Under the pieces are notes generated by a model. That model did not search any database. It had not been told where the DNA came from and worked only from the letters and a program-made list of their open reading frames with translations. A stretch of 64,000 bases of DNA from Emcibacter sp. (lineage in GTDB: Bacteria > Pseudomonadota > Alphaproteobacteria > Sphingomonadales > Emcibacteraceae). The stretch's first letter is position 1; every line of letters starts with the position of its first letter. The stretch is from positions 434,001-498,000 of the forward strand of contig JAJFIQ010000026.1 of NCBI GenBank assembly GCA_021774785.1. The letters run 5' to 3'. Positions 1 to 64,000 of the stretch are shown here, one piece after another. Position numbers and translations under genes: made by a program.

Positions 1-30
1 CACGACCGGGGACTTCGGGACAAAGTTGGC

Positions 31-579
31 TCATACAAGTTTCCAGTCTTCTATTTTCAGACGGTAAAATTCGTCACAGCCCTGTTGGTGACCACAACGG
101 GCATAATTAGACGGCGTTTCGCCGTGATGCTTAAAGCCTGTCTTTTCCAATATGCGGCGGGAACCCATGTTTTTAGTGGCGGTTTGGGCAACAAAGGCAA
201 GAATGATACCGCCTTTAAATCCGGCATCGATCACCGCCGATAATACTTCAGTACCAAAGCCCTGCCCCCAATAATCGGGATGCATCCAATAGCCGATTTC
301 GGTTTCCGCTGTTTCCGAAAAAACCCGAATGCCCCCCATATGCCGGCCCGTTCTTTTGTTAATCATGGAATAGCGGGGTGAGCTGCCATCCATAAATTGC
401 TCAATGGCTTCGGCGATGAACTTCTGGCCGTCAAAGCGAGTATAGGGAAAGGGCACGTTCGTTGACAGCCATTTTACCACTTCCCAGTCCCCCAGAATTT
501 CCATATGAGCATCAAGTTCCCATTTCTCATAACAACGCAGAACCATCCGATCTGTCTCTATTCTTTGCGGAAAGGGCAT
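31..579 (-). CDS. GNAT N-acetyltransferase, RimJ/RimL type
   Basis: This 182-residue protein is a single-domain acetyl-CoA-dependent N-acetyltransferase of the RimJ/RimL group. The N-terminus has the usual strand IETDRMVLR (residues 7-15). The acetyl-CoA binding region is EIGYWMHPDYWGQGFGTEV at about 94-112, and the C-terminal N-x-x-S-x-x-x-LEKTGF motif lies near 136-148. The substrate cannot be told from sequence; in this family it can be a ribosomal protein N-terminus, another amine or an antibiotic. It begins 3 bases after the argJ stop codon on the same strand, so the two are almost certainly one transcript. The coupling to arginine synthesis may only be positional. Confidence 0.88.
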   Translation of the reverse strand: MPFPQRIETDRMVLRCYEKWELDAHMEILGDWEVVKWLSTNVPFPYTRFDGQKFIAEAIEQFMDGSSPRYSMINKRTGRHMGGIRVFSETAETEIGYWMHPDYWGQGFGTEVLSAVIDAGFKGGIILAFVAQTATKNMGSRRILEKTGFKHHGETPSNYARCGHQQGCDEFYRLKIEDWKLV

Positions 580-582
580 ATT

Positions 583-1824
583 TTAACTCCGGTAATCAGC
601 GTTAATATCAATATAGCCATGGGTCAGGTCGCAGGTCCAGACCGTGGCCGTCCCACCGCCCACACCCACATCAACGGACAGGTTAATTTCCAGTCCCTGT
701 AAATGACGGGTACAGGCATCCTCATCATAGCCCGCTACCGCCATGCCATGTTCGGTCACTTTCTGACCCCCTATGATAATTTCAAGGCTGTCCCGGTCTG
801 CGGCCTCGCCCGCTTTACCAACCGCCATAACAATCCGGCCCCAATTGGCATCTTCACCTGCAATGGCCGTCTTGACCAAGGGCGAATTGGCAATGCTGAG
901 GGCAATGACCTTGGCTGCCCTATTGTCCTCAGCCCCCGTAACGGTGATTGTAATAAATTTTCTGGCCCCTTCGCCGTCTTTCACCACCTGATGGGCCAGA
1001 TCGAGCGATAAATCCTCAAAAACCGCACAGAATTCGGCTAGAGCCGGGTCGTTGATGTCTGTTATCCTCCCGATCTTTTCCGCCCCGGAGGCAAAAGCCA
1101 GAAACGTATCCGATGTGGAGGTATCGCTATCCACGGTAATTGAATTAAAAGATTTATCAGCGGCCCTATTCATTATATTTTGCAGGATCTCTTGCGACAA
1201 ATCCGCGTCGGTGAAGATATAAGCTAGCATGGTCGCCATATCAGGCGCGATCATACCGGAGCCTTTGGCAAAGCCATTGATCTTTACTTTCACGCCATTG
1301 ATGGTGGCCGTTCGCACAGCCCCCTTGGCAAAAGTATCCGTGGTCAGAATGGCTTTCGCCGCCGCCGGCCAGTGTTTGCCCGAAAGATCCTGAATAATGC
1401 CGTCCATATGGGCATTGATCTTGTCGCCGTCCAATACTTCCCCGATCACGCCGGTGGAGGAAACATAGATTTGATCTTCATCACAGCCCATTTTCCCCGC
1501 GAGTGTCCGCACCGTTGATGTCATGGCGTCATCTCCGGCTTTTCCGGTGAAGGCATTGGCATTTCCCGCGTTGACCAGCAGGGCGCGAGCTTTTTTTCCG
1601 GTTTCGAGGTTATTCCGGCACAGCCCAACGGGGGCGGAGGATGTACGGGACCGGGTCAGAACTCCGGCCACGGTAGCGCCCTTTGGAAAAGAAACACAAA
1701 GCAGGTCATCCCGACCCCTATATTTCGTTTCTGTCGCCGCCGTGGCAAGCTCTATCCCGTCAATTTCCGGAAAGTCGGGAAAGCCTGATGGTGCCAAAGG
1801 TGATGTTTTTTCTATTTTTGCCAT
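583..1824 (-). CDS. argJ: Bifunctional glutamate N-acetyltransferase / amino-acid acetyltransferase ArgJ
   Basis: ArgJ moves the acetyl group from N-acetylornithine to glutamate in the cyclic arginine pathway. The precursor cuts itself into alpha and beta chains before a threonine nucleophile. Here the cleavage region is KGSGMIAPDMATML, with the likely nucleophile Thr198. Length is 413 residues, normal for the family. The reading frame could extend upstream to a TTG at 1890, but that adds a lysine-rich stretch foreign to the family, so I chose the ATG at 1824, which gives the typical start MAKIEKTSPLAP. No strong ribosome site is visible before this ATG. The GNAT gene follows after 3 bases. 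Confidence 0.95.
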   Translation of the reverse strand: MAKIEKTSPLAPSGFPDFPEIDGIELATAATETKYRGRDDLLCVSFPKGATVAGVLTRSRTSSAPVGLCRNNLETGKKARALLVNAGNANAFTGKAGDDAMTSTVRTLAGKMGCDEDQIYVSSTGVIGEVLDGDKINAHMDGIIQDLSGKHWPAAAKAILTTDTFAKGAVRTATINGVKVKINGFAKGSGMIAPDMATMLAYIFTDADLSQEILQNIMNRAADKSFNSITVDSDTSTSDTFLAFASGAEKIGRITDINDPALAEFCAVFEDLSLDLAHQVVKDGEGARKFITITVTGAEDNRAAKVIALSIANSPLVKTAIAGEDANWGRIVMAVGKAGEAADRDSLEIIIGGQKVTEHGMAVAGYDEDACTRHLQGLEINLSVDVGVGGGTATVWTCDLTHGYIDINADYRS

Positions 1825-2045
1825 TTTATTATGTCTGTCATGCTTAGGGTTCTTTTTCTTCTTCTTATTAAATATTTGGATCAGCAACAAGAATATTGTC
1901 CCTTATTTCCCATATATTAAAGCAAAATTATCAATTACGGTTGATTTATGCTGCTTTATGATGATCTGTCATTGACAGAATGGCAGGACGCTCTTATCTG
2001 TTTTAGGGACAGAACCTGCGAATTACGTCCATTCTGCGTGAGCAT

Positions 2046-2118
2046 AATTTTAGAGCCTGTTTGAGAAATATGCACAGAGCATAGCTGGACCTACATTTCT
2101 CAAACAGGCTCTAAAATT
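2046..2118. repeat. Perfect 24-bp inverted repeat (MITE-like hairpin)
   Basis: Arms 2046-2069 and 2095-2118 are exact reverse complements (24 of 24) around a 25-base loop. The inner unit starts GAGCCTGTTTGAG and ends CTCAAACAGGCTC, and each end is bordered by TA. That fits a miniature inverted-repeat element with a 2-bp TA target duplication. Family assignment is not possible from one copy. It could also be a strong transcription-stopping hairpin. Confidence 0.6.
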
Positions 2119-2135
2119 TGCCCCGCCTTGAAAAG

Positions 2136-2234
2136 GTTACCTAGCAAGGCTATATCTACAGCGTCAAGCATGCTTGAAAGTGAAAAACACTTCCTACTCT
2201 TGCTTTCCTCGTATATATAGCCTTGCTAGGTAAC
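2136..2234. repeat. 24-bp inverted repeat with inner palindromes
   Basis: Arms 2136-2159 (GTTACCTAGCAAGGCTATAT and four more bases) and 2211-2234 pair with one mismatch. The 51-base interior has a perfect 14-bp palindrome, TCAAGCATGCTTGA (2164-2177), and a small stem AAGTG/CACTT (2178-2192). The right arm abuts the right arm of the outer repeat, sharing base 2234, as expected for an insertion into it or a composite element. Confidence 0.55.
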
Positions 2235-2332
2235 AGAATTGCACGCAATTCGCAGATTCTGCCCCTGTAGTAATTTTGATGGTCTGGGATATTTCAAGCT
2301 GACCGCACAACCCTTGAGTATAAGGATATAAA

Positions 2333-5083
2333 ATGTTGGGAATGGGCAAACTTGCCAAAAAGATTTTTGGAACCGCCAATGGTCGGTATATCAAAAGCCT
2401 GCAACCGCGTATCAACGCCATCAATGCGCTGGAAGAAGACATCCAGAAACTGTCCGATGACGAGCTTAGAGCCAAAACCGACGACTTTCGCAGCCGCCTG
2501 AAAGATGGGGCCTCTATAGACAGCCTGCTAGTTGAGGCCTTTGCCACCGTCCGCGAAGCCGCTATCAGAACTCTGGGACAACGTCATTATGATGTCCAGC
2601 TCATCGGTGGTATCGTTCTTCACGAAGGCAAGATTTCCGAAATGAAAACCGGTGAAGGTAAAACGCTGGTCTCCACATTGTCCGGTTATCTCAATGCCCT
2701 GCCTGAGAAGGGCGTTCATATTGTTACCGTCAATGACTATCTGGCTAGCCGTGATGCGGCATGGATGGGGCAGGTGTTTAAATTTCTGGGAATGTCCACC
2801 GGATGCATCATTCCCAATATGGATGATGAAGAACGCAAGGAAGCCTACGCTGCCGATATTACCTATGCCACCAATAATGAATTGGGTTTTGATTATCTGC
2901 GCGATAACATGAAATTCCACCCCGATGCCATGGTACAACGCCCCCCGGCTTTTGCTATTGTTGATGAGGTGGACAGTATCCTCATTGATGAGGCCCGTAC
3001 CCCTCTGGTTATTTCCGGCCCGACCGAGGATAAATCAGAACTTTACCTTTCCATCAATAAACTCATTCCCGAACTGGTCGATGAAGATTACGAGATTGAT
3101 GAAAAAACCAAATCTATCACCCTGACAGAAGAGGGCATGGAGCATCTGGAACAAATCCTGATCGATCACGATCTGATCAAGGGCGAAAATATGTATGATT
3201 TCGGCAATGTTGCTGTGGTTCATCATGTAAATCAGGCCCTGAAAGCCCATAAACTGTTCACCCGCGAGAAAGATTATATCGTCAAGGGCAGTGAAGTTAT
3301 CATCATTGATGAATTTACCGGACGTATGATGGAAGGGCGGCGTTATTCCGATGGCCTGCATCAGGCACTGGAAGCCAAGGAAGGGGCTGAAATTCAGACC
3401 GAAAACCAGACTCTGGCCTCTGTCACTTTCCAGAATTATTTCCGGCTTTATCCAAAACTTTCCGGCATGACCGGAACCGCCGCCACAGAAGCCGCAGAAT
3501 TTGGCGAAATTTACGGACTTAGTGTTATTGAAATCCCCACCCATGTTCCCGTGGGCCGCGCAGATGATGATGATGAAATTTACCGCACATCTGATGAAAA
3601 ATTTATTGCCATTGTTGATCAGATTGTCACCTGTCAAAAAGCAGGCCAGCCTATTCTTGTGGGTACAGTCAGCATTGAACGGTCCGAATATCTTTCCGAT
3701 ATGCTCAAAAAGCGTAAAATTAAGCATAATGTATTGAACGCAAAATTCCATGAACAGGAAGCCTTTATCATCGGACAGGCCGGACGGTTTAGCGCCGTCA
3801 CCATTGCCACCAATATGGCCGGTCGCGGAACCGATATTCAGCTTGGCGGAAATCTGGACATGCGCTTAGAGGCCGAGGTGGATGATATTGATGAAACCTC
3901 TCGCAAAAAAGCCACTGCCGAAATCACTGCCGAAATTGCCACCGAAAAGAAAAAAGTGATTGAGGCCGGTGGTCTTTATGTTCTGGGTACCGAACGTCAT
4001 GAAAGTCGCCGTATTGATAACCAACTTCGCGGCCGGTCCGGACGCCAGGGCGACCCGGGTCATTCCAAGTTCTTCCTGAGCATGGAAGATGATCTGATGC
4101 GCATTTTTGGTGGTGAACGCATGGACAGCCTGATGCAGAAGTTTGGCTTTGAAGAAGGTGAATCCCTGATCCATCCATGGCTTAACCGGGCCGTGGAGAA
4201 ATCACAGGAAAAGGTCGAAGCCCGCAACTATGAAATCCGCAAAAATCTACTGAAATTTGACAATGTGATGAATGACCAGCGCAAAGCCATTTATGACCAG
4301 CGCCGAGATGTGATGATCAGCGAAGACCTGACCGAAACCCTGACCGATATGCGCATACAGGTGGTGGAAGATCTTGTGGAAACCCATATTCCGCCCCGCG
4401 CCTATCCGCAGGATTGGGATGTGGAAGCCATGAGCGAAGAGGCGACCCGTATTTTTGGCCGGGATTTCGACCTGAAAGACTGGGTTAATGAAGAGGGCAT
4501 TGATGCCAACGGTTTCGAAGACCGTCTGATCGATGAAACAGACCGCTTTATGGCCAAACGCGCCGCCGATATTGGCCCCGACATCATGCGACAGGTGGAG
4601 CGCAGCCTACTGCTGCAGGCCATCGACCGTTATTGGAAAGAACATCTGGCACAACTTGACCATTTGCGTCAGGTCATTCAGCTTCGCGCTTACGGCCAAC
4701 GTGATCCGCTCAATGAATATAAAACCGAAGCCTTTGCCATGTTTGAAAGCATGCTGGATGAAACACGGGATAATGTGGTGATGCTGCTGTCCCATATTGA
4801 AATTCAGAGCGAGCAACCGCTGCCGGAAATGGAAGAGCCAGATATGAGTGCGTTTGATACCACCCATATTGATGCCACAACAGGTGAAAATGCTGCCACA
4901 TCCGGCCTTGATCCCAATAATCCAAAATCATGGAAAAAAATGCCCCGCAATAGTGCCTGCCCTTGTGGCTCAGGCAAAAAATACAAACATTGCCACGGTC
5001 TGGTTGTGCCAAAAGTTGGCCGAAACGACTTATGCCCTTGCGGAACCGGCAAAAAATACAAACATTGTCACGGGGCGATTTAG
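2333..5083 (+). CDS. secA: Preprotein translocase ATPase SecA
   Basis: SecA is the motor that pushes unfolded preproteins through SecYEG at the inner membrane. Visible motifs are the Walker A box MKTGEGKT (104-111), the DEAD-type box [14 protein letters not shown] (about 213-226), the helicase motif [10 protein letters not shown], and the cysteine-rich zinc tail that binds SecB and lipid. Length is 916 residues, normal. The tail is odd: the motif CPCG[10 protein letters not shown] occurs twice, at 876-889 and 901-916, instead of once. AAGGA at 2322-2326 is a good ribosome site for the ATG at 2333. The partner gene secB lies about 11 kb away in this window. Confidence 0.98.
4958..5073 (+). repeat. 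Tandem duplication of the SecA zinc-tail coding sequence
   Basis: Bases 4958-4998 and 5033-5073 are near-identical 41-base copies 75 bases (25 codons) apart. They differ mainly in the short segment encoding GSG versus GTG. Because the DNA itself is similar, this looks like a duplication of the zinc-binding SEC-C unit within the gene, followed by slight drift. Confidence 0.75.
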
Positions 5084-5089
5084 ATTATT

Positions 5090-5117
5090 GATAGAAAGGG
5101 TATAGCCCCCTTCTATC
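5090..5117. terminator. Hairpin between convergent secA and accA
   Basis: GATAGAAAGGG (5090-5100) pairs with CCCTTCTATC (5108-5117) with one bulged A. The hairpin sits between two convergent stop codons, so it probably ends both transcripts. The flanking T-runs are poor, so it is not a textbook intrinsic terminator. Confidence 0.55.
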
Positions 5118-5133
5118 CAAAAAATACGAAAAA

Positions 5134-6087
5134 TTAAAGTCCGGCTTTACCCATGTTCAGGAATTTTTCACGACGCAGGCTTCTTAGCTTGTCGCCGCTC
5201 AGTGCGGATAGATCACTTAAGGATGTTTCCAGTGACTTGCGGATTGTGTCCATGGTCAATGTGTGATCCCGGTGAGCACCGCCGACGGGTTCCGGAATAA
5301 TTTCGTCTATTACTTTTAGTTTCAACAAATCCTGCGCGGTAATTTTCAGGGCATTGGCCGCATCTTCGGCATTGTCAGATGTGCGCCACAGAATTGAGGC
5401 GCAACCTTCCGGTGAAATGACCGAATAAACCGCATGCTCCATCATCAAAACCCGATTTCCTGCCGCAAGCGCCACCGCGCCGCCGGAGCCACCCTCACCA
5501 ACAATGATTGATATTAGCGGTACTTTCAGACCCAGACAGGCTTCCGTGGAACGAGCGATGGCTTCGGCCTGGCCGCGCTCTTCTGCCCCAACACCGGGAT
5601 AGGCACCGGAGGTGTCCACCAAAGTGATTACCGGTATATCAAACTGTTCCGCCATTTTAAGCAGACGGATGGTTTTGCGGTAGCCTTCGGGCCGCGCCAT
5701 ACCGAAATTATGCTTGATGCGGCTTTCCGTGTCATGGCCCTTTTCATGGCCGATCACCATAACCGACTGACCCTTGAAACGGCCAAGCCCCCCCATGATC
5801 GCCACATCATCGGAAAAGGCACGGTCCCCCGCAAGCGGCATAAAATCTGTGATCAGGTTTTCCACATAATCCTTGAAATGGGGGCGTTCCGGATGGCGAG
5901 CAACTTTGATTTTTTGCCATGGGGTGAGTTTGCTATAGGTATCCCTGAGCAGTTTATCCCTTTTACTTTCCAGCCGCATGACCTCTTCGGCGATATTAAT
6001 CTCTTCACCGCTTTCAAGGTTATTCATATCACGGATCCGGCTTTCCAGCTCGGCAATTGATTTTTCAAAATCAAGATAAGTCAGCAT
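5134..6087 (-). CDS. accA: Acetyl-CoA carboxylase carboxyltransferase, alpha subunit
   Basis: AccA with AccD moves the carboxyl group from carboxybiotin to acetyl-CoA, giving malonyl-CoA for fatty acid synthesis. The 317-residue length is typical. The N-terminal coiled region (LDFEKSIAELESRI) is followed by the crotonase-like core with DTSGAYPGVGAEERGQ, VGEGGSGGAVALA and YSVISPEGCASILW, all hallmarks of the alpha chain. It ends convergently with secA. It stands 84 bases downstream of the xerD stop on the same strand, so co-transcription with xerD is possible but not shown. Confidence 0.97.
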   Translation of the reverse strand: MLTYLDFEKSIAELESRIRDMNNLESGEEINIAEEVMRLESKRDKLLRDTYSKLTPWQKIKVARHPERPHFKDYVENLITDFMPLAGDRAFSDDVAIMGGLGRFKGQSVMVIGHEKGHDTESRIKHNFGMARPEGYRKTIRLLKMAEQFDIPVITLVDTSGAYPGVGAEERGQAEAIARSTEACLGLKVPLISIIVGEGGSGGAVALAAGNRVLMMEHAVYSVISPEGCASILWRTSDNAEDAANALKITAQDLLKLKVIDEIIPEPVGGAHRDHTLTMDTIRKSLETSLSDLSALSGDKLRSLRREKFLNMGKAGL

Positions 6088-6153
6088 ATATATTTCTCAA
6101 AAATCACAGATATATAAATTCATAAATTTCACGTTGCCCTTATAGCCCTGATT

Positions 6154-7050
6154 TCACGGCTTGGAAAGAGGATGTTTTTTCTCAACCAATAGCTTCAGTC
6201 TTTCTTCCAGCACATGCGTGTAAATCTGGGTCGTGCTGATATCGGAATGACCCAGCATTTTCTGCACCGCCCGCAAATCCGCACCATGGGCCAGCAGATG
6301 GGTGGCAAAGGCATGGCGCAACACATGGGGTGATAGCTGGCTTGGCAAGATTCCAGCATCCGTCCCTAATTGCTTTAACAGCTGGGCAAAACGATGGCGG
6401 GTCAAATGCCCCTTGGCCCCGCGCGAGGGAAACAGCCATTTTCCACCCTTCTGTGACAGGGCATCGCCATAGGCTTCCACCGCCCGGATCGCCCGCACAT
6501 TCATGGGCACCAACCTCTCCTTATCCCCCTTGCCGCGTACATAAATATAGGGTTGGCCGCTTTGCAGCGCAGCCCGTGGCAGACTGACAAGTTCCGTCAC
6601 CCGAAGCCCGGTGGCATAAAGCAGTTCAATCAATGCGTGGAGCCTAAGGGATTTAATGTCTCCCTTTTGCTCTGCCCGACTATGAGCAATCTCCAATAGC
6701 TTGCTGACCTGTTTTTCGCTGAGCAATTTAGGCAGGGTTGCTCCTAGCCGCGGGCTGTCAATGCCAAGCACGGGGTTGTCATCCCGGATGCCTTCTGCAT
6801 AAAGAAATTTGTAAAATTGTCTTAAGGTGGACAGTTTTCGGGCCTGTGTCCGGGGGGCCATGTCCTGAGCCTTTAAAATACTCAGGTAATCTCTCACCTG
6901 ATCACGGGTGATGTCTTTAAGACTGATATTATTATTTTCTGACAAATGTGTAAGATCCCGCCCGTAGGATTCCAATGTGTTTTGCGAAGCGCCTCTTTCC
7001 GCGCCCAGCATTTCAAGAAACTGGCTGATCAGAATCCGGTCAGAATCCAT
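6154..7050 (-). CDS. xerD: Site-specific tyrosine recombinase XerD
   Basis: XerD works with XerC at dif to resolve chromosome dimers at division. All catalytic residues are visible: Arg150 in ATGLRVTEL, Lys174 in RGKGDKERL, His242 and Arg245 in HVLRHAF, His268 in LGHSD and the nucleophile Tyr277 in TQIYTHV. The N-terminal SAM-like domain (LISQFLEML) marks XerD/XerC rather than a phage integrase. A longer frame opens at a TTG at 7068. I prefer the ATG at 7050, which overlaps the end of the preceding gene by 11 bases and suggests translational coupling. Length is then 298 residues, normal. Confidence 0.95.
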
Positions 7051-9037
7051 TGTTGGCCAATATTTCAAGGGCGAGTTTATGCGCTTCCTTATCCAATCCC
7101 GCTGATCTCAGAGCTCTTATAACCGCACTCGCCCCGGTGGGGTCAAGATTTGACACGCCACCCTCGGCAGCAAGCAGACAGAGCAATATGGTCTCGCCCT
7201 GCCTTTTATCAGCCACAGCCCTGATCAGATTGCGCCAGATGGCAACGGGTATCGGATGGCTGTTTTCCTGCGCCAATGGGCCGATAAGCTCCTGCCACAT
7301 GGGATCGGGAACCACATGACCCAAGGCCTCTACCACGGAATAAAACAAGGATGCTTTTTCTTTCCGGCGTTCCGGTGACAGCACCATCTGTCCGTTCCAC
7401 CATAAATCCAATATTCCCTTTGACCAGGGGATTTCATTATTCTGATCAGATACGATCATCATCGGCCAGATATCTACCAGGGCCCGTGTCGCATCCACAT
7501 GACCGGTAAAGGCCGCCGACCGGACAAAGCTATACCATTCTCGCGCTTTTCTATCATTTCCGGCCAGCATCAGGGCGCGGGTAATATGATGGGCATGAAA
7601 CAGCAACTCCTCAGACGGTATCAGGGACCGCACCGTCCGCGCATTCAACAGCGCTGCGCGAGGCATATCGCGAAGGGCCGCAGCCCGGTCCCATATAACA
7701 TTCAGGGTTTCTGCTTTTTGCAGGTCATTAATCTGCTTGGCCGCTGATTGATAAAGTAACACATCGCCCATAATACTGTCATCAACACGAGCAATGACAA
7801 TGGCGTTGTTATATTCATCTTCGGAAAAACTTAAATTGCTATAAAGCGGAATTATCTTATCTACCGGATAAGTAGACCGGTTATAGCTTTGTGCCGCCGC
7901 CATCAGACGATCTTCCTTTTGCACATTGATATTACCCGACAGGGCATAAAGCACAAGCGCCGGTGCTTCGGTGAACATCTGTGCATCAATGGGCTGTTCC
8001 AGCACTGACAAAAGACTATATGTCATGGGGTCCAGCTGTCCAAGACCCGATGAAAACGCCTGTGTTGTCTCATCGGCACCCTCTTCGTCCTGCGACAATT
8101 TATTAATCAGGTCATAAAATACAAAATCGGTGCTGCCCTGCTCCATAAGCAGCTCTGTGGTAAGGGCTGCCCCTTCGGTGTTACCTTCCATCGCCTGACA
8201 ATAGGCCAGTAGTTTCAACCAATAATGGTCAGCCTGATCCTGTTCATGGTCATCTTCCACGGCTTGTCTGGCCAGCCCGCAAGCCGATGAAATATCGCCC
8301 GCCATGAGCATCAAATCGCTTATTTCCCGTGATCCGGCATAGGATTTCTCTGGCAACAGCCTCAGGAAAGACACCAGCGTTTTCAAATCACCGGCTTCAC
8401 TTATTTTTTGAATTTTAAGCGACAAAAACTGTGACAAATCTTCTTCGACTGCCACTGTTGGTAAAATTTTCCCTTTCTCGGTGCTTTCATCCGGAAGCAC
8501 CGCTTCTTCGGATTTTAAAGCCTCTCCGGCGGGAACAGCTGCCGCAGATAATAATAATTTTTTCGTCAGGGATCCCATGACCGGTGATTTGGTTGGAACC
8601 GACAGGGTGGACAAAAACTGTTCAACCCGCAGTCGGTCAGAACCGCGCCATAGGGATCGGGGAAGGCCGCCATCCTCTTCGCTAAACAGGCCCATTTCCG
8701 CAGGAACCGGCTCAACGAGCTCCAATGTTTCAACCTCTAGAATGTCTGATTCTGTAGCTTCACCATTCTGCCCCTCTTCTATGGTGTCAATATCTTCGCT
8801 ATCTGGTGATATCTCTTCGGCCTGATCTTTTGGGGGAATATAGGGGCCGGGCTCTCCCGTGGGAAATAATATGGAGCGCGGTAATTCAGTGGCTCGTTTT
8901 GATGGTGTGATTTCCTGTTTCCCTGGCGCCGTTATTTCCGGTTCGCTTTGCTGCTGCGCAAAAACTGGCGCTATATCCAACAACAAAAATCCCGTAACGG
9001 TGGTTAGCGTGATGTATTTGAACTGTTTACAGACCAT
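7040..9037 (-). CDS. Large exported protein of unknown function
   Basis: I do not recognise a named family. The 665-residue protein begins with a signal peptide: a short basic start, a hydrophobic core ([18 protein letters not shown]) and a likely cleavage before QQQSE at about residue 28. Residues 28-120 are acidic and proline-rich, so probably disordered. The rest is helical and alanine/leucine-rich, resembling the alpha-solenoid or TPR-like repeats of scaffold proteins, but I can mark no clear repeat unit. It overlaps xerD and follows the small membrane protein gene by 39 bases, which suggests one transcript. A periplasmic envelope role is an inference from the signal peptide only. Confidence 0.8.
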
Positions 9038-9076
9038 CTTTTTTCCTGATCAATTCCGAACTTTTTCAAATGATAC

Positions 9077-9217
9077 TCATTGTGGGAACCTGTCATCAGG
9101 CAGGGTCTTTTCCACTTTTTCTTTTGGTGGCTCTATATCCACTGTCATCAAATATACTGCGCCGCCCACGATGCCTATCAGTATAAGCATGATAATCATT
9201 GACCAAAATTTACCCAT
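9077..9217 (-). CDS. Small single-pass membrane protein
   Basis: This 46-residue protein has one membrane segment (MIIMLILIGIVGGAVYLM) followed by a short periplasmic tail, DIEPPKEKVEKTLPDDRFPQ. The frame could start earlier at 9292, but the upstream residues are not membrane-like and the ATG at 9217 has GAGGGA about 10 bases before it. The tail pattern DIEPP...EK..PD.RFP looks like that of small proteins beside aroK in other alphaproteobacteria; this is from memory and not checked. It lies upstream of the large exported protein gene and diverges from aroK. Confidence 0.7.
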   Translation of the reverse strand: MGKFWSMIIMLILIGIVGGAVYLMTVDIEPPKEKVEKTLPDDRFPQ

Positions 9218-9382
9218 TATCCGTATTGTTCCCTCGTAATAGTTTGTTACCGCGCATACTAACCATCTCTTAAGCAATGGTAAAGTGCCCACTCACATTC
9301 ATGACATTGTTTGAAATAAATATGGTCATTTAATGACTTTATTTATGTCAAACCCTGAAAGGCATGCTAATAGTATGCCAAG

Positions 9383-10006
9383 ATGAAACGTGTAAAAAAA
9401 ACCAAAATAAAGTCGCCTACAACCCGGCTAAGATATCCCTTAACCAAAAGCATATCTTTAATTGGTCTTATGGGATCTGGAAAAACCACTGTTGGTACCC
9501 GTCTGGCGCGCAAACTGGGTATACCTTTTGTTGATTCCGACACAGAAATTGAAATTGCCGCAGATCACACGGTCAGTGAAATCTTTGAAAAATTTGGCGA
9601 AGAAGACTTTAGAGAAGGCGAAAGAAAAGTCATTAGCCGTTTGATTTCTGATACGCCAAATGTATTAGGCACCGGCGGGGGTGCCTTCATGGACCGGGAA
9701 ACACGCAAAAAATTAAAAGAAAAAACCGTCACCGTCTGGCTTAAGGCAGATATTGATCATCTGGTAGAGCGAACATCCCGGCGCGATACACGGCCCCTGT
9801 TGCGCGCCGGAAACCCAAAGGAAATACTGCGAAAACTGGCCAAAAAGCGTTATCCTGTATATGGTCAGGCTGCCATCACCGTGGAAACCGGTGCCGGACC
9901 CCATGAAAAAGTCGTGGGTGACATCATTTGGAAACTAAATCAGTATCTGGCAAAAGAGATAAAGAAACAGGACAATGTTAAGTCAAAAAATAACCATCGC
10001 CCTTAA
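9383..10006 (+). CDS. aroK: Shikimate kinase
   Basis: AroK phosphorylates shikimate at the 3-hydroxyl in the aromatic amino acid pathway. The P-loop GLMGSGKTT lies near residues 28-36. The shikimate-binding Asp is in VDSDTEIE, Arg is in FREGERKV, and the GTGGGAF motif follows. The lid RDTRPLL is present. The protein is 207 residues, with a basic N-terminal extension of about 22 residues not found in the enteric enzyme. Its end overlaps aroB by 32 bases, so the two are translated together. Confidence 0.95.
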   Translation: MKRVKKTKIKSPTTRLRYPLTKSISLIGLMGSGKTTVGTRLARKLGIPFVDSDTEIEIAADHTVSEIFEKFGEEDFREGERKVISRLISDTPNVLGTGGGAFMDRETRKKLKEKTVTVWLKADIDHLVERTSRRDTRPLLRAGNPKEILRKLAKKRYPVYGQAAITVETGAGPHEKVVGDIIWKLNQYLAKEIKKQDNVKSKNNHRP

Positions 10007-11096
10007 AGACCATAGCTATGACATTCATGTGGGCGATGGTCTTCTGGATCAGGCCGGAAAGATTATAACGCCCCTGTTAAACCGACCGAAAACCGTTATT
10101 ATCACCGATGATAATGTGGCCCGCCACCAGTTGCCCCGACTTGAAAAATCCTTGGATCTGGTCAACATCACTTTTGATGTTATCATCCTGCCCGCTGGAG
10201 AGGCCACAAAATCTTTTTCCCAACTGGAAAATTTGCTTGATCAGTTACTGGCGTTACATCTGGAACGGGGCGACAAAATCATCGCCCTTGGTGGCGGGGT
10301 CATTGGTGACCTTGTGGGCTTTGCAGCCAGCATCTATCTGCGCGGTATCGGCTTTATCCAGATACCAACCACCCTTCTGGCGCAGGTGGATAGTTCCGTC
10401 GGCGGCAAGACCGGCATTAACAGCCCGCGCGGAAAAAACCTGATCGGCAGTTTTCATCAACCTGCCCTTGTCTTAAGTGATGTAAGCAGCCTGAGCAGCC
10501 TGCCCGCGCGGCAATTGCTGAGCGGCTATGCCGAGGTGGTCAAATACGCCTTGATCAACGACCGGGAATTCTTCCACTGGCTGGAAGAAAACAGTGCCAA
10601 AATTATAGCCGGCGACCCGACGGCCCAGACAGAAGCCATTATCACCTGCTGTCGGGCCAAGGCCACTGTCGTCGCCGAAGATGAAAAAGAAAAAGGTGGC
10701 CGTGCCCTGCTTAATCTGGGCCATACCTTTGGTCACGCCTTGGAAGCAGAAGCTAATTATTCTGATCGTCTTTTCCACGGTGAAGCTGTCGCCATCGGCA
10801 TGGTAATGGCTTTTGACCTGTCCGTTGAAATGGGATTATGCCCCGCAGAAGATGCTGTCAAAGTCCGGCGACATTTGGAAAGGCTTTCCCTGCCCGTCCG
10901 TATATCCAACATCAATCACCCCGTTTCTCAGATAAAAATGACCGCTGAGAGGTTGTTTAATCATACCCTGCATGACAAAAAAATATCTGATGGCCGGGTG
11001 ACTTTTGTGATAGCATCCGGCATCGGAAAGGCTTTTTTAAGCGCCGAAATAAACCCCGATGACGTAAAACACGTCTTTCAGCTAGCTCTGGATTAA
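9975..11096 (+). CDS. aroB: 3-dehydroquinate synthase
   Basis: AroB closes DAHP into 3-dehydroquinate, the second step of the shikimate pathway, using NAD and a divalent metal. The NAD-binding ALGGGVIGDLVGF and the active-site stretch QVDSSVGGKTGIN are clear. The metal ligands lie in the segments GYAEVVKY, NLGHTFGHALE and FHGEAVAIGM. The length of 373 residues is normal. It overlaps aroK and is followed after one base by the CBS transporter gene, giving a tight three-gene run. Confidence 0.97.
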   Translation: MLSQKITIALKDHSYDIHVGDGLLDQAGKIITPLLNRPKTVIITDDNVARHQLPRLEKSLDLVNITFDVIILPAGEATKSFSQLENLLDQLLALHLERGDKIIALGGGVIGDLVGFAASIYLRGIGFIQIPTTLLAQVDSSVGGKTGINSPRGKNLIGSFHQPALVLSDVSSLSSLPARQLLSGYAEVVKYALINDREFFHWLEENSAKIIAGDPTAQTEAIITCCRAKATVVAEDEKEKGGRALLNLGHTFGHALEAEANYSDRLFHGEAVAIGMVMAFDLSVEMGLCPAEDAVKVRRHLERLSLPVRISNINHPVSQIKMTAERLFNHTLHDKKISDGRVTFVIASGIGKAFLSAEINPDDVKHVFQLALD

Positions 11097-11097
11097 C

Positions 11098-12363
11098 ATG
11101 ATCATAGAAATACTTATCTTTTCCGGCATAATTTTGCTTCTAATTTTATTGTCTGGTTTTTTCTCAGGCTCGGAAACAGCCCTTACTGCAACATCCCCAT
11201 CCCGCATTCACCGCATGGCCAAAGGTGGCAACAAAAGGGCTGGTCTTGTGGAAAGACTGATCGAAAATTCTGAAAAACTGATCGGGGCAATACTGCTGGG
11301 CAATAATCTGGTGAATATTCTGGCGTCCGCACTGGCCACGGCATTTTTTATCCGGCTGTTTGGTGAGATCGGGGTGATATATGCCACCTTAATCATGACG
11401 CTTTTGGTATTGGTTTTCGCAGAAATTCTGCCCAAAACCTATGCCATCACCCATCCTGAACGGGTGGCTTTAAAGGTGGCCCCCTTCGTCAGACTATTAG
11501 TGATGCTTTTTTCACCCTTTGTCGCCTTGGTCCAGGTTATTGTGCGGCTGACCCTGAAACTGTTCGGCATTGATATATCCCATCACTCCACACCTTCTGC
11601 CCATGACGAAATTCGGGGTGCCATCAGCCTGCAAGCCCATGAGGGTGGACTTATCAAAAATAATAAGGACATGCTCGACAGCATTCTTGATTTACAGGAT
11701 GTCCAGCTTGAGGATGTGATGGTCCATCGGAAAAATGTTGAAATGGTCAATGCGGAAGACAGCGCAGAAGAAATTTTTGCACAAGCAGTCACAAGCCCTT
11801 TTACCCGGCTGCCCCTGTGGAAAGATGATCCTGATAATATTATCGGTATAATTCATGCCAAGGAAGTACTGCGGGCCGTTAAATCCAATAATGGGTCTGC
11901 AAAAGGTCTGAATTTTCTCACAATCGCCACCAAGCCCAGGTTTGTCCCCGAAACTACCAGTCTTCAGGAACAATTGGCAAAATTCAGATCAGAAAAAGCT
12001 CATTTTGCGCTGGTGGTTGATGAGTATGGTGCCTTCATGGGAGTGATTACACTGGAAGATATTCTGGAAGAAATCGTCGGTGATATTTATGATGAACATG
12101 ATACCCTGTCAACAGATGCAAAACTTTTGCAAAATGGTTCTGTCGTCACAAGTGGGGACACGGCTATACGTGACCTGAACCGACAGTTTAACTGGGAACT
12201 GAATGATGATATTGCTATAACCATCGCTGGTTATGTCATCGACATCGCCGAAACCATTCCCCTTCCCAGCCAAAAGTTCTCCCATGACGGTTTTACATTT
12301 GAAGTCCTTAAAAGACGTCGCAATCAGATTACATCCGTATTGATTGTACCTAAAAAAAAATAG
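11098..12363 (+). CDS. CNNM/HlyC-CorC family membrane protein with CBS domains
   Basis: The 421-residue protein has the layout of the hemolysin C/CorC/CNNM family. An N-terminal DUF21 membrane domain with about four segments (to residue 180) carries the motif SGFFSGSETALTA. A pair of CBS domains follows at about 200-325, and a C-terminal CorC_HlyC domain at about 335-418. Relatives are linked to magnesium or cobalt efflux, and the name hemolysin is historical. It starts one base after the aroB stop and is probably co-transcribed with aroKB. The transported ion cannot be read from the sequence. Confidence 0.92.
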   Translation: MIIEILIFSGIILLLILLSGFFSGSETALTATSPSRIHRMAKGGNKRAGLVERLIENSEKLIGAILLGNNLVNILASALATAFFIRLFGEIGVIYATLIMTLLVLVFAEILPKTYAITHPERVALKVAPFVRLLVMLFSPFVALVQVIVRLTLKLFGIDISHHSTPSAHDEIRGAISLQAHEGGLIKNNKDMLDSILDLQDVQLEDVMVHRKNVEMVNAEDSAEEIFAQAVTSPFTRLPLWKDDPDNIIGIIHAKEVLRAVKSNNGSAKGLNFLTIATKPRFVPETTSLQEQLAKFRSEKAHFALVVDEYGAFMGVITLEDILEEIVGDIYDEHDTLSTDAKLLQNGSVVTSGDTAIRDLNRQFNWELNDDIAITIAGYVIDIAETIPLPSQKFSHDGFTFEVLKRRRNQITSVLIVPKKK

Positions 12364-12368
12364 CCTTT

Positions 12369-12731
12369 TTAAGCATCTTTTTTTCTGTCAAGTGTCACCA
12401 ACAGTTCCGTAATTTTTGCCGGGGGAAGCGTGCGGATATTTCGAGCCAGATGATTAACCAAAGTCACGGCTTCGGCAGAAAGCCCGGAAGTATCCACGGT
12501 GATACGGGGATGGGACAGGCGGGCAAGCTGTTCTATTTCCTCTGCATCATCCCAGATCAGGTTAAAATAACCGATCACCCGCTGCACCATGGCCCAGGTC
12601 GGTTGGCCCCGGTGGCCATGCTCAAGCGCGGATAGATAGGCCGGACTGACATCCAGATCAGCCGCCATCTGTTTCTGGTTGATGCCTTTATTTTTCCTGA
12701 GCGCGCGGATTTTTTTACCAAAGGGTGTCAT
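12369..12731 (-). CDS. XRE-family helix-turn-helix regulator
   Basis: This 120-residue protein has an N-terminal lambda-repressor-like HTH (FGKKIRALRKNKGINQKQMAADLDVSPAYLSALEHG, residues 4-40). Its C-terminal half, with LSAEAVTLVNHLARNIRTLP, is not a known ligand domain. It starts 4 bases after the Smr gene on the same strand and is the last gene of the mltA-smr run. The target is unknown. It converges with the CNNM gene only 5 bases away, with no obvious terminator between. Confidence 0.88.
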   Translation of the reverse strand: MTPFGKKIRALRKNKGINQKQMAADLDVSPAYLSALEHGHRGQPTWAMVQRVIGYFNLIWDDAEEIEQLARLSHPRITVDTSGLSAEAVTLVNHLARNIRTLPPAKITELLVTLDRKKDA

Positions 12732-12735
12732 TGGT

Positions 12736-13311
12736 TTAACCTCTGTCCCTTTTCAGAATCACATATAAGGCCCCGTCCCCGCCATGTTCCGCATTGGCGC
12801 TATAATAAGATACAACGCGTGCCGCCAAATCCCCCTGGGATAACCATCTGGGCACGTTGGTTTTCAGAATCCCCCGGCCTCTGCCATAGTCTGAATGGGA
12901 TGTTTGATCATAGCCGGATTTTTTACCGCCTTTTCCGGTAACAACCAGAATAAACCGTTTGCCGCGGTTTTGTGCTTCAATGATATATCGATTAAGGGCG
13001 GCGAAAGCATGGTTTTCAGTCATGCCGTGCAGATCAATCTTACCGTCCGGCTTCACCTTGCCTCGGCGCAGTTTTTGCTGCCAGTTATGGTCTGCGTCCC
13101 TTAAGGAAAAAGACTGTTCCGTCAGACCCGCTGCGGGCGCCGTTCTAAAATCAAATTGCGTCACATCCGGGGCCACTACCCGGTAGGCCGCTCGTCGCAC
13201 CAGCGGTTTTGCCGCCTGATTACTATTTAGCCTGGTAACGCTCTCGGTAACTTTTTGCCACAGCTTTTGTTCATCATCACTTAAGGTGCCTCTTGACTTT
13301 TTCCGGCTCAT
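12736..13311 (-). CDS. Smr-domain (MutS2 C-terminal type) protein
   Basis: The 191-residue protein carries an Smr domain in its C-terminal half. The features are DLHGMTENHAFAAL (the DLHG motif), then FILVVTGKGGKKS and the C-terminal glycine-rich GGDGALYVILKR. Stand-alone Smr proteins are nucleases that cut branched DNA or RNA; the role in alphaproteobacteria is not settled. The first 80 residues are basic and low in structure. The ATG overlaps the mltA stop as ATGA. Confidence 0.9.
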   Translation of the reverse strand: MSRKKSRGTLSDDEQKLWQKVTESVTRLNSNQAAKPLVRRAAYRVVAPDVTQFDFRTAPAAGLTEQSFSLRDADHNWQQKLRRGKVKPDGKIDLHGMTENHAFAALNRYIIEAQNRGKRFILVVTGKGGKKSGYDQTSHSDYGRGRGILKTNVPRWLSQGDLAARVVSYYSANAEHGGDGALYVILKRDRG

Positions 13312-14495
13312 TCTGCTGCCCTCATTTCAGACAATAGCCGTTTAGCGAGTTGGTTGGGTAACAGAAAATAAAAGCGGCCACGTTCCTTCATGGGGCCTGC
13401 CATCAATCCGGCATCTTCGCCAATTCCCCAATATATATCGGCCCGAACCCGTCCCTTGATAGCACCACCAGTATCCTGGGCGATGACCAGCCGCCGGATG
13501 GGGTCAGCCTCTTCTGCAGAAGGTTTCAGATCAAGCCAGACCGGCATACCCATGGGGACATACGTCCGGTCTATGGCCAAGGAACGTCCCGCTGTCAATT
13601 CCACATTCATGGAGCCAACCGGAGCTTCCCCGTCCAAAGGCCGGAAAAAAACATAGGATGGGTTTTTCCACATCAGAGCTTTAGCCTGCAGGGGATTTAC
13701 CTTTATCCAGGCCCGTATTGCCTGCATGGACATATTTTCTTTTGTAATTTCTCCACTCTCGATCAGAAATTTTCCTATGGCATGATAAGCCTTGCCATTT
13801 TTTCCCGCATAACCAAATGTTCTCCGTTCACCATTCTCATACCGTATAACCCCCGACCCCTGGATATGCATAAAAAATGCATCTGTAGGATCTTTTAACC
13901 AGACCAGCTCCAGCTTTCGGTTATTAAGCGCACCATTGTCGATATTTTCCCGGTCTTTATAGGGTATAAATTCCCCGTCCTTCACTTCCCCTATAATGGA
14001 TTTTCCCTGCAATTCTGAGCTGAATTTTCCAAGGTCCAAAACCTTTAAATCAGGCGGCACCGCATAAAGGGGGTAATTATAAATCTCTGTCGGCTTATCG
14101 CTACCTTGATATTCCGGGGCAAAATATCCGGTAAATAATCCTTCAGTTTCTGTGGAATATGAAAATATCGTAAACTGGCGTTCAAAAAATATCCGTGACT
14201 GCTTATCCGTAAGACTGTCAAGCTTTTCGGCCGCCCGGCATGACGGCTGCCAGTCCCCCACAGTTCCGCCAAGCCTTTCCGGTAATATTTTTTTTGTCGC
14301 AGGCTCAGACAAAAAAACCATGCAGGATTTTTTAAAGGCCGTAAAGGCCATGGCCTGACTGTCCGATGTCCAGTTTTCCAGATCATCATAAGATACCGTC
14401 ACATATTCGGCTGGCTCTGGCGTTGTTTTTATCAATAGCCACAGAAACAGGAGAAATAAAAAGCCCGTTCCGGTAATGATAAAAGATTTGCCCAT
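13308..14495 (-). CDS. mltA: Membrane-bound lytic murein transglycosylase A
   Basis: MltA cleaves the glycan strands of peptidoglycan, forming 1,6-anhydro ends, in the periplasm. A single N-terminal hydrophobic segment (residues 5-22) would anchor or export it; I see no lipobox Cys, so it is probably not a lipoprotein. The MltA domain has TGYFAPEYQGS and FFMHIQGSGVI, and the C-terminal 3D domain has VIAQDTGGAIKGRVRADIYWG with the catalytic Asp. The length of 395 residues is normal. It lies between the Tim44 gene (10 bases upstream) and smr (4-base overlap). Confidence 0.95.
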   Translation of the reverse strand: MGKSFIITGTGFLFLLFLWLLIKTTPEPAEYVTVSYDDLENWTSDSQAMAFTAFKKSCMVFLSEPATKKILPERLGGTVGDWQPSCRAAEKLDSLTDKQSRIFFERQFTIFSYSTETEGLFTGYFAPEYQGSDKPTEIYNYPLYAVPPDLKVLDLGKFSSELQGKSIIGEVKDGEFIPYKDRENIDNGALNNRKLELVWLKDPTDAFFMHIQGSGVIRYENGERRTFGYAGKNGKAYHAIGKFLIESGEITKENMSMQAIRAWIKVNPLQAKALMWKNPSYVFFRPLDGEAPVGSMNVELTAGRSLAIDRTYVPMGMPVWLDLKPSAEEADPIRRLVIAQDTGGAIKGRVRADIYWGIGEDAGLMAGPMKERGRFYFLLPNQLAKRLLSEMRAAE

Positions 14496-14505
14496 GCGTT
14501 AAAAT

Positions 14506-15195
14506 TTAACCGGTTCTTGTTGCAACCAATGTCCAGTTTGGATCTGCGCTTTTCACATCACGACAGAAAGTCCAGATGTCTGAGATCTTTATTGACCTAT
14601 CCGCATTTCCATCAACCACATTATCGTCCGCATCCTTGGTTGACATGATCATATGGCTGGTAAATTCAACAGTAACCTCCGCTAGCGACCCCGTAAGATT
14701 CGCATCAACAAGGTCTATTTTCTCAATATCCATCAGCTTGTTTTCGCTATGGCGGTTCTGCTGCTCCAATATGCCTATTGCACCATCAAACTGATCAAAA
14801 ACCTGACGGCTTAACATACTACGCAGGGTTTTCCTGTCCTGACTCCAAAAAGCATTTAATACCAGACCATAGGCATATTCCGCCCCGTCAAAAAAACTGC
14901 GGATATTAAAACTATGATCAAACTGGTTTATTTGCTCGATAATACCATAAAATGGCGAAGATTTGCTCAAGCCCAGATTAACAGCCGGCGCCGGTTCTTC
15001 CATATCTGTCCTGATGGGAACCACATTATCCTCATCTGTTTGTCTGGGATGTTGCTGATAGGAACTGTCTTCCTGATCTTTGGACGGATCATAGCCAGAT
15101 TTTTTGCCTAACGTGCGACGCAGTTGAAACAATATGAAAACGGCAACCAGTGCCAAAATTATTATGAGTTCAAAGCTTTCAGATTCGGTTTGCAT
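14506..15195 (-). CDS. Tim44-like domain protein
   Basis: The 229-residue protein has an N-terminal membrane helix (residues 8-25, LIIILALVAVFILFQL), a charged linker, and a Tim44-like domain from about residue 85 to the end (FDHSFNIRSFFDGAEYAYGLVLNAFWSQDRKTL). The fold is shared with the mitochondrial import protein Tim44. In alphaproteobacteria this protein is membrane-attached and implicated in envelope protein handling. Its position directly beside secB-fxsA and mltA is the usual order in the class. Confidence 0.92.
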   Translation of the reverse strand: MQTESESFELIIILALVAVFILFQLRRTLGKKSGYDPSKDQEDSSYQQHPRQTDEDNVVPIRTDMEEPAPAVNLGLSKSSPFYGIIEQINQFDHSFNIRSFFDGAEYAYGLVLNAFWSQDRKTLRSMLSRQVFDQFDGAIGILEQQNRHSENKLMDIEKIDLVDANLTGSLAEVTVEFTSHMIMSTKDADDNVVDGNADRSIKISDIWTFCRDVKSADPNWTLVATRTG

Positions 15196-15208
15196 TTTTT
15201 TCCTGTTC

Positions 15209-15229
15209 TACATCTTGGCTAAAGATGTA
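15209..15229. repeat. Small palindrome in the Tim44/fxsA divergent promoter region
   Basis: TACATCTT (15209-15216) and AAGATGTA (15222-15229) form an 8-bp inverted repeat just upstream of the Tim44 start. A second AT-rich dyad, CTTATATA/TATATAAG, follows at about 15235-15256. These may be an operator and promoter -10 elements for the divergent pair, but nothing identifies the factor. Confidence 0.35.
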
Positions 15230-15335
15230 TGATACTTATATAGGTTATATATAAGACTTAATCCGGCAAATTAAAATACACCATTTTAAATTGTCGGTAA
15301 ATAACGTTTAAATCACATATAAAAGAGCTTAAAAA

Positions 15336-15818
15336 ATGCCTTTACTTATATTATTAGTCCTTCTGGCGGTGCCTTATCTGGAATTTCTGGTTTTTATGGA
15401 AGTGGGGAGTGCCATCGGTGGCTTTCAAGCCTTGCTTCTTACCATACTGACCGCGATCATTGGCGTTTACCTGATACGCCAGCAAGGGCTTATCGTCATG
15501 AATCGCATGCATCAAACATTGCAGCGCGGCGAAAGTCCGGTAACGGACATGGTGCATGGCTTTTTTTTACTGGTTGCTGGTCTGTTTTTCCTGTTACCTG
15601 GGTTTATTACCGACACCATCGCCCTGTTTCTTGCCGTTGAGCCAATCCGGGCCATACTGGGAAAATTCATTGTAAATAATATTGGTACAAGTTTTTACGG
15701 TAAAGCTTCCGGGCCTGATAATTCCCCCCATAAGGAGGGAATCATCATTGACGGCGAATTTGAAGAAGAAGCGGAAAGCCACAAAAACATCGACCAAGAA
15801 GAAAAGCCAGAGGACTAA
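15336..15818 (+). CDS. fxsA: FxsA family membrane protein
   Basis: This 160-residue FxsA-type protein has membrane segments at about 2-20 (LLILLVLLAVPYLEFLVFM), 24-45 and 72-100 and a hydrophilic acidic tail. In Escherichia coli FxsA overproduction relieves exclusion of phage T7 by the F plasmid; its normal role is unknown. The signature G-x-x-x-x-I-x-x-QG and the FLLPGFITD stretch are clear. It precedes secB by 127 bases and diverges from the Tim44 gene. Confidence 0.9.
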   Translation: MPLLILLVLLAVPYLEFLVFMEVGSAIGGFQALLLTILTAIIGVYLIRQQGLIVMNRMHQTLQRGESPVTDMVHGFFLLVAGLFFLLPGFITDTIALFLAVEPIRAILGKFIVNNIGTSFYGKASGPDNSPHKEGIIIDGEFEEEAESHKNIDQEEKPED

Positions 15819-15860
15819 AGCACCTGTAAATCAGCAATATAGTCAATATTTTACGCAATG

Positions 15861-15883
15861 GAACATGTTCAGCTTGTGCTGAA
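15861..15883. repeat. Overlapping palindromes in the secB leader
   Basis: GAACATGTTC (15861-15870) is a perfect palindrome and overlaps a 6-bp hairpin, TTCAGC-TTGT-GCTGAA (15868-15883), about 60 bases before secB. It may be a weak attenuator or operator. GAAC/GTTC resembles an alphaproteobacterial LexA half-site pair, but the spacing is 2, not 7, so LexA is unlikely. Confidence 0.35.
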
Positions 15884-15945
15884 ACAAAATCCGTGTTAGC
15901 CAACATGTTTTTATAAGACAACACCATAGCTATTGGGATATTTTT

Positions 15946-16464
15946 ATGTCAGACGAAACCGAAAACACACCAGCAGAAGCTACAGAAAATGCCGCTGCAA
16001 CTGAAGGCCCCCAGATTGGTATTCTTGGCCAATATATCAAAGACCTGTCCTTTGAAAACCCGACACCAGCCCAAACTTTGCAAAAGCTGGCTAAAGAACA
16101 GCCTGCCATGGACATCAATGTGAACCTGAACGCCCGCGCTGTTGGCGAAGATGTTTACGAAGTTGATCTGAAAATCACCACAACGGCCAAAGCCGGTGAA
16201 GACACCGCTTTTGTAACCGAACTGGTTTATTCCGGTCTTTTTGCCGCGAAAAATCTACCGGAAAATACGTTACAGCCATTCCTGATGATCGAAGCCCCCC
16301 GCATGCTATTCCCTTTTGCCCGCCGGATTATTGCCGACGTGACACGAGACGGTGGTTTTCCTCCCCTGATGCTGGAGCCTATCGATTTTGCCGCTCTTTA
16401 TCAGCAACAGGTACAGGCCGCCCAACAGCAGGGTGCCACTTCTGATGATGTGGTCGTAAACTAA
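15946..16464 (+). CDS. secB: Protein-export chaperone SecB
   Basis: SecB is a cytosolic tetramer that holds preproteins unfolded and passes them to the zinc tail of SecA. The 172-residue protein has the family core IDFENPTPAQ-like LSFENPTPAQTL, the strand VNLNARAVGEDVYEVDLKITTTAK, and MIEAPRMLFPFARRIIADVTRDGGFPPLMLEPIDF. The N-terminal 25 residues are an acidic, alanine- and glutamate-rich extension. A strong terminator follows directly. Having both secA (with two zinc motifs) and secB in one window makes the contact testable. Confidence 0.97.
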   Translation: MSDETENTPAEATENAAATEGPQIGILGQYIKDLSFENPTPAQTLQKLAKEQPAMDINVNLNARAVGEDVYEVDLKITTTAKAGEDTAFVTELVYSGLFAAKNLPENTLQPFLMIEAPRMLFPFARRIIADVTRDGGFPPLMLEPIDFAALYQQQVQAAQQQGATSDDVVVN

Positions 16465-16492
16465 TAAACGACATCTTTGTAGAATTCAAAAG

Positions 16493-16521
16493 CCTCCGGT
16501 TATGTTGCCGGAGGTTTTTTT
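16493..16521 (+). terminator. Intrinsic terminator of secB, overlapping the dnaQ 3' end
   Basis: CCTCCGG (16493-16499) pairs with CCGGAGG (16508-16514) and is followed by seven T (16515-16521), a textbook rho-independent terminator. The loop and right arm lie inside the dnaQ coding sequence and encode its last residues, PPAT and the stop, on the other strand. Confidence 0.9.
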
Positions 16522-17207
16522 ATACTATTCCATAACGCTTTCTCGCCCATCTCTGCCACAAATTCACTATGGCGGACCAGTTCTTCCGGACTTGGAACAT
16601 GGGTACGTGCTTCCCGAAAAAGTCTTTCAGCGTTTTGCGTTGTGCTTTGAGCAGCCCCCGCCACCTTTTCCAGGCCGCCCAAAGCCAGTCCGCGCTGCCT
16701 TCCACCCATGAGCTCCAGATAAACTTCCGCCAACAGCTCCGCATCGAGCAGGGCGCCATGCTTGACACGATTGGAATTATCGATGGTAAAACGCTTACAG
16801 AGCGCGTCCAGCGTATTGGGTGAGCCGGGAAATTTCCGGCGAGCGATTTCCAGAGTATCTATGGCGCGGGCTTTTGGATATTCGGTGTGACCAACCTGAG
16901 TGAGTTCCCAATTAATGAATTTCATATCAAAATCGGCATTATGGGCCACCAGCTTCGCGTCCCCGATAAATTCTATGAATTTGGTATATATTTCTGAAAA
17001 GGTCGGAAAATCCTTCAGATATTCTTCACTCAGCCCGTGTATCCGAAAGGCTCCTTCAGGCATATCGCGCTCGGGGTTAACATATTGATGAAAAATACGG
17101 CCGGTGGGCAGGTAATTTTCAACCTCAACACAGCCTATTTCCACCAAACGATCGCCGTCAAAGGGATTAAACCCCGTTGTTTCCGTATCAAATACGATTT
17201 CCCGCAT
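16500..17207 (-). CDS. dnaQ: DNA polymerase III epsilon subunit (proofreading exonuclease)
   Basis: DnaQ is the 3'-5' exonuclease that proofreads replication. The DEDDh catalytic set is visible: FDTETTG (Exo I, with Asp and Glu), AHNADFDMKFI (Exo II) and KHGALLDAELLAEVYLEL (Exo III with His and Asp). The 235-residue length matches. The C-terminal region, about 190-235, would bind the polymerase alpha subunit. Its ATG directly follows the TAG of the upstream coaE part (TAGATG), so the genes are translationally coupled. Confidence 0.97.
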   Translation of the reverse strand: MREIVFDTETTGFNPFDGDRLVEIGCVEVENYLPTGRIFHQYVNPERDMPEGAFRIHGLSEEYLKDFPTFSEIYTKFIEFIGDAKLVAHNADFDMKFINWELTQVGHTEYPKARAIDTLEIARRKFPGSPNTLDALCKRFTIDNSNRVKHGALLDAELLAEVYLELMGGRQRGLALGGLEKVAGAAQSTTQNAERLFREARTHVPSPEELVRHSEFVAEMGEKALWNSIKKPPAT

Positions 17208-18629
17208 CTATTTTGTCGTCCTGATTTTTTCAATGATGTGATTAACCTGATCTTCAGCATAACGGATGCCTTGATCGCTTTGAACAATAAAATCCGCGCG
17301 CTGTCTTTTTTCAGAATCCGGCATTTGCTTACTCAGAATATTTTCAAGTTTTGTCACCGTCATATCCGGTCGCGCCAATACCCGCATCCGCTGAACATCC
17401 GCTGGTGCAGACACTACCACCGTATAATCACAATGCGCCTCTCCGCCGGTCTCAAACAATAGCGGTACATCCACCACCACCATATCATGACCCTGTTCTT
17501 CTGCCTTTTCAAAAAAAACCTGCCGCATGTCAGACACCATGGGGTGTAAGATAGATTCCAGTTTTTTTAACGCCTCCCCATCACTAAAAACCATTGACCC
17601 CAACCGTTTACGATCAATGCCGTCCGGACTGCGCACACCGGGAAAGGCTTTTTCCACCCGGCCCACTGCTGCACCACCCTTGGCCATCAAGATATGCACC
17701 GCCGCATCGGAATCAAACACCGGCACATATGCCCGCTCAAACATTTTCGCCGTTTCCGATTTTCCCATACCAATGGACCCGGTCAGCCCTATGACCTTCA
17801 CTGTCCTCAGTAAGTGCTGGCGGAGATCTATGTCCACTTCCGGGTTTTGTCCAAACCACTCCTGAAAGGCGGGGGCGGCCTGATAGAGAAGCATACCTAA
17901 ACCATCAACACAAATATTACCCTGTGATCTTGCCGCTTTCAACAGTCCTGTTTCCAGCGGGTTATAAACAATGTCATAAACCACTGCATGTGGGGGCAGG
18001 TCGCACAGATCAATATCCAGTGACGGTTTCCCTGTCATGCCAAGAGTTGTTGTATTGACCAGCAATGCGGCACCCAATAGTTTTTGTGATCGATCCTGCC
18101 AGTCACTGACCACAATCCGGCGGTCGTTATATATTTCAGCCAGATTATCAGCCCGCGCCCTCGTGCGGTTAATCAGCCGAATTTCCGGTACGCCGTCATC
18201 CAGCAGACTGACAATAGCCGCGCGCGCCGCACCACCGGCACCAATGATCACCGCTGGACCGTCTGTTGCTTTCCACGATGGCACTTTTTCTTTCAGGTTG
18301 GTTAAAAAACCATAGCCGTCTGTATTTGTTCCAAATAGCCGTCCCTCCCGACGGGTGACCATATTCACGGCCCCTATTCTACGGGCCACATCATCCACCT
18401 CATCCAGAAAAGGAAAGACGATTTCTTTATGAGGTACGGTCAGGTTTAGTCCGGTAATATCTTTTTTGGGCAGTTTTTTCAAAAATGCCGCCAAATCTTC
18501 TGGCTTTACGGCATAAGCCTCATATTTCCCACTAATGCCATATTTCTGCAACCAATAATTATGTAGTTTTGGTGATAGGGAATGGCTTATGGGCCAGCCG
18601 ACGACGCCTGTTTTTAAAATTTTTGTCAT
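17208..18629 (-). CDS. aroE-coaE: Fused shikimate dehydrogenase / dephospho-CoA kinase
   Basis: One uninterrupted frame of 473 residues carries two enzymes that are normally separate. Residues 1 to about 270 are AroE, reducing 3-dehydroshikimate: catalytic Lys68 in NLTVPHKE, Asp104 in NTDGYGF, and the NADP site IIGAGGAARA (128-137). Residues from 277 are CoaE, the last step of coenzyme A synthesis: P-loop GLTGSIGMGKS (281-291) and DVPLLFETGG. The linker DIDLRQHLLRT is short. Val277 is encoded by GTG (17801) with GAGG just before it, so CoaE may also be made alone. Most alphaproteobacteria have aroE and coaE adjacent in this order, so loss of the aroE stop is the likely origin. A sequencing error is the alternative. 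Confidence 0.9.
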   Translation of the reverse strand: MTKILKTGVVGWPISHSLSPKLHNYWLQKYGISGKYEAYAVKPEDLAAFLKKLPKKDITGLNLTVPHKEIVFPFLDEVDDVARRIGAVNMVTRREGRLFGTNTDGYGFLTNLKEKVPSWKATDGPAVIIGAGGAARAAIVSLLDDGVPEIRLINRTRARADNLAEIYNDRRIVVSDWQDRSQKLLGAALLVNTTTLGMTGKPSLDIDLCDLPPHAVVYDIVYNPLETGLLKAARSQGNICVDGLGMLLYQAAPAFQEWFGQNPEVDIDLRQHLLRTVKVIGLTGSIGMGKSETAKMFERAYVPVFDSDAAVHILMAKGGAAVGRVEKAFPGVRSPDGIDRKRLGSMVFSDGEALKKLESILHPMVSDMRQVFFEKAEEQGHDMVVVDVPLLFETGGEAHCDYTVVVSAPADVQRMRVLARPDMTVTKLENILSKQMPDSEKRQRADFIVQSDQGIRYAEDQVNHIIEKIRTTK

Positions 18630-19261
18630 GATGCTAGAATATTCAATTTTCTAAGATTTTCCATCACATTTAATAACGGCAACCCAAGTATGGCAAAATA
18701 ATCCCCCTGAATTTCACAAAAAAGCCGTGGCCCCAAGCTTTCAAGCATATAGCAACCAACAGAATTCAAAATCTCAGAACCAGATTTTTGCAGATAGTCT
18801 GTTAAAAACCCATCGCTAAAGTCACGCATAACAAGTCGGGGGCGTATTGTCTGGCATATTAAAACCTGGCCATCCCGGATCAGGGCATAGGACGTATACA
18901 GAAAATGATTTTTCCCACGAAAAAAGCGTAAATGCTTTTCAGCTTCTTTCATATCAAGGGGTTTATCAAATATCTGATCTTCACATACCAATAATTGATC
19001 CGCGCCAAGAATGACCTTCCCCGGATGACCGGAACTAATGGCCAGAGCCTTGTCTATGGCCAGCTGTTCGGATATTTTTTGCGGTAATGCCCCTTGCTCT
19101 GTCATGGTTTTTTTTATCGCCGCCTCATCAATATCTGCTGCTTCAAACAAACAAGAGATTCCTGCATTATTCAACATGGCCCGTCGGGAACCACTGGCAG
19201 AGGCCAGAACTAACTTTATCGCATTTTTTTCACTCACTGGTTTTTTCTTTATCGTCATCAA
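18626..19261 (-). CDS. maf: Maf-family nucleoside triphosphate pyrophosphatase
   Basis: Maf proteins hydrolyse non-canonical or modified nucleoside triphosphates (dTTP/UTP or m7GTP types) and delay septation when overproduced. The signatures are LVLASASGSRRAMLNNAGI at about 17-35, the basic and acidic residues of AADIDE, and the catalytic GADQLL near 92. The 211 residues are normal. The start lies inside the end of ppsR, overlapping by about 32 bases, and the end overlaps aroE by 4 bases as ATGA, so the genes are coupled. Confidence 0.93.
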   Translation of the reverse strand: MMTIKKKPVSEKNAIKLVLASASGSRRAMLNNAGISCLFEAADIDEAAIKKTMTEQGALPQKISEQLAIDKALAISSGHPGKVILGADQLLVCEDQIFDKPLDMKEAEKHLRFFRGKNHFLYTSYALIRDGQVLICQTIRPRLVMRDFSDGFLTDYLQKSGSEILNSVGCYMLESLGPRLFCEIQGDYFAILGLPLLNVMENLRKLNILAS

Positions 19262-20060
19262 ATTTATATTTCAGCTTCATAATGGCCCCAGCTGTTTCCT
19301 CAATGGATCTGCGGGTAACGTTAATTACTGGCCAGCCCCGACCGGAAATTAAGCGTTGTGCTTGTTGAACCTCATGCTTGATGGCACCTTCATCAACATA
19401 GGTGGTCTTTTTATTCTCTTTTAAAGACAGCAACCTGTTCCGCCTGATATGAACCAACCTGTCCACGCTATTAATCAGGCCAACGACAAATTTATCCCCA
19501 AGACCATCCAGCTCTGCGGGTAAGGGTTGATCGGGGACGATGGGAACATTGGCCGTCTTCATCCCCTTATTGGCCAGATAAACACTGGTTGGTGTTTTTG
19601 ATGTTCGGGAGATACCGACCAAAATGATGTCGGCATCTTTCAAGCCTTCCAAACATTGGCCATCATCATGCATCAGCGTATATTGCATGGCATCAATCCG
19701 TTCAAAATATTCATCATTCATTTGGTGCTGAAGTCCGGGCCGCGCGATACTTTTTTGACCTAAATGGTGACCTAACTCACGGATAATGCCATGAAGAACA
19801 GAAATATACGGCCAGTTATTTTTATCACAAGACCGGATCAATACATCCTCAATGTCTTTATTGACCAATGTAAACATTACTATGCCCTGCTTCTCCGCAA
19901 ATTCCGGCAACAATCTTTCCATATGACGGGCCGTCCTGATCATGGGCCAATAATGTTTTTGTGCTAAAACGTCCGGAAATTGTGCGAGTGCTGCCTTGGC
20001 CACCTGCTCCAAAGTATCGCCCGTAGCATCGGAAACCAGATGAAGATGAACTTTTTTCAT
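19230..20060 (-). CDS. ppsR: Pyruvate phosphate dikinase/PEP synthase regulatory protein (DUF299)
   Basis: This bifunctional protein uses ADP to phosphorylate, and phosphate to dephosphorylate, a threonine of PPDK or PEP synthase. The P-loop-like motif VGISRTSKTPTSVYLA near residues 152-167 is diagnostic, and HLVSDATGDTLEQV at the N-terminus is typical. The length of 276 residues is normal. The target enzyme is not in this window. The gene is the first of a run pointing away from the origin gap, the position this family holds beside oriC in several alphaproteobacteria. Confidence 0.93.
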   Translation of the reverse strand: MKKVHLHLVSDATGDTLEQVAKAALAQFPDVLAQKHYWPMIRTARHMERLLPEFAEKQGIVMFTLVNKDIEDVLIRSCDKNNWPYISVLHGIIRELGHHLGQKSIARPGLQHQMNDEYFERIDAMQYTLMHDDGQCLEGLKDADIILVGISRTSKTPTSVYLANKGMKTANVPIVPDQPLPAELDGLGDKFVVGLINSVDRLVHIRRNRLLSLKENKKTTYVDEGAIKHEVQQAQRLISGRGWPVINVTRRSIEETAGAIMKLKYKFDDDKEKTSE

Positions 20061-20318
20061 AATAAAATGCTGCTTTATCTTAATTATGGGGATAACTGGC
20101 CTTATTTAATAATGGCGCTGTTTTCATACACCCTATTCTTTTTTTATAACGGGTTTTATCCGCTTGAGGATAAAAAATTTTCTTCCTTGTTAAATTTGGG
20201 TGATATTTTCTTTTATTTTCACCAATTAAAATTTATGCCCGTTATCCCCGTTATTAAATTTCATGGCCTGTGGCCTTATCCATAGACTTATTCCCATAAA
20301 ACCGCTATGTGATAAAAA

Positions 20319-20332
20319 TCTAGATTACTAGA
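20319..20332. repeat. Small palindrome in oriC
   Basis: TCTAG-ATTA-CTAGA (20319-20332) is an inverted repeat in the middle of the origin gap. It is not a DnaA-type sequence. It may bind another initiation factor, but I cannot name one. Confidence 0.35.
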
Positions 20333-20349
20333 TGTCCTGTTCGTTATTC

Positions 20350-20371
20350 AGGGGATAACTTTTAATCCCCT
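20350..20371. repeat. Hairpin-forming dyad in oriC
   Basis: AGGGGAT (20350-20356) and ATCCCCT (20365-20371) make a 7-bp inverted repeat. One arm overlaps a DnaA-box-like sequence on the minus strand, so it may be a paired DnaA site. Confidence 0.4.
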
Positions 20372-20397
20372 ATATTCACAGGCATCCACTACAACAT

Positions 20398-20430
20398 CTA
20401 CTTTTTATTTATATATAAATAATATAGTAG
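20398..20430. other. Candidate DNA-unwinding element of oriC
   Basis: This is the most AT-rich patch of the gap. Its centre is a perfect 18-bp palindrome, TTATTTATATATAAATAA (20405-20422), inside an outer CTACT/AGTAG pair (20398-20402 and 20426-20430). A DnaA-like box (TTATACACT on minus) follows at 20441-20449, just before hemE. AT-rich unwinding elements next to DnaA boxes are the norm in bacterial origins. Confidence 0.55.
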
Positions 20431-20466
20431 TTTTCTATTCAGTGTATAACTTTGGCCATACATTAC

Positions 20467-21507
20467 ATGATAAATAACAAAAGATTTCTTCAAGCTCTTA
20501 AAGGCAAATCAACTGACAAAATCCCTTTCTGGTATATGCGACAGGCTGGTCGATATTTACCTGAATATATGGAACGTCGTAAAACAGCAGGTTCTTTTCT
20601 TGATCTCTGCTACTCACCGGACTTTGCTGTTGAGGTAACTCTTCAACCGCTGCGCCGATATAATATGGATGCTGCCATACTCTTTTCAGATATTCTTGTC
20701 GTACCACAAGCTTTGGGTCAACATCTAGAATTTAGGCAGGGTGAAGGCCCAGTTCTAACACCTGTTGATACAGCAGAAAAAATAAACAGGCTTAGCATGA
20801 ATGGCTTTCATGAGCATCTCGCGCCTGTTTATGAAACGGTAAACAGGTTGAGTAAGGAAATACCAGAAACCACTTCCTTAATTGGTTTTGCCGGAGCGCC
20901 ATGGACAGTGGCCACGTATATGGTACAGGGACACGGATCACCGGATCAAGCGGCGACCAGAGCATTAGCATTCCAGCAGGAAGATGATTTTCAGGGGTTG
21001 ATTGATCTTTTAGTTAAGGCAACCTCCGAATATCTTTTAAGGCAGATTGAAAAGGGTGCAGAGGTCATTCAGATTTTTGATACCTGGGCCGGAAATCTTC
21101 CCGATGATCAATTTCGTAAATGGGCCATAGAACCCATGAAACAGATCGTGGATAATCTTCGCCAGAAACATCCGGATATTCCCATCATTGGTTTTCCAAG
21201 AGGCGCGGGATGTCGTTATCCGGAATATATTAGCGTCACAGGTGTCACAGCTGTCTCTGTTGATACTACAATGCCGCTTGAGTGGGTACGGGATCATATT
21301 CAACCGTTATGTCCTGTACAGGGAAATCTGGACCCGCTGCTACTGGTCGCTGGTGGTGATCAAATGGAAAGACGTGTTTTGGAAATACTGGATTGTTTGA
21401 GTGGCGGACCGTTCATATTTAATCTGGGCCATGGTATTGTGCCGCAGACACCACCGGAAAATGTGGCGCGGCTTTCAAAAATTATCCAAGAATATCAGAT
21501 AAAATAA
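20467..21507 (+). CDS. hemE: Uroporphyrinogen decarboxylase
   Basis: HemE removes four acetate carboxyls from uroporphyrinogen III to give coproporphyrinogen III. The signature MRQAGRYLPEY with the substrate-binding Arg, FSDILVVP with the catalytic Asp, and FAGAPWTVATYMV are all present. The frame opens at a TTG (20452), but I chose the ATG at 20467, giving 346 residues starting MINNKRFLQAL. The stop TAA shares its last base with the hemH start (TAATG). Its place beside the origin is conserved in the class. Confidence 0.97.
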   Translation: MINNKRFLQALKGKSTDKIPFWYMRQAGRYLPEYMERRKTAGSFLDLCYSPDFAVEVTLQPLRRYNMDAAILFSDILVVPQALGQHLEFRQGEGPVLTPVDTAEKINRLSMNGFHEHLAPVYETVNRLSKEIPETTSLIGFAGAPWTVATYMVQGHGSPDQAATRALAFQQEDDFQGLIDLLVKATSEYLLRQIEKGAEVIQIFDTWAGNLPDDQFRKWAIEPMKQIVDNLRQKHPDIPIIGFPRGAGCRYPEYISVTGVTAVSVDTTMPLEWVRDHIQPLCPVQGNLDPLLLVAGGDQMERRVLEILDCLSGGPFIFNLGHGIVPQTPPENVARLSKIIQEYQIK

Positions 21508-22478
21508 TGACCGACGCTTCGCATAAAGAAAAGGTGGCTGTGGTTCTATTGAATATGGGTGGGCCGGATTCTCTGAAGGCCGTGAAGCCATTTCTGTTTA
21601 ATTTATTTTATGACCCTGCGATTATTGCCCTGAAAAACCCCATGCGCTGGCTAGTGGCAAAATTATTATCGGGCAGGCGTGCCCCGATTGCCCGCGAGAT
21701 TTATCAGAAAATTGGTGGTAAATCACCGCTGGTTAAAATTTCTGATGCGCAGGCAAAGACATTAGAAAAATATTTGAGTAGTGATCAGAAAACAGATTAT
21801 AAATGTTTTATTTCAATGCGTTATTGGCACCCATTTTCTTATGAAACAGTAAAGAAAGTCAGAAAATATAACCCCGACAGGATAATATTATTACCGCTTT
21901 ATCCTCATTATTCCATTACCACTGTGGGAACGTCGCTTATTGATTGGAACAGAAGTGCCAAAAAAGCCGGACTTGATGTTCCCTTTAGGGCCATAAAGGA
22001 TTATCCCACAGCGGATGGATTTATTGATGCCCATGTAAGCATCCTTAAGGATGCGCTTGAAAAAATAGATCACCCTGAAAATTACCGAATTTTATATTCT
22101 GCTCATGGTTTGCCGGAAAAAATAGTAGCGGCCGGAGATCCTTACTGCAGCCAGATTGAACAAAGCTGTAAAGCTATTCAGGAAAAATTGGGTAATCCGG
22201 ATCATGTGGTTTGTTATCAAAGCCGCGTTGGGCCGCTAAAATGGATTGAGCCCTATACGGATGATGAAATTGCCCGCGCCGGTGCCGATGGTAAATCACT
22301 GATCATTGTGCCAATATCTTTTGTATCAGAGCATTCAGAAACACTGGTTGAACTGGATATAGAATATCGGGAACTGGCCGTTGAAGCCGGGGTTAAGGAT
22401 TATATCAGGATAGCCGCCATTGGGTGTCACGACAGTTATATTTCTGCTCTGGCGAAACTTACAAGGGAGGCTTTTTAA
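21507..22478 (+). CDS. hemH: Ferrochelatase
   Basis: HemH inserts ferrous iron into protoporphyrin IX, the last step of haem synthesis, at the membrane face. The motif ILYSAHGLPEKIV with the metal-handling His (about 195) and the SEHSETLVELDIEYR stretch with the catalytic Glu are clear. The length of 323 residues is normal. It overlaps hemE by one base and hemJ by one base, both as TAATG. Confidence 0.96.
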   Translation: MTDASHKEKVAVVLLNMGGPDSLKAVKPFLFNLFYDPAIIALKNPMRWLVAKLLSGRRAPIAREIYQKIGGKSPLVKISDAQAKTLEKYLSSDQKTDYKCFISMRYWHPFSYETVKKVRKYNPDRIILLPLYPHYSITTVGTSLIDWNRSAKKAGLDVPFRAIKDYPTADGFIDAHVSILKDALEKIDHPENYRILYSAHGLPEKIVAAGDPYCSQIEQSCKAIQEKLGNPDHVVCYQSRVGPLKWIEPYTDDEIARAGADGKSLIIVPISFVSEHSETLVELDIEYRELAVEAGVKDYIRIAAIGCHDSYISALAKLTREAF

Positions 22479-22921
22479 TGATAGATTTTTTAGCAGACCA
22501 TTATCTATGGTTTTTAAGTCTTCATATTATTGCTGTGATTAGCTGGATGGCAGGAATGTTTTATATGCCCCGGTTGTTTGTTTATCACACCCGTTTGGAG
22601 GTAGGTTCTGATGCGTCTGAGATGTTTAAGGAAATGGAACGCAAACTTATTCGAATCATAATTAATCCGGCCATGATATTAACCTGGCTATTTGGATTAT
22701 GTATGGCCTTTGGACAAGAATTATGGAGCAGCCCATGGTTTCAGGTAAAATTTGTTTTGGTAATTTTAATGAGCGGATTTCATGGATATCTCTCGCGCTG
22801 GCGTCGGGAATTTGAACGGGATGAAAACCGCCATAACGAAAAATTTTATCGACGGGTTAATGAGGTTCCTACAATACTTATGATTGTCATTGTATTTCTC
22901 GTCATTATGAAGCCATCATAA
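22478..22921 (+). CDS. hemJ: Protoporphyrinogen oxidase HemJ
   Basis: HemJ oxidises protoporphyrinogen IX to protoporphyrin IX in bacteria that lack HemG or HemY. The 147-residue protein has four membrane helices. The haem-binding His is in LHIIAVISWMAGMFYMPRLFVYH, and the Lys/His region FQVKFVLVILMSGFHGYLSRWRREF follows. An upstream extension in the same frame (22424) overlaps hemH and is not family-like; the ATG at 22478, in TAATG with the hemH stop, fits best. The order hemE-hemH-hemJ gives the last steps of haem synthesis except coproporphyrinogen oxidase. Confidence 0.94.
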   Translation: MIDFLADHYLWFLSLHIIAVISWMAGMFYMPRLFVYHTRLEVGSDASEMFKEMERKLIRIIINPAMILTWLFGLCMAFGQELWSSPWFQVKFVLVILMSGFHGYLSRWRREFERDENRHNEKFYRRVNEVPTILMIVIVFLVIMKPS

Positions 22922-23112
22922 AACTTGACAGGTGGGCATAAGGAAATTAGAAAACAGTCTTTCATTAAGAATATTTATACGCTATCATGGCGACATTAAG
23001 CAATTCACATATTCTTTTCATAATTTGACTTATATTTCTCGACGAAAACCTCGTTATTTTTTGCAGACTCCTGTGCAACCATTCTTTAAACAACCCTATC
23101 GGGACATATCAT

Positions 23113-24369
23113 ATGAATCTTCTGGAACTTAAAAAGAAAGCCCCAAGCGATTTGCTACTTTTAGCTGAAGAGCTAAATGTGGAAAATGCAAGCAATATGC
23201 GTAAGCAAGATATTATGTTTGCCATTTTGAAGCAGCTGGCAGAAAAGGGCGAGGAGATCACCGGCGGTGGAACCATAGAGGTTTTGCAGGATGGTTTTGG
23301 CTTTTTGCGTTCGCCGGAAGCAAATTACCTGCCCGGACCAGACGATATTTATGTCAGCCCAAGTCAGATACGCCGATTTGGTTTACGGACCGGTGATACC
23401 GTAGAAGGGCAAATTCGGGGACCGAAAGAAGGGGAAAGATATTTTGCTCTGCTTAAAGTGTCCCTGATTAATTTCGAAGACCCTGAAGCCGGCAAACATA
23501 AAGTTCATTTTGACAGCCTGACACCGTTGCATCCTGATGATAAATTCAAACTTGATCGGGAAGAAGCGGGGGTAAAAGATAACTCTGCACGGGTGATTGA
23601 TCTTGTGGCCCCTATCGGTAAAGGTCAGCGGGCTGTTATAGTGGCCCCGCCCCGTACTGGTAAAACCGTATTGTTACAAAATATTGCTCATGCCATCACC
23701 GAAAACCACCCAGATGTATATTTAATTGTTTTACTTATCGATGAGCGGCCGGAAGAAGTGACGGATATGCGTCGTTCGGTTAATGGTGAGGTGATCAGTT
23801 CCACCTTTGATGAACCCGCAACCCGTCACGTACAGGTGGCAGAAATGGTTATTCAAAAGGCAAAAAGGCTGGTGGAGCATAAAAGAGATGTTGTGATCCT
23901 GCTCGATAGTATCACACGTCTAGCCCGTGCTTATAACACGGTAATTCCAAGTTCCGGTAAAGTTCTGACCGGTGGTGTGGACGCCAATGCGCTGCAAAAA
24001 CCAAAACGATTTTTTGGGGCGGCCCGTAATATTGAAGAAGGCGGCTCATTATCCATTGTTGCTACCGCATTGATTGAAACCGGTAGCCGTATGGACGAAG
24101 TGATCTTTGAAGAATTTAAAGGAACCGGCAACTCTGAAATTGTGCTTGATCGTAAGGTCAGTGATAAACGGGTCTTCCCGGCCATTGACATTGTCAAGTC
24201 AGGCACCCGCAAGGAAGAATTGCTGCTTGATAAACAAACACTGGCGAAAATGTATATGCTGCGCCGTATTCTGATGCCTATGGGGTCTGTGGATGCTATG
24301 GAATTCCTGCTTGGTAAGTTGAAAGAAACCAAGAATAATGATGAATTCTATAATTCCATGAATAATTAA
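23113..24369 (+). CDS. rho: Transcription termination factor Rho
   Basis: Rho is the hexameric RNA-dependent ATPase that ends transcripts and suppresses antisense transcription. It has the N-terminal Rho_N helix bundle ([20 protein letters not shown]), the RNA-binding cold-shock-like domain with [20 protein letters not shown], Walker [10 protein letters not shown] near residue 180, and Walker [16 protein letters not shown]. The length of 418 residues is normal. A 190-base leader separates it from hemJ; it has a TTGACA at 22925-22930 but no clear -10. rho leaders are often autoregulated, though no structure here proves it. A strong terminator follows. Confidence 0.98.
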
Positions 24370-24385
24370 CAAGTTCCGTTAAAAT

Positions 24386-24421
24386 AAAACACCGCTCTAT
24401 TCCTTTGGGCGGTGTTTTTTT
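24386..24421 (+). terminator. Intrinsic terminator of rho
   Basis: AAAACACCGC (24386-24395) pairs with GCGGTGTTTT (24409-24418) and the T-run continues to 24421. This is a classical rho-independent terminator behind rho itself. Confidence 0.9.
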
Positions 24422-24504
24422 ATGTCTGATTTAAGGCTCTATACTTTTGTATATGGCTTGATTATAGTTTCTACCATAAAAACACAAATATGGGATAGCA
24501 TCTA

Positions 24505-25989
24505 ATGTCACATGATCAGGGATCAGATAATCAAAAATTAATACAAGAGGTGAGCCTGCTGGAATCGTTGATTCCGGCAATAGTTCTTGTGGTGCTATTA
24601 GCGTTATCTGTTTTTCTTTACGGTGATAATGCACAAGCCGGTGCCAGTCAGTTGTCTTTGCTTTTCAGTGCGGGAGTAGCATTATTGATCGGCTGGAAGA
24701 ATAATCATAAATGGCGCGATGTTGAAAAAGCCATAGCTCATGGCGTAGGAAATACGGTCAATGCGCTTTTGATCCTGCTTATGGTCGGGTCTTTGATTGG
24801 TAGCTGGATATTATCAGGTACGGTTCCGGCGATGATTTATTACGGGCTGCAGGTTATCAACCCTGACTTTTTTTATGTGACGGCCTGTATTCTTTGCGCC
24901 GTGACCGCCGTTAGTATTGGCAGTAGTTGGTCGACTGCGGGAACCGTGGGTGTGGGGCTGATCGGCATTTCAGCCGGGCTTGGCATGTCGGTGGAAATTA
25001 CAGCAGGGGCCATTATATCAGGGGCTTATTTTGGTGACAAAATGTCCCCCCTTTCTGACACGACAAACCTGGCGCCTGCCGTTGCGGGATCTGATTTATT
25101 CGGTCATATCCGCCATATGGTCTGGACGACATTTCCGGCCATAACCATGGCACTGATATTATATCTTATCATCGGATTGATCGCAGAGCATGGAGCGGCT
25201 GAAATAAATATTCAGGCTCGGCTGGATTTGCTGGATCAAAATTTTAATATTGGACTGCATCTGTTAATCCCTATGGGCATCGTCTTTTATATGGCTTTTA
25301 AACGGATGCCAGCATTTCCGACCATTATGATCGGTTCGCTGGTCGGTGGGTTATTTGCGGTTATTTTTCAACAGGACACCATCCTAAATTTTGTTAAGGC
25401 GGATTATGTTACGGGCTTGAGTATGTTTGACGGAGTCTTGCGGGCCATGTTCGGTGGTTATGTCTCTGAAACCGGAAACGCCGAACTTGATGGCTTGCTC
25501 ACACGTGGCGGCATGAACAGTATGATGGGAACGATCTGGTTGATTATCTGCGCTATTACTTTTGGGTCTGTCATTGAAAAGCTCGGTATGCTTAAGCGGA
25601 TTGTTGATAGCGTTATTCATCTGGCAAGTTCAACAGGGTCGCTTATTTTAACGACAGCCCTAACCTGTATTGGTGTAAATATTCTGGCTGCGGATCAGTA
25701 TATCTCAATCGTATTGCCGGGACGTATGTATCGGCTGGAATTTAAAAAACGTAACTTGGCATCAAAAAACCTTTCCCGTGTATTGGAAGATACCGGTACG
25801 GTGACATCGGTTTTGATCCCGTGGAATACTTGCGGTGCTTTTATGGCAGGAACGCTTGGTGTGGCCACTTTTGCCTATATGCCCTACTGTTTTTTCAATA
25901 TCTTTAGCCCGATGGTTTCGGTGCTTTATGGCTATTTGAATTTTAAAATTGAAAAGATGGATGAAGCAGAACTGGCGGCAGCAGAGTAA
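24505..25989 (+). CDS. nhaC: NhaC-type Na+/H+ antiporter
   Basis: The 494-residue inner-membrane protein has about eleven membrane segments. It carries the NhaC-family motifs: VTAVSIGSSWSTAGTVGVGLIGI, GAIISGAYFGDKMSPLSDTTNLAPA (the signature) and NILAADQYISIVLPGRMY. It would exchange sodium for protons and keep pH and Na+ low, which suits a marine or halotolerant organism. The NhaC family also contains amino-acid exchangers, so the substrate is a family-level inference. It stands alone between rho and a convergent ogt. Confidence 0.93.
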   Translation: MSHDQGSDNQKLIQEVSLLESLIPAIVLVVLLALSVFLYGDNAQAGASQLSLLFSAGVALLIGWKNNHKWRDVEKAIAHGVGNTVNALLILLMVGSLIGSWILSGTVPAMIYYGLQVINPDFFYVTACILCAVTAVSIGSSWSTAGTVGVGLIGISAGLGMSVEITAGAIISGAYFGDKMSPLSDTTNLAPAVAGSDLFGHIRHMVWTTFPAITMALILYLIIGLIAEHGAAEINIQARLDLLDQNFNIGLHLLIPMGIVFYMAFKRMPAFPTIMIGSLVGGLFAVIFQQDTILNFVKADYVTGLSMFDGVLRAMFGGYVSETGNAELDGLLTRGGMNSMMGTIWLIICAITFGSVIEKLGMLKRIVDSVIHLASSTGSLILTTALTCIGVNILAADQYISIVLPGRMYRLEFKKRNLASKNLSRVLEDTGTVTSVLIPWNTCGAFMAGTLGVATFAYMPYCFFNIFSPMVSVLYGYLNFKIEKMDEAELAAAE

Positions 25990-25999
25990 AACTTAAAAC

Positions 26000-26443
26000 T
26001 CAAAGCCTTTCAAGTTCCAGCAGGAATTTTTTGGTCTCAATACCCTCGCCGCCCGAGAAGCCGGTTAATTTACCGCCACTACCCATCACCCTATGGCAGG
26101 GAATTATAATTGGTATGGGGTTTCGACCACATGCTGAGCTTACCGCCCTGGGGTGAGAGCCGATATGAGCCGCAACCTGACCGTAAGTCATTGTTTTTCC
26201 ATAAGAAATTGATGACATGACCTTCCAGACCCGTTTTTGGAATTCTGTGCCATAAGCCTTTAGCGGGATTGTGAATTCTGGGTTAAGTCCATCAAAATAA
26301 TCATCTAATTGGTTTTTTGCTTTTTTAAGTAAAGATGTTTCTTCGGATAGCGGTGACCAACCCCAGTCAAGGGAGACGACATAGCCTTCGTCTTCGCTGA
26401 GGGTAAGGTCACCAAGGGGACTATGAAAAGAGAGCTGTGTCAT
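26000..26443 (-). CDS. ogt: Methylated-DNA--[protein]-cysteine S-methyltransferase
   Basis: This enzyme moves the methyl group from O6-methylguanine to its own cysteine in a suicidal repair reaction. The motif IPCHRVMGSGGKLTGFSGG contains the acceptor Cys and the preceding segment YGQVAAHIGSHPRAVSSACGRNP is the DNA-binding HTH. The frame also opens at a GTG at 26455; I prefer the ATG at 26443, which gives MTQLSFHSPLGDL and 147 residues. It converges with nhaC and diverges from the DUF6489 gene. Confidence 0.94.
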   Translation of the reverse strand: MTQLSFHSPLGDLTLSEDEGYVVSLDWGWSPLSEETSLLKKAKNQLDDYFDGLNPEFTIPLKAYGTEFQKRVWKVMSSISYGKTMTYGQVAAHIGSHPRAVSSACGRNPIPIIIPCHRVMGSGGKLTGFSGGEGIETKKFLLELERL

Positions 26444-26519
26444 TTTATTCTTCACCGTTAAGTTTAGGATATGATATAGGATAGTCTGAAAGCTGACAAT
26501 TTAAACATGGGAGCGAGAG

Positions 26520-26768
26520 ATGAAAGTAACCGTAAATATAGATTGCACACCTGAGGAAGCAAGACAGTTTCTGGGTCTGCCAGACATAAAACCGCTTCAG
26601 GAGGCTTTTATGGCCAGTATGCAAGAAAAAATGAGTTCGGGCTTGTCGAGCGAAGATATGGATAAAATGTTCAACCTATGGTTGAGTCCGGGTCTCAAGC
26701 AAGCAGGTCAAAATATAGAAGCCTTTCAGAATTTATTCTGGAATGCGGTAAAATCTAGCGATAAATAA
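26520..26768 (+). CDS. Small conserved protein, DUF6489 type
   Basis: The 82-residue protein begins MKVTVNIDCTPEEARQFLGLPDIKPLQEAFM, which I recognise as the alphaproteobacterial DUF6489 family. There is no signal peptide or membrane segment, and the middle (SSEDMDKMFNLW) is helical. The stop codon immediately precedes the mnmE ATG, so it is translated with mnmE. A conserved place next to a tRNA-modifying enzyme hints at a translation link, but its function is unknown. Confidence 0.85.
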   Translation: MKVTVNIDCTPEEARQFLGLPDIKPLQEAFMASMQEKMSSGLSSEDMDKMFNLWLSPGLKQAGQNIEAFQNLFWNAVKSSDK

Positions 26769-28127
26769 ATGACAACCTCAGAAACAATATTTGCTTTGTC
26801 CAGCGGCAAAGGCCGGGCAGGGGTTTCAGTTATTCGTCTATCTGGCCCGGAAATAGCCCCGGCTATATTAGCGCTCACAGATAGAAAAACATTGCCGGCT
26901 CCCCGTGAAGCCCAGCTATGTTGGTTTAAAGACCCACATACGGATGTAAGGCTGGACCACGGTCTGCTACTTTTTTTCCCCGGACCAAAAAGCTTTACCG
27001 GCGAGGATGTTGCGGAATTTCATATACACGGGGGCCGTGCGGTGGTCACTGGGTTTCTGGAAGTTCTGTCAAAACTACCCGGTCTAAGGATCGCGTTACC
27101 CGGCGAGTTTACCCGCAGGGCATTTGATAATGGCAAGATGGATTTGACCGCAGCAGAAGGGCTGGCCGATCTGATCAATGCGGAAACAGAAGCGCAGCGC
27201 CGGCAAGCGCTCAGGCTTATGGACGGCCAGCTGGCGGCATTATATGAGGGGTGGCGCAAGGAAATCGTAACCGCCCAGGCTTATCTTGAGGCGGATATTG
27301 ATTTTGCTGACGAAGAAATACCTGATGATGTTACCGCCGGGGTTGTTCCGATCATAAGGGCCTTACGTGAAAAAATTATTCAGCATATGGGCGACGGCTT
27401 TAAGGGTGAACGCATCAGGGATGGTTTGCAGGTTGTGATATTGGGGGAGCCCAATATTGGAAAATCCACGCTGCTAAATTTTTTGTCAAAAAGGGATGTG
27501 GCCATTGTGACCGATATTGCAGGGACCACCCGCGATCTGCTGGAGGTTCACCTGGATATTGATGGTTTTCCGGTAACGGTCGTCGATACTGCGGGTATCA
27601 GGGAAAGCCTGGACGCTATTGAGGTTGAAGGGATTCGTCGCGCCGAAGTGCGGGCGCAGGATGCGGACATAAAAATTATTCTTATAGCGGCCTGTGACTG
27701 GCCCGCAGTACCGGAAAGGCTGAAAGACCAGATAGACCATAATACAATTATTTTGCTTAATAAGACGGACCTATATCCAGCGGATATAGAAAACCTGTCC
27801 TATCAAGGCTCTGCCTGTCTGGCAGTTCTGCCTGTATCGGTAAAACATGAAAAGGGGTTGAGAGTATTTTTGGAGAAGCTTTCGGGGGAGGTAGAAAAAC
27901 GTATGGAGCTTTCCGATACGCCGAACCTTACGCGCATTCGTCACCGGGCCGCATTGGCGGCCTGTCTGGTACATCTGAATCGTTTTAACGAATCCCACCA
28001 TAAGGAGCTGGCGTTATTAGCAGAAGATTTGCGCATGGCTGCGCGAAATCTTGGGGCTATTACGGGTCGGGTTGATGTGGAAGATATTCTGGATGTGATT
28101 TTTTCTGAGTTCTGTATAGGCAAGTGA
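26769..28127 (+). CDS. mnmE: tRNA modification GTPase MnmE
   Basis: MnmE with MnmG adds the carboxymethylaminomethyl group to U34 of certain tRNAs. The N-terminal folate-binding domain has FHIHGGRAVV and RRAFDNGKMDLTAAEGLADLI. The GTPase domain has G1 GEPNIGKST, G2 GTTRD, G3 DTAG and G4 NKTD. The protein ends in CIGK, the C-terminal Cys motif required for activity. Length is 452 residues. A parS site lies 4 bases after its stop. Confidence 0.97.
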   Translation: MTTSETIFALSSGKGRAGVSVIRLSGPEIAPAILALTDRKTLPAPREAQLCWFKDPHTDVRLDHGLLLFFPGPKSFTGEDVAEFHIHGGRAVVTGFLEVLSKLPGLRIALPGEFTRRAFDNGKMDLTAAEGLADLINAETEAQRRQALRLMDGQLAALYEGWRKEIVTAQAYLEADIDFADEEIPDDVTAGVVPIIRALREKIIQHMGDGFKGERIRDGLQVVILGEPNIGKSTLLNFLSKRDVAIVTDIAGTTRDLLEVHLDIDGFPVTVVDTAGIRESLDAIEVEGIRRAEVRAQDADIKIILIAACDWPAVPERLKDQIDHNTIILLNKTDLYPADIENLSYQGSACLAVLPVSVKHEKGLRVFLEKLSGEVEKRMELSDTPNLTRIRHRAALAACLVHLNRFNESHHKELALLAEDLRMAARNLGAITGRVDVEDILDVIFSEFCIGK

Positions 28128-28131
28128 ATAA

Positions 28132-28147
28132 TGTTTCACGTGGAACA
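28132..28147. other. parS: parS site 1 (ParB centromere site)
   Basis: TGTTTCACGTGGAACA is a full 16-bp match, read on the minus strand, to the bacterial parS consensus TGTTNCACGTGAAACA. ParB nucleates here and spreads. It lies between mnmE and mnmG, about 7.7 kb from oriC, and is the reverse complement of parS site 2. Confidence 0.95.
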
Positions 28148-28159
28148 TTGATTCAGCCT

Positions 28160-28188
28160 TTGACTTTGTTTTGCTAAAAAACTAGAGT
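28160..28188 (+). promoter_or_regulatory. Possible promoter of mnmG-rsmG-parA-parB
   Basis: TTGACT (28160-28165), a 17-base spacer and TAGAGT (28183-28188) make a sigma70-like pair about 42 bases before the mnmG ATG. The -10 is weak. parS site 1 is just upstream, so ParB spreading could silence it. Confidence 0.4.
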
Positions 28189-28229
28189 CCCGTCCTTATT
28201 GTAAATGTAATTTCAGAGCAAGATTATAA

Positions 28230-30092
28230 ATGTTCCACTATGATGTCATTGTGATTGGCGGCGGGCATGCCGGATGTGAGGCGGCGGCGGCTTCTGCGCG
28301 CTTTGGTGCCCGAACCCTTTTGATCACCCACAGGCTTGAAACCATCGGCGAAATGTCTTGTAATCCGGCCATAGGCGGCTTGGGCAAAGGCCATCTGGTG
28401 CGAGAGATTGATGCGCTGGATGGGGTTATGGGCCGGGTAATTGATGAGGCGGGCATCCAGTTCCGCATGCTCAATAAACGCAAAGGCCCGGCCGTTCGTG
28501 GCCCACGGGCGCAGGCGGATCGAAAATTATATCGTACCGCCATGCAGAATCACATTCTCAATTATCCTAATCTGGATGTAAAAACCGCTGCGGTGGAGGG
28601 TTTGATACTTTCCCGTGAAGGGGACGCACAAAAAGTTTCTGGAGTGACAACCACCGAAGGGGAGAAACTTCATGCTGGCCGGGTGATCCTGACTACAGGA
28701 ACATTTCTGCGCGGTATGATCCATATTGGTGATAAGCAAATACCGGCGGGCCGGGTGGGGGAGGCGCCATCTCTAGGTCTATCTGATACCCTTGAGAAAG
28801 CGGGTTTCTGTCTAGATCGGTTGAAAACCGGAACTCCGCCCCGATTAGATGGCAAGACCATTGACTGGTCTGTATGCGCTATTCAGCCGGGTGATACGCC
28901 ACCCGTACCCTTTTCCTTTATCAATAAGGAAATAATGGTACCGCAGATTTCCTGCAATATCACCCATACTACGGAAAAAACACATGCTTTGATCCGGGAC
29001 AATCTTTCTAAATCAGCCATGTATAGTGGAAATATTGAGGGTATAGGCCCCCGTTATTGCCCGTCTATTGAGGATAAGGTAGTGCGGTTTGCCGATAAAT
29101 CTCAGCATCAAATTTTTCTGGAACCGGAGGGGTTAGATGATGATACTGTTTATCCCAACGGCATTTCCACATCTTTACCCGAAGCTGTGCAGCTTGACTA
29201 TATCCGTACCATACCGGGGCTGGAAAATGTTTTGGTCAAGCAATTTGGCTATGCCATTGAATATGACTTTGTCGACCCCCGTGAACTGCTGGTGACGTTG
29301 GAAACAAAAAAGATTTCGGGACTATATTTTGCTGGACAAATTAATGGCACCACCGGCTATGAAGAAGCCGCAGCACAGGGCCTGATGGCGGGGTTTAATG
29401 CAGCAAGGTCCGCAGCGGGAAATAATAATTTTATACTGGACCGGGCCGATGCCTATATTGGTGTGATGATTGATGATTTGGTAAGTAAGGGAACTCGCGA
29501 ACCGTACCGTATGTTCACGAGCCGCGCTGAATACCGCCTTAAGCTAAGGTCGGATAATGCCGATCAACGACTAACCCCACTAGGTATTCGGGCAGGGGTT
29601 GTTGGCGCAGAACGCGAAAAGCTGTTTTCTAACAAGATTGACGCACTGGAAAAATATAGCTCTATGGTTGAGGCTCATACTATCTCACCCAACAAGGCGG
29701 CTGGCTTTGGGCTGAAAATAAATCAGGATGGGGTGAAGCGTTCTGGGAAAACCCTTTTGTCCTATGCGGGAATTTCTATGACTGACTTGATTAAAATATG
29801 GCCGGAGTTTAGCCAGATTCCTTCAGAGATAGTGGAGCAGATAGAGATTGATGCCACCTACAGCGCTTATCTTGAACGACAGGATGCGGATATTCTGGCC
29901 TTTCGTAAAGATGAAAATCTTCTTCTGTCCAAGGATATTGATTATTCTGCCATTGGCGGACTATCTAATGAAGTGCGCGAAAAGCTGATACAGGCCCGAC
30001 CAGCAACATTAGGCAGAGCAGCTCGTCTATCTGGCGTCACGCCGGTGGCACTCAACAGTCTTCTCAGATATGTCAAAAGAAAGGCGAATTAA
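28230..30092 (+). CDS. mnmG: tRNA uridine 5-carboxymethylaminomethyl modification enzyme MnmG
   Basis: MnmG is the FAD-binding partner of MnmE in U34 modification. The N-terminal FAD motif [18 protein letters not shown] is near residues 10-27. [22 protein letters not shown] and GTPPRLDG are family signatures, and the C-terminal helical domain binds MnmE. Length is 620 residues. The rsmG gene starts 7 bases after its stop. MnmG (GidA) and RsmG (GidB) lie next to parAB near the origin in many bacteria. Confidence 0.98.
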
Positions 30093-30098
30093 GCCATT

Positions 30099-30728
30099 AT
30101 GCCCAAGGTATTTGATGAGAATCTGTTTTTTGAAAAGGTCAATGTTCCACGTGAAACAATGGAGAATATTCGTACCTATGCGATTCTTCTGAAAAAATGG
30201 CAGAAAAGACTTAATCTGGTTGGCGAGACAACCATACCAGACCTTTGGTTGCGACATTTTTATGACAGCTATCAGTTAAAAGCACAATTTGATATGTCAA
30301 AATCGGAAAATTTGCGGATTCTCGATATTGGCAGTGGTGCCGGCTTTCCGGGTCTGCTACTGTCCATGCTCGGCCTTGGCGAATTTCATATGGTGGAAAG
30401 CAATGGAAAAAAATGCACCTTCATGCGCCAGGTTATCAGGGAGACCAGCTGTAATGCCATAATCCATAATGAACGGGCGGAAATGATGATGCCTTTTCCT
30501 GTGGACTATATCATCTCCCGGGCCTGTGCCTCCCTTGAGAAACTATTTGATTTGGGGCGAAATTTTATACGAGATGATACTGTTTGTCTGTTTCTAAAGG
30601 GACAAAGTGCCGAGCAGGAAATCGCCGAAGCCATGTTAAAATGGGATTTTGAGGTTGAAAAGTTCACAAGCGTTGCCCAAGAAACGGGTATGATACTGAA
30701 AGCCAGTCATATAAAGGCTTTGCGTTAG
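30099..30728 (+). CDS. rsmG: 16S rRNA (guanine-N7) methyltransferase RsmG
   Basis: RsmG methylates G527 of 16S rRNA with S-adenosylmethionine; loss gives low-level streptomycin resistance. The SAM motif LDIGSGAGFPGLLLSML is at about 71-87, and RNLVGE-like KRLNLVGETTIPDLWLRHFYDS precedes it. The length of 209 residues is normal. The codons for residues NVPRET (about 15-20) are written in parS site 2, so this stretch serves both protein and centromere. Confidence 0.97.
   Translation: MPKVFDENLFFEKVNVPRETMENIRTYAILLKKWQKRLNLVGETTIPDLWLRHFYDSYQLKAQFDMSKSENLRILDIGSGAGFPGLLLSMLGLGEFHMVESNGKKCTFMRQVIRETSCNAIIHNERAEMMMPFPVDYIISRACASLEKLFDLGRNFIRDDTVCLFLKGQSAEQEIAEAMLKWDFEVEKFTSVAQETGMILKASHIKALR
30143..30158. 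other. parS: parS site 2, inside rsmG
   Basis: TGTTCCACGTGAAACA matches the parS consensus exactly on the plus strand. It is the exact reverse complement of site 1, 2 kb upstream. It lies in the first 20 codons of rsmG. Confidence 0.96.
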
Positions 30729-30747
30729 TTATTATGAGGAAAAGTGA

Positions 30748-31563
30748 TTGAATATGTCCACAAAGTTATCCACAGAAACCAAAAAGACAGAAATCATTGC
30801 CATAGCCAATCAAAAGGGCGGCGTCGGTAAAACTACAACCACCATAAATCTGGCAACGGCTTTGGTGGCGGCCAAGAAAAAAGTTTTGCTGATCGATATG
30901 GATCCTCAAGGAAATGCCAGTACCGGATTAGGACGCGAACGGGAAAATCGCGACAATAGTATTTATGAAATTCTCATGGGGGAGATCGGTTTGGGTGATG
31001 CAATTGTCGACTCAATCGTACCGGGTTTGTCGTTGGTATCGTCAACCATTGACCTTGTGGGGGCGGAGCTGGAGCTGGTAAATGATAGCCAGCGGACCTA
31101 TCGTCTGAGAAAAGCCTTACAGGACCCGGTCATTGATCAGTTTGATTATATTCTGATTGACTGTCCTCCATCTTTGAGCCTTTTGACCTTGAATTCACTG
31201 GCGGCGGCCCGTTCTGTGCTCGTGCCGCTCCAGTGTGAATTTTTTGCGCTGGAGGGCCTAAGCCTGCTGCTCAGGACCATTGAGACCGTGAAGACTAATT
31301 TTAATCCGGCATTGGAAATAGAAGGTGTGGTTCTGACCATGTTTGATGGAAGGAATAATCTTTCAAGTCAGGTGGCCAGCGATGTAAGGGGGTATCTGGG
31401 GCAGAAGGTATTCAAGACTGTGATTCCGCGGAATGTTCGTGTTTCAGAAGCTCCGTCCCACGGTAAACCAGTGTTACTTTATGATTATAAATGCAGCGGT
31501 AGTCAGGCCTATATTCGTTTGGCGCGGGAATTATTACGCCGAGAGCTGGCAAGAGCCGCTTAA
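30748..31563 (+). CDS. parA: Chromosome partitioning ATPase ParA
   Basis: ParA (Soj) is the Walker-type ATPase that moves ParB-parS complexes. The deviant Walker A motif KGGVGKTTTTINLA is near residues 24-37. LLIDMDPQGNAS and DYILIDCPPSLSLLTLN follow. Two starts compete: a TTG at 30748, spaced 7 bases from GAGGA, and an ATG at 30754. I kept the TTG because of that spacing; the difference is two residues. Length is 271. It precedes parB by 31 bases. Confidence 0.97.
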   Translation: MNMSTKLSTETKKTEIIAIANQKGGVGKTTTTINLATALVAAKKKVLLIDMDPQGNASTGLGRERENRDNSIYEILMGEIGLGDAIVDSIVPGLSLVSSTIDLVGAELELVNDSQRTYRLRKALQDPVIDQFDYILIDCPPSLSLLTLNSLAAARSVLVPLQCEFFALEGLSLLLRTIETVKTNFNPALEIEGVVLTMFDGRNNLSSQVASDVRGYLGQKVFKTVIPRNVRVSEAPSHGKPVLLYDYKCSGSQAYIRLARELLRRELARAA

Positions 31564-31594
31564 TATAATAAGGGCCAATCAAGGAAATTTTTAA

Positions 31595-32518
31595 ATGGCG
31601 ACAAAGTTAAAAACCAATAAAAAAACAACCAAGAACAAGGGGTTAGGTCGTGGCCTGTCCGCGCTTATGGGAGCTACCGACAAGGAATATACCAATATTA
31701 CCATGTCTGAGGCACCACGGGACCGGGATTTACCTATTGAGTTTTTAGTTCCCAACCCTTATCAGCCCCGCTTTTATTTTGATGCCCAGAAATCTGCTGA
31801 TTTGATCCAGTCCATTAAGGAGCGCGGCATACTTCAACCTCTGCTGGTTCGCCGCCGTGGTACGTTGGATGAGTATGAAATCATCGCCGGTGAGCGGCGC
31901 TGGCGTGCGGCACAGGCAGCAGGCCTCCATAATATTCCTGTTCTAATACGGGATATGAGTGATGCGGAGGCCCTGGAAATTGCGCTCATAGAAAATATTC
32001 AGCGTCATGACTTAAGCCCCATAGAGGAGGCCATGGGTTATAAGCGCCTGATGGATGAATTTCACCATACTCAAGAACAATTGAGCCATGTGGTTGGCAA
32101 AAGCCGTAGCCACATTGCCAATATTCTGCGCCTGTTAGCACTGCCAGAGGCCGTCCGACAGTTGGTTACCGAAGGGAAATTGAGCATGGGACATGCTCGT
32201 GCTCTTATCACTGTGGATGATGCAGAAGCCATGGCCCAACGCATTATAACCGAAGGATTAAGCGTCCGTCAGGTGGAGGCTATTGCAAAAAAAGGCAAGC
32301 CAAAACCCCGGGGGAAATCACCCGCCGGGACTAAAACGTACAAGCTGGATAAGGATGCGGATACCATTGCCCTTGAGAATGATCTATCGCTTAGTCTGGG
32401 CCTTGCGGTATCTATTGAATTCAACAGCGATGAAAGTGGCGAACTGCGCCTGCAGTATAAAAGCCTTGAGCAACTGGACGATATTTGCCAGCGTTTGGGT
32501 GGCGCCGATAGTCTATAG
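31595..32518 (+). CDS. parB: Chromosome partitioning protein ParB
   Basis: ParB is the CTPase that binds parS and spreads as a clamp. The N-terminal domain has PNPYQPRFYFD and the CTP-binding GERRWRAAQAAG. The HTH lies near QLSHVVGKSRSHIANILRLLALP, and a C-terminal dimer domain closes the protein at 307 residues. The first 20 residues are basic, holding the LGRGLSALMG sequence that contacts ParA. Both cognate parS sites are in this window. Confidence 0.97.
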   Translation: MATKLKTNKKTTKNKGLGRGLSALMGATDKEYTNITMSEAPRDRDLPIEFLVPNPYQPRFYFDAQKSADLIQSIKERGILQPLLVRRRGTLDEYEIIAGERRWRAAQAAGLHNIPVLIRDMSDAEALEIALIENIQRHDLSPIEEAMGYKRLMDEFHHTQEQLSHVVGKSRSHIANILRLLALPEAVRQLVTEGKLSMGHARALITVDDAEAMAQRIITEGLSVRQVEAIAKKGKPKPRGKSPAGTKTYKLDKDADTIALENDLSLSLGLAVSIEFNSDESGELRLQYKSLEQLDDICQRLGGADSL

Positions 32519-32559
32519 TACTGAAAAACATAGAAAAATACATATTTTAAGCTTAAAAG

Positions 32560-32572
32560 GACTAATTTAGTC
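32560..32572. promoter_or_regulatory. IscR type-1-like operator upstream of the suf regulator
   Basis: GACTAATTTAGTC is a perfect 13-bp palindrome and fits the core GACTRWWWYAGTC of the E. coli IscR type-1 consensus exactly. It lies about 100 bases before the Rrf2 gene, just upstream of a TTGACA at 32582-32587. Binding by the encoded regulator, i.e. autoregulation, is an inference. Confidence 0.65.
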
Positions 32573-32615
32573 TGATTTATATTGACAAATCCTTAAATAA
32601 GGCCCATTTAATAGA

Positions 32616-32630
32616 ATACTAAAATGGTAT
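32616..32630. promoter_or_regulatory. Second, weaker IscR-like site
   Basis: ATACTAAAATGGTAT keeps 10 of the 13 core positions of the same motif. It lies about 42 bases before the Rrf2 start, where bound protein would block RNA polymerase. The promoter between the two sites would be TTGACA (32582) with a weak TTTAAT (32607-32612) at a 19-base spacing. Confidence 0.45.
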
Positions 32631-32671
32631 GGATTAAGGGCCCCTCTAGATTTTGCGAGGAGTAAGTTAAT

Positions 32672-33139
32672 ATGATCAAATTATCGAATTTGGCCGATTA
32701 CGCTGTTGAGCTGATGTGCTGCATTGCTCTTAAGCCGGATGATATTCATTCATCTGTGGGGCTTGCTGATCTTACAGAGGTTCATCTGCCAACGGTAAGT
32801 AAGATACTCGGAACTATGGCACGAGCAGGTCTGCTCACATCCCACAGAGGGCTGAACGGTGGTTTTAGTCTGGCAATTCCAGCAGAAAAAATAACAATTG
32901 CAGATATTATAGAGGCCGTAGATGGCCCAGTACAATTAACCAATTGTCTGGGCGAAGGCACCGCTGAGTGTGACAGAATCAGTAGCTGCGGCACCAGAAG
33001 CCAATGGTCCAGAATAAACGAGGCGGTAAAGGGTGCACTGGGTAGTGTGCTTTTATCACATATGATAGACAGCGTTCCTGATTTTATCGGGGATGGCAAG
33101 GCGGATGACCTGCCCTTGATAGCGAAGACAATTAACTAG
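32672..33139 (+). CDS. Rrf2-family regulator of the SUF operon
   Basis: This 155-residue protein has the Rrf2 winged helix (LSNLADYAVELMCCIAL, then TVSKILGTMARAGLLTSHRGLNGGFSL). Three cysteines, in NCLGEGTAECDRISSCG at about 92-107, can bind a 2Fe-2S cluster. Their spacing C-x7-C-x5-C differs from the C-x5-C-x5-C of IscR. Its place as first gene before sufB marks it as the SUF system regulator type. The two palindromes upstream suggest that it senses Fe-S status and represses its own operon. Confidence 0.9.
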   Translation: MIKLSNLADYAVELMCCIALKPDDIHSSVGLADLTEVHLPTVSKILGTMARAGLLTSHRGLNGGFSLAIPAEKITIADIIEAVDGPVQLTNCLGEGTAECDRISSCGTRSQWSRINEAVKGALGSVLLSHMIDSVPDFIGDGKADDLPLIAKTIN

Positions 33140-33151
33140 GTCCACAAGAAT

Positions 33152-34606
33152 ATGGTAGCAACAAAAGAAGCTCAAAAAACCGTCGAAGACGTTACGGGTG
33201 AATATAAATATGGCTTCGTCACCGATATTGAGACGGAAAAAGCCCCGAAGGGTCTGAGCGAAGACGTTATCCGCTTTATTTCCGCGAAAAAGGACGAGCC
33301 TGAGTGGTTGCTGGACTGGCGCCTGAAGGCCTATGCAAAGTGGCTGACTATGGAAGAGCCCACATGGGCCATGGTCGAATATCCTGAAATTGATTTTCAG
33401 GATATCTATTATTATTCAGCGCCAAAATCCGCAGATGATGGTCCAAAAAGCTTGGATGAGGTGGATCCGGAATTGCTCCGCACCTATGAAAAACTTGGAA
33501 TTTCCCTTCAAGAACAAGAGGTTCTGGCGGGCGTTGCCGTGGATATTGTCTTTGACAGCGTCTCAGTTGCGACCACATTCCGCAAGAAGTTGAAAGAAGC
33601 GGGCATTATATTCTGTTCTATTTCTGAAGCGGCACATGATTACCCAGACCTGATGAAAAAATATTTAGGGTCTGTGGTGCCGGTGGCGGATAATTTTTAT
33701 TCCTGCCTTAACAGTGCAGTCTTTACGGATGGAACATTTGTTTATATCCCGAAAGGTGTGCGCTGTCCCATGGAGCTCAGCACCTATTTTCGCATTAATG
33801 AGGCCAATACCGGACAGTTTGAACGGACCATCATCATAGCCGATGAAGGCTCTTACGTGTCTTATCTTGAGGGATGCACAGCCCCCCAGCGGGATGAGAA
33901 TCAGCTCCATGCGGCGGTGGTTGAACTGGTCACCCATGATGATGCGGAAATTAAATATTCCACGGTCCAAAACTGGTACCCTGGTGATAAGGAAGGCAAG
34001 GGTGGTATTTATAATTTTGTGACCAAGCGTGGAGCTTGTCGTGGTAAAAATTCAAAAATATCATGGACTCAGGTGGAAACCGGATCCGCGGTTACCTGGA
34101 AATACCCAAGCTGTCTGTTGATTGGTGATGGATCGGTCGGAGAATTTTATTCCGTGGCCATTACCAATAATTATCAGCAGGCCGATACCGGCACCAAAAT
34201 GATGCATATCGGTAAAAATACCTCTAGCACTATAATTTCCAAGGGTATTAGCGCTGGAAAGTCCCAAGCCACATACCGTGGGCTGGTCAAGGTGATGGCC
34301 GGGGCTGAAAATGCCCGCAACTTCACCCAGTGCGACAGCCTTCTGATTGGAGATCAATGTGGGGCCCATACAGTGCCCTATATTGAGATTAAAAACCCCA
34401 CAGCGCAGGTGGAGCATGAGGCGACAACCTCAAAAATCAGCGATGAACAGTTGTTTTATTGCCTGCAGCGCGGATTGGAGGTTGAGGATTCGGTGGCCTT
34501 GATCGTAAACGGCTTTTGTAAGGATGTGATGCAGCACTTGCCCATGGAATTTGCTGTGGAAGCCCAAAAATTGCTCGGCATTAGCCTTGAGGGTAGTGTT
34601 GGATAA
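33152..34606 (+). CDS. sufB: Fe-S cluster assembly scaffold SufB
   Basis: SufB with SufC and SufD forms the SufBC2D scaffold on which clusters are built from persulfide sulfur. The N-terminal domain ends near [13 protein letters not shown]. The core beta-helix has [19 protein letters not shown] and [19 protein letters not shown]. The C-terminal SufC-binding region has [23 protein letters not shown]. The length of 484 residues is typical. It follows the regulator by 12 bases. Confidence 0.98.
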
Positions 34607-34628
34607 GACAACTTAAAGAGATAGCGAA

Positions 34629-35381
34629 ATGTTGGAAATAAAAAATTTACATGTGACTGTTGGCGGCAAGGAAATCCTGAAAGGGTTGAACCTAACCATT
34701 AATGATGGTGAGGTCCATGCCATTATGGGGCCAAATGGAGCGGGGAAAAGTACACTTTCTTATGCCATCTGCGGCAAGGACGGTTATGAAATTACTGAAG
34801 GGTCAGTAACTTACAAGGGTAAGGACTTTCTGGACATGAACCCTGATGAGCGGGCTGGCGAAGGCCTCTTTCTCGGTTTTCAGTATCCCGTGGAGATTCC
34901 CGGTGTCTCCAATATGAATTTTTTGCGTACCGCATTGAACAGCCAGAGGTGTTATCGGGGGGACAAGGATATGGCTGCGGTGGATTTCCTGAAACTGATC
35001 AGGGCCAAGGCAAAAGAGCTTGATATGGATCCGGAAATGTTGAAACGCCCGGTAAATGTTGGTTTTTCCGGCGGGGAAAAGAAACGAAACGAGATGGTTC
35101 AAATGGCGGTGCTGGACCCAAACCTTGCGGTTTTGGATGAAACGGATTCCGGACTGGATATTGACGCCCTTAAGATTGTTGCCGAGGGCATTAATCGCTT
35201 GCGCGCTAGTGATAAGGCAATTCTGATGATCACCCATTATCAGAGGCTTCTGGATTATGTGGTGCCGGATTATGTGCATATTCTAGCCGATGGCAGAATA
35301 GTGAAAACCGGCGACAAGAGTTTGGCTTTGGCGCTGGAAGAAAAAGGTTACGTGGGTCTTGGCATTACAGAAGCGGCTTGA
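34629..35381 (+). CDS. sufC: Fe-S assembly ATPase SufC
   Basis: SufC is the ABC-type ATPase whose dimerisation opens SufBD for iron entry. It has Walker A GPNGAGKST at about 35-43, signature FSGGEKKRNEM, Walker B LAVLDETDSGLDIDA and the switch His in MITHYQRLL. The D-loop region and the 250-residue length are standard. Its stop overlaps the earliest possible sufD start. Confidence 0.98.
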   Translation: MLEIKNLHVTVGGKEILKGLNLTINDGEVHAIMGPNGAGKSTLSYAICGKDGYEITEGSVTYKGKDFLDMNPDERAGEGLFLGFQYPVEIPGVSNMNFLRTALNSQRCYRGDKDMAAVDFLKLIRAKAKELDMDPEMLKRPVNVGFSGGEKKRNEMVQMAVLDPNLAVLDETDSGLDIDALKIVAEGINRLRASDKAILMITHYQRLLDYVVPDYVHILADGRIVKTGDKSLALALEEKGYVGLGITEAA

Positions 35382-36703
35382 GTGATATGGTAAAGATATT
35401 ACATCTGGAAAATCCAGAAATAGGCAAGCGATTTGAAGCAGTTAGGTCTTCTCTAACCGGTTGGGATCAGGCATGGCTGGATCAGCTTCGCGCGGAAGCC
35501 ATGACCCGGTTTGAGACAACCGGTATTCCTGGCCCAAAAGTTGAAGAATGGAAATATACCAATCTTGGCTTTTTGGCTAATGAGAATTTTGCAATTTCAA
35601 ATAAGGCCCGACAACAGACAGAAATCAAAACCTTGTTTGATAGGGCTCATATGGAAAATATCGATGGTCCCGTTGTGGTTTTTGTCAATGGCCATATTTA
35701 TCCGGCATTATCGTCTTATCCCGATGGTCATGGTATAAGCTTTGCCGTATTCTCAGAAAATTGTCAGGCGTTTCATCCGTCCCTGGCCAATATAGAATAC
35801 TCATCGGCTTTAAACGACCTGAATCGGGCTATGGTCACGGATGGTTATAGCTTGGAAATTGCGCCGGATGTGGTATTGGCTAAACCTATACAGGTTATTC
35901 ATATCGTAACATCTGCTACGGATATGAAACTGCTGCCTGTGCGGTCTCAGATTATAGCAGGCAAAAAGTCTAAAGCCCGGATCATTGAAACATTTATCGG
36001 GGCCGAGGGTGAGCGTTACTGGAGCCATATGGTCAGCGAGGTTACGCTGGCCGCAAAGGCAGAATTGTCATTGGTACAATTCCAGCTTCAGGGCAAACAG
36101 GCCATTCATATGACGGAGCTTCATACTAAAGTGGCTGAAAAAGCCAACTTTAGCCATATTAGTCTGCAACTTGGTTCTGAAATCAGCCGTACTGAGCTAC
36201 TGAACAGCTTTAACGGTGAATTTGCCAATGTGGATTTGCGCGGCGCCTACCTTGGCCGCATAAAGCAGTCCCATGATATTTTTACTCGGATCAATCATGA
36301 TCTGCCCAATTGTAACAGTAATCAATTATATCGCGGTGTTCTGGATGAGGGGGGAAAGTCGGCTTTTCAGGGAAAAGTGGTTGTGGCCCGTGATGCCCAA
36401 AAGACCAATGCCGACCAGTCCAATAAAAATTTACTGCTCAGCCGAAAAGCAGAGGCCAATGCAAAACCGGAACTTTTGATCTATGCCGATGATGTGAAAT
36501 GTTCCCACGGAGCAACGGTGGGGGAATTGGACAGTAATCAGCTTTTCTACCTGCGGTCACGGGGTTTGGATGAGGCCGCGGCAAAAGGTCTGCTGGTGGA
36601 AGCCTTTGTGTCAGAGGTCTTTGATGATCTGGATGATGAGATTCTGCGGGATAAATTTAAGGAAAAAGCTGCCGGCTGGCTGGCTCAGGAGTTGCCGTCA
36701 TGA
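35378..36703 (+). CDS. sufD: Fe-S assembly protein SufD
   Basis: SufD is the SufB paralogue in the scaffold. The 441 residues include the N-terminal helical segment (GPKVEEWKYTNLG), the beta-helix (AKANFSHISLQLGSEISRTEL) and the C-terminal SufC-binding motif CSHGATVGELDSNQLFYLRSRGLDE. The reading frame starts at a TTG (35378) that overlaps the sufC stop as TTGA. An ATG at 35387 would give a protein three residues shorter; the two cannot be told apart here. Confidence 0.96.
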   Translation: MSDMVKILHLENPEIGKRFEAVRSSLTGWDQAWLDQLRAEAMTRFETTGIPGPKVEEWKYTNLGFLANENFAISNKARQQTEIKTLFDRAHMENIDGPVVVFVNGHIYPALSSYPDGHGISFAVFSENCQAFHPSLANIEYSSALNDLNRAMVTDGYSLEIAPDVVLAKPIQVIHIVTSATDMKLLPVRSQIIAGKKSKARIIETFIGAEGERYWSHMVSEVTLAAKAELSLVQFQLQGKQAIHMTELHTKVAEKANFSHISLQLGSEISRTELLNSFNGEFANVDLRGAYLGRIKQSHDIFTRINHDLPNCNSNQLYRGVLDEGGKSAFQGKVVVARDAQKTNADQSNKNLLLSRKAEANAKPELLIYADDVKCSHGATVGELDSNQLFYLRSRGLDEAAAKGLLVEAFVSEVFDDLDDEILRDKFKEKAAGWLAQELPS

Positions 36704-37953
36704 CGTCACAAATACCCAGAGAAAAACAGCTAACTAATTATAATGTAGAGGAAATTCGTAAAGACTTCCCTATATTTTCTCAGGAAATATACGGCAAACC
36801 CCTGACGTTTCTTGATAGCGGCGCCAGCGCCCAAAAGCCGCAACGGGTTTTGGATGCGATCCAGAAATATTATTCTGAGGAATATGCCAATATCCACCGG
36901 GGGGTCTATTATCTGTCGCAGGTCGGCACCCAAAAATATGAAGATGCCCGTGGGAAGTTACAGAATTTCATTAACGCTAAAAGCCCGAACGAGGTGATTT
37001 TTGTTCGCGGTGCCACAGAAGCGATAAATCTTGTAGCATCAACCTGGGGTCGGAAGTTTTTGGAAGCTGGCGATGAAGTTGTTTTGAGCCAGATGGAACA
37101 TCATTCCAATATTGTGCCGTGGCAGATGCTACGTGATGAAAAAGATATTGTGCTTACCGTAGCCCCCATTGATGATAAAGCCAACTTTTTGTTTGAGGAA
37201 TATGAAAAGTTGCTCAGTGAAAATGTTAAGCTGGTTGCTATCACCCATATTTCCAATGCTTTGGGCACCATCACACCCATAAAGGAAATTATCCGGGCCG
37301 CCCATAAGGTCGGCGCCAAGGTTTTGGTCGATGGTTGTCAGGCGGTACCGCACATGCGGGTGGATGTACAGGATCTGGATGCTGATTTCTATGTCTTTTC
37401 TGCCCATAAGCTTTATGGTCCGACCGGGGTTGGTGTGCTTTATGCCAAGGAAGACTTGTTAAACGCCATGCCGCCCTATCAGGGCGGCGGCGATATGATC
37501 CGCTCGGTAACCTTTGAAAAGACGGTTTATAATGACCTGCCTCATAAGTTTGAGGCCGGAACACCCCATATTGCAGGCGGTATAGGTTTTGGTGCAGCCA
37601 TTGATTATGTGGAAGATTTGGGTTTCCATAATATTGGCGAACATGAAAACCGGATTCTAGACTATGCGTTGGATAAAATACAGGAAGTCGACGGGCTGAA
37701 TCTCATCGGGCGAGCCGATAATATGGCGGGGATTATATCTTTTACCATGGGTCTGGCCCATCCCCATGATATTGGCACCATATTGGATCAGGATGGCATC
37801 GCCATTCGGACCGGTCATCATTGTGCTCAACCAGTGATGGATTTTTTTGATATTCCGTCAACGGCGCGGGCATCGCTGGGGCTTTATAATACGGAACAGG
37901 ATATTGACCGGCTTGTGGAAGGCCTGCATAAGGTTAATCGGATTTTTTCATGA
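36700..37953 (+). CDS. sufS: Cysteine desulfurase SufS (class II)
   Basis: SufS takes sulfur from cysteine using PLP and gives a persulfide on its active Cys. The PLP lysine is in VFSAHKLYGPTGVGVLY. The active Cys is in RTGHHCAQPVMDFF, the class II pattern. The 417 residues are normal. The start overlaps the sufD stop as ATGA. No sufE or sufU partner is in this operon, so the sulfur acceptor must be elsewhere or different. Confidence 0.97.
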   Translation: MTSQIPREKQLTNYNVEEIRKDFPIFSQEIYGKPLTFLDSGASAQKPQRVLDAIQKYYSEEYANIHRGVYYLSQVGTQKYEDARGKLQNFINAKSPNEVIFVRGATEAINLVASTWGRKFLEAGDEVVLSQMEHHSNIVPWQMLRDEKDIVLTVAPIDDKANFLFEEYEKLLSENVKLVAITHISNALGTITPIKEIIRAAHKVGAKVLVDGCQAVPHMRVDVQDLDADFYVFSAHKLYGPTGVGVLYAKEDLLNAMPPYQGGGDMIRSVTFEKTVYNDLPHKFEAGTPHIAGGIGFGAAIDYVEDLGFHNIGEHENRILDYALDKIQEVDGLNLIGRADNMAGIISFTMGLAHPHDIGTILDQDGIAIRTGHHCAQPVMDFFDIPSTARASLGLYNTEQDIDRLVEGLHKVNRIFS

Positions 37954-37966
37954 AAGAGCAGGATGA

Positions 37967-38395
37967 ATGAGCTTTCTTGATAAATTTTTAAAAGAAGAAC
38001 AGGATAGACAAGTGAACAGCAGCGAAGAAAAGCCAATTGAGACAACTTCCGAGACAAGGGATTTTTCTGTTCCGCTGTCCGAAGAGACCCGTAAATACCT
38101 GCAGGAACAGATTGTCGCGCGGATGCGGGAAATATATGACCCGGAAATCCCCATAGATATCTATGAGATGGGCCTGATTTACGAAGTAAATGTGGCAGAA
38201 GACGCCAATGTGAATATTGTCATGACCCTGACCACGCCCCATTGTCCGGTGGCGGAAACCATGCCCGGTGATGTACAGCTACGGGCCGGTGATGTGGATG
38301 GTGTACGCGACGTTAATGTAGACCTAGTCTGGGACCCGCCCTGGACCATTTATATGATGAGCGAAGCCGCGCGTCTGGAAATGGGGTTTATGTAA
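37967..38395 (+). CDS. sufT: SUF-associated DUF59 (SufT/MIP18-like) protein
   Basis: The 142-residue protein has a charged N-terminal part and a MIP18/DUF59 domain with MREIYDPEIPIDIYEMGLIYEV, VMTLTTPHCPVAETMPGDV and VDLVWDPPWTIYMMSEAARLEMGF. The DPE motif and the TPHCP Cys are the family hallmarks. Such proteins mature Fe-S enzymes, probably by helping cluster transfer. It lies between sufS and sufA, its usual place in alphaproteobacteria. Confidence 0.92.
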   Translation: MSFLDKFLKEEQDRQVNSSEEKPIETTSETRDFSVPLSEETRKYLQEQIVARMREIYDPEIPIDIYEMGLIYEVNVAEDANVNIVMTLTTPHCPVAETMPGDVQLRAGDVDGVRDVNVDLVWDPPWTIYMMSEAARLEMGFM

Positions 38396-38398
38396 ATC

Positions 38399-38731
38399 AT
38401 GGATAGCGTAATTACCATAACCGATGCGGCAGCAGACCGGATCAGGGCAATCATGGACAGCCGGGGAACGTCATGTCACGGCGTTCGGCTTGGCACATCG
38501 ACCAAAGGCTGTAATGGCCTTTCCTATACCGTGAATTATGTGGATGAGATAGACCCGACGGATGAGCGGATAGAGGATAAAGGCGTCACACTATATGTGG
38601 ATGCCATGTCTTTGATTTACCTGATCGGTAGTGAGATGGATTACAAGCAAGAAAAATTTCAGAGCGGCTTCATCTTCACCAATCCCAATGCCACAGGCAG
38701 TTGCGGCTGCGGCGAAAGCTTTAGCGTTTAG
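38399..38731 (+). CDS. sufA: A-type Fe-S carrier SufA
   Basis: A-type carriers accept clusters from SufBCD and pass them to apoproteins. The 110-residue protein has all three conserved cysteines: GCNGLSY (about 41) and the C-terminal CGCGESF pair. The last residues SFSV are the family end. It starts 3 bases after sufT and closes the operon. IscA and ErpA are close paralogues; context decides for SufA. Confidence 0.93.
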   Translation: MDSVITITDAAADRIRAIMDSRGTSCHGVRLGTSTKGCNGLSYTVNYVDEIDPTDERIEDKGVTLYVDAMSLIYLIGSEMDYKQEKFQSGFIFTNPNATGSCGCGESFSV

Positions 38732-38732
38732 A

Positions 38733-38766
38733 ATATGTTGCCTTTAATTGTGGCAAGGCAACATAT
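38733..38766. terminator. 12-bp hairpin after the suf operon
   Basis: ATATGTTGCCTT (38733-38744) pairs perfectly with AAGGCAACATAT (38755-38766), right between the sufA stop and the stop of the convergent patatin gene. There is no T-run on either side, so it may end transcription only weakly or protect the RNA 3' ends of both genes. Confidence 0.65.
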
Positions 38767-38767
38767 C

Positions 38768-41287
38768 CTATAGCTTATTCACTTTTTCTCTTAGTTCGGT
38801 GAAAAGGTCCGGGACTTCATCCAGATGTTTTTCTTCCACATCCAATATGGCAAGGAAGGCCCGCTTTTTTATAGCGACCACATCCAGTTTATGGTCCAGA
38901 TGAGAAATCTGCGCCTGATTATAGAGCAGGTCTATCAAGCGTTCCGCCCCGTTAAAGCGGCCCCAGAGATAATCATTTTCCCGGTCTTTACGGCTGAAAA
39001 AAGCACCAAATCCGGCCATTGCAGTACCCTGTAGCGGCATGGCATCGTCCTTTTTGCGCAGTATGGAGGTATCCTTGGGGCTGATGCGGTTGATTTTAAC
39101 CTCATTAAATTCCCCAAGTTCTTTTGAGCCCATAATGGAAAATGTCGTCACATCCCAAAATGAGAAACCGATATAGCTGACGGCAAGGTTTTTGGTTAGA
39201 TCACTTTCCCAGTCAATTTTATATTGGTCGGCTATAAGCTGGTCCGAAACGGATTTATAATGGTCGAGGTTTAAACTGACGGCCAAGGCATCAAGCGCAG
39301 AATTTAGCCCCCCCAAATGATCGCCCAGCACCTCCTCAAGATCAATATCGGTAATATCATCATTGATATCAAGTTCGGCAACCGGGCAAAAAACGTCAAG
39401 CAGGGCCTCTTTCACTTCCGGAGGAATGGTGTTTGGGCTGACACAATTTCCGATATCTTCGAGAATGTCATAGAGCGAACGTTTTAATTCATCAAGCTTG
39501 CGCGCATCATCGGGATGGTGGGAATAATAGGTATTCAGGTCCTTTATGACAAAAAGCAGGCGGCGGCGTTGATATTTAATATCGAATTTGGTTAGAAAAT
39601 AACCCCATGATGGTAGCGGGTTTGCATCGCCATTTTTTTGTACCAGCCCCTTAACCCAATTCATCAGCTTGGACTGGTTGTTTTTTTCCAGCCTTTCAGA
39701 ATAAGAGGAGAAATCAAATTTATCCCGAAAAGCCATATTATGGAGTACGGAAAAAAGCCGTCGCCGTCTTCGGCTGCCGGGGGCAAAACCACAGATATCG
39801 GATATAAGGTTGGTCAGGTTGGCGACCGTATTGCGCACCTTTAGTCTTGCATAGCCACCATATGAAAAGCCGGCGCCTGTTACGGTTTTGATATTGGCTA
39901 TGATCCGAAGATAAGTGATTTGTCCGGCATCGGAAATGGAATCCAGGGTATTGCCGGAAATTTCTGCCACCAGCTCTTCAATCTCTGGCTTGGCATGGTC
40001 GATTACGGTTTTGATGGTTCTTATCTGCTGATTATAACCCTGAATATCGGTCAGATCATCATGCATAGGCTCATTCATGGGAATATTGGACATGGCCCCC
40101 TTAATGGTATTGAGCATGGAGGGCGGGGCGCCGGTTGGCGAGACAATCAGTCTTTCCGGATTGGGATCAATATAGATAATTCGTCTGTCCACTTCCCGAA
40201 ATGCAGGTCGCCCCTGAATGGCAGTGATGGCTTGATCAAAGGGTTTATTATTCAAGATACTGCCGTCCAGAAAAGACGTTTGCATGGGGTCAAGTCCGGC
40301 CTTTTCATATTCTGAGAAGTTATTCTTTAAAAAGTCGTCTTTTTTAATCCAGATTTTATCAAGATCTTTTAGAAAGCTGTCCATTTCCCGAAGCTGGGTT
40401 GGCGGAAAGGCCCCGGGATAGCTGGATGTGGCCCTTGCGGCAAAACTTAATGCCGGAATATCAAGATATTCAAAATCAGTTTCAATATTATTGGTCGTAT
40501 CGCCATTGCCCGCAATACGACCGTTTTTTTTGTTAAGATAGGAGAAATGGAAATTATGGCGATGCTCTCGTTCATGAATGAAGGCCGGATCATTCATGGG
40601 GATTACCCGTCGAAAGCCGTAATAGTCGGTCACCGTGACATAAAGGTCGAGCCGATGACCATAGGGCATCAGGGAATGGCCCTTGATCGGACCCATACCG
40701 TTAAGGCCCTTATACATAAGGCCCAGAAAATGTTTTCCGTCAAAGGGTGGTTTTAATTTCCAGATATTCATCAGGGAAGGCAGCTTTTTTTGCACTTCGT
40801 CTGCCAATGCCGTATCCCCAAGATATTTTCGGCTCAGGTAATTTACAATTGGTTTGGAGAGCACTTTATCAAAGGCTCCAGCCGGTTTTTTATTACCCAC
40901 AAGTCGCTCCACATCGGCTTCGGCCAACCAATGATGGCGCAGGTGATCCATGCTAAGGTCATGGGCCAGCGCCCGACCCAGAAAAATACTATTCATGCCA
41001 CCTGCCGATGCCCCTGCGATAACATCTACAATGATTCGAAGTTCAAGTTTCGGGGACAGAGCTTTGAGGATGTCAAAATAAACCAGCTCTGTATCCGGCT
41101 TATCAATGAGATGTTCATTGGGATAAATATATTTTTTGCGGCTTTCGGCATTAATATCGGGATCACTGTGAAAGGCTTTGGAGGCACGGACAAGTTTCAG
41201 GATTTCTTTGGATGTGCCATGGATATAGACGGCGAGTGAGACACCGCCAAAACACACCAAAGCTAACCTTAGTTCCTTTTCCTGCAT
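38768..41287 (-). CDS. Patatin-family phospholipase with DUF3376-type C-terminus
   Basis: The 839-residue protein has an N-terminal patatin hydrolase: the oxyanion-hole segment CFGGVSLAVYIHG (12-24), the nucleophile elbow GASAGG with Ser94, and the Asp of the dyad in FLDGSILNNKPFDQAI. The rest (about 420-839) is a long helical region that matches the large patatin-related proteins carrying DUF3376. No signal peptide or membrane helix is visible, so it is probably cytosolic or peripheral. Substrate is unknown; patatins are acyl hydrolases on phospholipids or galactolipids. It stands alone, convergent to the suf operon. Confidence 0.85.
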   Translation of the reverse strand: MQEKELRLALVCFGGVSLAVYIHGTSKEILKLVRASKAFHSDPDINAESRKKYIYPNEHLIDKPDTELVYFDILKALSPKLELRIIVDVIAGASAGGMNSIFLGRALAHDLSMDHLRHHWLAEADVERLVGNKKPAGAFDKVLSKPIVNYLSRKYLGDTALADEVQKKLPSLMNIWKLKPPFDGKHFLGLMYKGLNGMGPIKGHSLMPYGHRLDLYVTVTDYYGFRRVIPMNDPAFIHEREHRHNFHFSYLNKKNGRIAGNGDTTNNIETDFEYLDIPALSFAARATSSYPGAFPPTQLREMDSFLKDLDKIWIKKDDFLKNNFSEYEKAGLDPMQTSFLDGSILNNKPFDQAITAIQGRPAFREVDRRIIYIDPNPERLIVSPTGAPPSMLNTIKGAMSNIPMNEPMHDDLTDIQGYNQQIRTIKTVIDHAKPEIEELVAEISGNTLDSISDAGQITYLRIIANIKTVTGAGFSYGGYARLKVRNTVANLTNLISDICGFAPGSRRRRRLFSVLHNMAFRDKFDFSSYSERLEKNNQSKLMNWVKGLVQKNGDANPLPSWGYFLTKFDIKYQRRRLLFVIKDLNTYYSHHPDDARKLDELKRSLYDILEDIGNCVSPNTIPPEVKEALLDVFCPVAELDINDDITDIDLEEVLGDHLGGLNSALDALAVSLNLDHYKSVSDQLIADQYKIDWESDLTKNLAVSYIGFSFWDVTTFSIMGSKELGEFNEVKINRISPKDTSILRKKDDAMPLQGTAMAGFGAFFSRKDRENDYLWGRFNGAERLIDLLYNQAQISHLDHKLDVVAIKKRAFLAILDVEEKHLDEVPDLFTELREKVNKL

Positions 41288-41393
41288 ATAAATTTATCCG
41301 ATTCTGTGATAATAAATATAACCGCTAAGTGTGAAATAGCAGTTAAAAAGTAGTATTTCTAGGTATTTAGGAAATTTTTAGGCAAGTGACCCC

Positions 41394-41903
41394 TTATAAT
41401 TCTTTCTTTCGTTCATCAGACGGTATAACCCAATGAAAAACTTGTCCGCCGTTACGTCGCAGCCCAGACCAGTCAGCAATATCAAAATCCAAGACAGCCA
41501 TCATGCCGGTGGGAAATTTAAGGCTGCGGTCATTCTGTGGCGGATTATGGGCCAGATCATGAAATAAGACCGCCAGCCCCGGATTATGAGCAATGATCAT
41601 GGTGGAGCCGCTATTCGATTCAAACCCCTTAAGCAGATGCATCAAATGCGGGGCAGAGGCCAGATATAAATCATTACGAAAGACAGTTGTAATGTCCATC
41701 TCGGCACCGTCCAAAAGCTGACTCTGAGTTTCCACAGCACGGGCGGCTGATGAGCAGAGAATATGATCAGGCAGCATATTGGCCTTTTTTAAATATTGGC
41801 CGAGCCACAAGGCGTCTTTTCTACCGCGCGAAGATAAAGGGCGGGTTTGGTCGCTGGTGCAAAAGCCAGCCTTGGCGTGTCTGAGGATGAAAAGTCGTTT
41901 CAT
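41394..41903 (-). CDS. sixA: SixA-type phosphohistidine phosphatase
   Basis: The 169-residue protein is a short histidine phosphatase. It has the RHA core (LFILRHAKAGF), the second His in MIIAHNPGL, and CSSAARAVETQSQLL. SixA-type enzymes remove phosphate from histidine of HPt domains or from phosphocarriers. The frame extends upstream to 41993, but that stretch overlaps the neighbouring gene and is not family-like; the ATG at 41903 is the natural start. It is downstream of the SDHAF4-like gene on the same strand. Confidence 0.9.
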   Translation of the reverse strand: MKRLFILRHAKAGFCTSDQTRPLSSRGRKDALWLGQYLKKANMLPDHILCSSAARAVETQSQLLDGAEMDITTVFRNDLYLASAPHLMHLLKGFESNSGSTMIIAHNPGLAVLFHDLAHNPPQNDRSLKFPTGMMAVLDFDIADWSGLRRNGGQVFHWVIPSDERKKEL

Positions 41904-41919
41904 TATTTTCCGGCGGTCC

Positions 41920-42075
41920 CTAGAAATCAGAAGCGATGCCGTTATTTTCCCAGTCGCCGTAACGGGTTGGTTCTGGGCCTTTACGACCGCCAACTTCTTT
42001 TTGTTGTTCGGTGTCTTTATGGGCTTTTTTAGGGCTTCTGGTCGGGGGTGGCGGGTTTTTTCTTTGGTCGGTCAT
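41920..42075 (-). CDS. DUF1674 protein, SDHAF4-like succinate dehydrogenase assembly factor
   Basis: This 51-residue protein ends with KEVGGRKGPEPTRYGDWENNGIASDF, read as the two blocks GGRKGPEPTRYGDW and GIASDF, the signature of DUF1674. Its eukaryotic counterpart SDHAF4 helps the flavinylated SdhA subunit assemble into complex II. The N-terminal half is basic and proline-rich. I chose the ATG at 42075 because upstream residues are not conserved-looking. It lies 16 bases upstream of sixA and diverges from rsmB, and it is easily missed by gene finders. Confidence 0.85.
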   Translation of the reverse strand: MTDQRKNPPPPTRSPKKAHKDTEQQKEVGGRKGPEPTRYGDWENNGIASDF

Positions 42076-42145
42076 TGAACTAGCCTTGCTAATCTGTTTT
42101 ATTAATTCCATATATAGCAGTAATTTGAACGCTAGTGGATAAAAT

Positions 42146-43453
42146 ATGGCAAATGATCTGACAGGCCGGTGGGCTGCGCTGGGTTTTCTGGAAAAAATTC
42201 TTGATGATCATCTGCCGCTGGATCAGGCTTTTGATCAGATCTGCAGCCAGTTTGGCGATAAACTGTCCGCGCAGGACCGGGGTTTTGTCCGTCATTTGGG
42301 TACGACATGCCTTCGGCATCTGGGCCAGCTGGATGCGATGATCAATCATTGCACATCAAAAAACCTGACTGGAAAGCAAAAAACCGTGCGTAATATCCTG
42401 CGACTGGGTATCACACAACTGCTCTATATGCAGGTTCCGGCTCATGCTGCCGTGAATTCAGCGGTAAAAATGACCGATAAACAGAAAAACAACTCAGACC
42501 GCCACAGTAAAGGCATGGTAAATGCCATTCTAAGGCGTATAGACCGGGAGCGGGAAAAATTTTCCACTAAATTCTCACCCAATTTGAATATTCCCAAATG
42601 GCTGAAGGAAAACTGGAAGGATAACCTCGGATCAGAGGCGGTGGATAAAATTGCTGTTGCCCTTTTGGACGAACCCCCGCTGGATTTCAGCTTAAAGTTC
42701 GAAAGTGAAGGGGCAGAATGGGCAGTAAAGCTTGGCGGAAAGCTGTTACCAAACGGATCGGTTCGTGTGGAAAAAGCAGGCAGTGTCCAGAATCTTCCCG
42801 GATATGAAGACGGTCAATGGTGGGTACAGGATGTGGCCGCCAGCCTTCCGGCGATGCTGTTGGGGGCAAAAAAGGGCGACAATGTTCTGGAGCTATGCGC
42901 GGCCCCGGGCGGTAAAACGGCGCAGACGGCCGCAAAAGGCTGTCGGGTGACAGCTGTGGATCAATCGGCACGGCGCCTTCGACGGCTGCAGGAAAATATG
43001 GACCGGTTAAATCTCGCCTGTGATGTCGTGACATCAGATGCCGCAAAATTTACGCCGCAAAAGCAATATGATTTTATCCTGCTGGACGCGCCCTGCTCTT
43101 CCACCGGCACCCTGCGCCGCCATCCAGATGTTAGCCGTGCCAAGGGACCAAAAGATATTCAGGCCCTTGCCGAAATTCAAAGACGCCTGTTGGATGCAGC
43201 GGTGTCAATGATGCCACCATCGGGTATTTTGATATATTGCGTCTGTTCCCTGCAGGCTCAGGAGGGGCGTGAGCAGATAAAGGCTTTACTGGACCGTAAT
43301 GGAACGGTAAAACGAAAGGGAATAGAGGTTGCGGAATTGTCCGGATTTGAAAACTCACGGCTAAAAAATGGGGATGTTCAGACGTTACCTCACCATATAT
43401 CGGGCGGCATGGACGGATTTTTTATCAGCCGCCTTATTAAAGTTTCAGATTAA
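42146..43453 (+). CDS. rsmB: 16S rRNA (cytosine-C5) methyltransferase RsmB/NOP2 type
   Basis: RsmB-type enzymes methylate a cytosine of 16S rRNA. The N-terminal NusB-like domain (about 1-140, [29 protein letters not shown]) is followed by the SAM domain: [31 protein letters not shown] with the release Cys, and [11 protein letters not shown] with the catalytic Cys. Length is 435 residues. rpe begins 14 bases after its stop. Confidence 0.95.
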
Positions 43454-43467
43454 AAACTAGGGTTACC

Positions 43468-44130
43468 ATGCAAAAAAATACCAAAATTGCCCCCTCAATC
43501 CTTTCCGCAGACTTCGCCCGCCTGGGGGAGGAAATTGCCGCTATTGATACGGCCGGGGCGGATTATATTCATGTGGATGTGATGGATGGTCATTTTGTGC
43601 CCAACATCACCATAGGTCCGGACGTGGTCAGGGCGATCCGGCCTTTCAGCAAGAAGATATTTGATGTGCATCTGATGATTTCTCCAGTGGATAATTATAT
43701 TGAGGGTTTTGCCAATGCCGGATCAGACATCATCACCATCCATGCTGAAGCAACACCCCATTGTCACCGGACCATACAATTGATCAAGTCTTTGGGCAAA
43801 AAGGCGGGCATCTCATACAATCCCGGCACCGCCATAGAGGGACTGGAAAATGTGATCGACATGGTTGATCTGATTTTGGTGATGAGCGTAAACCCGGGCT
43901 TTGGCGGTCAGAAATTTATCGTGACGCAACTGGAGAAAATCCGTCGTATACGCCAGATGATTGATGACAGCGGTCGCGATATTGATCTGCAGGTTGATGG
44001 CGGCATTAATATTGATACAGCAAAATTGGCCATAGAGGCCGGGGCCGATGTTCTGGTTGCGGGAACAGCAACATTCACCGGAGGGCCGTCTCAGTATGCG
44101 GTAAACATCCGCAACCTGCGTGGTGACTAA
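43468..44130 (+). CDS. rpe: Ribulose-phosphate 3-epimerase
   Basis: Rpe interconverts ribulose 5-phosphate and xylulose 5-phosphate in the pentose phosphate pathway. The TIM-barrel motifs are [31 protein letters not shown] with metal ligands, [13 protein letters not shown] and [14 protein letters not shown]. The 220-residue length is normal. It lies between rsmB and the heparinase-fold gene, probably in one transcript (gaps 14 and 2 bases). Confidence 0.98.
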
Positions 44131-44132
44131 CG

Positions 44133-45851
44133 ATGTCCATCATTCACCGTAAATCAGTCACATCCTTTGCCGCGAAAGTGCAAAATCGACTGAAAAAAAT
44201 GGTGAAGAAAGCAGGCTATTCCAGTCGTATTCACGAATTCCGCTTAAAAGGTAAACACCCTCTGCGCTTGCTTGGTACCCCAAAAGACCCCTGGGCGGGT
44301 TCCCTTGAAGCGGGATCACATATTCTGTTTAATAGATTTTATTGTGAAGGCCGGGTGCTCAGAAACCCGGATGAGGAAAATGGCGAATGGCAACAGGGCG
44401 ATATATGGCGGGCAGATAACCTGACCCCTAAATGGCAACAGTATTTGCATTCATTCTGCTGGCTTCGGGATTTAAACCGGGTCGTAGATCGCAATGCGGC
44501 TAGGATCAAGGCCATAACCTTGACCCGCCACTGGTTGGAGAGTTTTGACCATTGGCACGATCTGGCTTGGGATGCGGACATCATTGGTCGGCGAATAACC
44601 AACTGGATGGCCTATGCGCCACTTATTCTTGACACCAATGATTTGATTTATCGAAGCAAACTGTTGAATTGCCTAGCTCGGCAGGCAAGGCATCTATATC
44701 ATGTGGGTGATGATCAGCTTCGGGGTCTGCGGCGTATGCAAGCCATTGGTGGCCTGATAATAGCGGGGCTATATGTCCCGTATGGCGAACGATGGCTGAA
44801 AAAGGGAACCGGACTGCTCAAAGCAGCCTTGGTACAGGAAATTCTGGCTGATGGCGGAATTATGAGCCGTTCACCGGAAGAATTATATCGAATTCTACGG
44901 GATATTTTGATGGTTCGGGCGTCCTTTGAAGCTATGGGCCATAAAATCCCAAAGGCATTGGATGATGCCGTTGGGTGCATGATCCCCATGCTAAAAAACC
45001 TTCTTCACGGTGATGGAAAGTTGGCTCTTTTCAATGGCTCAAGCGAACAAAGTAAACGCGATATTGCGGCAGTCTTTGCTTTTGCCGATGATTTCAAAGA
45101 TGAGATGCCTCAGGCTGACGGCGAAAAAAGTGGCTTCAGACGACTTGCACACGACCCGTTGACCGTAATAGTTGATGCTGGTCCGCCGGCGGATACGGAT
45201 ATTAGCGATAATAGTCATGCCGGAACTCTGTCCTTTGAAATGAGTGACGGCAAACAGCGGGTCATTGTTAATTGTGGCAGTGCCAGTTCGTTGCCTGATA
45301 TGATGGAAAGCGATATTCACAATCTGTCCCGGGCAACAGCAGCTCATTCAACTGTGGTTTTGAACGATAAAAACTCCAGCGAAATTCGTAAAGATGGCCT
45401 GATCGGCAATGGCCCCACTTGGGTGAAATGCACCCGAACGTCTAAAAAAGGCCATAGCCTTCTGGAGGCAAGCCACGATGGTTATCTGTCCCGTTTTGGC
45501 ATTATCCACCACCGGACATTCTATATGAATGATAAAGGGGATGATTTGCGGGGGGAGGATATTCTGGAACGCAGAAAAAATAGCTCGGAAAAGCCCAGAT
45601 TTGATGTGCGGTTTCATATCCACCCTGATATTACCATCACCCGACAAGGGGCCACGGACCGGTTGCTGTTGCGGCTGCCCACATCAGAATATTGGCAATT
45701 TCAATGTTCGGGCGGAGCACTTGCTTTGGAGGAAAGTCTTTATTTGGAAGAAGGAATACAGAATTCACGGCAAATTGTTGTCTCGGGCACGGCAGAGGAC
45801 AAAAATATCGTGATAAAATGGTCACTGCACCGTATAGAACATAATAACTGA
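44133..45851 (+). CDS. Heparinase II/III family protein
   Basis: The 572-residue protein has the alpha-toroid of heparinase II/III-like proteins in its N-terminal half (about 40-330, with AWDADIIGRRITNWMAYAPLI) and the C-terminal beta-sandwich (about 340-565) with RHDPL-like RLAHDPLTVIVDAG, AHSTVVLNDKNSSE and SRFGIIHHRTFYM. True heparinases act on uronic-acid polysaccharides; the alphaproteobacterial members between rsmB/rpe and purH have unknown substrates. It has no clear signal peptide, only a basic start, which is odd for a polysaccharide lyase. Confidence 0.88.
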   Translation: MSIIHRKSVTSFAAKVQNRLKKMVKKAGYSSRIHEFRLKGKHPLRLLGTPKDPWAGSLEAGSHILFNRFYCEGRVLRNPDEENGEWQQGDIWRADNLTPKWQQYLHSFCWLRDLNRVVDRNAARIKAITLTRHWLESFDHWHDLAWDADIIGRRITNWMAYAPLILDTNDLIYRSKLLNCLARQARHLYHVGDDQLRGLRRMQAIGGLIIAGLYVPYGERWLKKGTGLLKAALVQEILADGGIMSRSPEELYRILRDILMVRASFEAMGHKIPKALDDAVGCMIPMLKNLLHGDGKLALFNGSSEQSKRDIAAVFAFADDFKDEMPQADGEKSGFRRLAHDPLTVIVDAGPPADTDISDNSHAGTLSFEMSDGKQRVIVNCGSASSLPDMMESDIHNLSRATAAHSTVVLNDKNSSEIRKDGLIGNGPTWVKCTRTSKKGHSLLEASHDGYLSRFGIIHHRTFYMNDKGDDLRGEDILERRKNSSEKPRFDVRFHIHPDITITRQGATDRLLLRLPTSEYWQFQCSGGALALEESLYLEEGIQNSRQIVVSGTAEDKNIVIKWSLHRIEHNN

Positions 45852-45934
45852 GACTGACGCTTAATTTTCCCTTGCGAAATCAGGTCTGATCCATTAGGTC
45901 GTAAACGGGTAATTTTATCAAAAGGGATAGCGTA

Positions 45935-47530
45935 ATGAGTGATAGCAGTAGGGCACCAATTAAAAGGGCGTTATTGTCCGTATCCGATAAAAGCGGGTTG
46001 ATCGAACTAGGGCAGTTTTTGGCGGAACAGGGCGTAGAAATTCTGTCCACCGGCGGCACCGCAAAGGTGCTGGCCGAAGCGGGGGTTTCGGTTACGGAAG
46101 TTTCTGATCATACACATTTTCCTGAAATGATGGACGGGCGTGTTAAAACCCTGCATCCGAAAATTCACGGAGGATTGCTGGCCCTGCGCGATAATGGTGC
46201 CCATATACAGTCCATGACCGATCATGATATTTCAAGCATCGACCTGCTGGTGGTTAATCTTTATCCTTTTGAAGAAACAGTGGCAAAGGGTGCTGACTTT
46301 GACACTTGTATTGAAAATATCGATATTGGCGGTCCGGCCATGATCCGTTCAGCGTCTAAGAACCATCGCTTTGTAACGGTTGTGGTGGAGGCCAGCGATT
46401 ATGATGCGGTCAAGGCGTCCATGCTGGAAAATAAAGGGGCCACCTCCCCGGAGCTGCGCCGTAGATTAGCGGCCACAGCTTTTGCCCGTACGGGTTCTTA
46501 TGATGCGGCAATTTCCGCATGGTTTGCAGAACAACAGGGCGAAACCTATCCGGACCGGATTAATATCACCGCCAACCGTCAGCAGACATTGCGCTATGGT
46601 GAAAACCCCCATCAGGATGCGGCCTTCTATGTCAATGGCAGTGATCGGGCAGGTATTGCCACCGCCCGGCAAATTCAGGGCAAGGAACTGAGCTATAATA
46701 ATCTCAATGATACAGATGCTGCTTTTGAGCTGGTCAGCGAATTTGACCCAAAATCAGGCCCTGCTGTTGCTATCATCAAGCATGCCAATCCTTGCGGTGT
46801 GGCACGGGCTAATACCTTGACCGAAGCATACAGAAGGGCGTTAATTTGTGACCCGACCAGTGCTTTTGGCGGTATAATTGCCCTGAATGGCGCCTTGGAC
46901 GGGCCAACGGCGACCGAAATTGCCAAGGTCTTTACCGAAGTTGTCATCGCCCCCGATGCCGATGAAGCGGCACGGGAGATTTTGTCGTTTAAGAAGAATT
47001 TACGTCTGTTGCTCACCGGTGGTCTTGCGGACCCGCGTGCCGTGGGACAGACCATCAAATCTGTTGCTGGCGGGTATCTTTTGCAAGGCCGGGACAATGG
47101 TAAAGTGACTTTAGACGATTTGAAAGTTGTCACGCGCCGTCAACCCACGGAACAGGAACTACAGGATCTACTCTTTGCCTTTACCGTGTGCAAACATGTG
47201 AAGTCCAACGCCATTATTTATGTGAAAGATGGTGCCACCGTTGGCATGGGTGCGGGACAGATGAGCCGCGTTGACAGCGCGCGGGTTGCGGTCCGTAAAT
47301 CACAGGATGCCAGTGAAGCCGCAGGCCTGCCCGAAGCGATGACCAAAGGTTCCGTGGTGGCGTCCGATGCCTTCTTCCCTTTTGCTGACGGATTGATCCA
47401 TGCGGCAGAAGCAGGGGTGACGGCAGTGATACAACCCGGCGGTTCCATGCGGGACGATGAGGTTATCGCCGCCGCCAACGAACGGGGCCTCGCCATGGTC
47501 ATGACCGGAATGCGACACTTCAAGCATTAG
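45935..47530 (+). CDS. purH: Bifunctional AICAR formyltransferase / IMP cyclohydrolase
   Basis: PurH carries out the last two steps of IMP synthesis. The N-terminal MGS-like cyclohydrolase domain has [24 protein letters not shown] and [17 protein letters not shown]. The C-terminal formyltransferase domain has the Lys-His pair KHANPCGVA and [13 protein letters not shown], ending with the FFPFADG and [11 protein letters not shown] motifs. Length is 531 residues. It converges with gdhB, a hairpin region lying between. Confidence 0.98.
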
Positions 47531-47532
47531 TC

Positions 47533-47593
47533 GTTGATGGGGGGTGTCCACGACGCGGGGGCGTTATCCCTCATCAACAAAAAAACACCCCCC
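47533..47593. terminator. Overlapping alternative hairpins between purH and gdhB
   Basis: GTTGATG (47533-47539) pairs with CATCAAC (47572-47578). Alternatively GGGGGGTGT (47539-47547) pairs with ACACCCCCC (47585-47593). The two stems overlap and cannot form together. They sit between convergent stops, so one may act for each transcript. Confidence 0.5.
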
Positions 47594-47604
47594 ACCATGA
47601 AAAG

Positions 47605-50600
47605 CTATTCCACAATCACATTCCTGATCTGACGGGCGGCGAAGCCCAGCTTGGTGACATTGACCCGTCCGGTTGTCTGGAAGTCATGAATGAGCTTTTG
47701 AATACGGTTGGTGGAACCATCCACCTTTTTCAACCAATCTTTTGTTGCCACCATGCTATCGCCACCATTAAGGTTGCTGAGGGCCGATTGGGTCAGGTTT
47801 TTCTGTTGATCAAGAAGATCGGCCACAACGCTGTTTACAGCCAACCGATCCCAGTGATCAGTTGATTCCACCAGCTCCGCTTCGGCGCGCAGCCAGTCAA
47901 AACCAATTTTATCACCTAGCATAAAGTAGGCTTGCGCAACATCCGCCACGTTGGTTTTCAATTCATCCGCCACCATGACAATATCACAAGCGGCAACTTT
48001 CAGTTCCAGATTGGAAATGTTGATTGCCAGCTCTTCACCAACTCTCTGTTCACAATACATGGCAACCTTGAATTTAAGGCTGTCATCACATTGATCCTGT
48101 GTTGACGGTGCGTTACTGAATAGTTTCTGGACACCGGGTTTGAACTGGTCAATAACGTCCTGTATCGGCCGTTTAATATCTGTATTATTAAGGAACCATA
48201 TGGTTTGGCGGTGGGCAAAGGCTTCTAGGTCCATTAACATCAGAATCTGAATAGTTGCAGGCACTGTATAGTCAAGCTTCTCCACTTTTTCATAAAGATC
48301 AGTCAGCTCAAAAACCTCAGCCGCCAGGAAAAAGGCACGGGCAACTTCCGCCGGCAAAGCCCCGGTTTCTTCTTTAATGGCCTGAATGCTACCGCGATTG
48401 ACTATTTCATTACATATTTCTTTGGCAATGATATCCCGTTTCAGTTGGTGAGAACAGATTTCCGGCGCATATCTTTCCTGGAGCTGTGTCGGGAATGCGC
48501 GGATGAGAAATTTATCCAGATAAGGGTCATCCAGAATATCGCTGTCCATCAATTCGTCATAAAGCCCCATTTTGGAATAGGCGACCAAAACAGCTATTTC
48601 TGGCCGGGTAAGGCCCAACTCCCCCTCGGTGCGCTCAATTAGCTCGTCATCACTGGGCAGAAATTCCAGTTCCCGGTCCAGATTGGCGGTCTTCTCTAGG
48701 TCATCCATAAATCGTACAAAGCTGTCAAGTTCGCGAATACTGCTTGACCGTGCCAGGCTGATGGCCTGCGTTTGCAAGTAGTTGTCCCGGAGGACAATAT
48801 TACTTACTTCATCGGTCATTTCCACCAGAAGGGCATTGCGCTGTTTTGGTGTTAACTTGCCATCCTGCACCAGGGCATTGAGCAGAATTTTGATATTCAC
48901 CTCATTATCCGAACAATCCACACCGGCGGAATTATCCACCGCGTCCGTATTGATCAGACCGCCTGCCAGACAATATTCAATGCGCCCTCTCTGGGTGCAG
49001 GCAAGGTTACCCCCTTCGGCAACAACGGCACAGTTAAGCTCGTTACCATTGATACGGATGGCATCATTGGCCCGGTCCCCCACCTGAGTATTGCTTTCAC
49101 GGGAAGATTTAATATAGGTTCCGATGCCACCAAACCACAGCAGGTCTGAATGGGATTTCAGGATCGCTTTCATCACTTCGTTGGGGGTCGCGGTTTCCTG
49201 AGATTCATCAAAATTGAGCAGGACTTTCATTTCCGCACTCAGGGTGATGGCCTTGGACTTGCGGCTGAAAATACCACCGCCTTTTGAAATCAGCTTGGTA
49301 TTATAATCCTGCCAGCTGGAGCGGGGCAGGTCGAACATGCGCTGCCGTTCCTGAAAGCTTTTGGCGGGGTCGGGGTCGGGGTCTATGAAAATGTCGCGAT
49401 GGTCAAAGGCAGCGACCAGCTTCACAGCTTCAGAACAGAGAAGACCATTACCAAAAACGTCCCCTGACATATCACCAACACCAACGACGGTAATGGAATC
49501 TGTCTGGACGTTAATATCTTTCTCTCGGAAATGGCGTTGTACGGATACCCATGCCCCTTTTGCTGTTATACCCATTTTTTTATGGTCATAACCTTTGGAG
49601 CCGCCCGAGGCAAAGGCATCATCCAGCCAGAAACCGTAATCCTTAGCAATGCCGTTAGCTATATCGGAGAATGCGGCTGTTCCCTTATCGGCGGCCACCA
49701 CAAGATAAGGGTCATCACCGTCCAGGCGAATTATGCCCTTTGGTGGAATTACCGCATTGTCGATCAGATTATCCGTAATATCCAGCAATCCGGAAATAAA
49801 AATTTTATAGCAGGCAATACCTTCTTCCAGAAATTCTTCTCTGGTGGCATCCACGGCTATTTTTTTCGGGACAAAACCACCCTTGGCACCCACGGGCACA
49901 ATGACGGTATTTTTAACCTGCTGGGCTTTGACGAGGCCCAGAACCTCCGTCCGGTAATCTTCGCGCCGATCGGACCAGCGCAGGCCACCGCGTGCCACCG
50001 GGCCAAAGCGCAGGTGAACACCTTCAACGCGGGGCGAATAGACAAAGATTTCGGCATATGGTTTTGGTTTTGGAGCTTCTTTAACATCCCGGCTTTTAAT
50101 TTTGATGGAAACATATGGCTTATTGGTGCCATCTTTCTGCATCTGATAAAAATTGGTCCTGAGGGAGCTGGTAATTACATTCAGATAGCTTCTGAGCATG
50201 CGATCCTGATCCAGGCTATCCACTTTTTCCAATTGTTTGCGAATGCTTTTTTCCAGTCGCTTGGCTTCTTTTACATTATCAAGCTTTTTGGGTAGCCTCA
50301 GACAGAAATTCATTTCAAAAAGAGCAACCAGATCACGGGCGATTTCCCAATGCTGGGTTAGGGTATCCTGCATATAGGTTTCGCTATAAGAAAGCCCCAA
50401 TTGACGTAGATATTTGCTGTAAATCCTCAGAATTAAAACCTGACGGTAGTTTAAACCAGCACTAAGGGCTAATTTATTAAATCCGTCATTATCAATACGT
50501 TCAACCCAGACCTCGCGCAGCGTATCCTCCAGCCGTTCTTTCATGACTGACAGGTCGAAAGGGTTTTTAGTCGGATCTTCCATGTAAAAATCATGGATGG

Positions 50601-52419
50601 AATGGGTGACGGTTTCACCGGCTTCTTCTGTCACCACAGAAAAAGCATATTCCTCAATAACCCGTAGTCCCAGATTTTCAAGCATGGGAAGGCAATCGCT
50701 GAGCGCGATGGTCTTTCGGCTGGTATATATTTTCAGCCGGATAGCATGGTCCTCGTCCTCGGCCAGATGATAGAAATTAAACTGGATATTGCTGCTTTCG
50801 GGCAACTGCTCCAGCTTGTCAATGTCCGTTACCGTAAAGCGGGGATCAAAATGTTCCCGGTAAGAAGAAGAAAATGATTTATGATATTTCCGGAACAGGG
50901 TCGTGCCAACCTCTTCGCCCCAGCGGTCGTTAAGAACCTCCTGTAAATGATCATTCCAGCGTTGTGCCACTTCTGCGAGGCGTTTGTTTATGCTGGCGGT
51001 ATCGGGGTTGGGCACGTTGCCGGGGGTCGTACGAATGATAAAATGCCAGCGGGCAATCCGCTCGTTACTGAGTTGGGCATAATGGGAAGATATCTCGCCA
51101 TTAAAGGCTTCACATAATATTCTTTCCACTTTTCCCCTGAGCGTCGAATCATACATATCACGGGGGACAAACACCAAGGTGGAGACATAACGTTCAAAAC
51201 GATCTTTACGCACGAAAGCCTTGCAACGCGGCATCACTTTCAGATGCAGGATTCCCATGGCGGTTTCCAGAAGCTGTTCTTCTTCAATCTGGAATAATTC
51301 GTCCCGGGGCAGGGTTTCCAGGATATGCATCAGGGCGCGGCCATCATGGCTGTTGGCAGCAAAACCAGAGGCCTCCAGCACATGGTGAACTTTCCGGTCC
51401 AGAAATGGCACGGTTTCCGCTGGCTGGTTATAAGACTGGGCTGTGAAGAGACCGACAATACGAATTTCGCTAACCACTTTGCCTTTTTTATTATATTTTT
51501 TGAAACCGATATAGTCCATATGAACAACGCGGTGAACCAATGATTTTACATTGGCTTTTATGATTAACATCACCTGCGGCTGTTCCATGAAATATTCTAT
51601 TTCAGGTGACGTGGGCACCAACCCGTCCGGACCCTTAAGCACATAAACATCCGGGTCACGCAGAATGCCAAACCCTTCCCCTTTTGTTGTTTTATGATCC
51701 TTCTTGTTGTGGAAATATTCCCGATAACCCAGTACGGTGAAATTATCATTCTTTAGCCATTCGAGGAATTTTATGGCTTCCTGGGTTTGTTTTGGGTCGG
51801 CAGTTGATTCTGGTACGGTGGCGAGGTTTTTGCTCACAGCATCCATTTTGCCAAGCATGACTTTCCAATCATCAATGGCAGCGCGGATGAAGGATAGAAT
51901 TTTATTCAGCTTGGCTTCCAGTTCGATGATTTGCTTTGGATCCGTCATGGCCGTAATTTCAATATGCATGGTGGATTCGGTGGCCTGTACGCCCTTTTTA
52001 TCTGTTGTAATTCTACCATTAACGTCCCGGCGGCGCTTAATGATGGGATGGACCAGCATATGCAGATCATTACCGTCTTCCAGCAGGTTTGATGTTATGC
52101 TGTCCAGAAGAAACGGCATATCGTCGATGATAATCTGAATAATTGTATGGGTTGCCGGCCAGCCATGTTCTTCCAACGTGGGATTAAAGACCCGAACCTT
52201 GCAACAGCCTGCATCACGCTGGTCGCTGTATTTCCATAACGAAAGGGCGGCGGCATAAAGCTCGTCAATGGGCCGGTTGGCCAGTTCTTCTGGCGAGGCG
52301 TATTTATACATTTCCCGAATAAACCCAGTGAATTCGGCATTTTGTGCGGATTTTAGTCTTTCAGCCGCAAAGTCTGTTATGGCGTCAATTCTTAGTTTTT
52401 TTTGTGTCCAGCTAGTCAC
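47605..52419 (-). CDS. gdhB: NAD-specific glutamate dehydrogenase, large (GDH-180) class
   Basis: This 1,604-residue protein belongs to the 180-kDa class of NAD-dependent glutamate dehydrogenases, which deaminate glutamate to 2-oxoglutarate and ammonia. The N-terminal third (about 1-650) holds the ACT-like regulatory segments (IIDDMPFLLDSITSNL). The catalytic core has RWSDRREDYRTEVLGLVKAQQVKNTVIVPVGAKGGFVPK-type motifs (Lys in KGGFVPKK) and the NAD region VVGVGDMSGDVFGNG. The C-terminal helical domain follows. It probably serves glutamate catabolism and may be allosteric. A PAS_5 protein gene lies 75 bases upstream on the same strand. Confidence 0.97.
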   Translation of the reverse strand: MTSWTQKKLRIDAITDFAAERLKSAQNAEFTGFIREMYKYASPEELANRPIDELYAAALSLWKYSDQRDAGCCKVRVFNPTLEEHGWPATHTIIQIIIDDMPFLLDSITSNLLEDGNDLHMLVHPIIKRRRDVNGRITTDKKGVQATESTMHIEITAMTDPKQIIELEAKLNKILSFIRAAIDDWKVMLGKMDAVSKNLATVPESTADPKQTQEAIKFLEWLKNDNFTVLGYREYFHNKKDHKTTKGEGFGILRDPDVYVLKGPDGLVPTSPEIEYFMEQPQVMLIIKANVKSLVHRVVHMDYIGFKKYNKKGKVVSEIRIVGLFTAQSYNQPAETVPFLDRKVHHVLEASGFAANSHDGRALMHILETLPRDELFQIEEEQLLETAMGILHLKVMPRCKAFVRKDRFERYVSTLVFVPRDMYDSTLRGKVERILCEAFNGEISSHYAQLSNERIARWHFIIRTTPGNVPNPDTASINKRLAEVAQRWNDHLQEVLNDRWGEEVGTTLFRKYHKSFSSSYREHFDPRFTVTDIDKLEQLPESSNIQFNFYHLAEDEDHAIRLKIYTSRKTIALSDCLPMLENLGLRVIEEYAFSVVTEEAGETVTHSIHDFYMEDPTKNPFDLSVMKERLEDTLREVWVERIDNDGFNKLALSAGLNYRQVLILRIYSKYLRQLGLSYSETYMQDTLTQHWEIARDLVALFEMNFCLRLPKKLDNVKEAKRLEKSIRKQLEKVDSLDQDRMLRSYLNVITSSLRTNFYQMQKDGTNKPYVSIKIKSRDVKEAPKPKPYAEIFVYSPRVEGVHLRFGPVARGGLRWSDRREDYRTEVLGLVKAQQVKNTVIVPVGAKGGFVPKKIAVDATREEFLEEGIACYKIFISGLLDITDNLIDNAVIPPKGIIRLDGDDPYLVVAADKGTAAFSDIANGIAKDYGFWLDDAFASGGSKGYDHKKMGITAKGAWVSVQRHFREKDINVQTDSITVVGVGDMSGDVFGNGLLCSEAVKLVAAFDHRDIFIDPDPDPAKSFQERQRMFDLPRSSWQDYNTKLISKGGGIFSRKSKAITLSAEMKVLLNFDESQETATPNEVMKAILKSHSDLLWFGGIGTYIKSSRESNTQVGDRANDAIRINGNELNCAVVAEGGNLACTQRGRIEYCLAGGLINTDAVDNSAGVDCSDNEVNIKILLNALVQDGKLTPKQRNALLVEMTDEVSNIVLRDNYLQTQAISLARSSSIRELDSFVRFMDDLEKTANLDRELEFLPSDDELIERTEGELGLTRPEIAVLVAYSKMGLYDELMDSDILDDPYLDKFLIRAFPTQLQERYAPEICSHQLKRDIIAKEICNEIVNRGSIQAIKEETGALPAEVARAFFLAAEVFELTDLYEKVEKLDYTVPATIQILMLMDLEAFAHRQTIWFLNNTDIKRPIQDVIDQFKPGVQKLFSNAPSTQDQCDDSLKFKVAMYCEQRVGEELAINISNLELKVAACDIVMVADELKTNVADVAQAYFMLGDKIGFDWLRAEAELVESTDHWDRLAVNSVVADLLDQQKNLTQSALSNLNGGDSMVATKDWLKKVDGSTNRIQKLIHDFQTTGRVNVTKLGFAARQIRNVIVE

Positions 52420-52494
52420 TTTATTGTCCTTTTGATCACATTAAGTGTTTCAGGATAACCCCTGTAAGTGGTTGAATATTGGTATTTGATCTTT

Positions 52495-53643
52495 TCAGGG
52501 ATCATTCGCTATTTGTTTTAGAATCGGGCCCATGAGCTTTTCATCCTCTTTCAATATTTTAATTACTTCTACGTTTGATCCATTTCGGCGGGCAAGAAGT
52601 AAGAATAATTTTTCATCACCGATATTATTTTCTGCCATATCAAAGCTTGCTATGGCGGTGAGACTGTCAAGAGCTTCCTGACAGTCCTCAATTGTATTTT
52701 TTTTCGGGGCTTCAGCCGTTGTATTATGGCTTTCTCTTTCTGCCTGTACGCAGCCCTTAATGCCTCCCGGATAATCATCCAGAAAGTCGGGAAGGCTTTT
52801 TCCGTCCTGTCCGTTCTTTTGTGCAAAGGCCAGGGCAGCGGCATATTCGGTTAGTCGGGTTTTGTCATAATCCCGGCCAAAACATAATTTTAAAGTGGGC
52901 GTGAAAGGGGCGCGTTTTTGGGTTTTTAAACCTTCAGCTTTCAATAGCTCACCGAAGCTTGTGGGATTTGATAAACATAATTTATGAAAATCGAGGATAG
53001 CACCCAGAGCCTCATATAATGATTTCCGAGACCGAGCATCGGCCGGATTTTGTCCCTGCACCAGCACACGACAGCCTTCCAGACAATCCTGCAGGACAGA
53101 TGCGGTGTCGGCATCCTCCTGAATAACAGATGTTTCAGGGGTGACGTCAGATTCTTCTGGCGCTTTTTCTGCGGCAATTTTTTCTTCTTCAGAAATCCAG
53201 CGAATGGCCCCCAGTATGAAGTTGATATTTTCTCCATCATCGCTGAAGGGCAGTAAAATGCCCCGGTAGAGTATTTTTTCACGGGCTTTGTTTTTAAACT
53301 CGGCATCAAAGGATATGGGGGTTTTGTTGCCTAAAACCTCCATATAATGATCGGTGATACGGCTGAGCAGGGTACGACGGGGAATTTCGCTGATTGTTTT
53401 AAAGGAAAGATCCTGATCCAGATCTTCATTTAAAAGTTGTCCTATAACTTGTAAAGTTGGCTCATTGTCCGGGTCGCGAAGGTCGATGAGAACCATGTTG
53501 TTTTTATATTCGATAATGTCTTTTGGTGACAGGGCCTTTAACGGCGGAATGCCGCAGTTTTCCGCTAACCCAAACCAATAATTATATAATTGGAAGGTAA
53601 TTCTTTTTTCTCGGCCTGTATATTCGACAGGATTCATGACCAT
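52495..53643 (-). CDS. PAS_5 domain protein upstream of gdhB
   Basis: The first 150 residues (RITFQLYNYWFGLAENCGIPPL, then LYNY... ending YRGILLPFSDDGENINFILGAI) have the form of the PAS_5 domain, an alphaproteobacterial sensor module of unknown ligand. Residues about 170-382 are acidic and helical with no domain I recognise; LDSLTAIASF lies near the end. The frame opens at a TTG (53712). I chose the first ATG at 53643, giving 382 residues, although no strong ribosome site marks it. It lies just upstream of gdhB, so it might be co-transcribed with it, but a functional link is not shown. Confidence 0.75.
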   Translation of the reverse strand: MVMNPVEYTGREKRITFQLYNYWFGLAENCGIPPLKALSPKDIIEYKNNMVLIDLRDPDNEPTLQVIGQLLNEDLDQDLSFKTISEIPRRTLLSRITDHYMEVLGNKTPISFDAEFKNKAREKILYRGILLPFSDDGENINFILGAIRWISEEEKIAAEKAPEESDVTPETSVIQEDADTASVLQDCLEGCRVLVQGQNPADARSRKSLYEALGAILDFHKLCLSNPTSFGELLKAEGLKTQKRAPFTPTLKLCFGRDYDKTRLTEYAAALAFAQKNGQDGKSLPDFLDDYPGGIKGCVQAERESHNTTAEAPKKNTIEDCQEALDSLTAIASFDMAENNIGDEKLFLLLARRNGSNVEVIKILKEDEKLMGPILKQIANDP

Positions 53644-53917
53644 ATTACATCTATTCAAGATGTATCCCTCTGGTTTACTCTGGATCAGGGCTGAGACGAA
53701 GCCGCGACTCAAAGGTTATTAAAAATACCCCCACCAGACAACTTTTTCCAGCTAATAGTTAATGGTAAAACGTAAATATCACGTAAAGACGTATTCTTAT
53801 GGGCAACCGACCAGAAAAACGGAAAATATATCACGAAGTTTTTCTTGTCAAAAGGATGGGAATTGCTTTATAATGTATTTTTATAAGTAATATACAATTA
53901 AAAATGAGGTGCAGGAC

Positions 53918-54694
53918 ATGACGAATGAAACATTGATCAACCTTGCCAGCGAAATGGCAAGTGGGACCATTCGGGTTGTGGATCTTACGGTCCCCTTAAA
54001 TGAAGATACGCCTATCATTGGTCTGCCTCCTGAATTTGCTCAGTCGTCTGCTTTCAAGCTGGAGCAGATTTCCCAGTTTGATGACAAGGGGCCGGCCTGG
54101 TACTGGAATATTATTTCCTGTGGGGAACATACGGGCACACATTTTGATGCGCCGGGTCACTGGATCACGGGAAAGGATTATAGCGATGGCTGTACCGATA
54201 CGATTCCCCCGCAGAAATTGGTTGCACCAGCCAATGTCATAGATGTGAGCAAAGAATCCGCAGAAGATCCGGATTTTCTCCTGACCTCAGCCAAATTATT
54301 GGAATGGGAATCGGAGCATGGTAAAATAGAGCCCGGTACATGGATTTTGATGCGCACCGACTGGAGCAAGCGGAGCGTGGAAGATTTTCTTAATTATGCG
54401 GAAGATGGCCCCCATACCCCGGGGCCCTCCGTGGAATGTATGGAGTTTCTGACACAGGAGCGTGATGTTATTGGTTTTGGTGTGGAGACAGTTGGTACGG
54501 ATGCGGGACAGGCGTTTGCATTTGAACCAGCTTTTCCAGCGCATACCCTGATGCACGGTAATAATAAATTTGGTCTGGCGTCCCTGACTAACCTTGATCA
54601 ACTGCCACCAAAGGGTGCGATCATTGTGACGGCACCCTTGAAAATCGTTAACGGCTCGGGCAGTCCGTTACGGGTGATTGCCCTGACATCTTAA
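53918..54694 (+). CDS. Cyclase-family metal-dependent hydrolase (kynurenine formamidase-like)
   Basis: The 258-residue protein belongs to the cyclase family, whose best-known member is the arylformamidase KynB. The metal-binding motif HTGTHFDAPGH (His71, His75, Asp77, His81) is intact, and FGVETVGTDAG with a His-rich LMHGNN follows. The frame extends to a GTG at 53909, but GAGGTG (53906-53911) is a good ribosome site for the ATG at 53918. It starts a cluster with iorA and iorB, 12 bases upstream of iorA. That suggests removal of an amide or ring-opened group from an aromatic intermediate, not proven. Confidence 0.85.
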   Translation: MTNETLINLASEMASGTIRVVDLTVPLNEDTPIIGLPPEFAQSSAFKLEQISQFDDKGPAWYWNIISCGEHTGTHFDAPGHWITGKDYSDGCTDTIPPQKLVAPANVIDVSKESAEDPDFLLTSAKLLEWESEHGKIEPGTWILMRTDWSKRSVEDFLNYAEDGPHTPGPSVECMEFLTQERDVIGFGVETVGTDAGQAFAFEPAFPAHTLMHGNNKFGLASLTNLDQLPPKGAIIVTAPLKIVNGSGSPLRVIALTS

Positions 54695-54706
54695 AAGGCA
54701 CCAAGT

Positions 54707-56842
54707 ATGGCTGAACGTTCCTTTGCAAAAGAGGTAAAAAAGCTGCGCCTTGGTTCGGGCCAGACATTCCACGGTGAAGGTATTCTTGCGGTTACCAAGG
54801 GTTTGCTTCAGTCCGGTGTCGCTTATGTTGGCGGCTACCAGGGCTCACCCGTATCGCATTTGATGGATGTTCTGGCTGACGGGCAGGAAATTCTTGAGGA
54901 ACTTGGGGTGCATTTTGAGGCCAACGGCAGCGAGGCAACAGCCGCTGCCATGTTGTCGGCCTCTATCAGCTATCCGCTTCGGGCGGCGGTGACGTGGAAA
55001 TCCACGGTTGGTACCAATGTGGCTTCTGATGCCCTGTCTAATCTTGCTTCAGCCGGGGTTATCGGCGGTACGGTTATTATTATCGGTGAAGATTACGGCG
55101 AAGGCGCCAGCATCATGCAGGAACGTTCCCACGCCTTTGCCATGAAATCCCAGATGTGGCTGATCAATCCCAGACCTAATTTGCCGAAAATGGTCGATAT
55201 GCTGGAAAAAAGCTTTCAGTTATCGGAAGCCAGTAACACGCCTTTGTTTTTCCAGATGCGGATACGGGCCTGTCATCTGCATGGGCAGTTTGAGGCCAAG
55301 GATAACGTCCCGCCACGTTTTACCGTCCGTGATGCGCTGGATAACCCCAACCGTGAGGCGGATAAGATTATTCTGCCGCCCTTTACCTTCCTTCATGAAA
55401 AACATAAAATAGAACAGCGCTGGCCCGCCGCAGTAAAATATATTGTTGATCATGGCCTTAATGAAATATTTGATGGTCCGGAAAAAGACATCGGCATTAT
55501 TTTTGAAGGCGGGCTTTATAATGTGGTGATCCGTGCCCTGCAAATGATGGGGCTGGCCGACAGTCTTGGCGAAACACAGGTCCCGCTTTATGTGATGAAT
55601 GTGACCTATCCTCTGGTGGATGGGGAATTGACGGCATTTGCTCGCACTAAAAAAGCTGTGCTGATGGTGGAGGAAGGCCAGCCAAACTATATAGAGCAAT
55701 CCCTGAATAAAATTTTCAATGATGGAGAATTAACCTGCAAGATTTCCGGCAAGGATGTCTTGCCACCATCCGGCGAATATACCGGACAGGTAATGAAAGA
55801 CGGCATTGCGGATTTTCTGAAAAAATATCAACCGGACCTGCTACCTGATGATGTGAGGGATAATACGACAGTTGTCGACTTGTCTGAGCTGGACCGTGCC
55901 ATCCCTGCCCGACCGCCGGGTTTATGTACGGGGTGTCCTGAACGGCCTTTTTTTGCAGCCATGAAGATGCTGGAAAAAGAATATGGTGAAATTCATATTT
56001 CGGCGGATATTGGCTGCAATTCATTTGGCACTCTGCCCCCGTTCCAGATTGGTAATACGATCATGGGTTATGGGCTGGGAGCTGCCAGTTCATCGGCCTT
56101 TAGTTCCGTGCGCGGCAAGCGGGCTATATCCATCATGGGCGACGGTGGTTTCTGGCACAACGGCCTGACCAGCGGTATTGGCAGTGCGGTTTATAACAAT
56201 AGCGACAATGTTTTTATCATTGTGGATAATGGCTATGCGGCAGCTACCGGTGGGCAGTATATCCCGTCGTCGGCGCGGACACTGAAACAGGATGAGCGCA
56301 AAGCCCGAATACAGGATGCGGTACAGGGGGTTGGTGTTAAGTGGGTTCGAACCATGCGCTCCTATGACATTGCCCCTGTAAAATCACTAGTATGTGAAGC
56401 TATGACGTCAAAATTTATTGGCCCAAAGGTTATTGTGATAGAAGGTGAATGTATGTTGAACCGCCAGCGTCGGGAAAAACCGATCATGGTTCAAAATATT
56501 AAATCCGGAAGGCGGGAAACCAAGGCCCGTTTTTATGTGGAAGCGGAAACCTGTACGGGCGATCATGCCTGTATCCGGCTGTCCGGCTGTCCATCACTGA
56601 CCATTAAATCTTCAGAGGATATCCTGCGTGAGGACCCGGTGGCTTATGTGGATAATTCCTGTGTGGGCTGTGGGGTATGCGGCGATAATGCCCATGTGGC
56701 CGTGTTATGTCCTTCCTTTTCACGGGCGGAGCTGGTTTTTAACCCTAACCCCTGGGACCGTCTCAAACATTCCCTGCGACAGGCGGTCATAGGGTTTCTG
56801 CAAAGGCGTGCAGATCGGAAACGGATGAGGGTGATGTTATGA
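54707..56842 (+). CDS. iorA: Indolepyruvate:acceptor oxidoreductase, alpha subunit (IorA type)
   Basis: IorA oxidatively decarboxylates aryl-pyruvates such as indolepyruvate to the aryl-acetyl-CoA. The 711-residue chain holds a pyrimidine-binding half (GYQGSPVSHLMD), a TPP-binding half with DIGCNSFGTLPP and IMGDGGFWHNGLTSG, and a ferredoxin-like tail from about 610. The tail has Cys pattern C-x5-C-x5-C-P and C-x2-C-x2-C-x9-C-P, which differs from the archaeal enzyme's two C-x2-C-x2-C-x3-4-C-P clusters. It overlaps iorB by 4 bases as ATGA. Electron acceptor in aerobes is unknown. Confidence 0.92.
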   Translation: MAERSFAKEVKKLRLGSGQTFHGEGILAVTKGLLQSGVAYVGGYQGSPVSHLMDVLADGQEILEELGVHFEANGSEATAAAMLSASISYPLRAAVTWKSTVGTNVASDALSNLASAGVIGGTVIIIGEDYGEGASIMQERSHAFAMKSQMWLINPRPNLPKMVDMLEKSFQLSEASNTPLFFQMRIRACHLHGQFEAKDNVPPRFTVRDALDNPNREADKIILPPFTFLHEKHKIEQRWPAAVKYIVDHGLNEIFDGPEKDIGIIFEGGLYNVVIRALQMMGLADSLGETQVPLYVMNVTYPLVDGELTAFARTKKAVLMVEEGQPNYIEQSLNKIFNDGELTCKISGKDVLPPSGEYTGQVMKDGIADFLKKYQPDLLPDDVRDNTTVVDLSELDRAIPARPPGLCTGCPERPFFAAMKMLEKEYGEIHISADIGCNSFGTLPPFQIGNTIMGYGLGAASSSAFSSVRGKRAISIMGDGGFWHNGLTSGIGSAVYNNSDNVFIIVDNGYAAATGGQYIPSSARTLKQDERKARIQDAVQGVGVKWVRTMRSYDIAPVKSLVCEAMTSKFIGPKVIVIEGECMLNRQRREKPIMVQNIKSGRRETKARFYVEAETCTGDHACIRLSGCPSLTIKSSEDILREDPVAYVDNSCVGCGVCGDNAHVAVLCPSFSRAELVFNPNPWDRLKHSLRQAVIGFLQRRADRKRMRVML

Positions 56843-58311
56843 ATAGACCCATAACCATAGTAATCTCGGCATTGGGCGGACAGGGCGGCGGTGTATTGAC
56901 CAACTGGCTGGTGGCGCTGGCGGAAAAATGCGATTATTTCGCACAGTCCACATCAGTGCCCGGTGTGGCCCAACGCACAGGAGCGACGATCTATTATCTG
57001 GAAATGTTCCCGAAAGGGCGGGCAGTTAATAATAACATGCCGGTTATGGCACTTATGCCTATGGCGGGTGATGTGGACCTGGTGGTTGCGGCAGAGCTTA
57101 TGGAAGCAGGTCGGGCGGTGCAGAGACAATTTGTCACACCGGACAAGACCACGCTACTTGCTTCAACGCACCGCGTATATTCCATAGCAGAGAAAATGGC
57201 TATGGGTGACGGCACCGGGGATAGTGAAACCGTAATCACAATGGCGGGTCAGGCGGCACAGGAATTCATAGCCTTTGATATGGAAAATCTAGCCGCTGAA
57301 ATGAACTGTGTGATCAGCTCCATTATGTTTGGTGCCATAGCAGGATCAGGCAGGCTGCCATTTTCGCGGGAGAAATTTGAGGATGCTATCCGAGCCGAAG
57401 GCAAGATGGTTGAGGCAAACCTTAAGGGTTTTGATGCGGGATATCGTGCCGCCCAAAAACCTTATAACCATAAAGAAGAGACAAAGGCCCACACCGGAGA
57501 AATTACAGGAACCGCTAATACGCCAGAAGCCACAGCCCTGATTAAAAGGATCAATGCCCTGCCGGAACAAGCGCGGGAATTTTCCTATGCTGGTGCGAAA
57601 AAGTTGCTGGATTATCAGGATATTGACTATGCGGCACAATATCTGACCATATTGGAAAAATTTGCTTCACAGGATAAGGCTGATTATGACCTGACACGCG
57701 AGTTGTCGCGATATCTGGCTCTGTGGATGGCCTTTGATGATGTGATTAAGGTGGCAGATATTAAAACCCGTAGCGAGCGAGTTCGGGCATATCGAGAAGA
57801 AGTGCGTGCCGAGAAAGATCAGATCGTATCCATGGTGGAATATATGCACCCACGTCTGGAAGAAATCATCGGTAGCATGCCGCTTGGTATGGCGAACTGG
57901 GTGCGAAAATCACCTATGCTCACCTGGTTTTTCAAGAAATTCACGGGTCCGCGCCTTACCGACACCACGAAGATCATGCCTTTCCTGATGCTCTATTTTA
58001 TGGCGTCATTAAAGCCGCTACGCCGTAAGACAGAACGCTTCTGTCAGGAATATATTCATATTACAGATTGGCTGGACCGCATCCGGGATGTGATGGTGGA
58101 AGATTATGACCTTGCGGTGGAAGTTATCCGCTGTCAGCGCCTGATTAAGGGTTACGGCGATACTCACGCACGGGGTTTAAGTAATTTCAAGGCCATCATG
58201 GCGGTCATAGACGACCGGGGCCAGGTTCAGGCAGACAGAGTACGCAACCTGCGTAACGCGGCCCTTGCTGACGATGAAGGCGAAAGCTTGAAACAGGAGC
58301 TTGTCGCTTAA
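56839..58311 (+). CDS. iorB: Indolepyruvate:acceptor oxidoreductase, beta subunit with DUF6537
   Basis: The 490-residue chain begins with the gamma-type domain of 2-oxoacid:ferredoxin oxidoreductases (ISALGGQGGGVLTNWLV, then TSVPGVAQRTGATIYY), about residues 1-200. The rest (about 230-490) is a helical extension, DUF6537, fused in proteobacterial IorB. It pairs with IorA in one complex. The end of the protein is basic and helical and may contact membranes or partners. It is convergent with the unknown 141-residue gene. Confidence 0.88.
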   Translation: MNRPITIVISALGGQGGGVLTNWLVALAEKCDYFAQSTSVPGVAQRTGATIYYLEMFPKGRAVNNNMPVMALMPMAGDVDLVVAAELMEAGRAVQRQFVTPDKTTLLASTHRVYSIAEKMAMGDGTGDSETVITMAGQAAQEFIAFDMENLAAEMNCVISSIMFGAIAGSGRLPFSREKFEDAIRAEGKMVEANLKGFDAGYRAAQKPYNHKEETKAHTGEITGTANTPEATALIKRINALPEQAREFSYAGAKKLLDYQDIDYAAQYLTILEKFASQDKADYDLTRELSRYLALWMAFDDVIKVADIKTRSERVRAYREEVRAEKDQIVSMVEYMHPRLEEIIGSMPLGMANWVRKSPMLTWFFKKFTGPRLTDTTKIMPFLMLYFMASLKPLRRKTERFCQEYIHITDWLDRIRDVMVEDYDLAVEVIRCQRLIKGYGDTHARGLSNFKAIMAVIDDRGQVQADRVRNLRNAALADDEGESLKQELVA

Positions 58312-58321
58312 GGCCGACCAC

Positions 58322-58747
58322 TCATTTTGCCCCACCCGTCATCTTTGCATAGCACGAAAGACATAAGTTCTTGATGACATTCCGGGCTTCAGTCTTGGAC
58401 AGGCTATAGCTGATTACAAGGGGAACATTGGCAATTTCTGCCATGACGCGGAATAATTTAGCCAGCTGTCTTTTCATGGGATCCGAAGTGGAAAAACTGA
58501 TAGTAAATTCTTTGATGGGCGCGTTTGAAGCTTTCTTTAACAGGACACTGGCGGTATTATAATTAATGTCATTTTCATATTTATTTTCGTCAACCAGCAT
58601 ATAGAGCCTTTCAGTATCATTCAGGCTGGTGGTAATTTCGCCAAAGAAAGTGATCCAGTCACTATTTCTGACCGGGCCTGTCAGACGGGCCTCAATGAGA
58701 GTGTGTACGCCTATATTTTTTACGCTATATATGATTTTCCCGGCCAT
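58322..58747 (-). CDS. Unknown 141-residue protein, possibly STAS/SpoIIAA-like
   Basis: I do not recognise the family with confidence. The 141 residues contain an alternation of strands and helices (VHTLIEARLTGPVRNSDWITFFGEITTSLN, then ERLYMLVDENKY and IKEFTISFSTSDPMKRQLAKLF), resembling the SpoIIAA-like or STAS-type alpha/beta fold. It has no signal peptide or membrane segment, and two late cysteines (CLSC, about 128-131). It stands alone on the minus strand between iorB and feoB with its own promoter region, which holds a perfect 14-bp palindrome. STAS-like proteins often act as regulators, but this is only a fold-level guess. Confidence 0.6.
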   Translation of the reverse strand: MAGKIIYSVKNIGVHTLIEARLTGPVRNSDWITFFGEITTSLNDTERLYMLVDENKYENDINYNTASVLLKKASNAPIKEFTISFSTSDPMKRQLAKLFRVMAEIANVPLVISYSLSKTEARNVIKNLCLSCYAKMTGGAK

Positions 58748-58840
58748 ATTAAATACTCCTTTAGTTATATTTATTCAAGCCCGTATAAATGAGCCTATAT
58801 AACTATACCAATGTGCTTAAGCCACTATAAATAATATAAA

Positions 58841-58846
58841 ATTATA
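58841..58846 (-). promoter_or_regulatory. Possible -10 element for the 141-residue gene
   Basis: On the minus strand this reads TATAAT, an ideal -10 hexamer, about 94 bases before the start. No convincing -35 lies 16-18 bases upstream. The rest of the 180-base gap (58748-58927) is AT-rich and noncoding. Confidence 0.35.
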
Positions 58847-58888
58847 CATTTTCTTCGAACTATGTTTGCAGAAAAACGTAGAAATGTC

Positions 58889-58902
58889 ATGTCAATTGAC
58901 AT
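58889..58902. repeat. 14-bp palindrome between feoB and the 141-residue gene
   Basis: ATGTCAATTGACAT is a perfect palindrome and is preceded by a further direct ATGTC half. It lies about 26 bases after the feoB stop and 140 bases before the minus-strand start. It could be an operator. No matching regulator is in this window. Confidence 0.45.
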
Positions 58903-58927
58903 CAAATAATTGTGAGCGGAGGGGAAT

Positions 58928-60814
58928 TCAGCCGAGCAGGAATATGGCAGTTTTGTTGACCACGAGGGCCGCAATATAGGCGAGGGCAAACAGGTAGCCC
59001 GTCATAAAAATGGTCCAGTTCCAGCTGTTGGTTTCACGTCGGACTGTTGCAAGGGTTGCGAAACACTGGGGCGCAAAGACATACCACGCCAAAAAGGCAA
59101 AGGCCGTTGGCAATGACCAACTATTCTGGATGACGGCGCGCATACCCTGTTCAATCTGTTCTTCACTTCCCTGCAGGGCATAAACCGTGCCCAGTGCGCC
59201 AATGGCTACTTCACGAGCAGCCATGCCGGGGATAAGGGCAATGGACATTTCCCAGTTAAATCCAAGCGGCTCAAATATATGTTGCAAATAGCGGCCCATG
59301 GTTCCGGCAAAGCTGTAATAAATGTCAGGCTCTGTCGCCCCCAGTGGTTTTTTTGGATATTGCGCCAGCGCCCATAAGCCGATGGCGGAATATAAAATGA
59401 TGGTCCCTGCCCTTTTCAAGAAAATCCGTGCCCGTTCCCACAGGTTTATCAGCAGATGTTTCAAAACCGGCAGCTGATATTTTGGTAACTCCATCAGGAA
59501 GGGTTGGGCCACACCACGGGTTAGGGTCATTTTCAGAACGGCGGCGACAATAAGAGCGCTGATAATTCCCACAAGATATAATCCGAACAGGACCACGCCC
59601 TGTAAACCGAACAGACCAAAAATAACCGGATTATTGGGCACAACAGCACCGATGAGCAGGGCATAAACCGGAATTCGCGCGGAGCAGGTCATCAGGGGGG
59701 CGATCATAATAGTGGTAAGCCGGTCTCTCCGATGTTCAATGGTTCTTGTGGCCATAATGCCCGGAATGGCACAGGCAAAACTGGACATGAGCGGGATGAA
59801 TGCCCGTCCGTTAAGGCCGACCATAGCCATCAGGCGATCCATGATAAAGGCGGCCCGCGCCATATATCCCGTGGCCTCAAGAATAAGAATGAAGCTGAAC
59901 AGAATCAAAATTTGTGGCAGGAAGACCAGCACACTGCCAACCCCTGCTATTATCCCATGGACCAGAAGGCTGCGGAACCAGTTATCGGGCAGGATATTTG
60001 TCAGAAGTTCCTGAAGGGCATGAAAACCGCTCTCAATCAGGGTCATGGGGGCTTCGGCCCAGAAATAAACCAGCTGGAACATGCCAAATAACGTAATGAA
60101 GAATATAATAATACCTAAAAAAGGATGCAGAAGAACTTTATCTAGCTGTCGGGTAATTTTATGATGGGTACCCTCTGACACCAACGCCTTGGCGGCAAGT
60201 TCGCGGGCCTGTTTTTGTAATTCCCGTGTTGTCGGGGCTTGTACGGCGTCCTTTGGGGGGATTAAGTTGGTAATAGACTGTGTTAATGCGGCTTTCAGCT
60301 TATCCAGACTGCCCCTGCGCACGGCAATGGTTGGGACAACAGGAATACCAAGCTCTTCCGATAAGATTTTGGGATCAATCTTGATCCCGTCCCGTTCGGC
60401 CATATCCTGCATATTAAGAGCCAGAATGACCGGCAGGCCCAAATGTTTTAATTCCAGAACCAGCCGCAAATGAACCCGCAGATTGGTGCTGTCGGCGACA
60501 CAAAGCAACAAGTCGGGACGGCTTTCGCTTTTGTGGACACCGGTAATGACCTGTCGGCTGACCCTTTCGTCAAGGGTGCGGTCTTTCAGGCTGTATATGC
60601 CAGGAAGATCAATAAGAATAATATTCTGATCATTTTCTGTGGTGTAATTTCCGCTGCGCCGCTCCACCGTAACGCCGGGATAATTAGCCACTTTCTGATG
60701 GCTACCTGTCAGGGTATTAAATAGGGAGCTTTTGCCACAGTTTGGGCTGCCGACGAGGGCAATTTTAATATCCTTGTTTGGTATTGGGGATGTTTCTGAG
60801 GACGCGTCAGACAT
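58928..60814 (-). CDS. feoB: Ferrous iron transporter FeoB
   Basis: FeoB is the main ferrous iron uptake permease of the inner membrane. The N-terminal GTPase domain has G1 GSPNCGKSS, G3 DLPGIYSL and G4 NMQD. It is followed by the two Gate regions with about eight membrane segments, including SCAR-like MTCSARIPVYALLIGAVVPN and IPGMAAREVAIGALG. At 628 residues it is shorter than the 773 of E. coli, as usual in many alphaproteobacteria. The start lies 3 bases after the feoA stop. Confidence 0.97.
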   Translation of the reverse strand: MSDASSETSPIPNKDIKIALVGSPNCGKSSLFNTLTGSHQKVANYPGVTVERRSGNYTTENDQNIILIDLPGIYSLKDRTLDERVSRQVITGVHKSESRPDLLLCVADSTNLRVHLRLVLELKHLGLPVILALNMQDMAERDGIKIDPKILSEELGIPVVPTIAVRRGSLDKLKAALTQSITNLIPPKDAVQAPTTRELQKQARELAAKALVSEGTHHKITRQLDKVLLHPFLGIIIFFITLFGMFQLVYFWAEAPMTLIESGFHALQELLTNILPDNWFRSLLVHGIIAGVGSVLVFLPQILILFSFILILEATGYMARAAFIMDRLMAMVGLNGRAFIPLMSSFACAIPGIMATRTIEHRRDRLTTIMIAPLMTCSARIPVYALLIGAVVPNNPVIFGLFGLQGVVLFGLYLVGIISALIVAAVLKMTLTRGVAQPFLMELPKYQLPVLKHLLINLWERARIFLKRAGTIILYSAIGLWALAQYPKKPLGATEPDIYYSFAGTMGRYLQHIFEPLGFNWEMSIALIPGMAAREVAIGALGTVYALQGSEEQIEQGMRAVIQNSWSLPTAFAFLAWYVFAPQCFATLATVRRETNSWNWTIFMTGYLFALAYIAALVVNKTAIFLLG

Positions 60815-60817
60815 AAT

Positions 60818-61078
60818 TTATATTTTTCCGTTGCTGATTTTCACGGCATCAGCCTCCATACGGCGAAGCGCGACGGTCATTTGACCGATACGCACGGCGA
60901 TGGGATCACGGGAGATCGGGCCTTCATGAAGAATTTTTACTTCAAGCCCTTCTTCAAAACCAATCTCAAGCAGGCGATCTTCCAGATCACGGGCAAATTC
61001 AATATCCTTGCACCGGTCCGCTTCAAAGCCGAGTATGGTGGCTTTGTCACCTTTATTTAAATCGCTCAAATATACCAT
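60818..61078 (-). CDS. feoA: FeoA accessory protein
   Basis: FeoA is the small SH3-like cytosolic partner of FeoB. The 86-residue protein has the family pattern LEDRLLEIGFEEGLEVKILHEGPISRDPIAVRIGQMTVALRRMEADAV. It is the first gene of feoAB. A near-perfect Fur box lies 19 bases before its ATG, so iron should repress the pair. Confidence 0.95.
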   Translation of the reverse strand: MVYLSDLNKGDKATILGFEADRCKDIEFARDLEDRLLEIGFEEGLEVKILHEGPISRDPIAVRIGQMTVALRRMEADAVKISNGKI

Positions 61079-61096
61079 AAGTTATATATACGTAGT

Positions 61097-61111
61097 TAAT
61101 AATAATTATCA
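61097..61111. promoter_or_regulatory. Fur-type box upstream of feoAB
   Basis: TAATAAT-A-ATTATCA matches the 7-1-7 Fur consensus TGATAATNATTATCA at 13 of 14 positions. It is 19 bases before feoA and about 130 bases before the divergent SDR gene. Binding is inferred from the motif and the feo context. RirA or Mur are alternatives in this class. Confidence 0.7.
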
Positions 61112-61241
61112 AGAACGCCTACATTGTTTTTGTTATTTTGTAAATAGTAGAAATAGGTAAAACAATACATATTTCAATTTAATTGATATATGTTAAGAAT
61201 TATCCAAAATATAAACACTTAAAATTAAAAGGAAATAACAA

Positions 61242-62159
61242 ATGTCCTATAACTATACCGGACAGGTTGCCATCATCACAGGGTCCGGTGGCGGGCTTGG
61301 CCGTGCCCACGCGCTTGCTTTTGCTGCCCGGGGGGCCATGGTTGTGATTAATGACCTTGGGGGTACGCGGGATGGGGGTAAGTCTTCAGAAGACACCTCG
61401 CTCACAGCGGCAGAAAAGGTGGTTCAGGAAATTACAGACCTTGGCGGCAAGGCCATAATCAATGGCGGCAATGTAACATCGGAAGATGATATGCAGGCCA
61501 TGGTCGACCAAACCATGTCGGCTTTTGGGCGGATAGATATTCTGGTGAATAATGCTGGAATTTTGCGCGACAAAACCTTTAGCAAAATGGCGATTGCTGA
61601 CTTTAAAGCGGTGATGGATGTTCATTTGATGGGCAGCGTCATTGCAACCCGTGCCGTGCTTCCTGTAATGCAGGCTCAGGAATATGGCCGCATTGTCATG
61701 ACTACATCGTCGAGCGGCCTGTATGGTAATTTTGGCCAGAGCAATTACGGGGCTGCCAAGCTGGGTCTTATCGGCCTGACCAATACCCTGAAGTTGGAGC
61801 TTTTTAAATATGGCATCCGGGTCAATGCGCTGGCGCCGGTGGCTGCAACGCGCATGACCGATGACCTTATGCCACCGCAAATGCTGGATTTGCTGACGCC
61901 GGAAAGCGTATCGCCAGCCGTGCTTTATCTATGTGGCAAGGAGGCTCCCGCGGGCGAAATTATTACCGCCGGTGCCGGAACCTTCGCCCGTGCGCAAATT
62001 CTGGAAAGCGAAGGCCAATATTTAGGCGCCGATGCAACGCCGGAAATGATTGCTGAAAGCTGGGATAAATTATCTGACATGACCACTGCAAAATCCTATA
62101 AACAAGGCAGTGACCAAAGCCAGAAATTCGTCGTCAATGCCTTTGAAAACAAGGCTTAG
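61242..62159 (+). CDS. SDR-family dehydrogenase, MFE-2 hydroxyacyl-CoA-like
   Basis: The 305-residue short-chain dehydrogenase has the NAD motif TGSGGGLGRAHALAFAARGA (about 14-33), NNAG, and the catalytic tetrad Ser-Tyr-Lys in TSSSGLYGNFGQSNYGAAKLG. NDLGGTRDG and ADLMPPQ-type segments resemble the (3R)-hydroxyacyl-CoA dehydrogenase domain of peroxisomal multifunctional enzyme 2. That makes a beta-oxidation role likely, but substrate is not proven. GGAAATAAC lies before the ATG. Its stop overlaps the stop of the convergent oxidoreductase gene by 4 bases. Confidence 0.88.
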   Translation: MSYNYTGQVAIITGSGGGLGRAHALAFAARGAMVVINDLGGTRDGGKSSEDTSLTAAEKVVQEITDLGGKAIINGGNVTSEDDMQAMVDQTMSAFGRIDILVNNAGILRDKTFSKMAIADFKAVMDVHLMGSVIATRAVLPVMQAQEYGRIVMTTSSSGLYGNFGQSNYGAAKLGLIGLTNTLKLELFKYGIRVNALAPVAATRMTDDLMPPQMLDLLTPESVSPAVLYLCGKEAPAGEIITAGAGTFARAQILESEGQYLGADATPEMIAESWDKLSDMTTAKSYKQGSDQSQKFVVNAFENKA

Positions 62160-64000
62160 GACAGGGAAAACAATTCCACTTCAACACCATTCACTGCTGC
62201 GGTGCCGATCAGCTGGTCTGTCTGCGCCTCATCGGTCAGGTCATTGACACTCACCCCGCCGTGTTCCCGGGCTATATCCAGCATCACCCCTTCACGGTCA
62301 TGGCCCCAACCGTGGGGAATACTGACCACGCCCGGCATCATGTCCTCGGTTTCCTCAATTTGAATAGCCAGGCTTCCGACGCGGCTTTTTATGCCCGTCA
62401 TGTCACCACTACTAAGCCCGTGGCGGACCGCATCTTGCGGATTGATTAAAAGGGTGCAGCGGTTTTTACCCTTCACCAGACGGCGGGCATTATGGGACCA
62501 GCTATTATTGGTTCGTATATCGCGACGGCCTATGAGCAGCAGTGTGTCTTTCTGGTTCCGGTCAAATATATCGGTTTTTACCCTTTCCAGATCACCTACC
62601 AGCAGATCGGGGGCGCAGTTTATTTTGCCATTCTTTGTTTTCAGGCGGCGCATCAACAGCGGTTGCAAATCGCCAAGATAAAGCCCGTGGGGATTTTCCT
62701 TCAGCTTGTTCAGGGTCAGGGCTTCCCGTGCGCCCCGCCGCTTGCCATAGGGTCCATTGGCAAGGGCCACGGCGATCAGCCGTTCGGGAGTGCGTTTTTT
62801 GGGTAATTTTGGGGATTTCATTTTTTTAAGATAGCGGGTCATTAGTTCATGGGATATCTGCCAGTCATCCAGAGTGCCATCATCGGCTTGAATGGCCCTG
62901 TCATTAAAGCGGGTGATATTGCTAACCGCCAGCGCCAGAAAACTCACATCATAATGATCATGTTCAAGCGGGGCAGTTGGCGGCAGGATCAGGTCGGCAT
63001 AGCGAGTGCTTTCATTGATGTAGAAATCGATAGCCAGCATGAAATCCAGCTTTTCAAAGGCGCGACTAAGTTGCGTGCCATTGGGTGTGGACAGGACAGG
63101 GTTTCCGGCACTTAAGACCATAGCTTTAATCTGTCCCTCGCCCCCGGTCATTATTTCTTCGGCCATGAGGCTGCTGCCGAACTCACCACAGACTTCCGGT
63201 TTTTGGCTGACACGGCTTTGCCAGCGGTTGTAACCGCCGCGCCCGATCAGGCCCATACCCACCAGATCAACGGCGGGCAGAGGAATCATGGTGCCGCCTA
63301 CCTTATCCAGATTGCCCGTAGCGATATTGATCAACTGAATCAACCATTGACAACAGGCACCATAGGGATTGGTTGAAACCCCCATACGGCCATAAAAGAC
63401 AGCTTTTTCTTCGGCGGCGAATTCTTCGGCCATTTTATGAATGACCCCAAGGGATATGCCGGTGAGTTCTTCCACCCGGTTATGGGAAAAATCTTTAATC
63501 AGGTCATGAATCTTATCAAAACCATCCAGTTTTCCTGTCAGGTGAGCGGTATTCACCAGGTTTTCTGCGAATAGATGATTGAGGAAAGCCAGCAGAAAGG
63601 CTACATCACGGCCGGGTTTGATGAAATGATGTTCCTGTGCGATTTTGGCGGTTTCCGTATGGCGCGGGTCAATGACAATGATCTTGCCGCCCCGATTGGA
63701 AATCGCCTTCAGGCGGGCCTTGACGTTGGGAACTGTCATGATGCTGCCGTTGGAGACAGCAGGGTTGGCCCCCATGATGATCATATGGTTCGTATGGTCA
63801 ATATCAGGGATAGGAATGAGAAACTGATGGCCATACATGACGTTCGAGATAAATTGATGGGGAAGCTGGTCTACGGAGGTCGCTGAAAAACGGTTTCTGG
63901 TTTTAAGCAGCCGTAAAAATTGGGGTCCATGGGTTACGGCCCCGTAATTATGAACATTGGGATTACCCAGATAAACCCCGACCGCTTGCGTGCCGTATTT
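62156..64000 (-). CDS. Molybdopterin oxidoreductase, partial (runs off the window)
   Basis: The frame stays open from the stop at 62156 to the last base of the window, so the 5' end is missing. Upstream of the first internal Met (63838) it reads YLGNPNVHNYGAV, then TRNRFSATSVDQLPHQ, which is typical of this family. Visible parts are the molybdopterin-binding core (NHMIIMGANPAVSNGS, IVIDPRHTETAKIA, HHFIKPGRDVAFLLAF) and the C-terminal molydopterin dinucleotide-binding domain (about the last 120 residues, LINPQDAVRHGLSSGD). The N-terminal 4Fe-4S Cys motif lies outside the window. It belongs to the large DMSO reductase/formate dehydrogenase-like group; the substrate is not readable. It is convergent with the SDR gene. 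Confidence 0.9.
   Translation of the reverse strand, partial: KYGTQAVGVYLGNPNVHNYGAVTHGPQFLRLLKTRNRFSATSVDQLPHQFISNVMYGHQFLIPIPDIDHTNHMIIMGANPAVSNGSIMTVPNVKARLKAISNRGGKIIVIDPRHTETAKIAQEHHFIKPGRDVAFLLAFLNHLFAENLVNTAHLTGKLDGFDKIHDLIKDFSHNRVEELTGISLGVIHKMAEEFAAEEKAVFYGRMGVSTNPYGACCQWLIQLINIATGNLDKVGGTMIPLPAVDLVGMGLIGRGGYNRWQSRVSQKPEVCGEFGSSLMAEEIMTGGEGQIKAMVLSAGNPVLSTPNGTQLSRAFEKLDFMLAIDFYINESTRYADLILPPTAPLEHDHYDVSFLALAVSNITRFNDRAIQADDGTLDDWQISHELMTRYLKKMKSPKLPKKRTPERLIAVALANGPYGKRRGAREALTLNKLKENPHGLYLGDLQPLLMRRLKTKNGKINCAPDLLVGDLERVKTDIFDRNQKDTLLLIGRRDIRTNNSWSHNARRLVKGKNRCTLLINPQDAVRHGLSSGDMTGIKSRVGSLAIQIEETEDMMPGVVSIPHGWGHDREGVMLDIAREHGGVSVNDLTDEAQTDQLIGTAAVNGVEVELFSLS

Follow-up and report, generated by a model that had tools for sequence, protein, structure and literature searches.

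A very probable chromosomal replication origin with weak DnaA boxes between ppsR and hemE in an Emcibacter genome, and a candidate DnaA box on either side of its AT-rich element

The origins of Caulobacter crescentus (Cori) and Rickettsia prowazekii are the closest described counterparts of the locus analyzed here, which shares their flanking genes, an AT-rich element and DnaA boxes. Passages of one paper place both origins between hemE and COG1806 and report related origins without CtrA sites (PMC1914354). As described in parts of two further papers, the Caulobacter origin combines moderate G-boxes with very weak W-boxes (consensus TCCCCA), and replication can fall when the affinity of its boxes is raised (PMC4285127, PMC4468827). 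A second point of comparison is the basal unwinding system (BUS) of Bacillus subtilis and other bacteria, in which, according to excerpts of PMC8287927, a DnaA box, a short spacer and trio-like triplets lead into AT-rich DNA, as they also do here. The published BUS search, as outlined in those excerpts, retained one candidate for almost every genome and would therefore miss opposed pairs. In B. subtilis, service of the second strand by DnaD at the DRE is proposed in passages of PMC10201434, and passages of that paper and of PMC10721633 treat the loading of two helicases on opposite strands of a bacterial origin as an unsolved question. A search of open-licence PMC papers found no report of opposed unwinding elements.

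The stretch of DNA analyzed (the window, 64 kb, C19:434001-498000) belongs to an assembly of 3.50 Mb in 28 contigs. The features that locate the origin within it are as follows.

20061-20466, no strand: oriC gap between ppsR/COG1806 and hemE, marked by the skew switch, conserved synteny and a box cluster
19230-20060, minus strand: PpsR / COG1806 / DUF299 gene flanking the gap, an ORF named by the earlier note
20467-21507, plus strand: hemE flanking the gap, an ORF listed from a TTG at 20452
28132-28147, plus strand: parS-like site with one mismatch to the parS consensus
30143-30158, plus strand: parS-like site with one mismatch to the same consensus, within the rsmG ORF and shortly before parAB

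The gap measures 406 bp, has an AT content of 0.69 as compared to 0.53 for the window, and is flanked by genes that point away from it (ppsR on the minus strand, hemE on the plus strand), so that the earlier note, made from the letters of the window, was right to describe an AT-rich gap at a gene-orientation switch beside hemE. A listed ORF with a TTG start (19980-20285) spans part of the gap and overlaps ppsR, and is taken as a chance ORF. A hemE match was present in 38 of 40 genomes, and ppsR adjoins hemE in 27 of the 30 loci compared, the remaining three running into a contig or record end (both counts include the genome studied here). The order ppsR-gap-hemE is conserved accordingly, which is the comparison with related genomes that the earlier note had suggested. 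The ppsR-side gene is presumably a member of the COG1806 / DUF299 family, an assignment that draws in part on passages of PMC1914354, and the gap is the intergenic region that defines the alphaproteobacterial hemE/COG1806 type of oriC.

GC skew was followed along 400 kb of contig C19 (705 kb long) and 800 kb of contig C11 (1179 kb long), both from the 28-contig assembly. On C19 the skew is minus in 10 of 10 20-kb blocks left of the gap and plus in 10 of 10 blocks right of it, and the single-base minimum falls at window position 20707, just within hemE and ∼250 bp from the gap. A skew minimum elsewhere would have spoken against the earlier proposal of an origin here, and none was found in these 400 kb. 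On C11 a plus-to-minus switch lies near 560 kb, resembling that of a terminus. A complete relative, G011, sampled in 20 stretches of 20 kb, has plus skew in the nine stretches between 0 and 1.76 Mb and minus skew in the ten between 1.98 and 3.96 Mb, and its skew changes sign at hemE (4.099 Mb). Two sites that we take to be parS-like lie 8-10 kb from the gap, near genes named from their ORFs as mnmG, rsmG and parAB; two such sites were reached in 3 of 100 shuffles. Because of the skew, the likeness to G011, the least stable 40 nt of the window (described below), the parS-like sites and the ppsR-hemE synteny, the assignment of 20061-20466 as the chromosomal oriC is strongly supported, and the box cluster described next adds to the case for what the earlier note had proposed. 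It is extremely improbable that the gap is merely an intergenic region near a true origin lying, for example, at dnaA, 75 kb away. While dnaA is on the same contig (C19:529848), and origins linked to dnaA are common in other phyla, the skew changes sign at the gap and not at dnaA, and the density of TTATCC peaks at the gap. The location of this origin is textbook for its class, and the origin is ordinary by location, with lineage-specific variations, the first of which concerns its DnaA boxes.

20087-20095, minus strand: weak DnaA box TTATCCCCA, which includes the W-box word TCCCCA (column identity 0.94)
20156-20173: inverted pair of weak boxes, TTATCCGCT on the plus strand (20156) and TTATCCTCA on the minus strand (20165), from the box and repeat scans
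20242-20250, plus strand: weak box TTATCCCCG, with a tandem TTATCCACA pair at the same place in G016
20276-20284, plus strand: weak box TTATCCATA (column identity 0.97)
20288-20296, plus strand: weak box TTATTCCCA, from the box scan
20350-20358, minus strand: weak box TTATCCCCT, whose surroundings recur around 20441 (16 of 18 nt)

As the earlier note had stated, the gap holds no perfect TTATCCACA (0 matches), nor a perfect consensus box of any kind. Its count of about seven one-mismatch boxes stands for the degenerate pattern TTWTNCACA, which has seven matches with at most one mismatch as compared to a mean of 1.18 in 1000 dinucleotide shuffles (p 0.001), and fails for TTATCCACA itself, which has three (20087 minus, 20165 minus and 20276 plus); six matches with at most one mismatch were found for TTATNCACA. 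Three further places in the 400 kb of C19 equal the three one-mismatch TTATCCACA matches, making the gap a non-unique maximum by that measure. The word TTATCC, however, occurs six times in the gap, against 0.54 in shuffles, and per 406 bp the next best count is three in the 400 kb of C19 and the best is four in the 800 kb of C11, which makes the gap the densest TTATCC cluster in 1.2 Mb. The box cluster exceeds chance, and every box in it is weak. These boxes parallel the weak W-boxes (TCCCCA) of Cori, as characterized in the passages of PMC4285127 and PMC4468827; unlike Cori, the gap has no G-box TGATCCACA among its one-mismatch matches. It also differs from the Caulobacter type, which is not universal, in lacking any CtrA-type or IHF-type site at up to one mismatch; at two mismatches the CtrA-type pattern gives 16 matches and is too loose to carry meaning. 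The absence of GANTC, noted earlier as a departure from Caulobacter, is correct as a count (0) and means little as a sign, since only ∼1.1 sites are expected. A homologous origin gap in another genus of the same order (L030:1038-1488 and L031:2530-2980, from G027 and G039) has 13 GANTC in its 451 bp as compared to an expected 1.66, identically placed in both genomes, an arrangement that resembles a methylation-site cluster at an origin.

Across all 13 genus rows of an alignment (A1, from which G010 was omitted as a near-copy of G006), column identity is 0.94 for 20087-20095, 0.97 for 20276-20284 and 0.64 for 20242-20250, with 0.67 for the whole gap. Since the columns at 20087 and 20276 are conserved above the gap as a whole, the genus seems to keep weak boxes as such. 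Two of the 14 genus origins hold a perfect TTATCCACA, as do 6 of 8 origins from other members of the family and 6 of 8 examined from the remainder of the order, counts that take in two partial gaps (L014 and L018). The word TCCCCA is shared by 10 of the 14 genus origins and also turns up in outgroups, and is therefore no mark of the genus. A stretch at 20275-20318, CTTATCCATAGACTTATTCC..AAACCGCTATGTGATAAAAAT, is partly box-like and mostly common to the genus rows of A1, with G013 and parts of others deviating; it was not seen in the two rows from other genera.

The earlier note had suggested that degenerate boxes may reflect a divergent DnaA specificity. A shift in the specificity of the genus DnaA, for instance toward TTATCCCCA, would fit the scarcity of perfect TTATCCACA in the genus and a substitution confined to it, ANVRR at the start of domain IV, which is present in 14 of 14 genus loci and 0 of 16 others (ANDRR, ANDRK or ANNRR). 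The three domain IV motifs that hold the base contacts (ARPRQ, SLP and GGRDHTTV), however, are identical in 30 of 30 listed loci (39 genomes had a match) and are present in the E. coli DnaA structure 1j1v, and the box on the hemE side of the AT-rich element retains the ordinary TTATNCAC. Over 1.2 Mb, TTATCCCCA was observed 18 times with 16.4 expected and TTATCCACA 27 times with 22.5 expected (fourth-order Markov expectation), and 8 of the 27 neighbours of TTATCCACA score higher; because neither word is clearly over-represented, the counts give a new consensus no favour and do not settle DnaA specificity either way. An apparent enrichment of TTATCCACA over its reversed pattern (72 versus 20 in G000) vanishes under the fourth-order Markov expectation. 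With canonical DnaA motifs, and with a weak-box origin already known in Caulobacter (from passages of PMC4285127), a divergent specificity was rejected on the unchanged domain IV motifs, and we regard it as very unlikely to explain the boxes. In the DnaA of the genus (L001:1486-1776 and relatives), ANVRR coincides with the lack of perfect boxes in the corresponding origins. An origin of weak boxes filled co-operatively is the simplest reading of the gap. It would represent an alphaproteobacterial lineage besides Caulobacter with weak boxes only, apparently conserved as weak, and a combination of such an origin with an ordinary-looking DnaA may help separate site strength from protein specificity.

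The second variation concerns the AT-rich element and its surroundings.

20399-20438, no strand: likely DNA unwinding element, the least stable 40 nt in 64 kb, which holds the palindrome
20405-20422, no strand: perfect 18-bp palindrome TTATTTATATATAAATAA, from the repeat scan
20372-20380, plus strand: ppsR-side box beside the AT element, ATATTCACA, which is TTATTCACA in several genus members
20389-20406, plus strand: candidate ppsR-side DnaA-trios CTA-CAA-CAT-CTA-CTT-TTT, interrupted, read from the sequence
20441-20449, minus strand: putative hemE-side opposed DnaA box TTATACACT, identified by family conservation
20425-20430, minus strand: candidate hemE-side DnaA-trios CTA-CTA (column identity 0.81)

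The earlier note had recorded the AT palindrome, which is indeed perfect, and had missed that this putative unwinding region has a DnaA box on each side of its AT element. A conserved block lies right of the weak boxes and consists of the box TATTCACA-GG, CCACTACAACNACTACT, TTTTATTTATATATAAATAATATAGTAG, a spacer and AGTGTATAAC; the trio pattern on its ppsR side (CTA-CAA-CNA-CTA-CTT) is interrupted. The block resembles the box-spacer-trio design as published in the passages of PMC8287927, where the BUS rule calls for a box with at most two mismatches, a spacer of 0-16 nt and at least three NAN trios. Under this rule the ppsR side gave no candidate in the window; it is passed by 4 of 14 origins in the genus and 4 of 8 elsewhere in the family, in part through boxes other than the conserved one, as compared to 17-20% of shuffles. 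The arrangement differs from the described BUS in that its candidate elements face each other from two sides and its ppsR-side trios are interrupted.

On the hemE side, the minus strand runs from TTATACACT across 10 nt of spacer to CTA-CTA, which leads into the AT element. At this place 17 of 22 family origins carry a perfect TTATNCAC (each with a shuffle rate of 0 to 0.02), three carry it with one mismatch (shuffle rates 0.14 to 0.18) and two lack it (L006 and L017); no exact TTATNCAC was found on the plus strand there. The varying base of the box is the position left open by the E. coli consensus TTWTNCACA. Column identity over the 13 genus rows is 0.84 for the box, 0.81 for TAGTAG, 0.58 for the spacer and 0.53 for the hemE leader. 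A table of nine genus rows gave an invariant box, but its rows were picked for an intact box and constant spacing, making the 13-row values the fairer ones. In the window the BUS rule picks out TTATACACT, a spacer of 15 and ATA-TTA-TTT-ATA, and there are two GAT-type trios; on this strand the rule is passed by 10 of 14 origins in the genus and 7 of 8 elsewhere in the family, as compared to 3-5% of shuffles. For the window and for most genus rows, the trios so picked out consist only of A and T, come from the AT element and lie 14 or 15 nt off the box. Because shuffling disrupts the AT run, the box is the informative part of the hemE-side element. A stricter rule (three or more NAN trios, with a GAT among them) is passed by 2 of 14 genus and 3 of 8 other family origins. 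Outside the family, the hemE-side scan passed 2 of 8 origins in the order and 3 of 78 named alphaproteobacterial loci (shuffles 4%), so that an opposed element was not seen class-wide by a scan that is insensitive at this distance, given that the ppsR-side element too was found in only 7 of 78 (and 4 of 8 in the order). A crude home-made search for the ppsR-side element found nothing in many of the named alphaproteobacterial loci. One locus from another alphaproteobacterial lineage, L110 (CATLPD010000001.1), has before hemE the box TTATTCACA, a 5-nt spacer and five continuous trios on the hemE side, and reads as a clear candidate for an opposed element. Within the window, 20345-20362 and 20436-20453 are direct copies of 18 nt, 16 of 18 identical and 91 bp apart, each with a minus-strand box, and the box on the hemE side may have arisen by duplication of the inner one at 20350-20358.

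The hemE-side box lies 17 bp ahead of the hemE ATG, where the plus strand reads TATAAC and, in L014, TATAAT. It is quite possible, although we do not favour it, that the box is a hemE promoter element, ordinary or DnaA-controlled, outside any unwinding device, and this explanation gains, at the expense of opposed elements, from the AT-only trios of the window and the TATAAT of L014. Between 19900 and 20600, however, no promoter-like pair was found on the plus strand, and the two on the minus strand are under the shuffle mean of 3.3. In 18 family rows the first base of the supposed -10 hexamer is T, C or A and the last is C except in L014, variation unlike that of a -10 element and as expected for TTATNCAC, and for most rows this pattern argues against an ordinary -10 element. 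G011 has a leader to hemE of 54 nt instead of 17, while its spacer to TAGTAG is 9 nt instead of 10; its box, however, carries one mismatch.

We consider it very probable that the gap is a chromosomal oriC at which an ordinary DnaA acts on a lattice of weak boxes to open the AT element at 20399-20438. The location, skew, duplex instability, box cluster, conservation and unchanged DnaA motifs are computed results; DnaA binding, co-operativity, unwinding and helicase loading are inferred. DnaA, with its ordinary DNA-binding domain, would fill the weak-box lattice co-operatively as DnaA-ATP and nucleate at the boxes flanking the AT element, where filaments would start. Extending from one or both sides, these DnaA-ATP filaments would capture single-stranded DnaA-trios and so open the element, onto which helicases would be loaded. 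If both sides work, each strand would carry a filament, and with a helicase of 5'-to-3' polarity the forks would diverge. The stronger proposal, that in the origin of this family two opposed DnaA-box/DnaA-trio elements share one AT element with DnaA filaments on both strands, is rather unlikely on present evidence. DnaA on the minus strand at the ppsR side would then load a helicase heading toward ppsR, and DnaA on the plus strand at the hemE side one heading toward hemE, a geometry in which two opposed helicase-loading platforms are possible. Were it true, the sequence itself would answer how both helicases are placed, and two-helicase loading could be tested directly on a natural origin whose opposed box/trio elements are conserved. 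A family-conserved opposed box at a likely unwinding element, in a genus without strong boxes, is worth a second look.

Elsewhere in the window, the minus strand at 17208-18629 carries aroE (shikimate dehydrogenase) and coaE (dephospho-CoA kinase), named from reading the ORF, as one in-frame ORF of 473 aa. Among the matches listed, the two genes occupy two frames in G011 (L100) and other loci, and share one frame, as far as the loci reach, in L101 (residues 1-381), L130 (5-364) and L131 (7-309).
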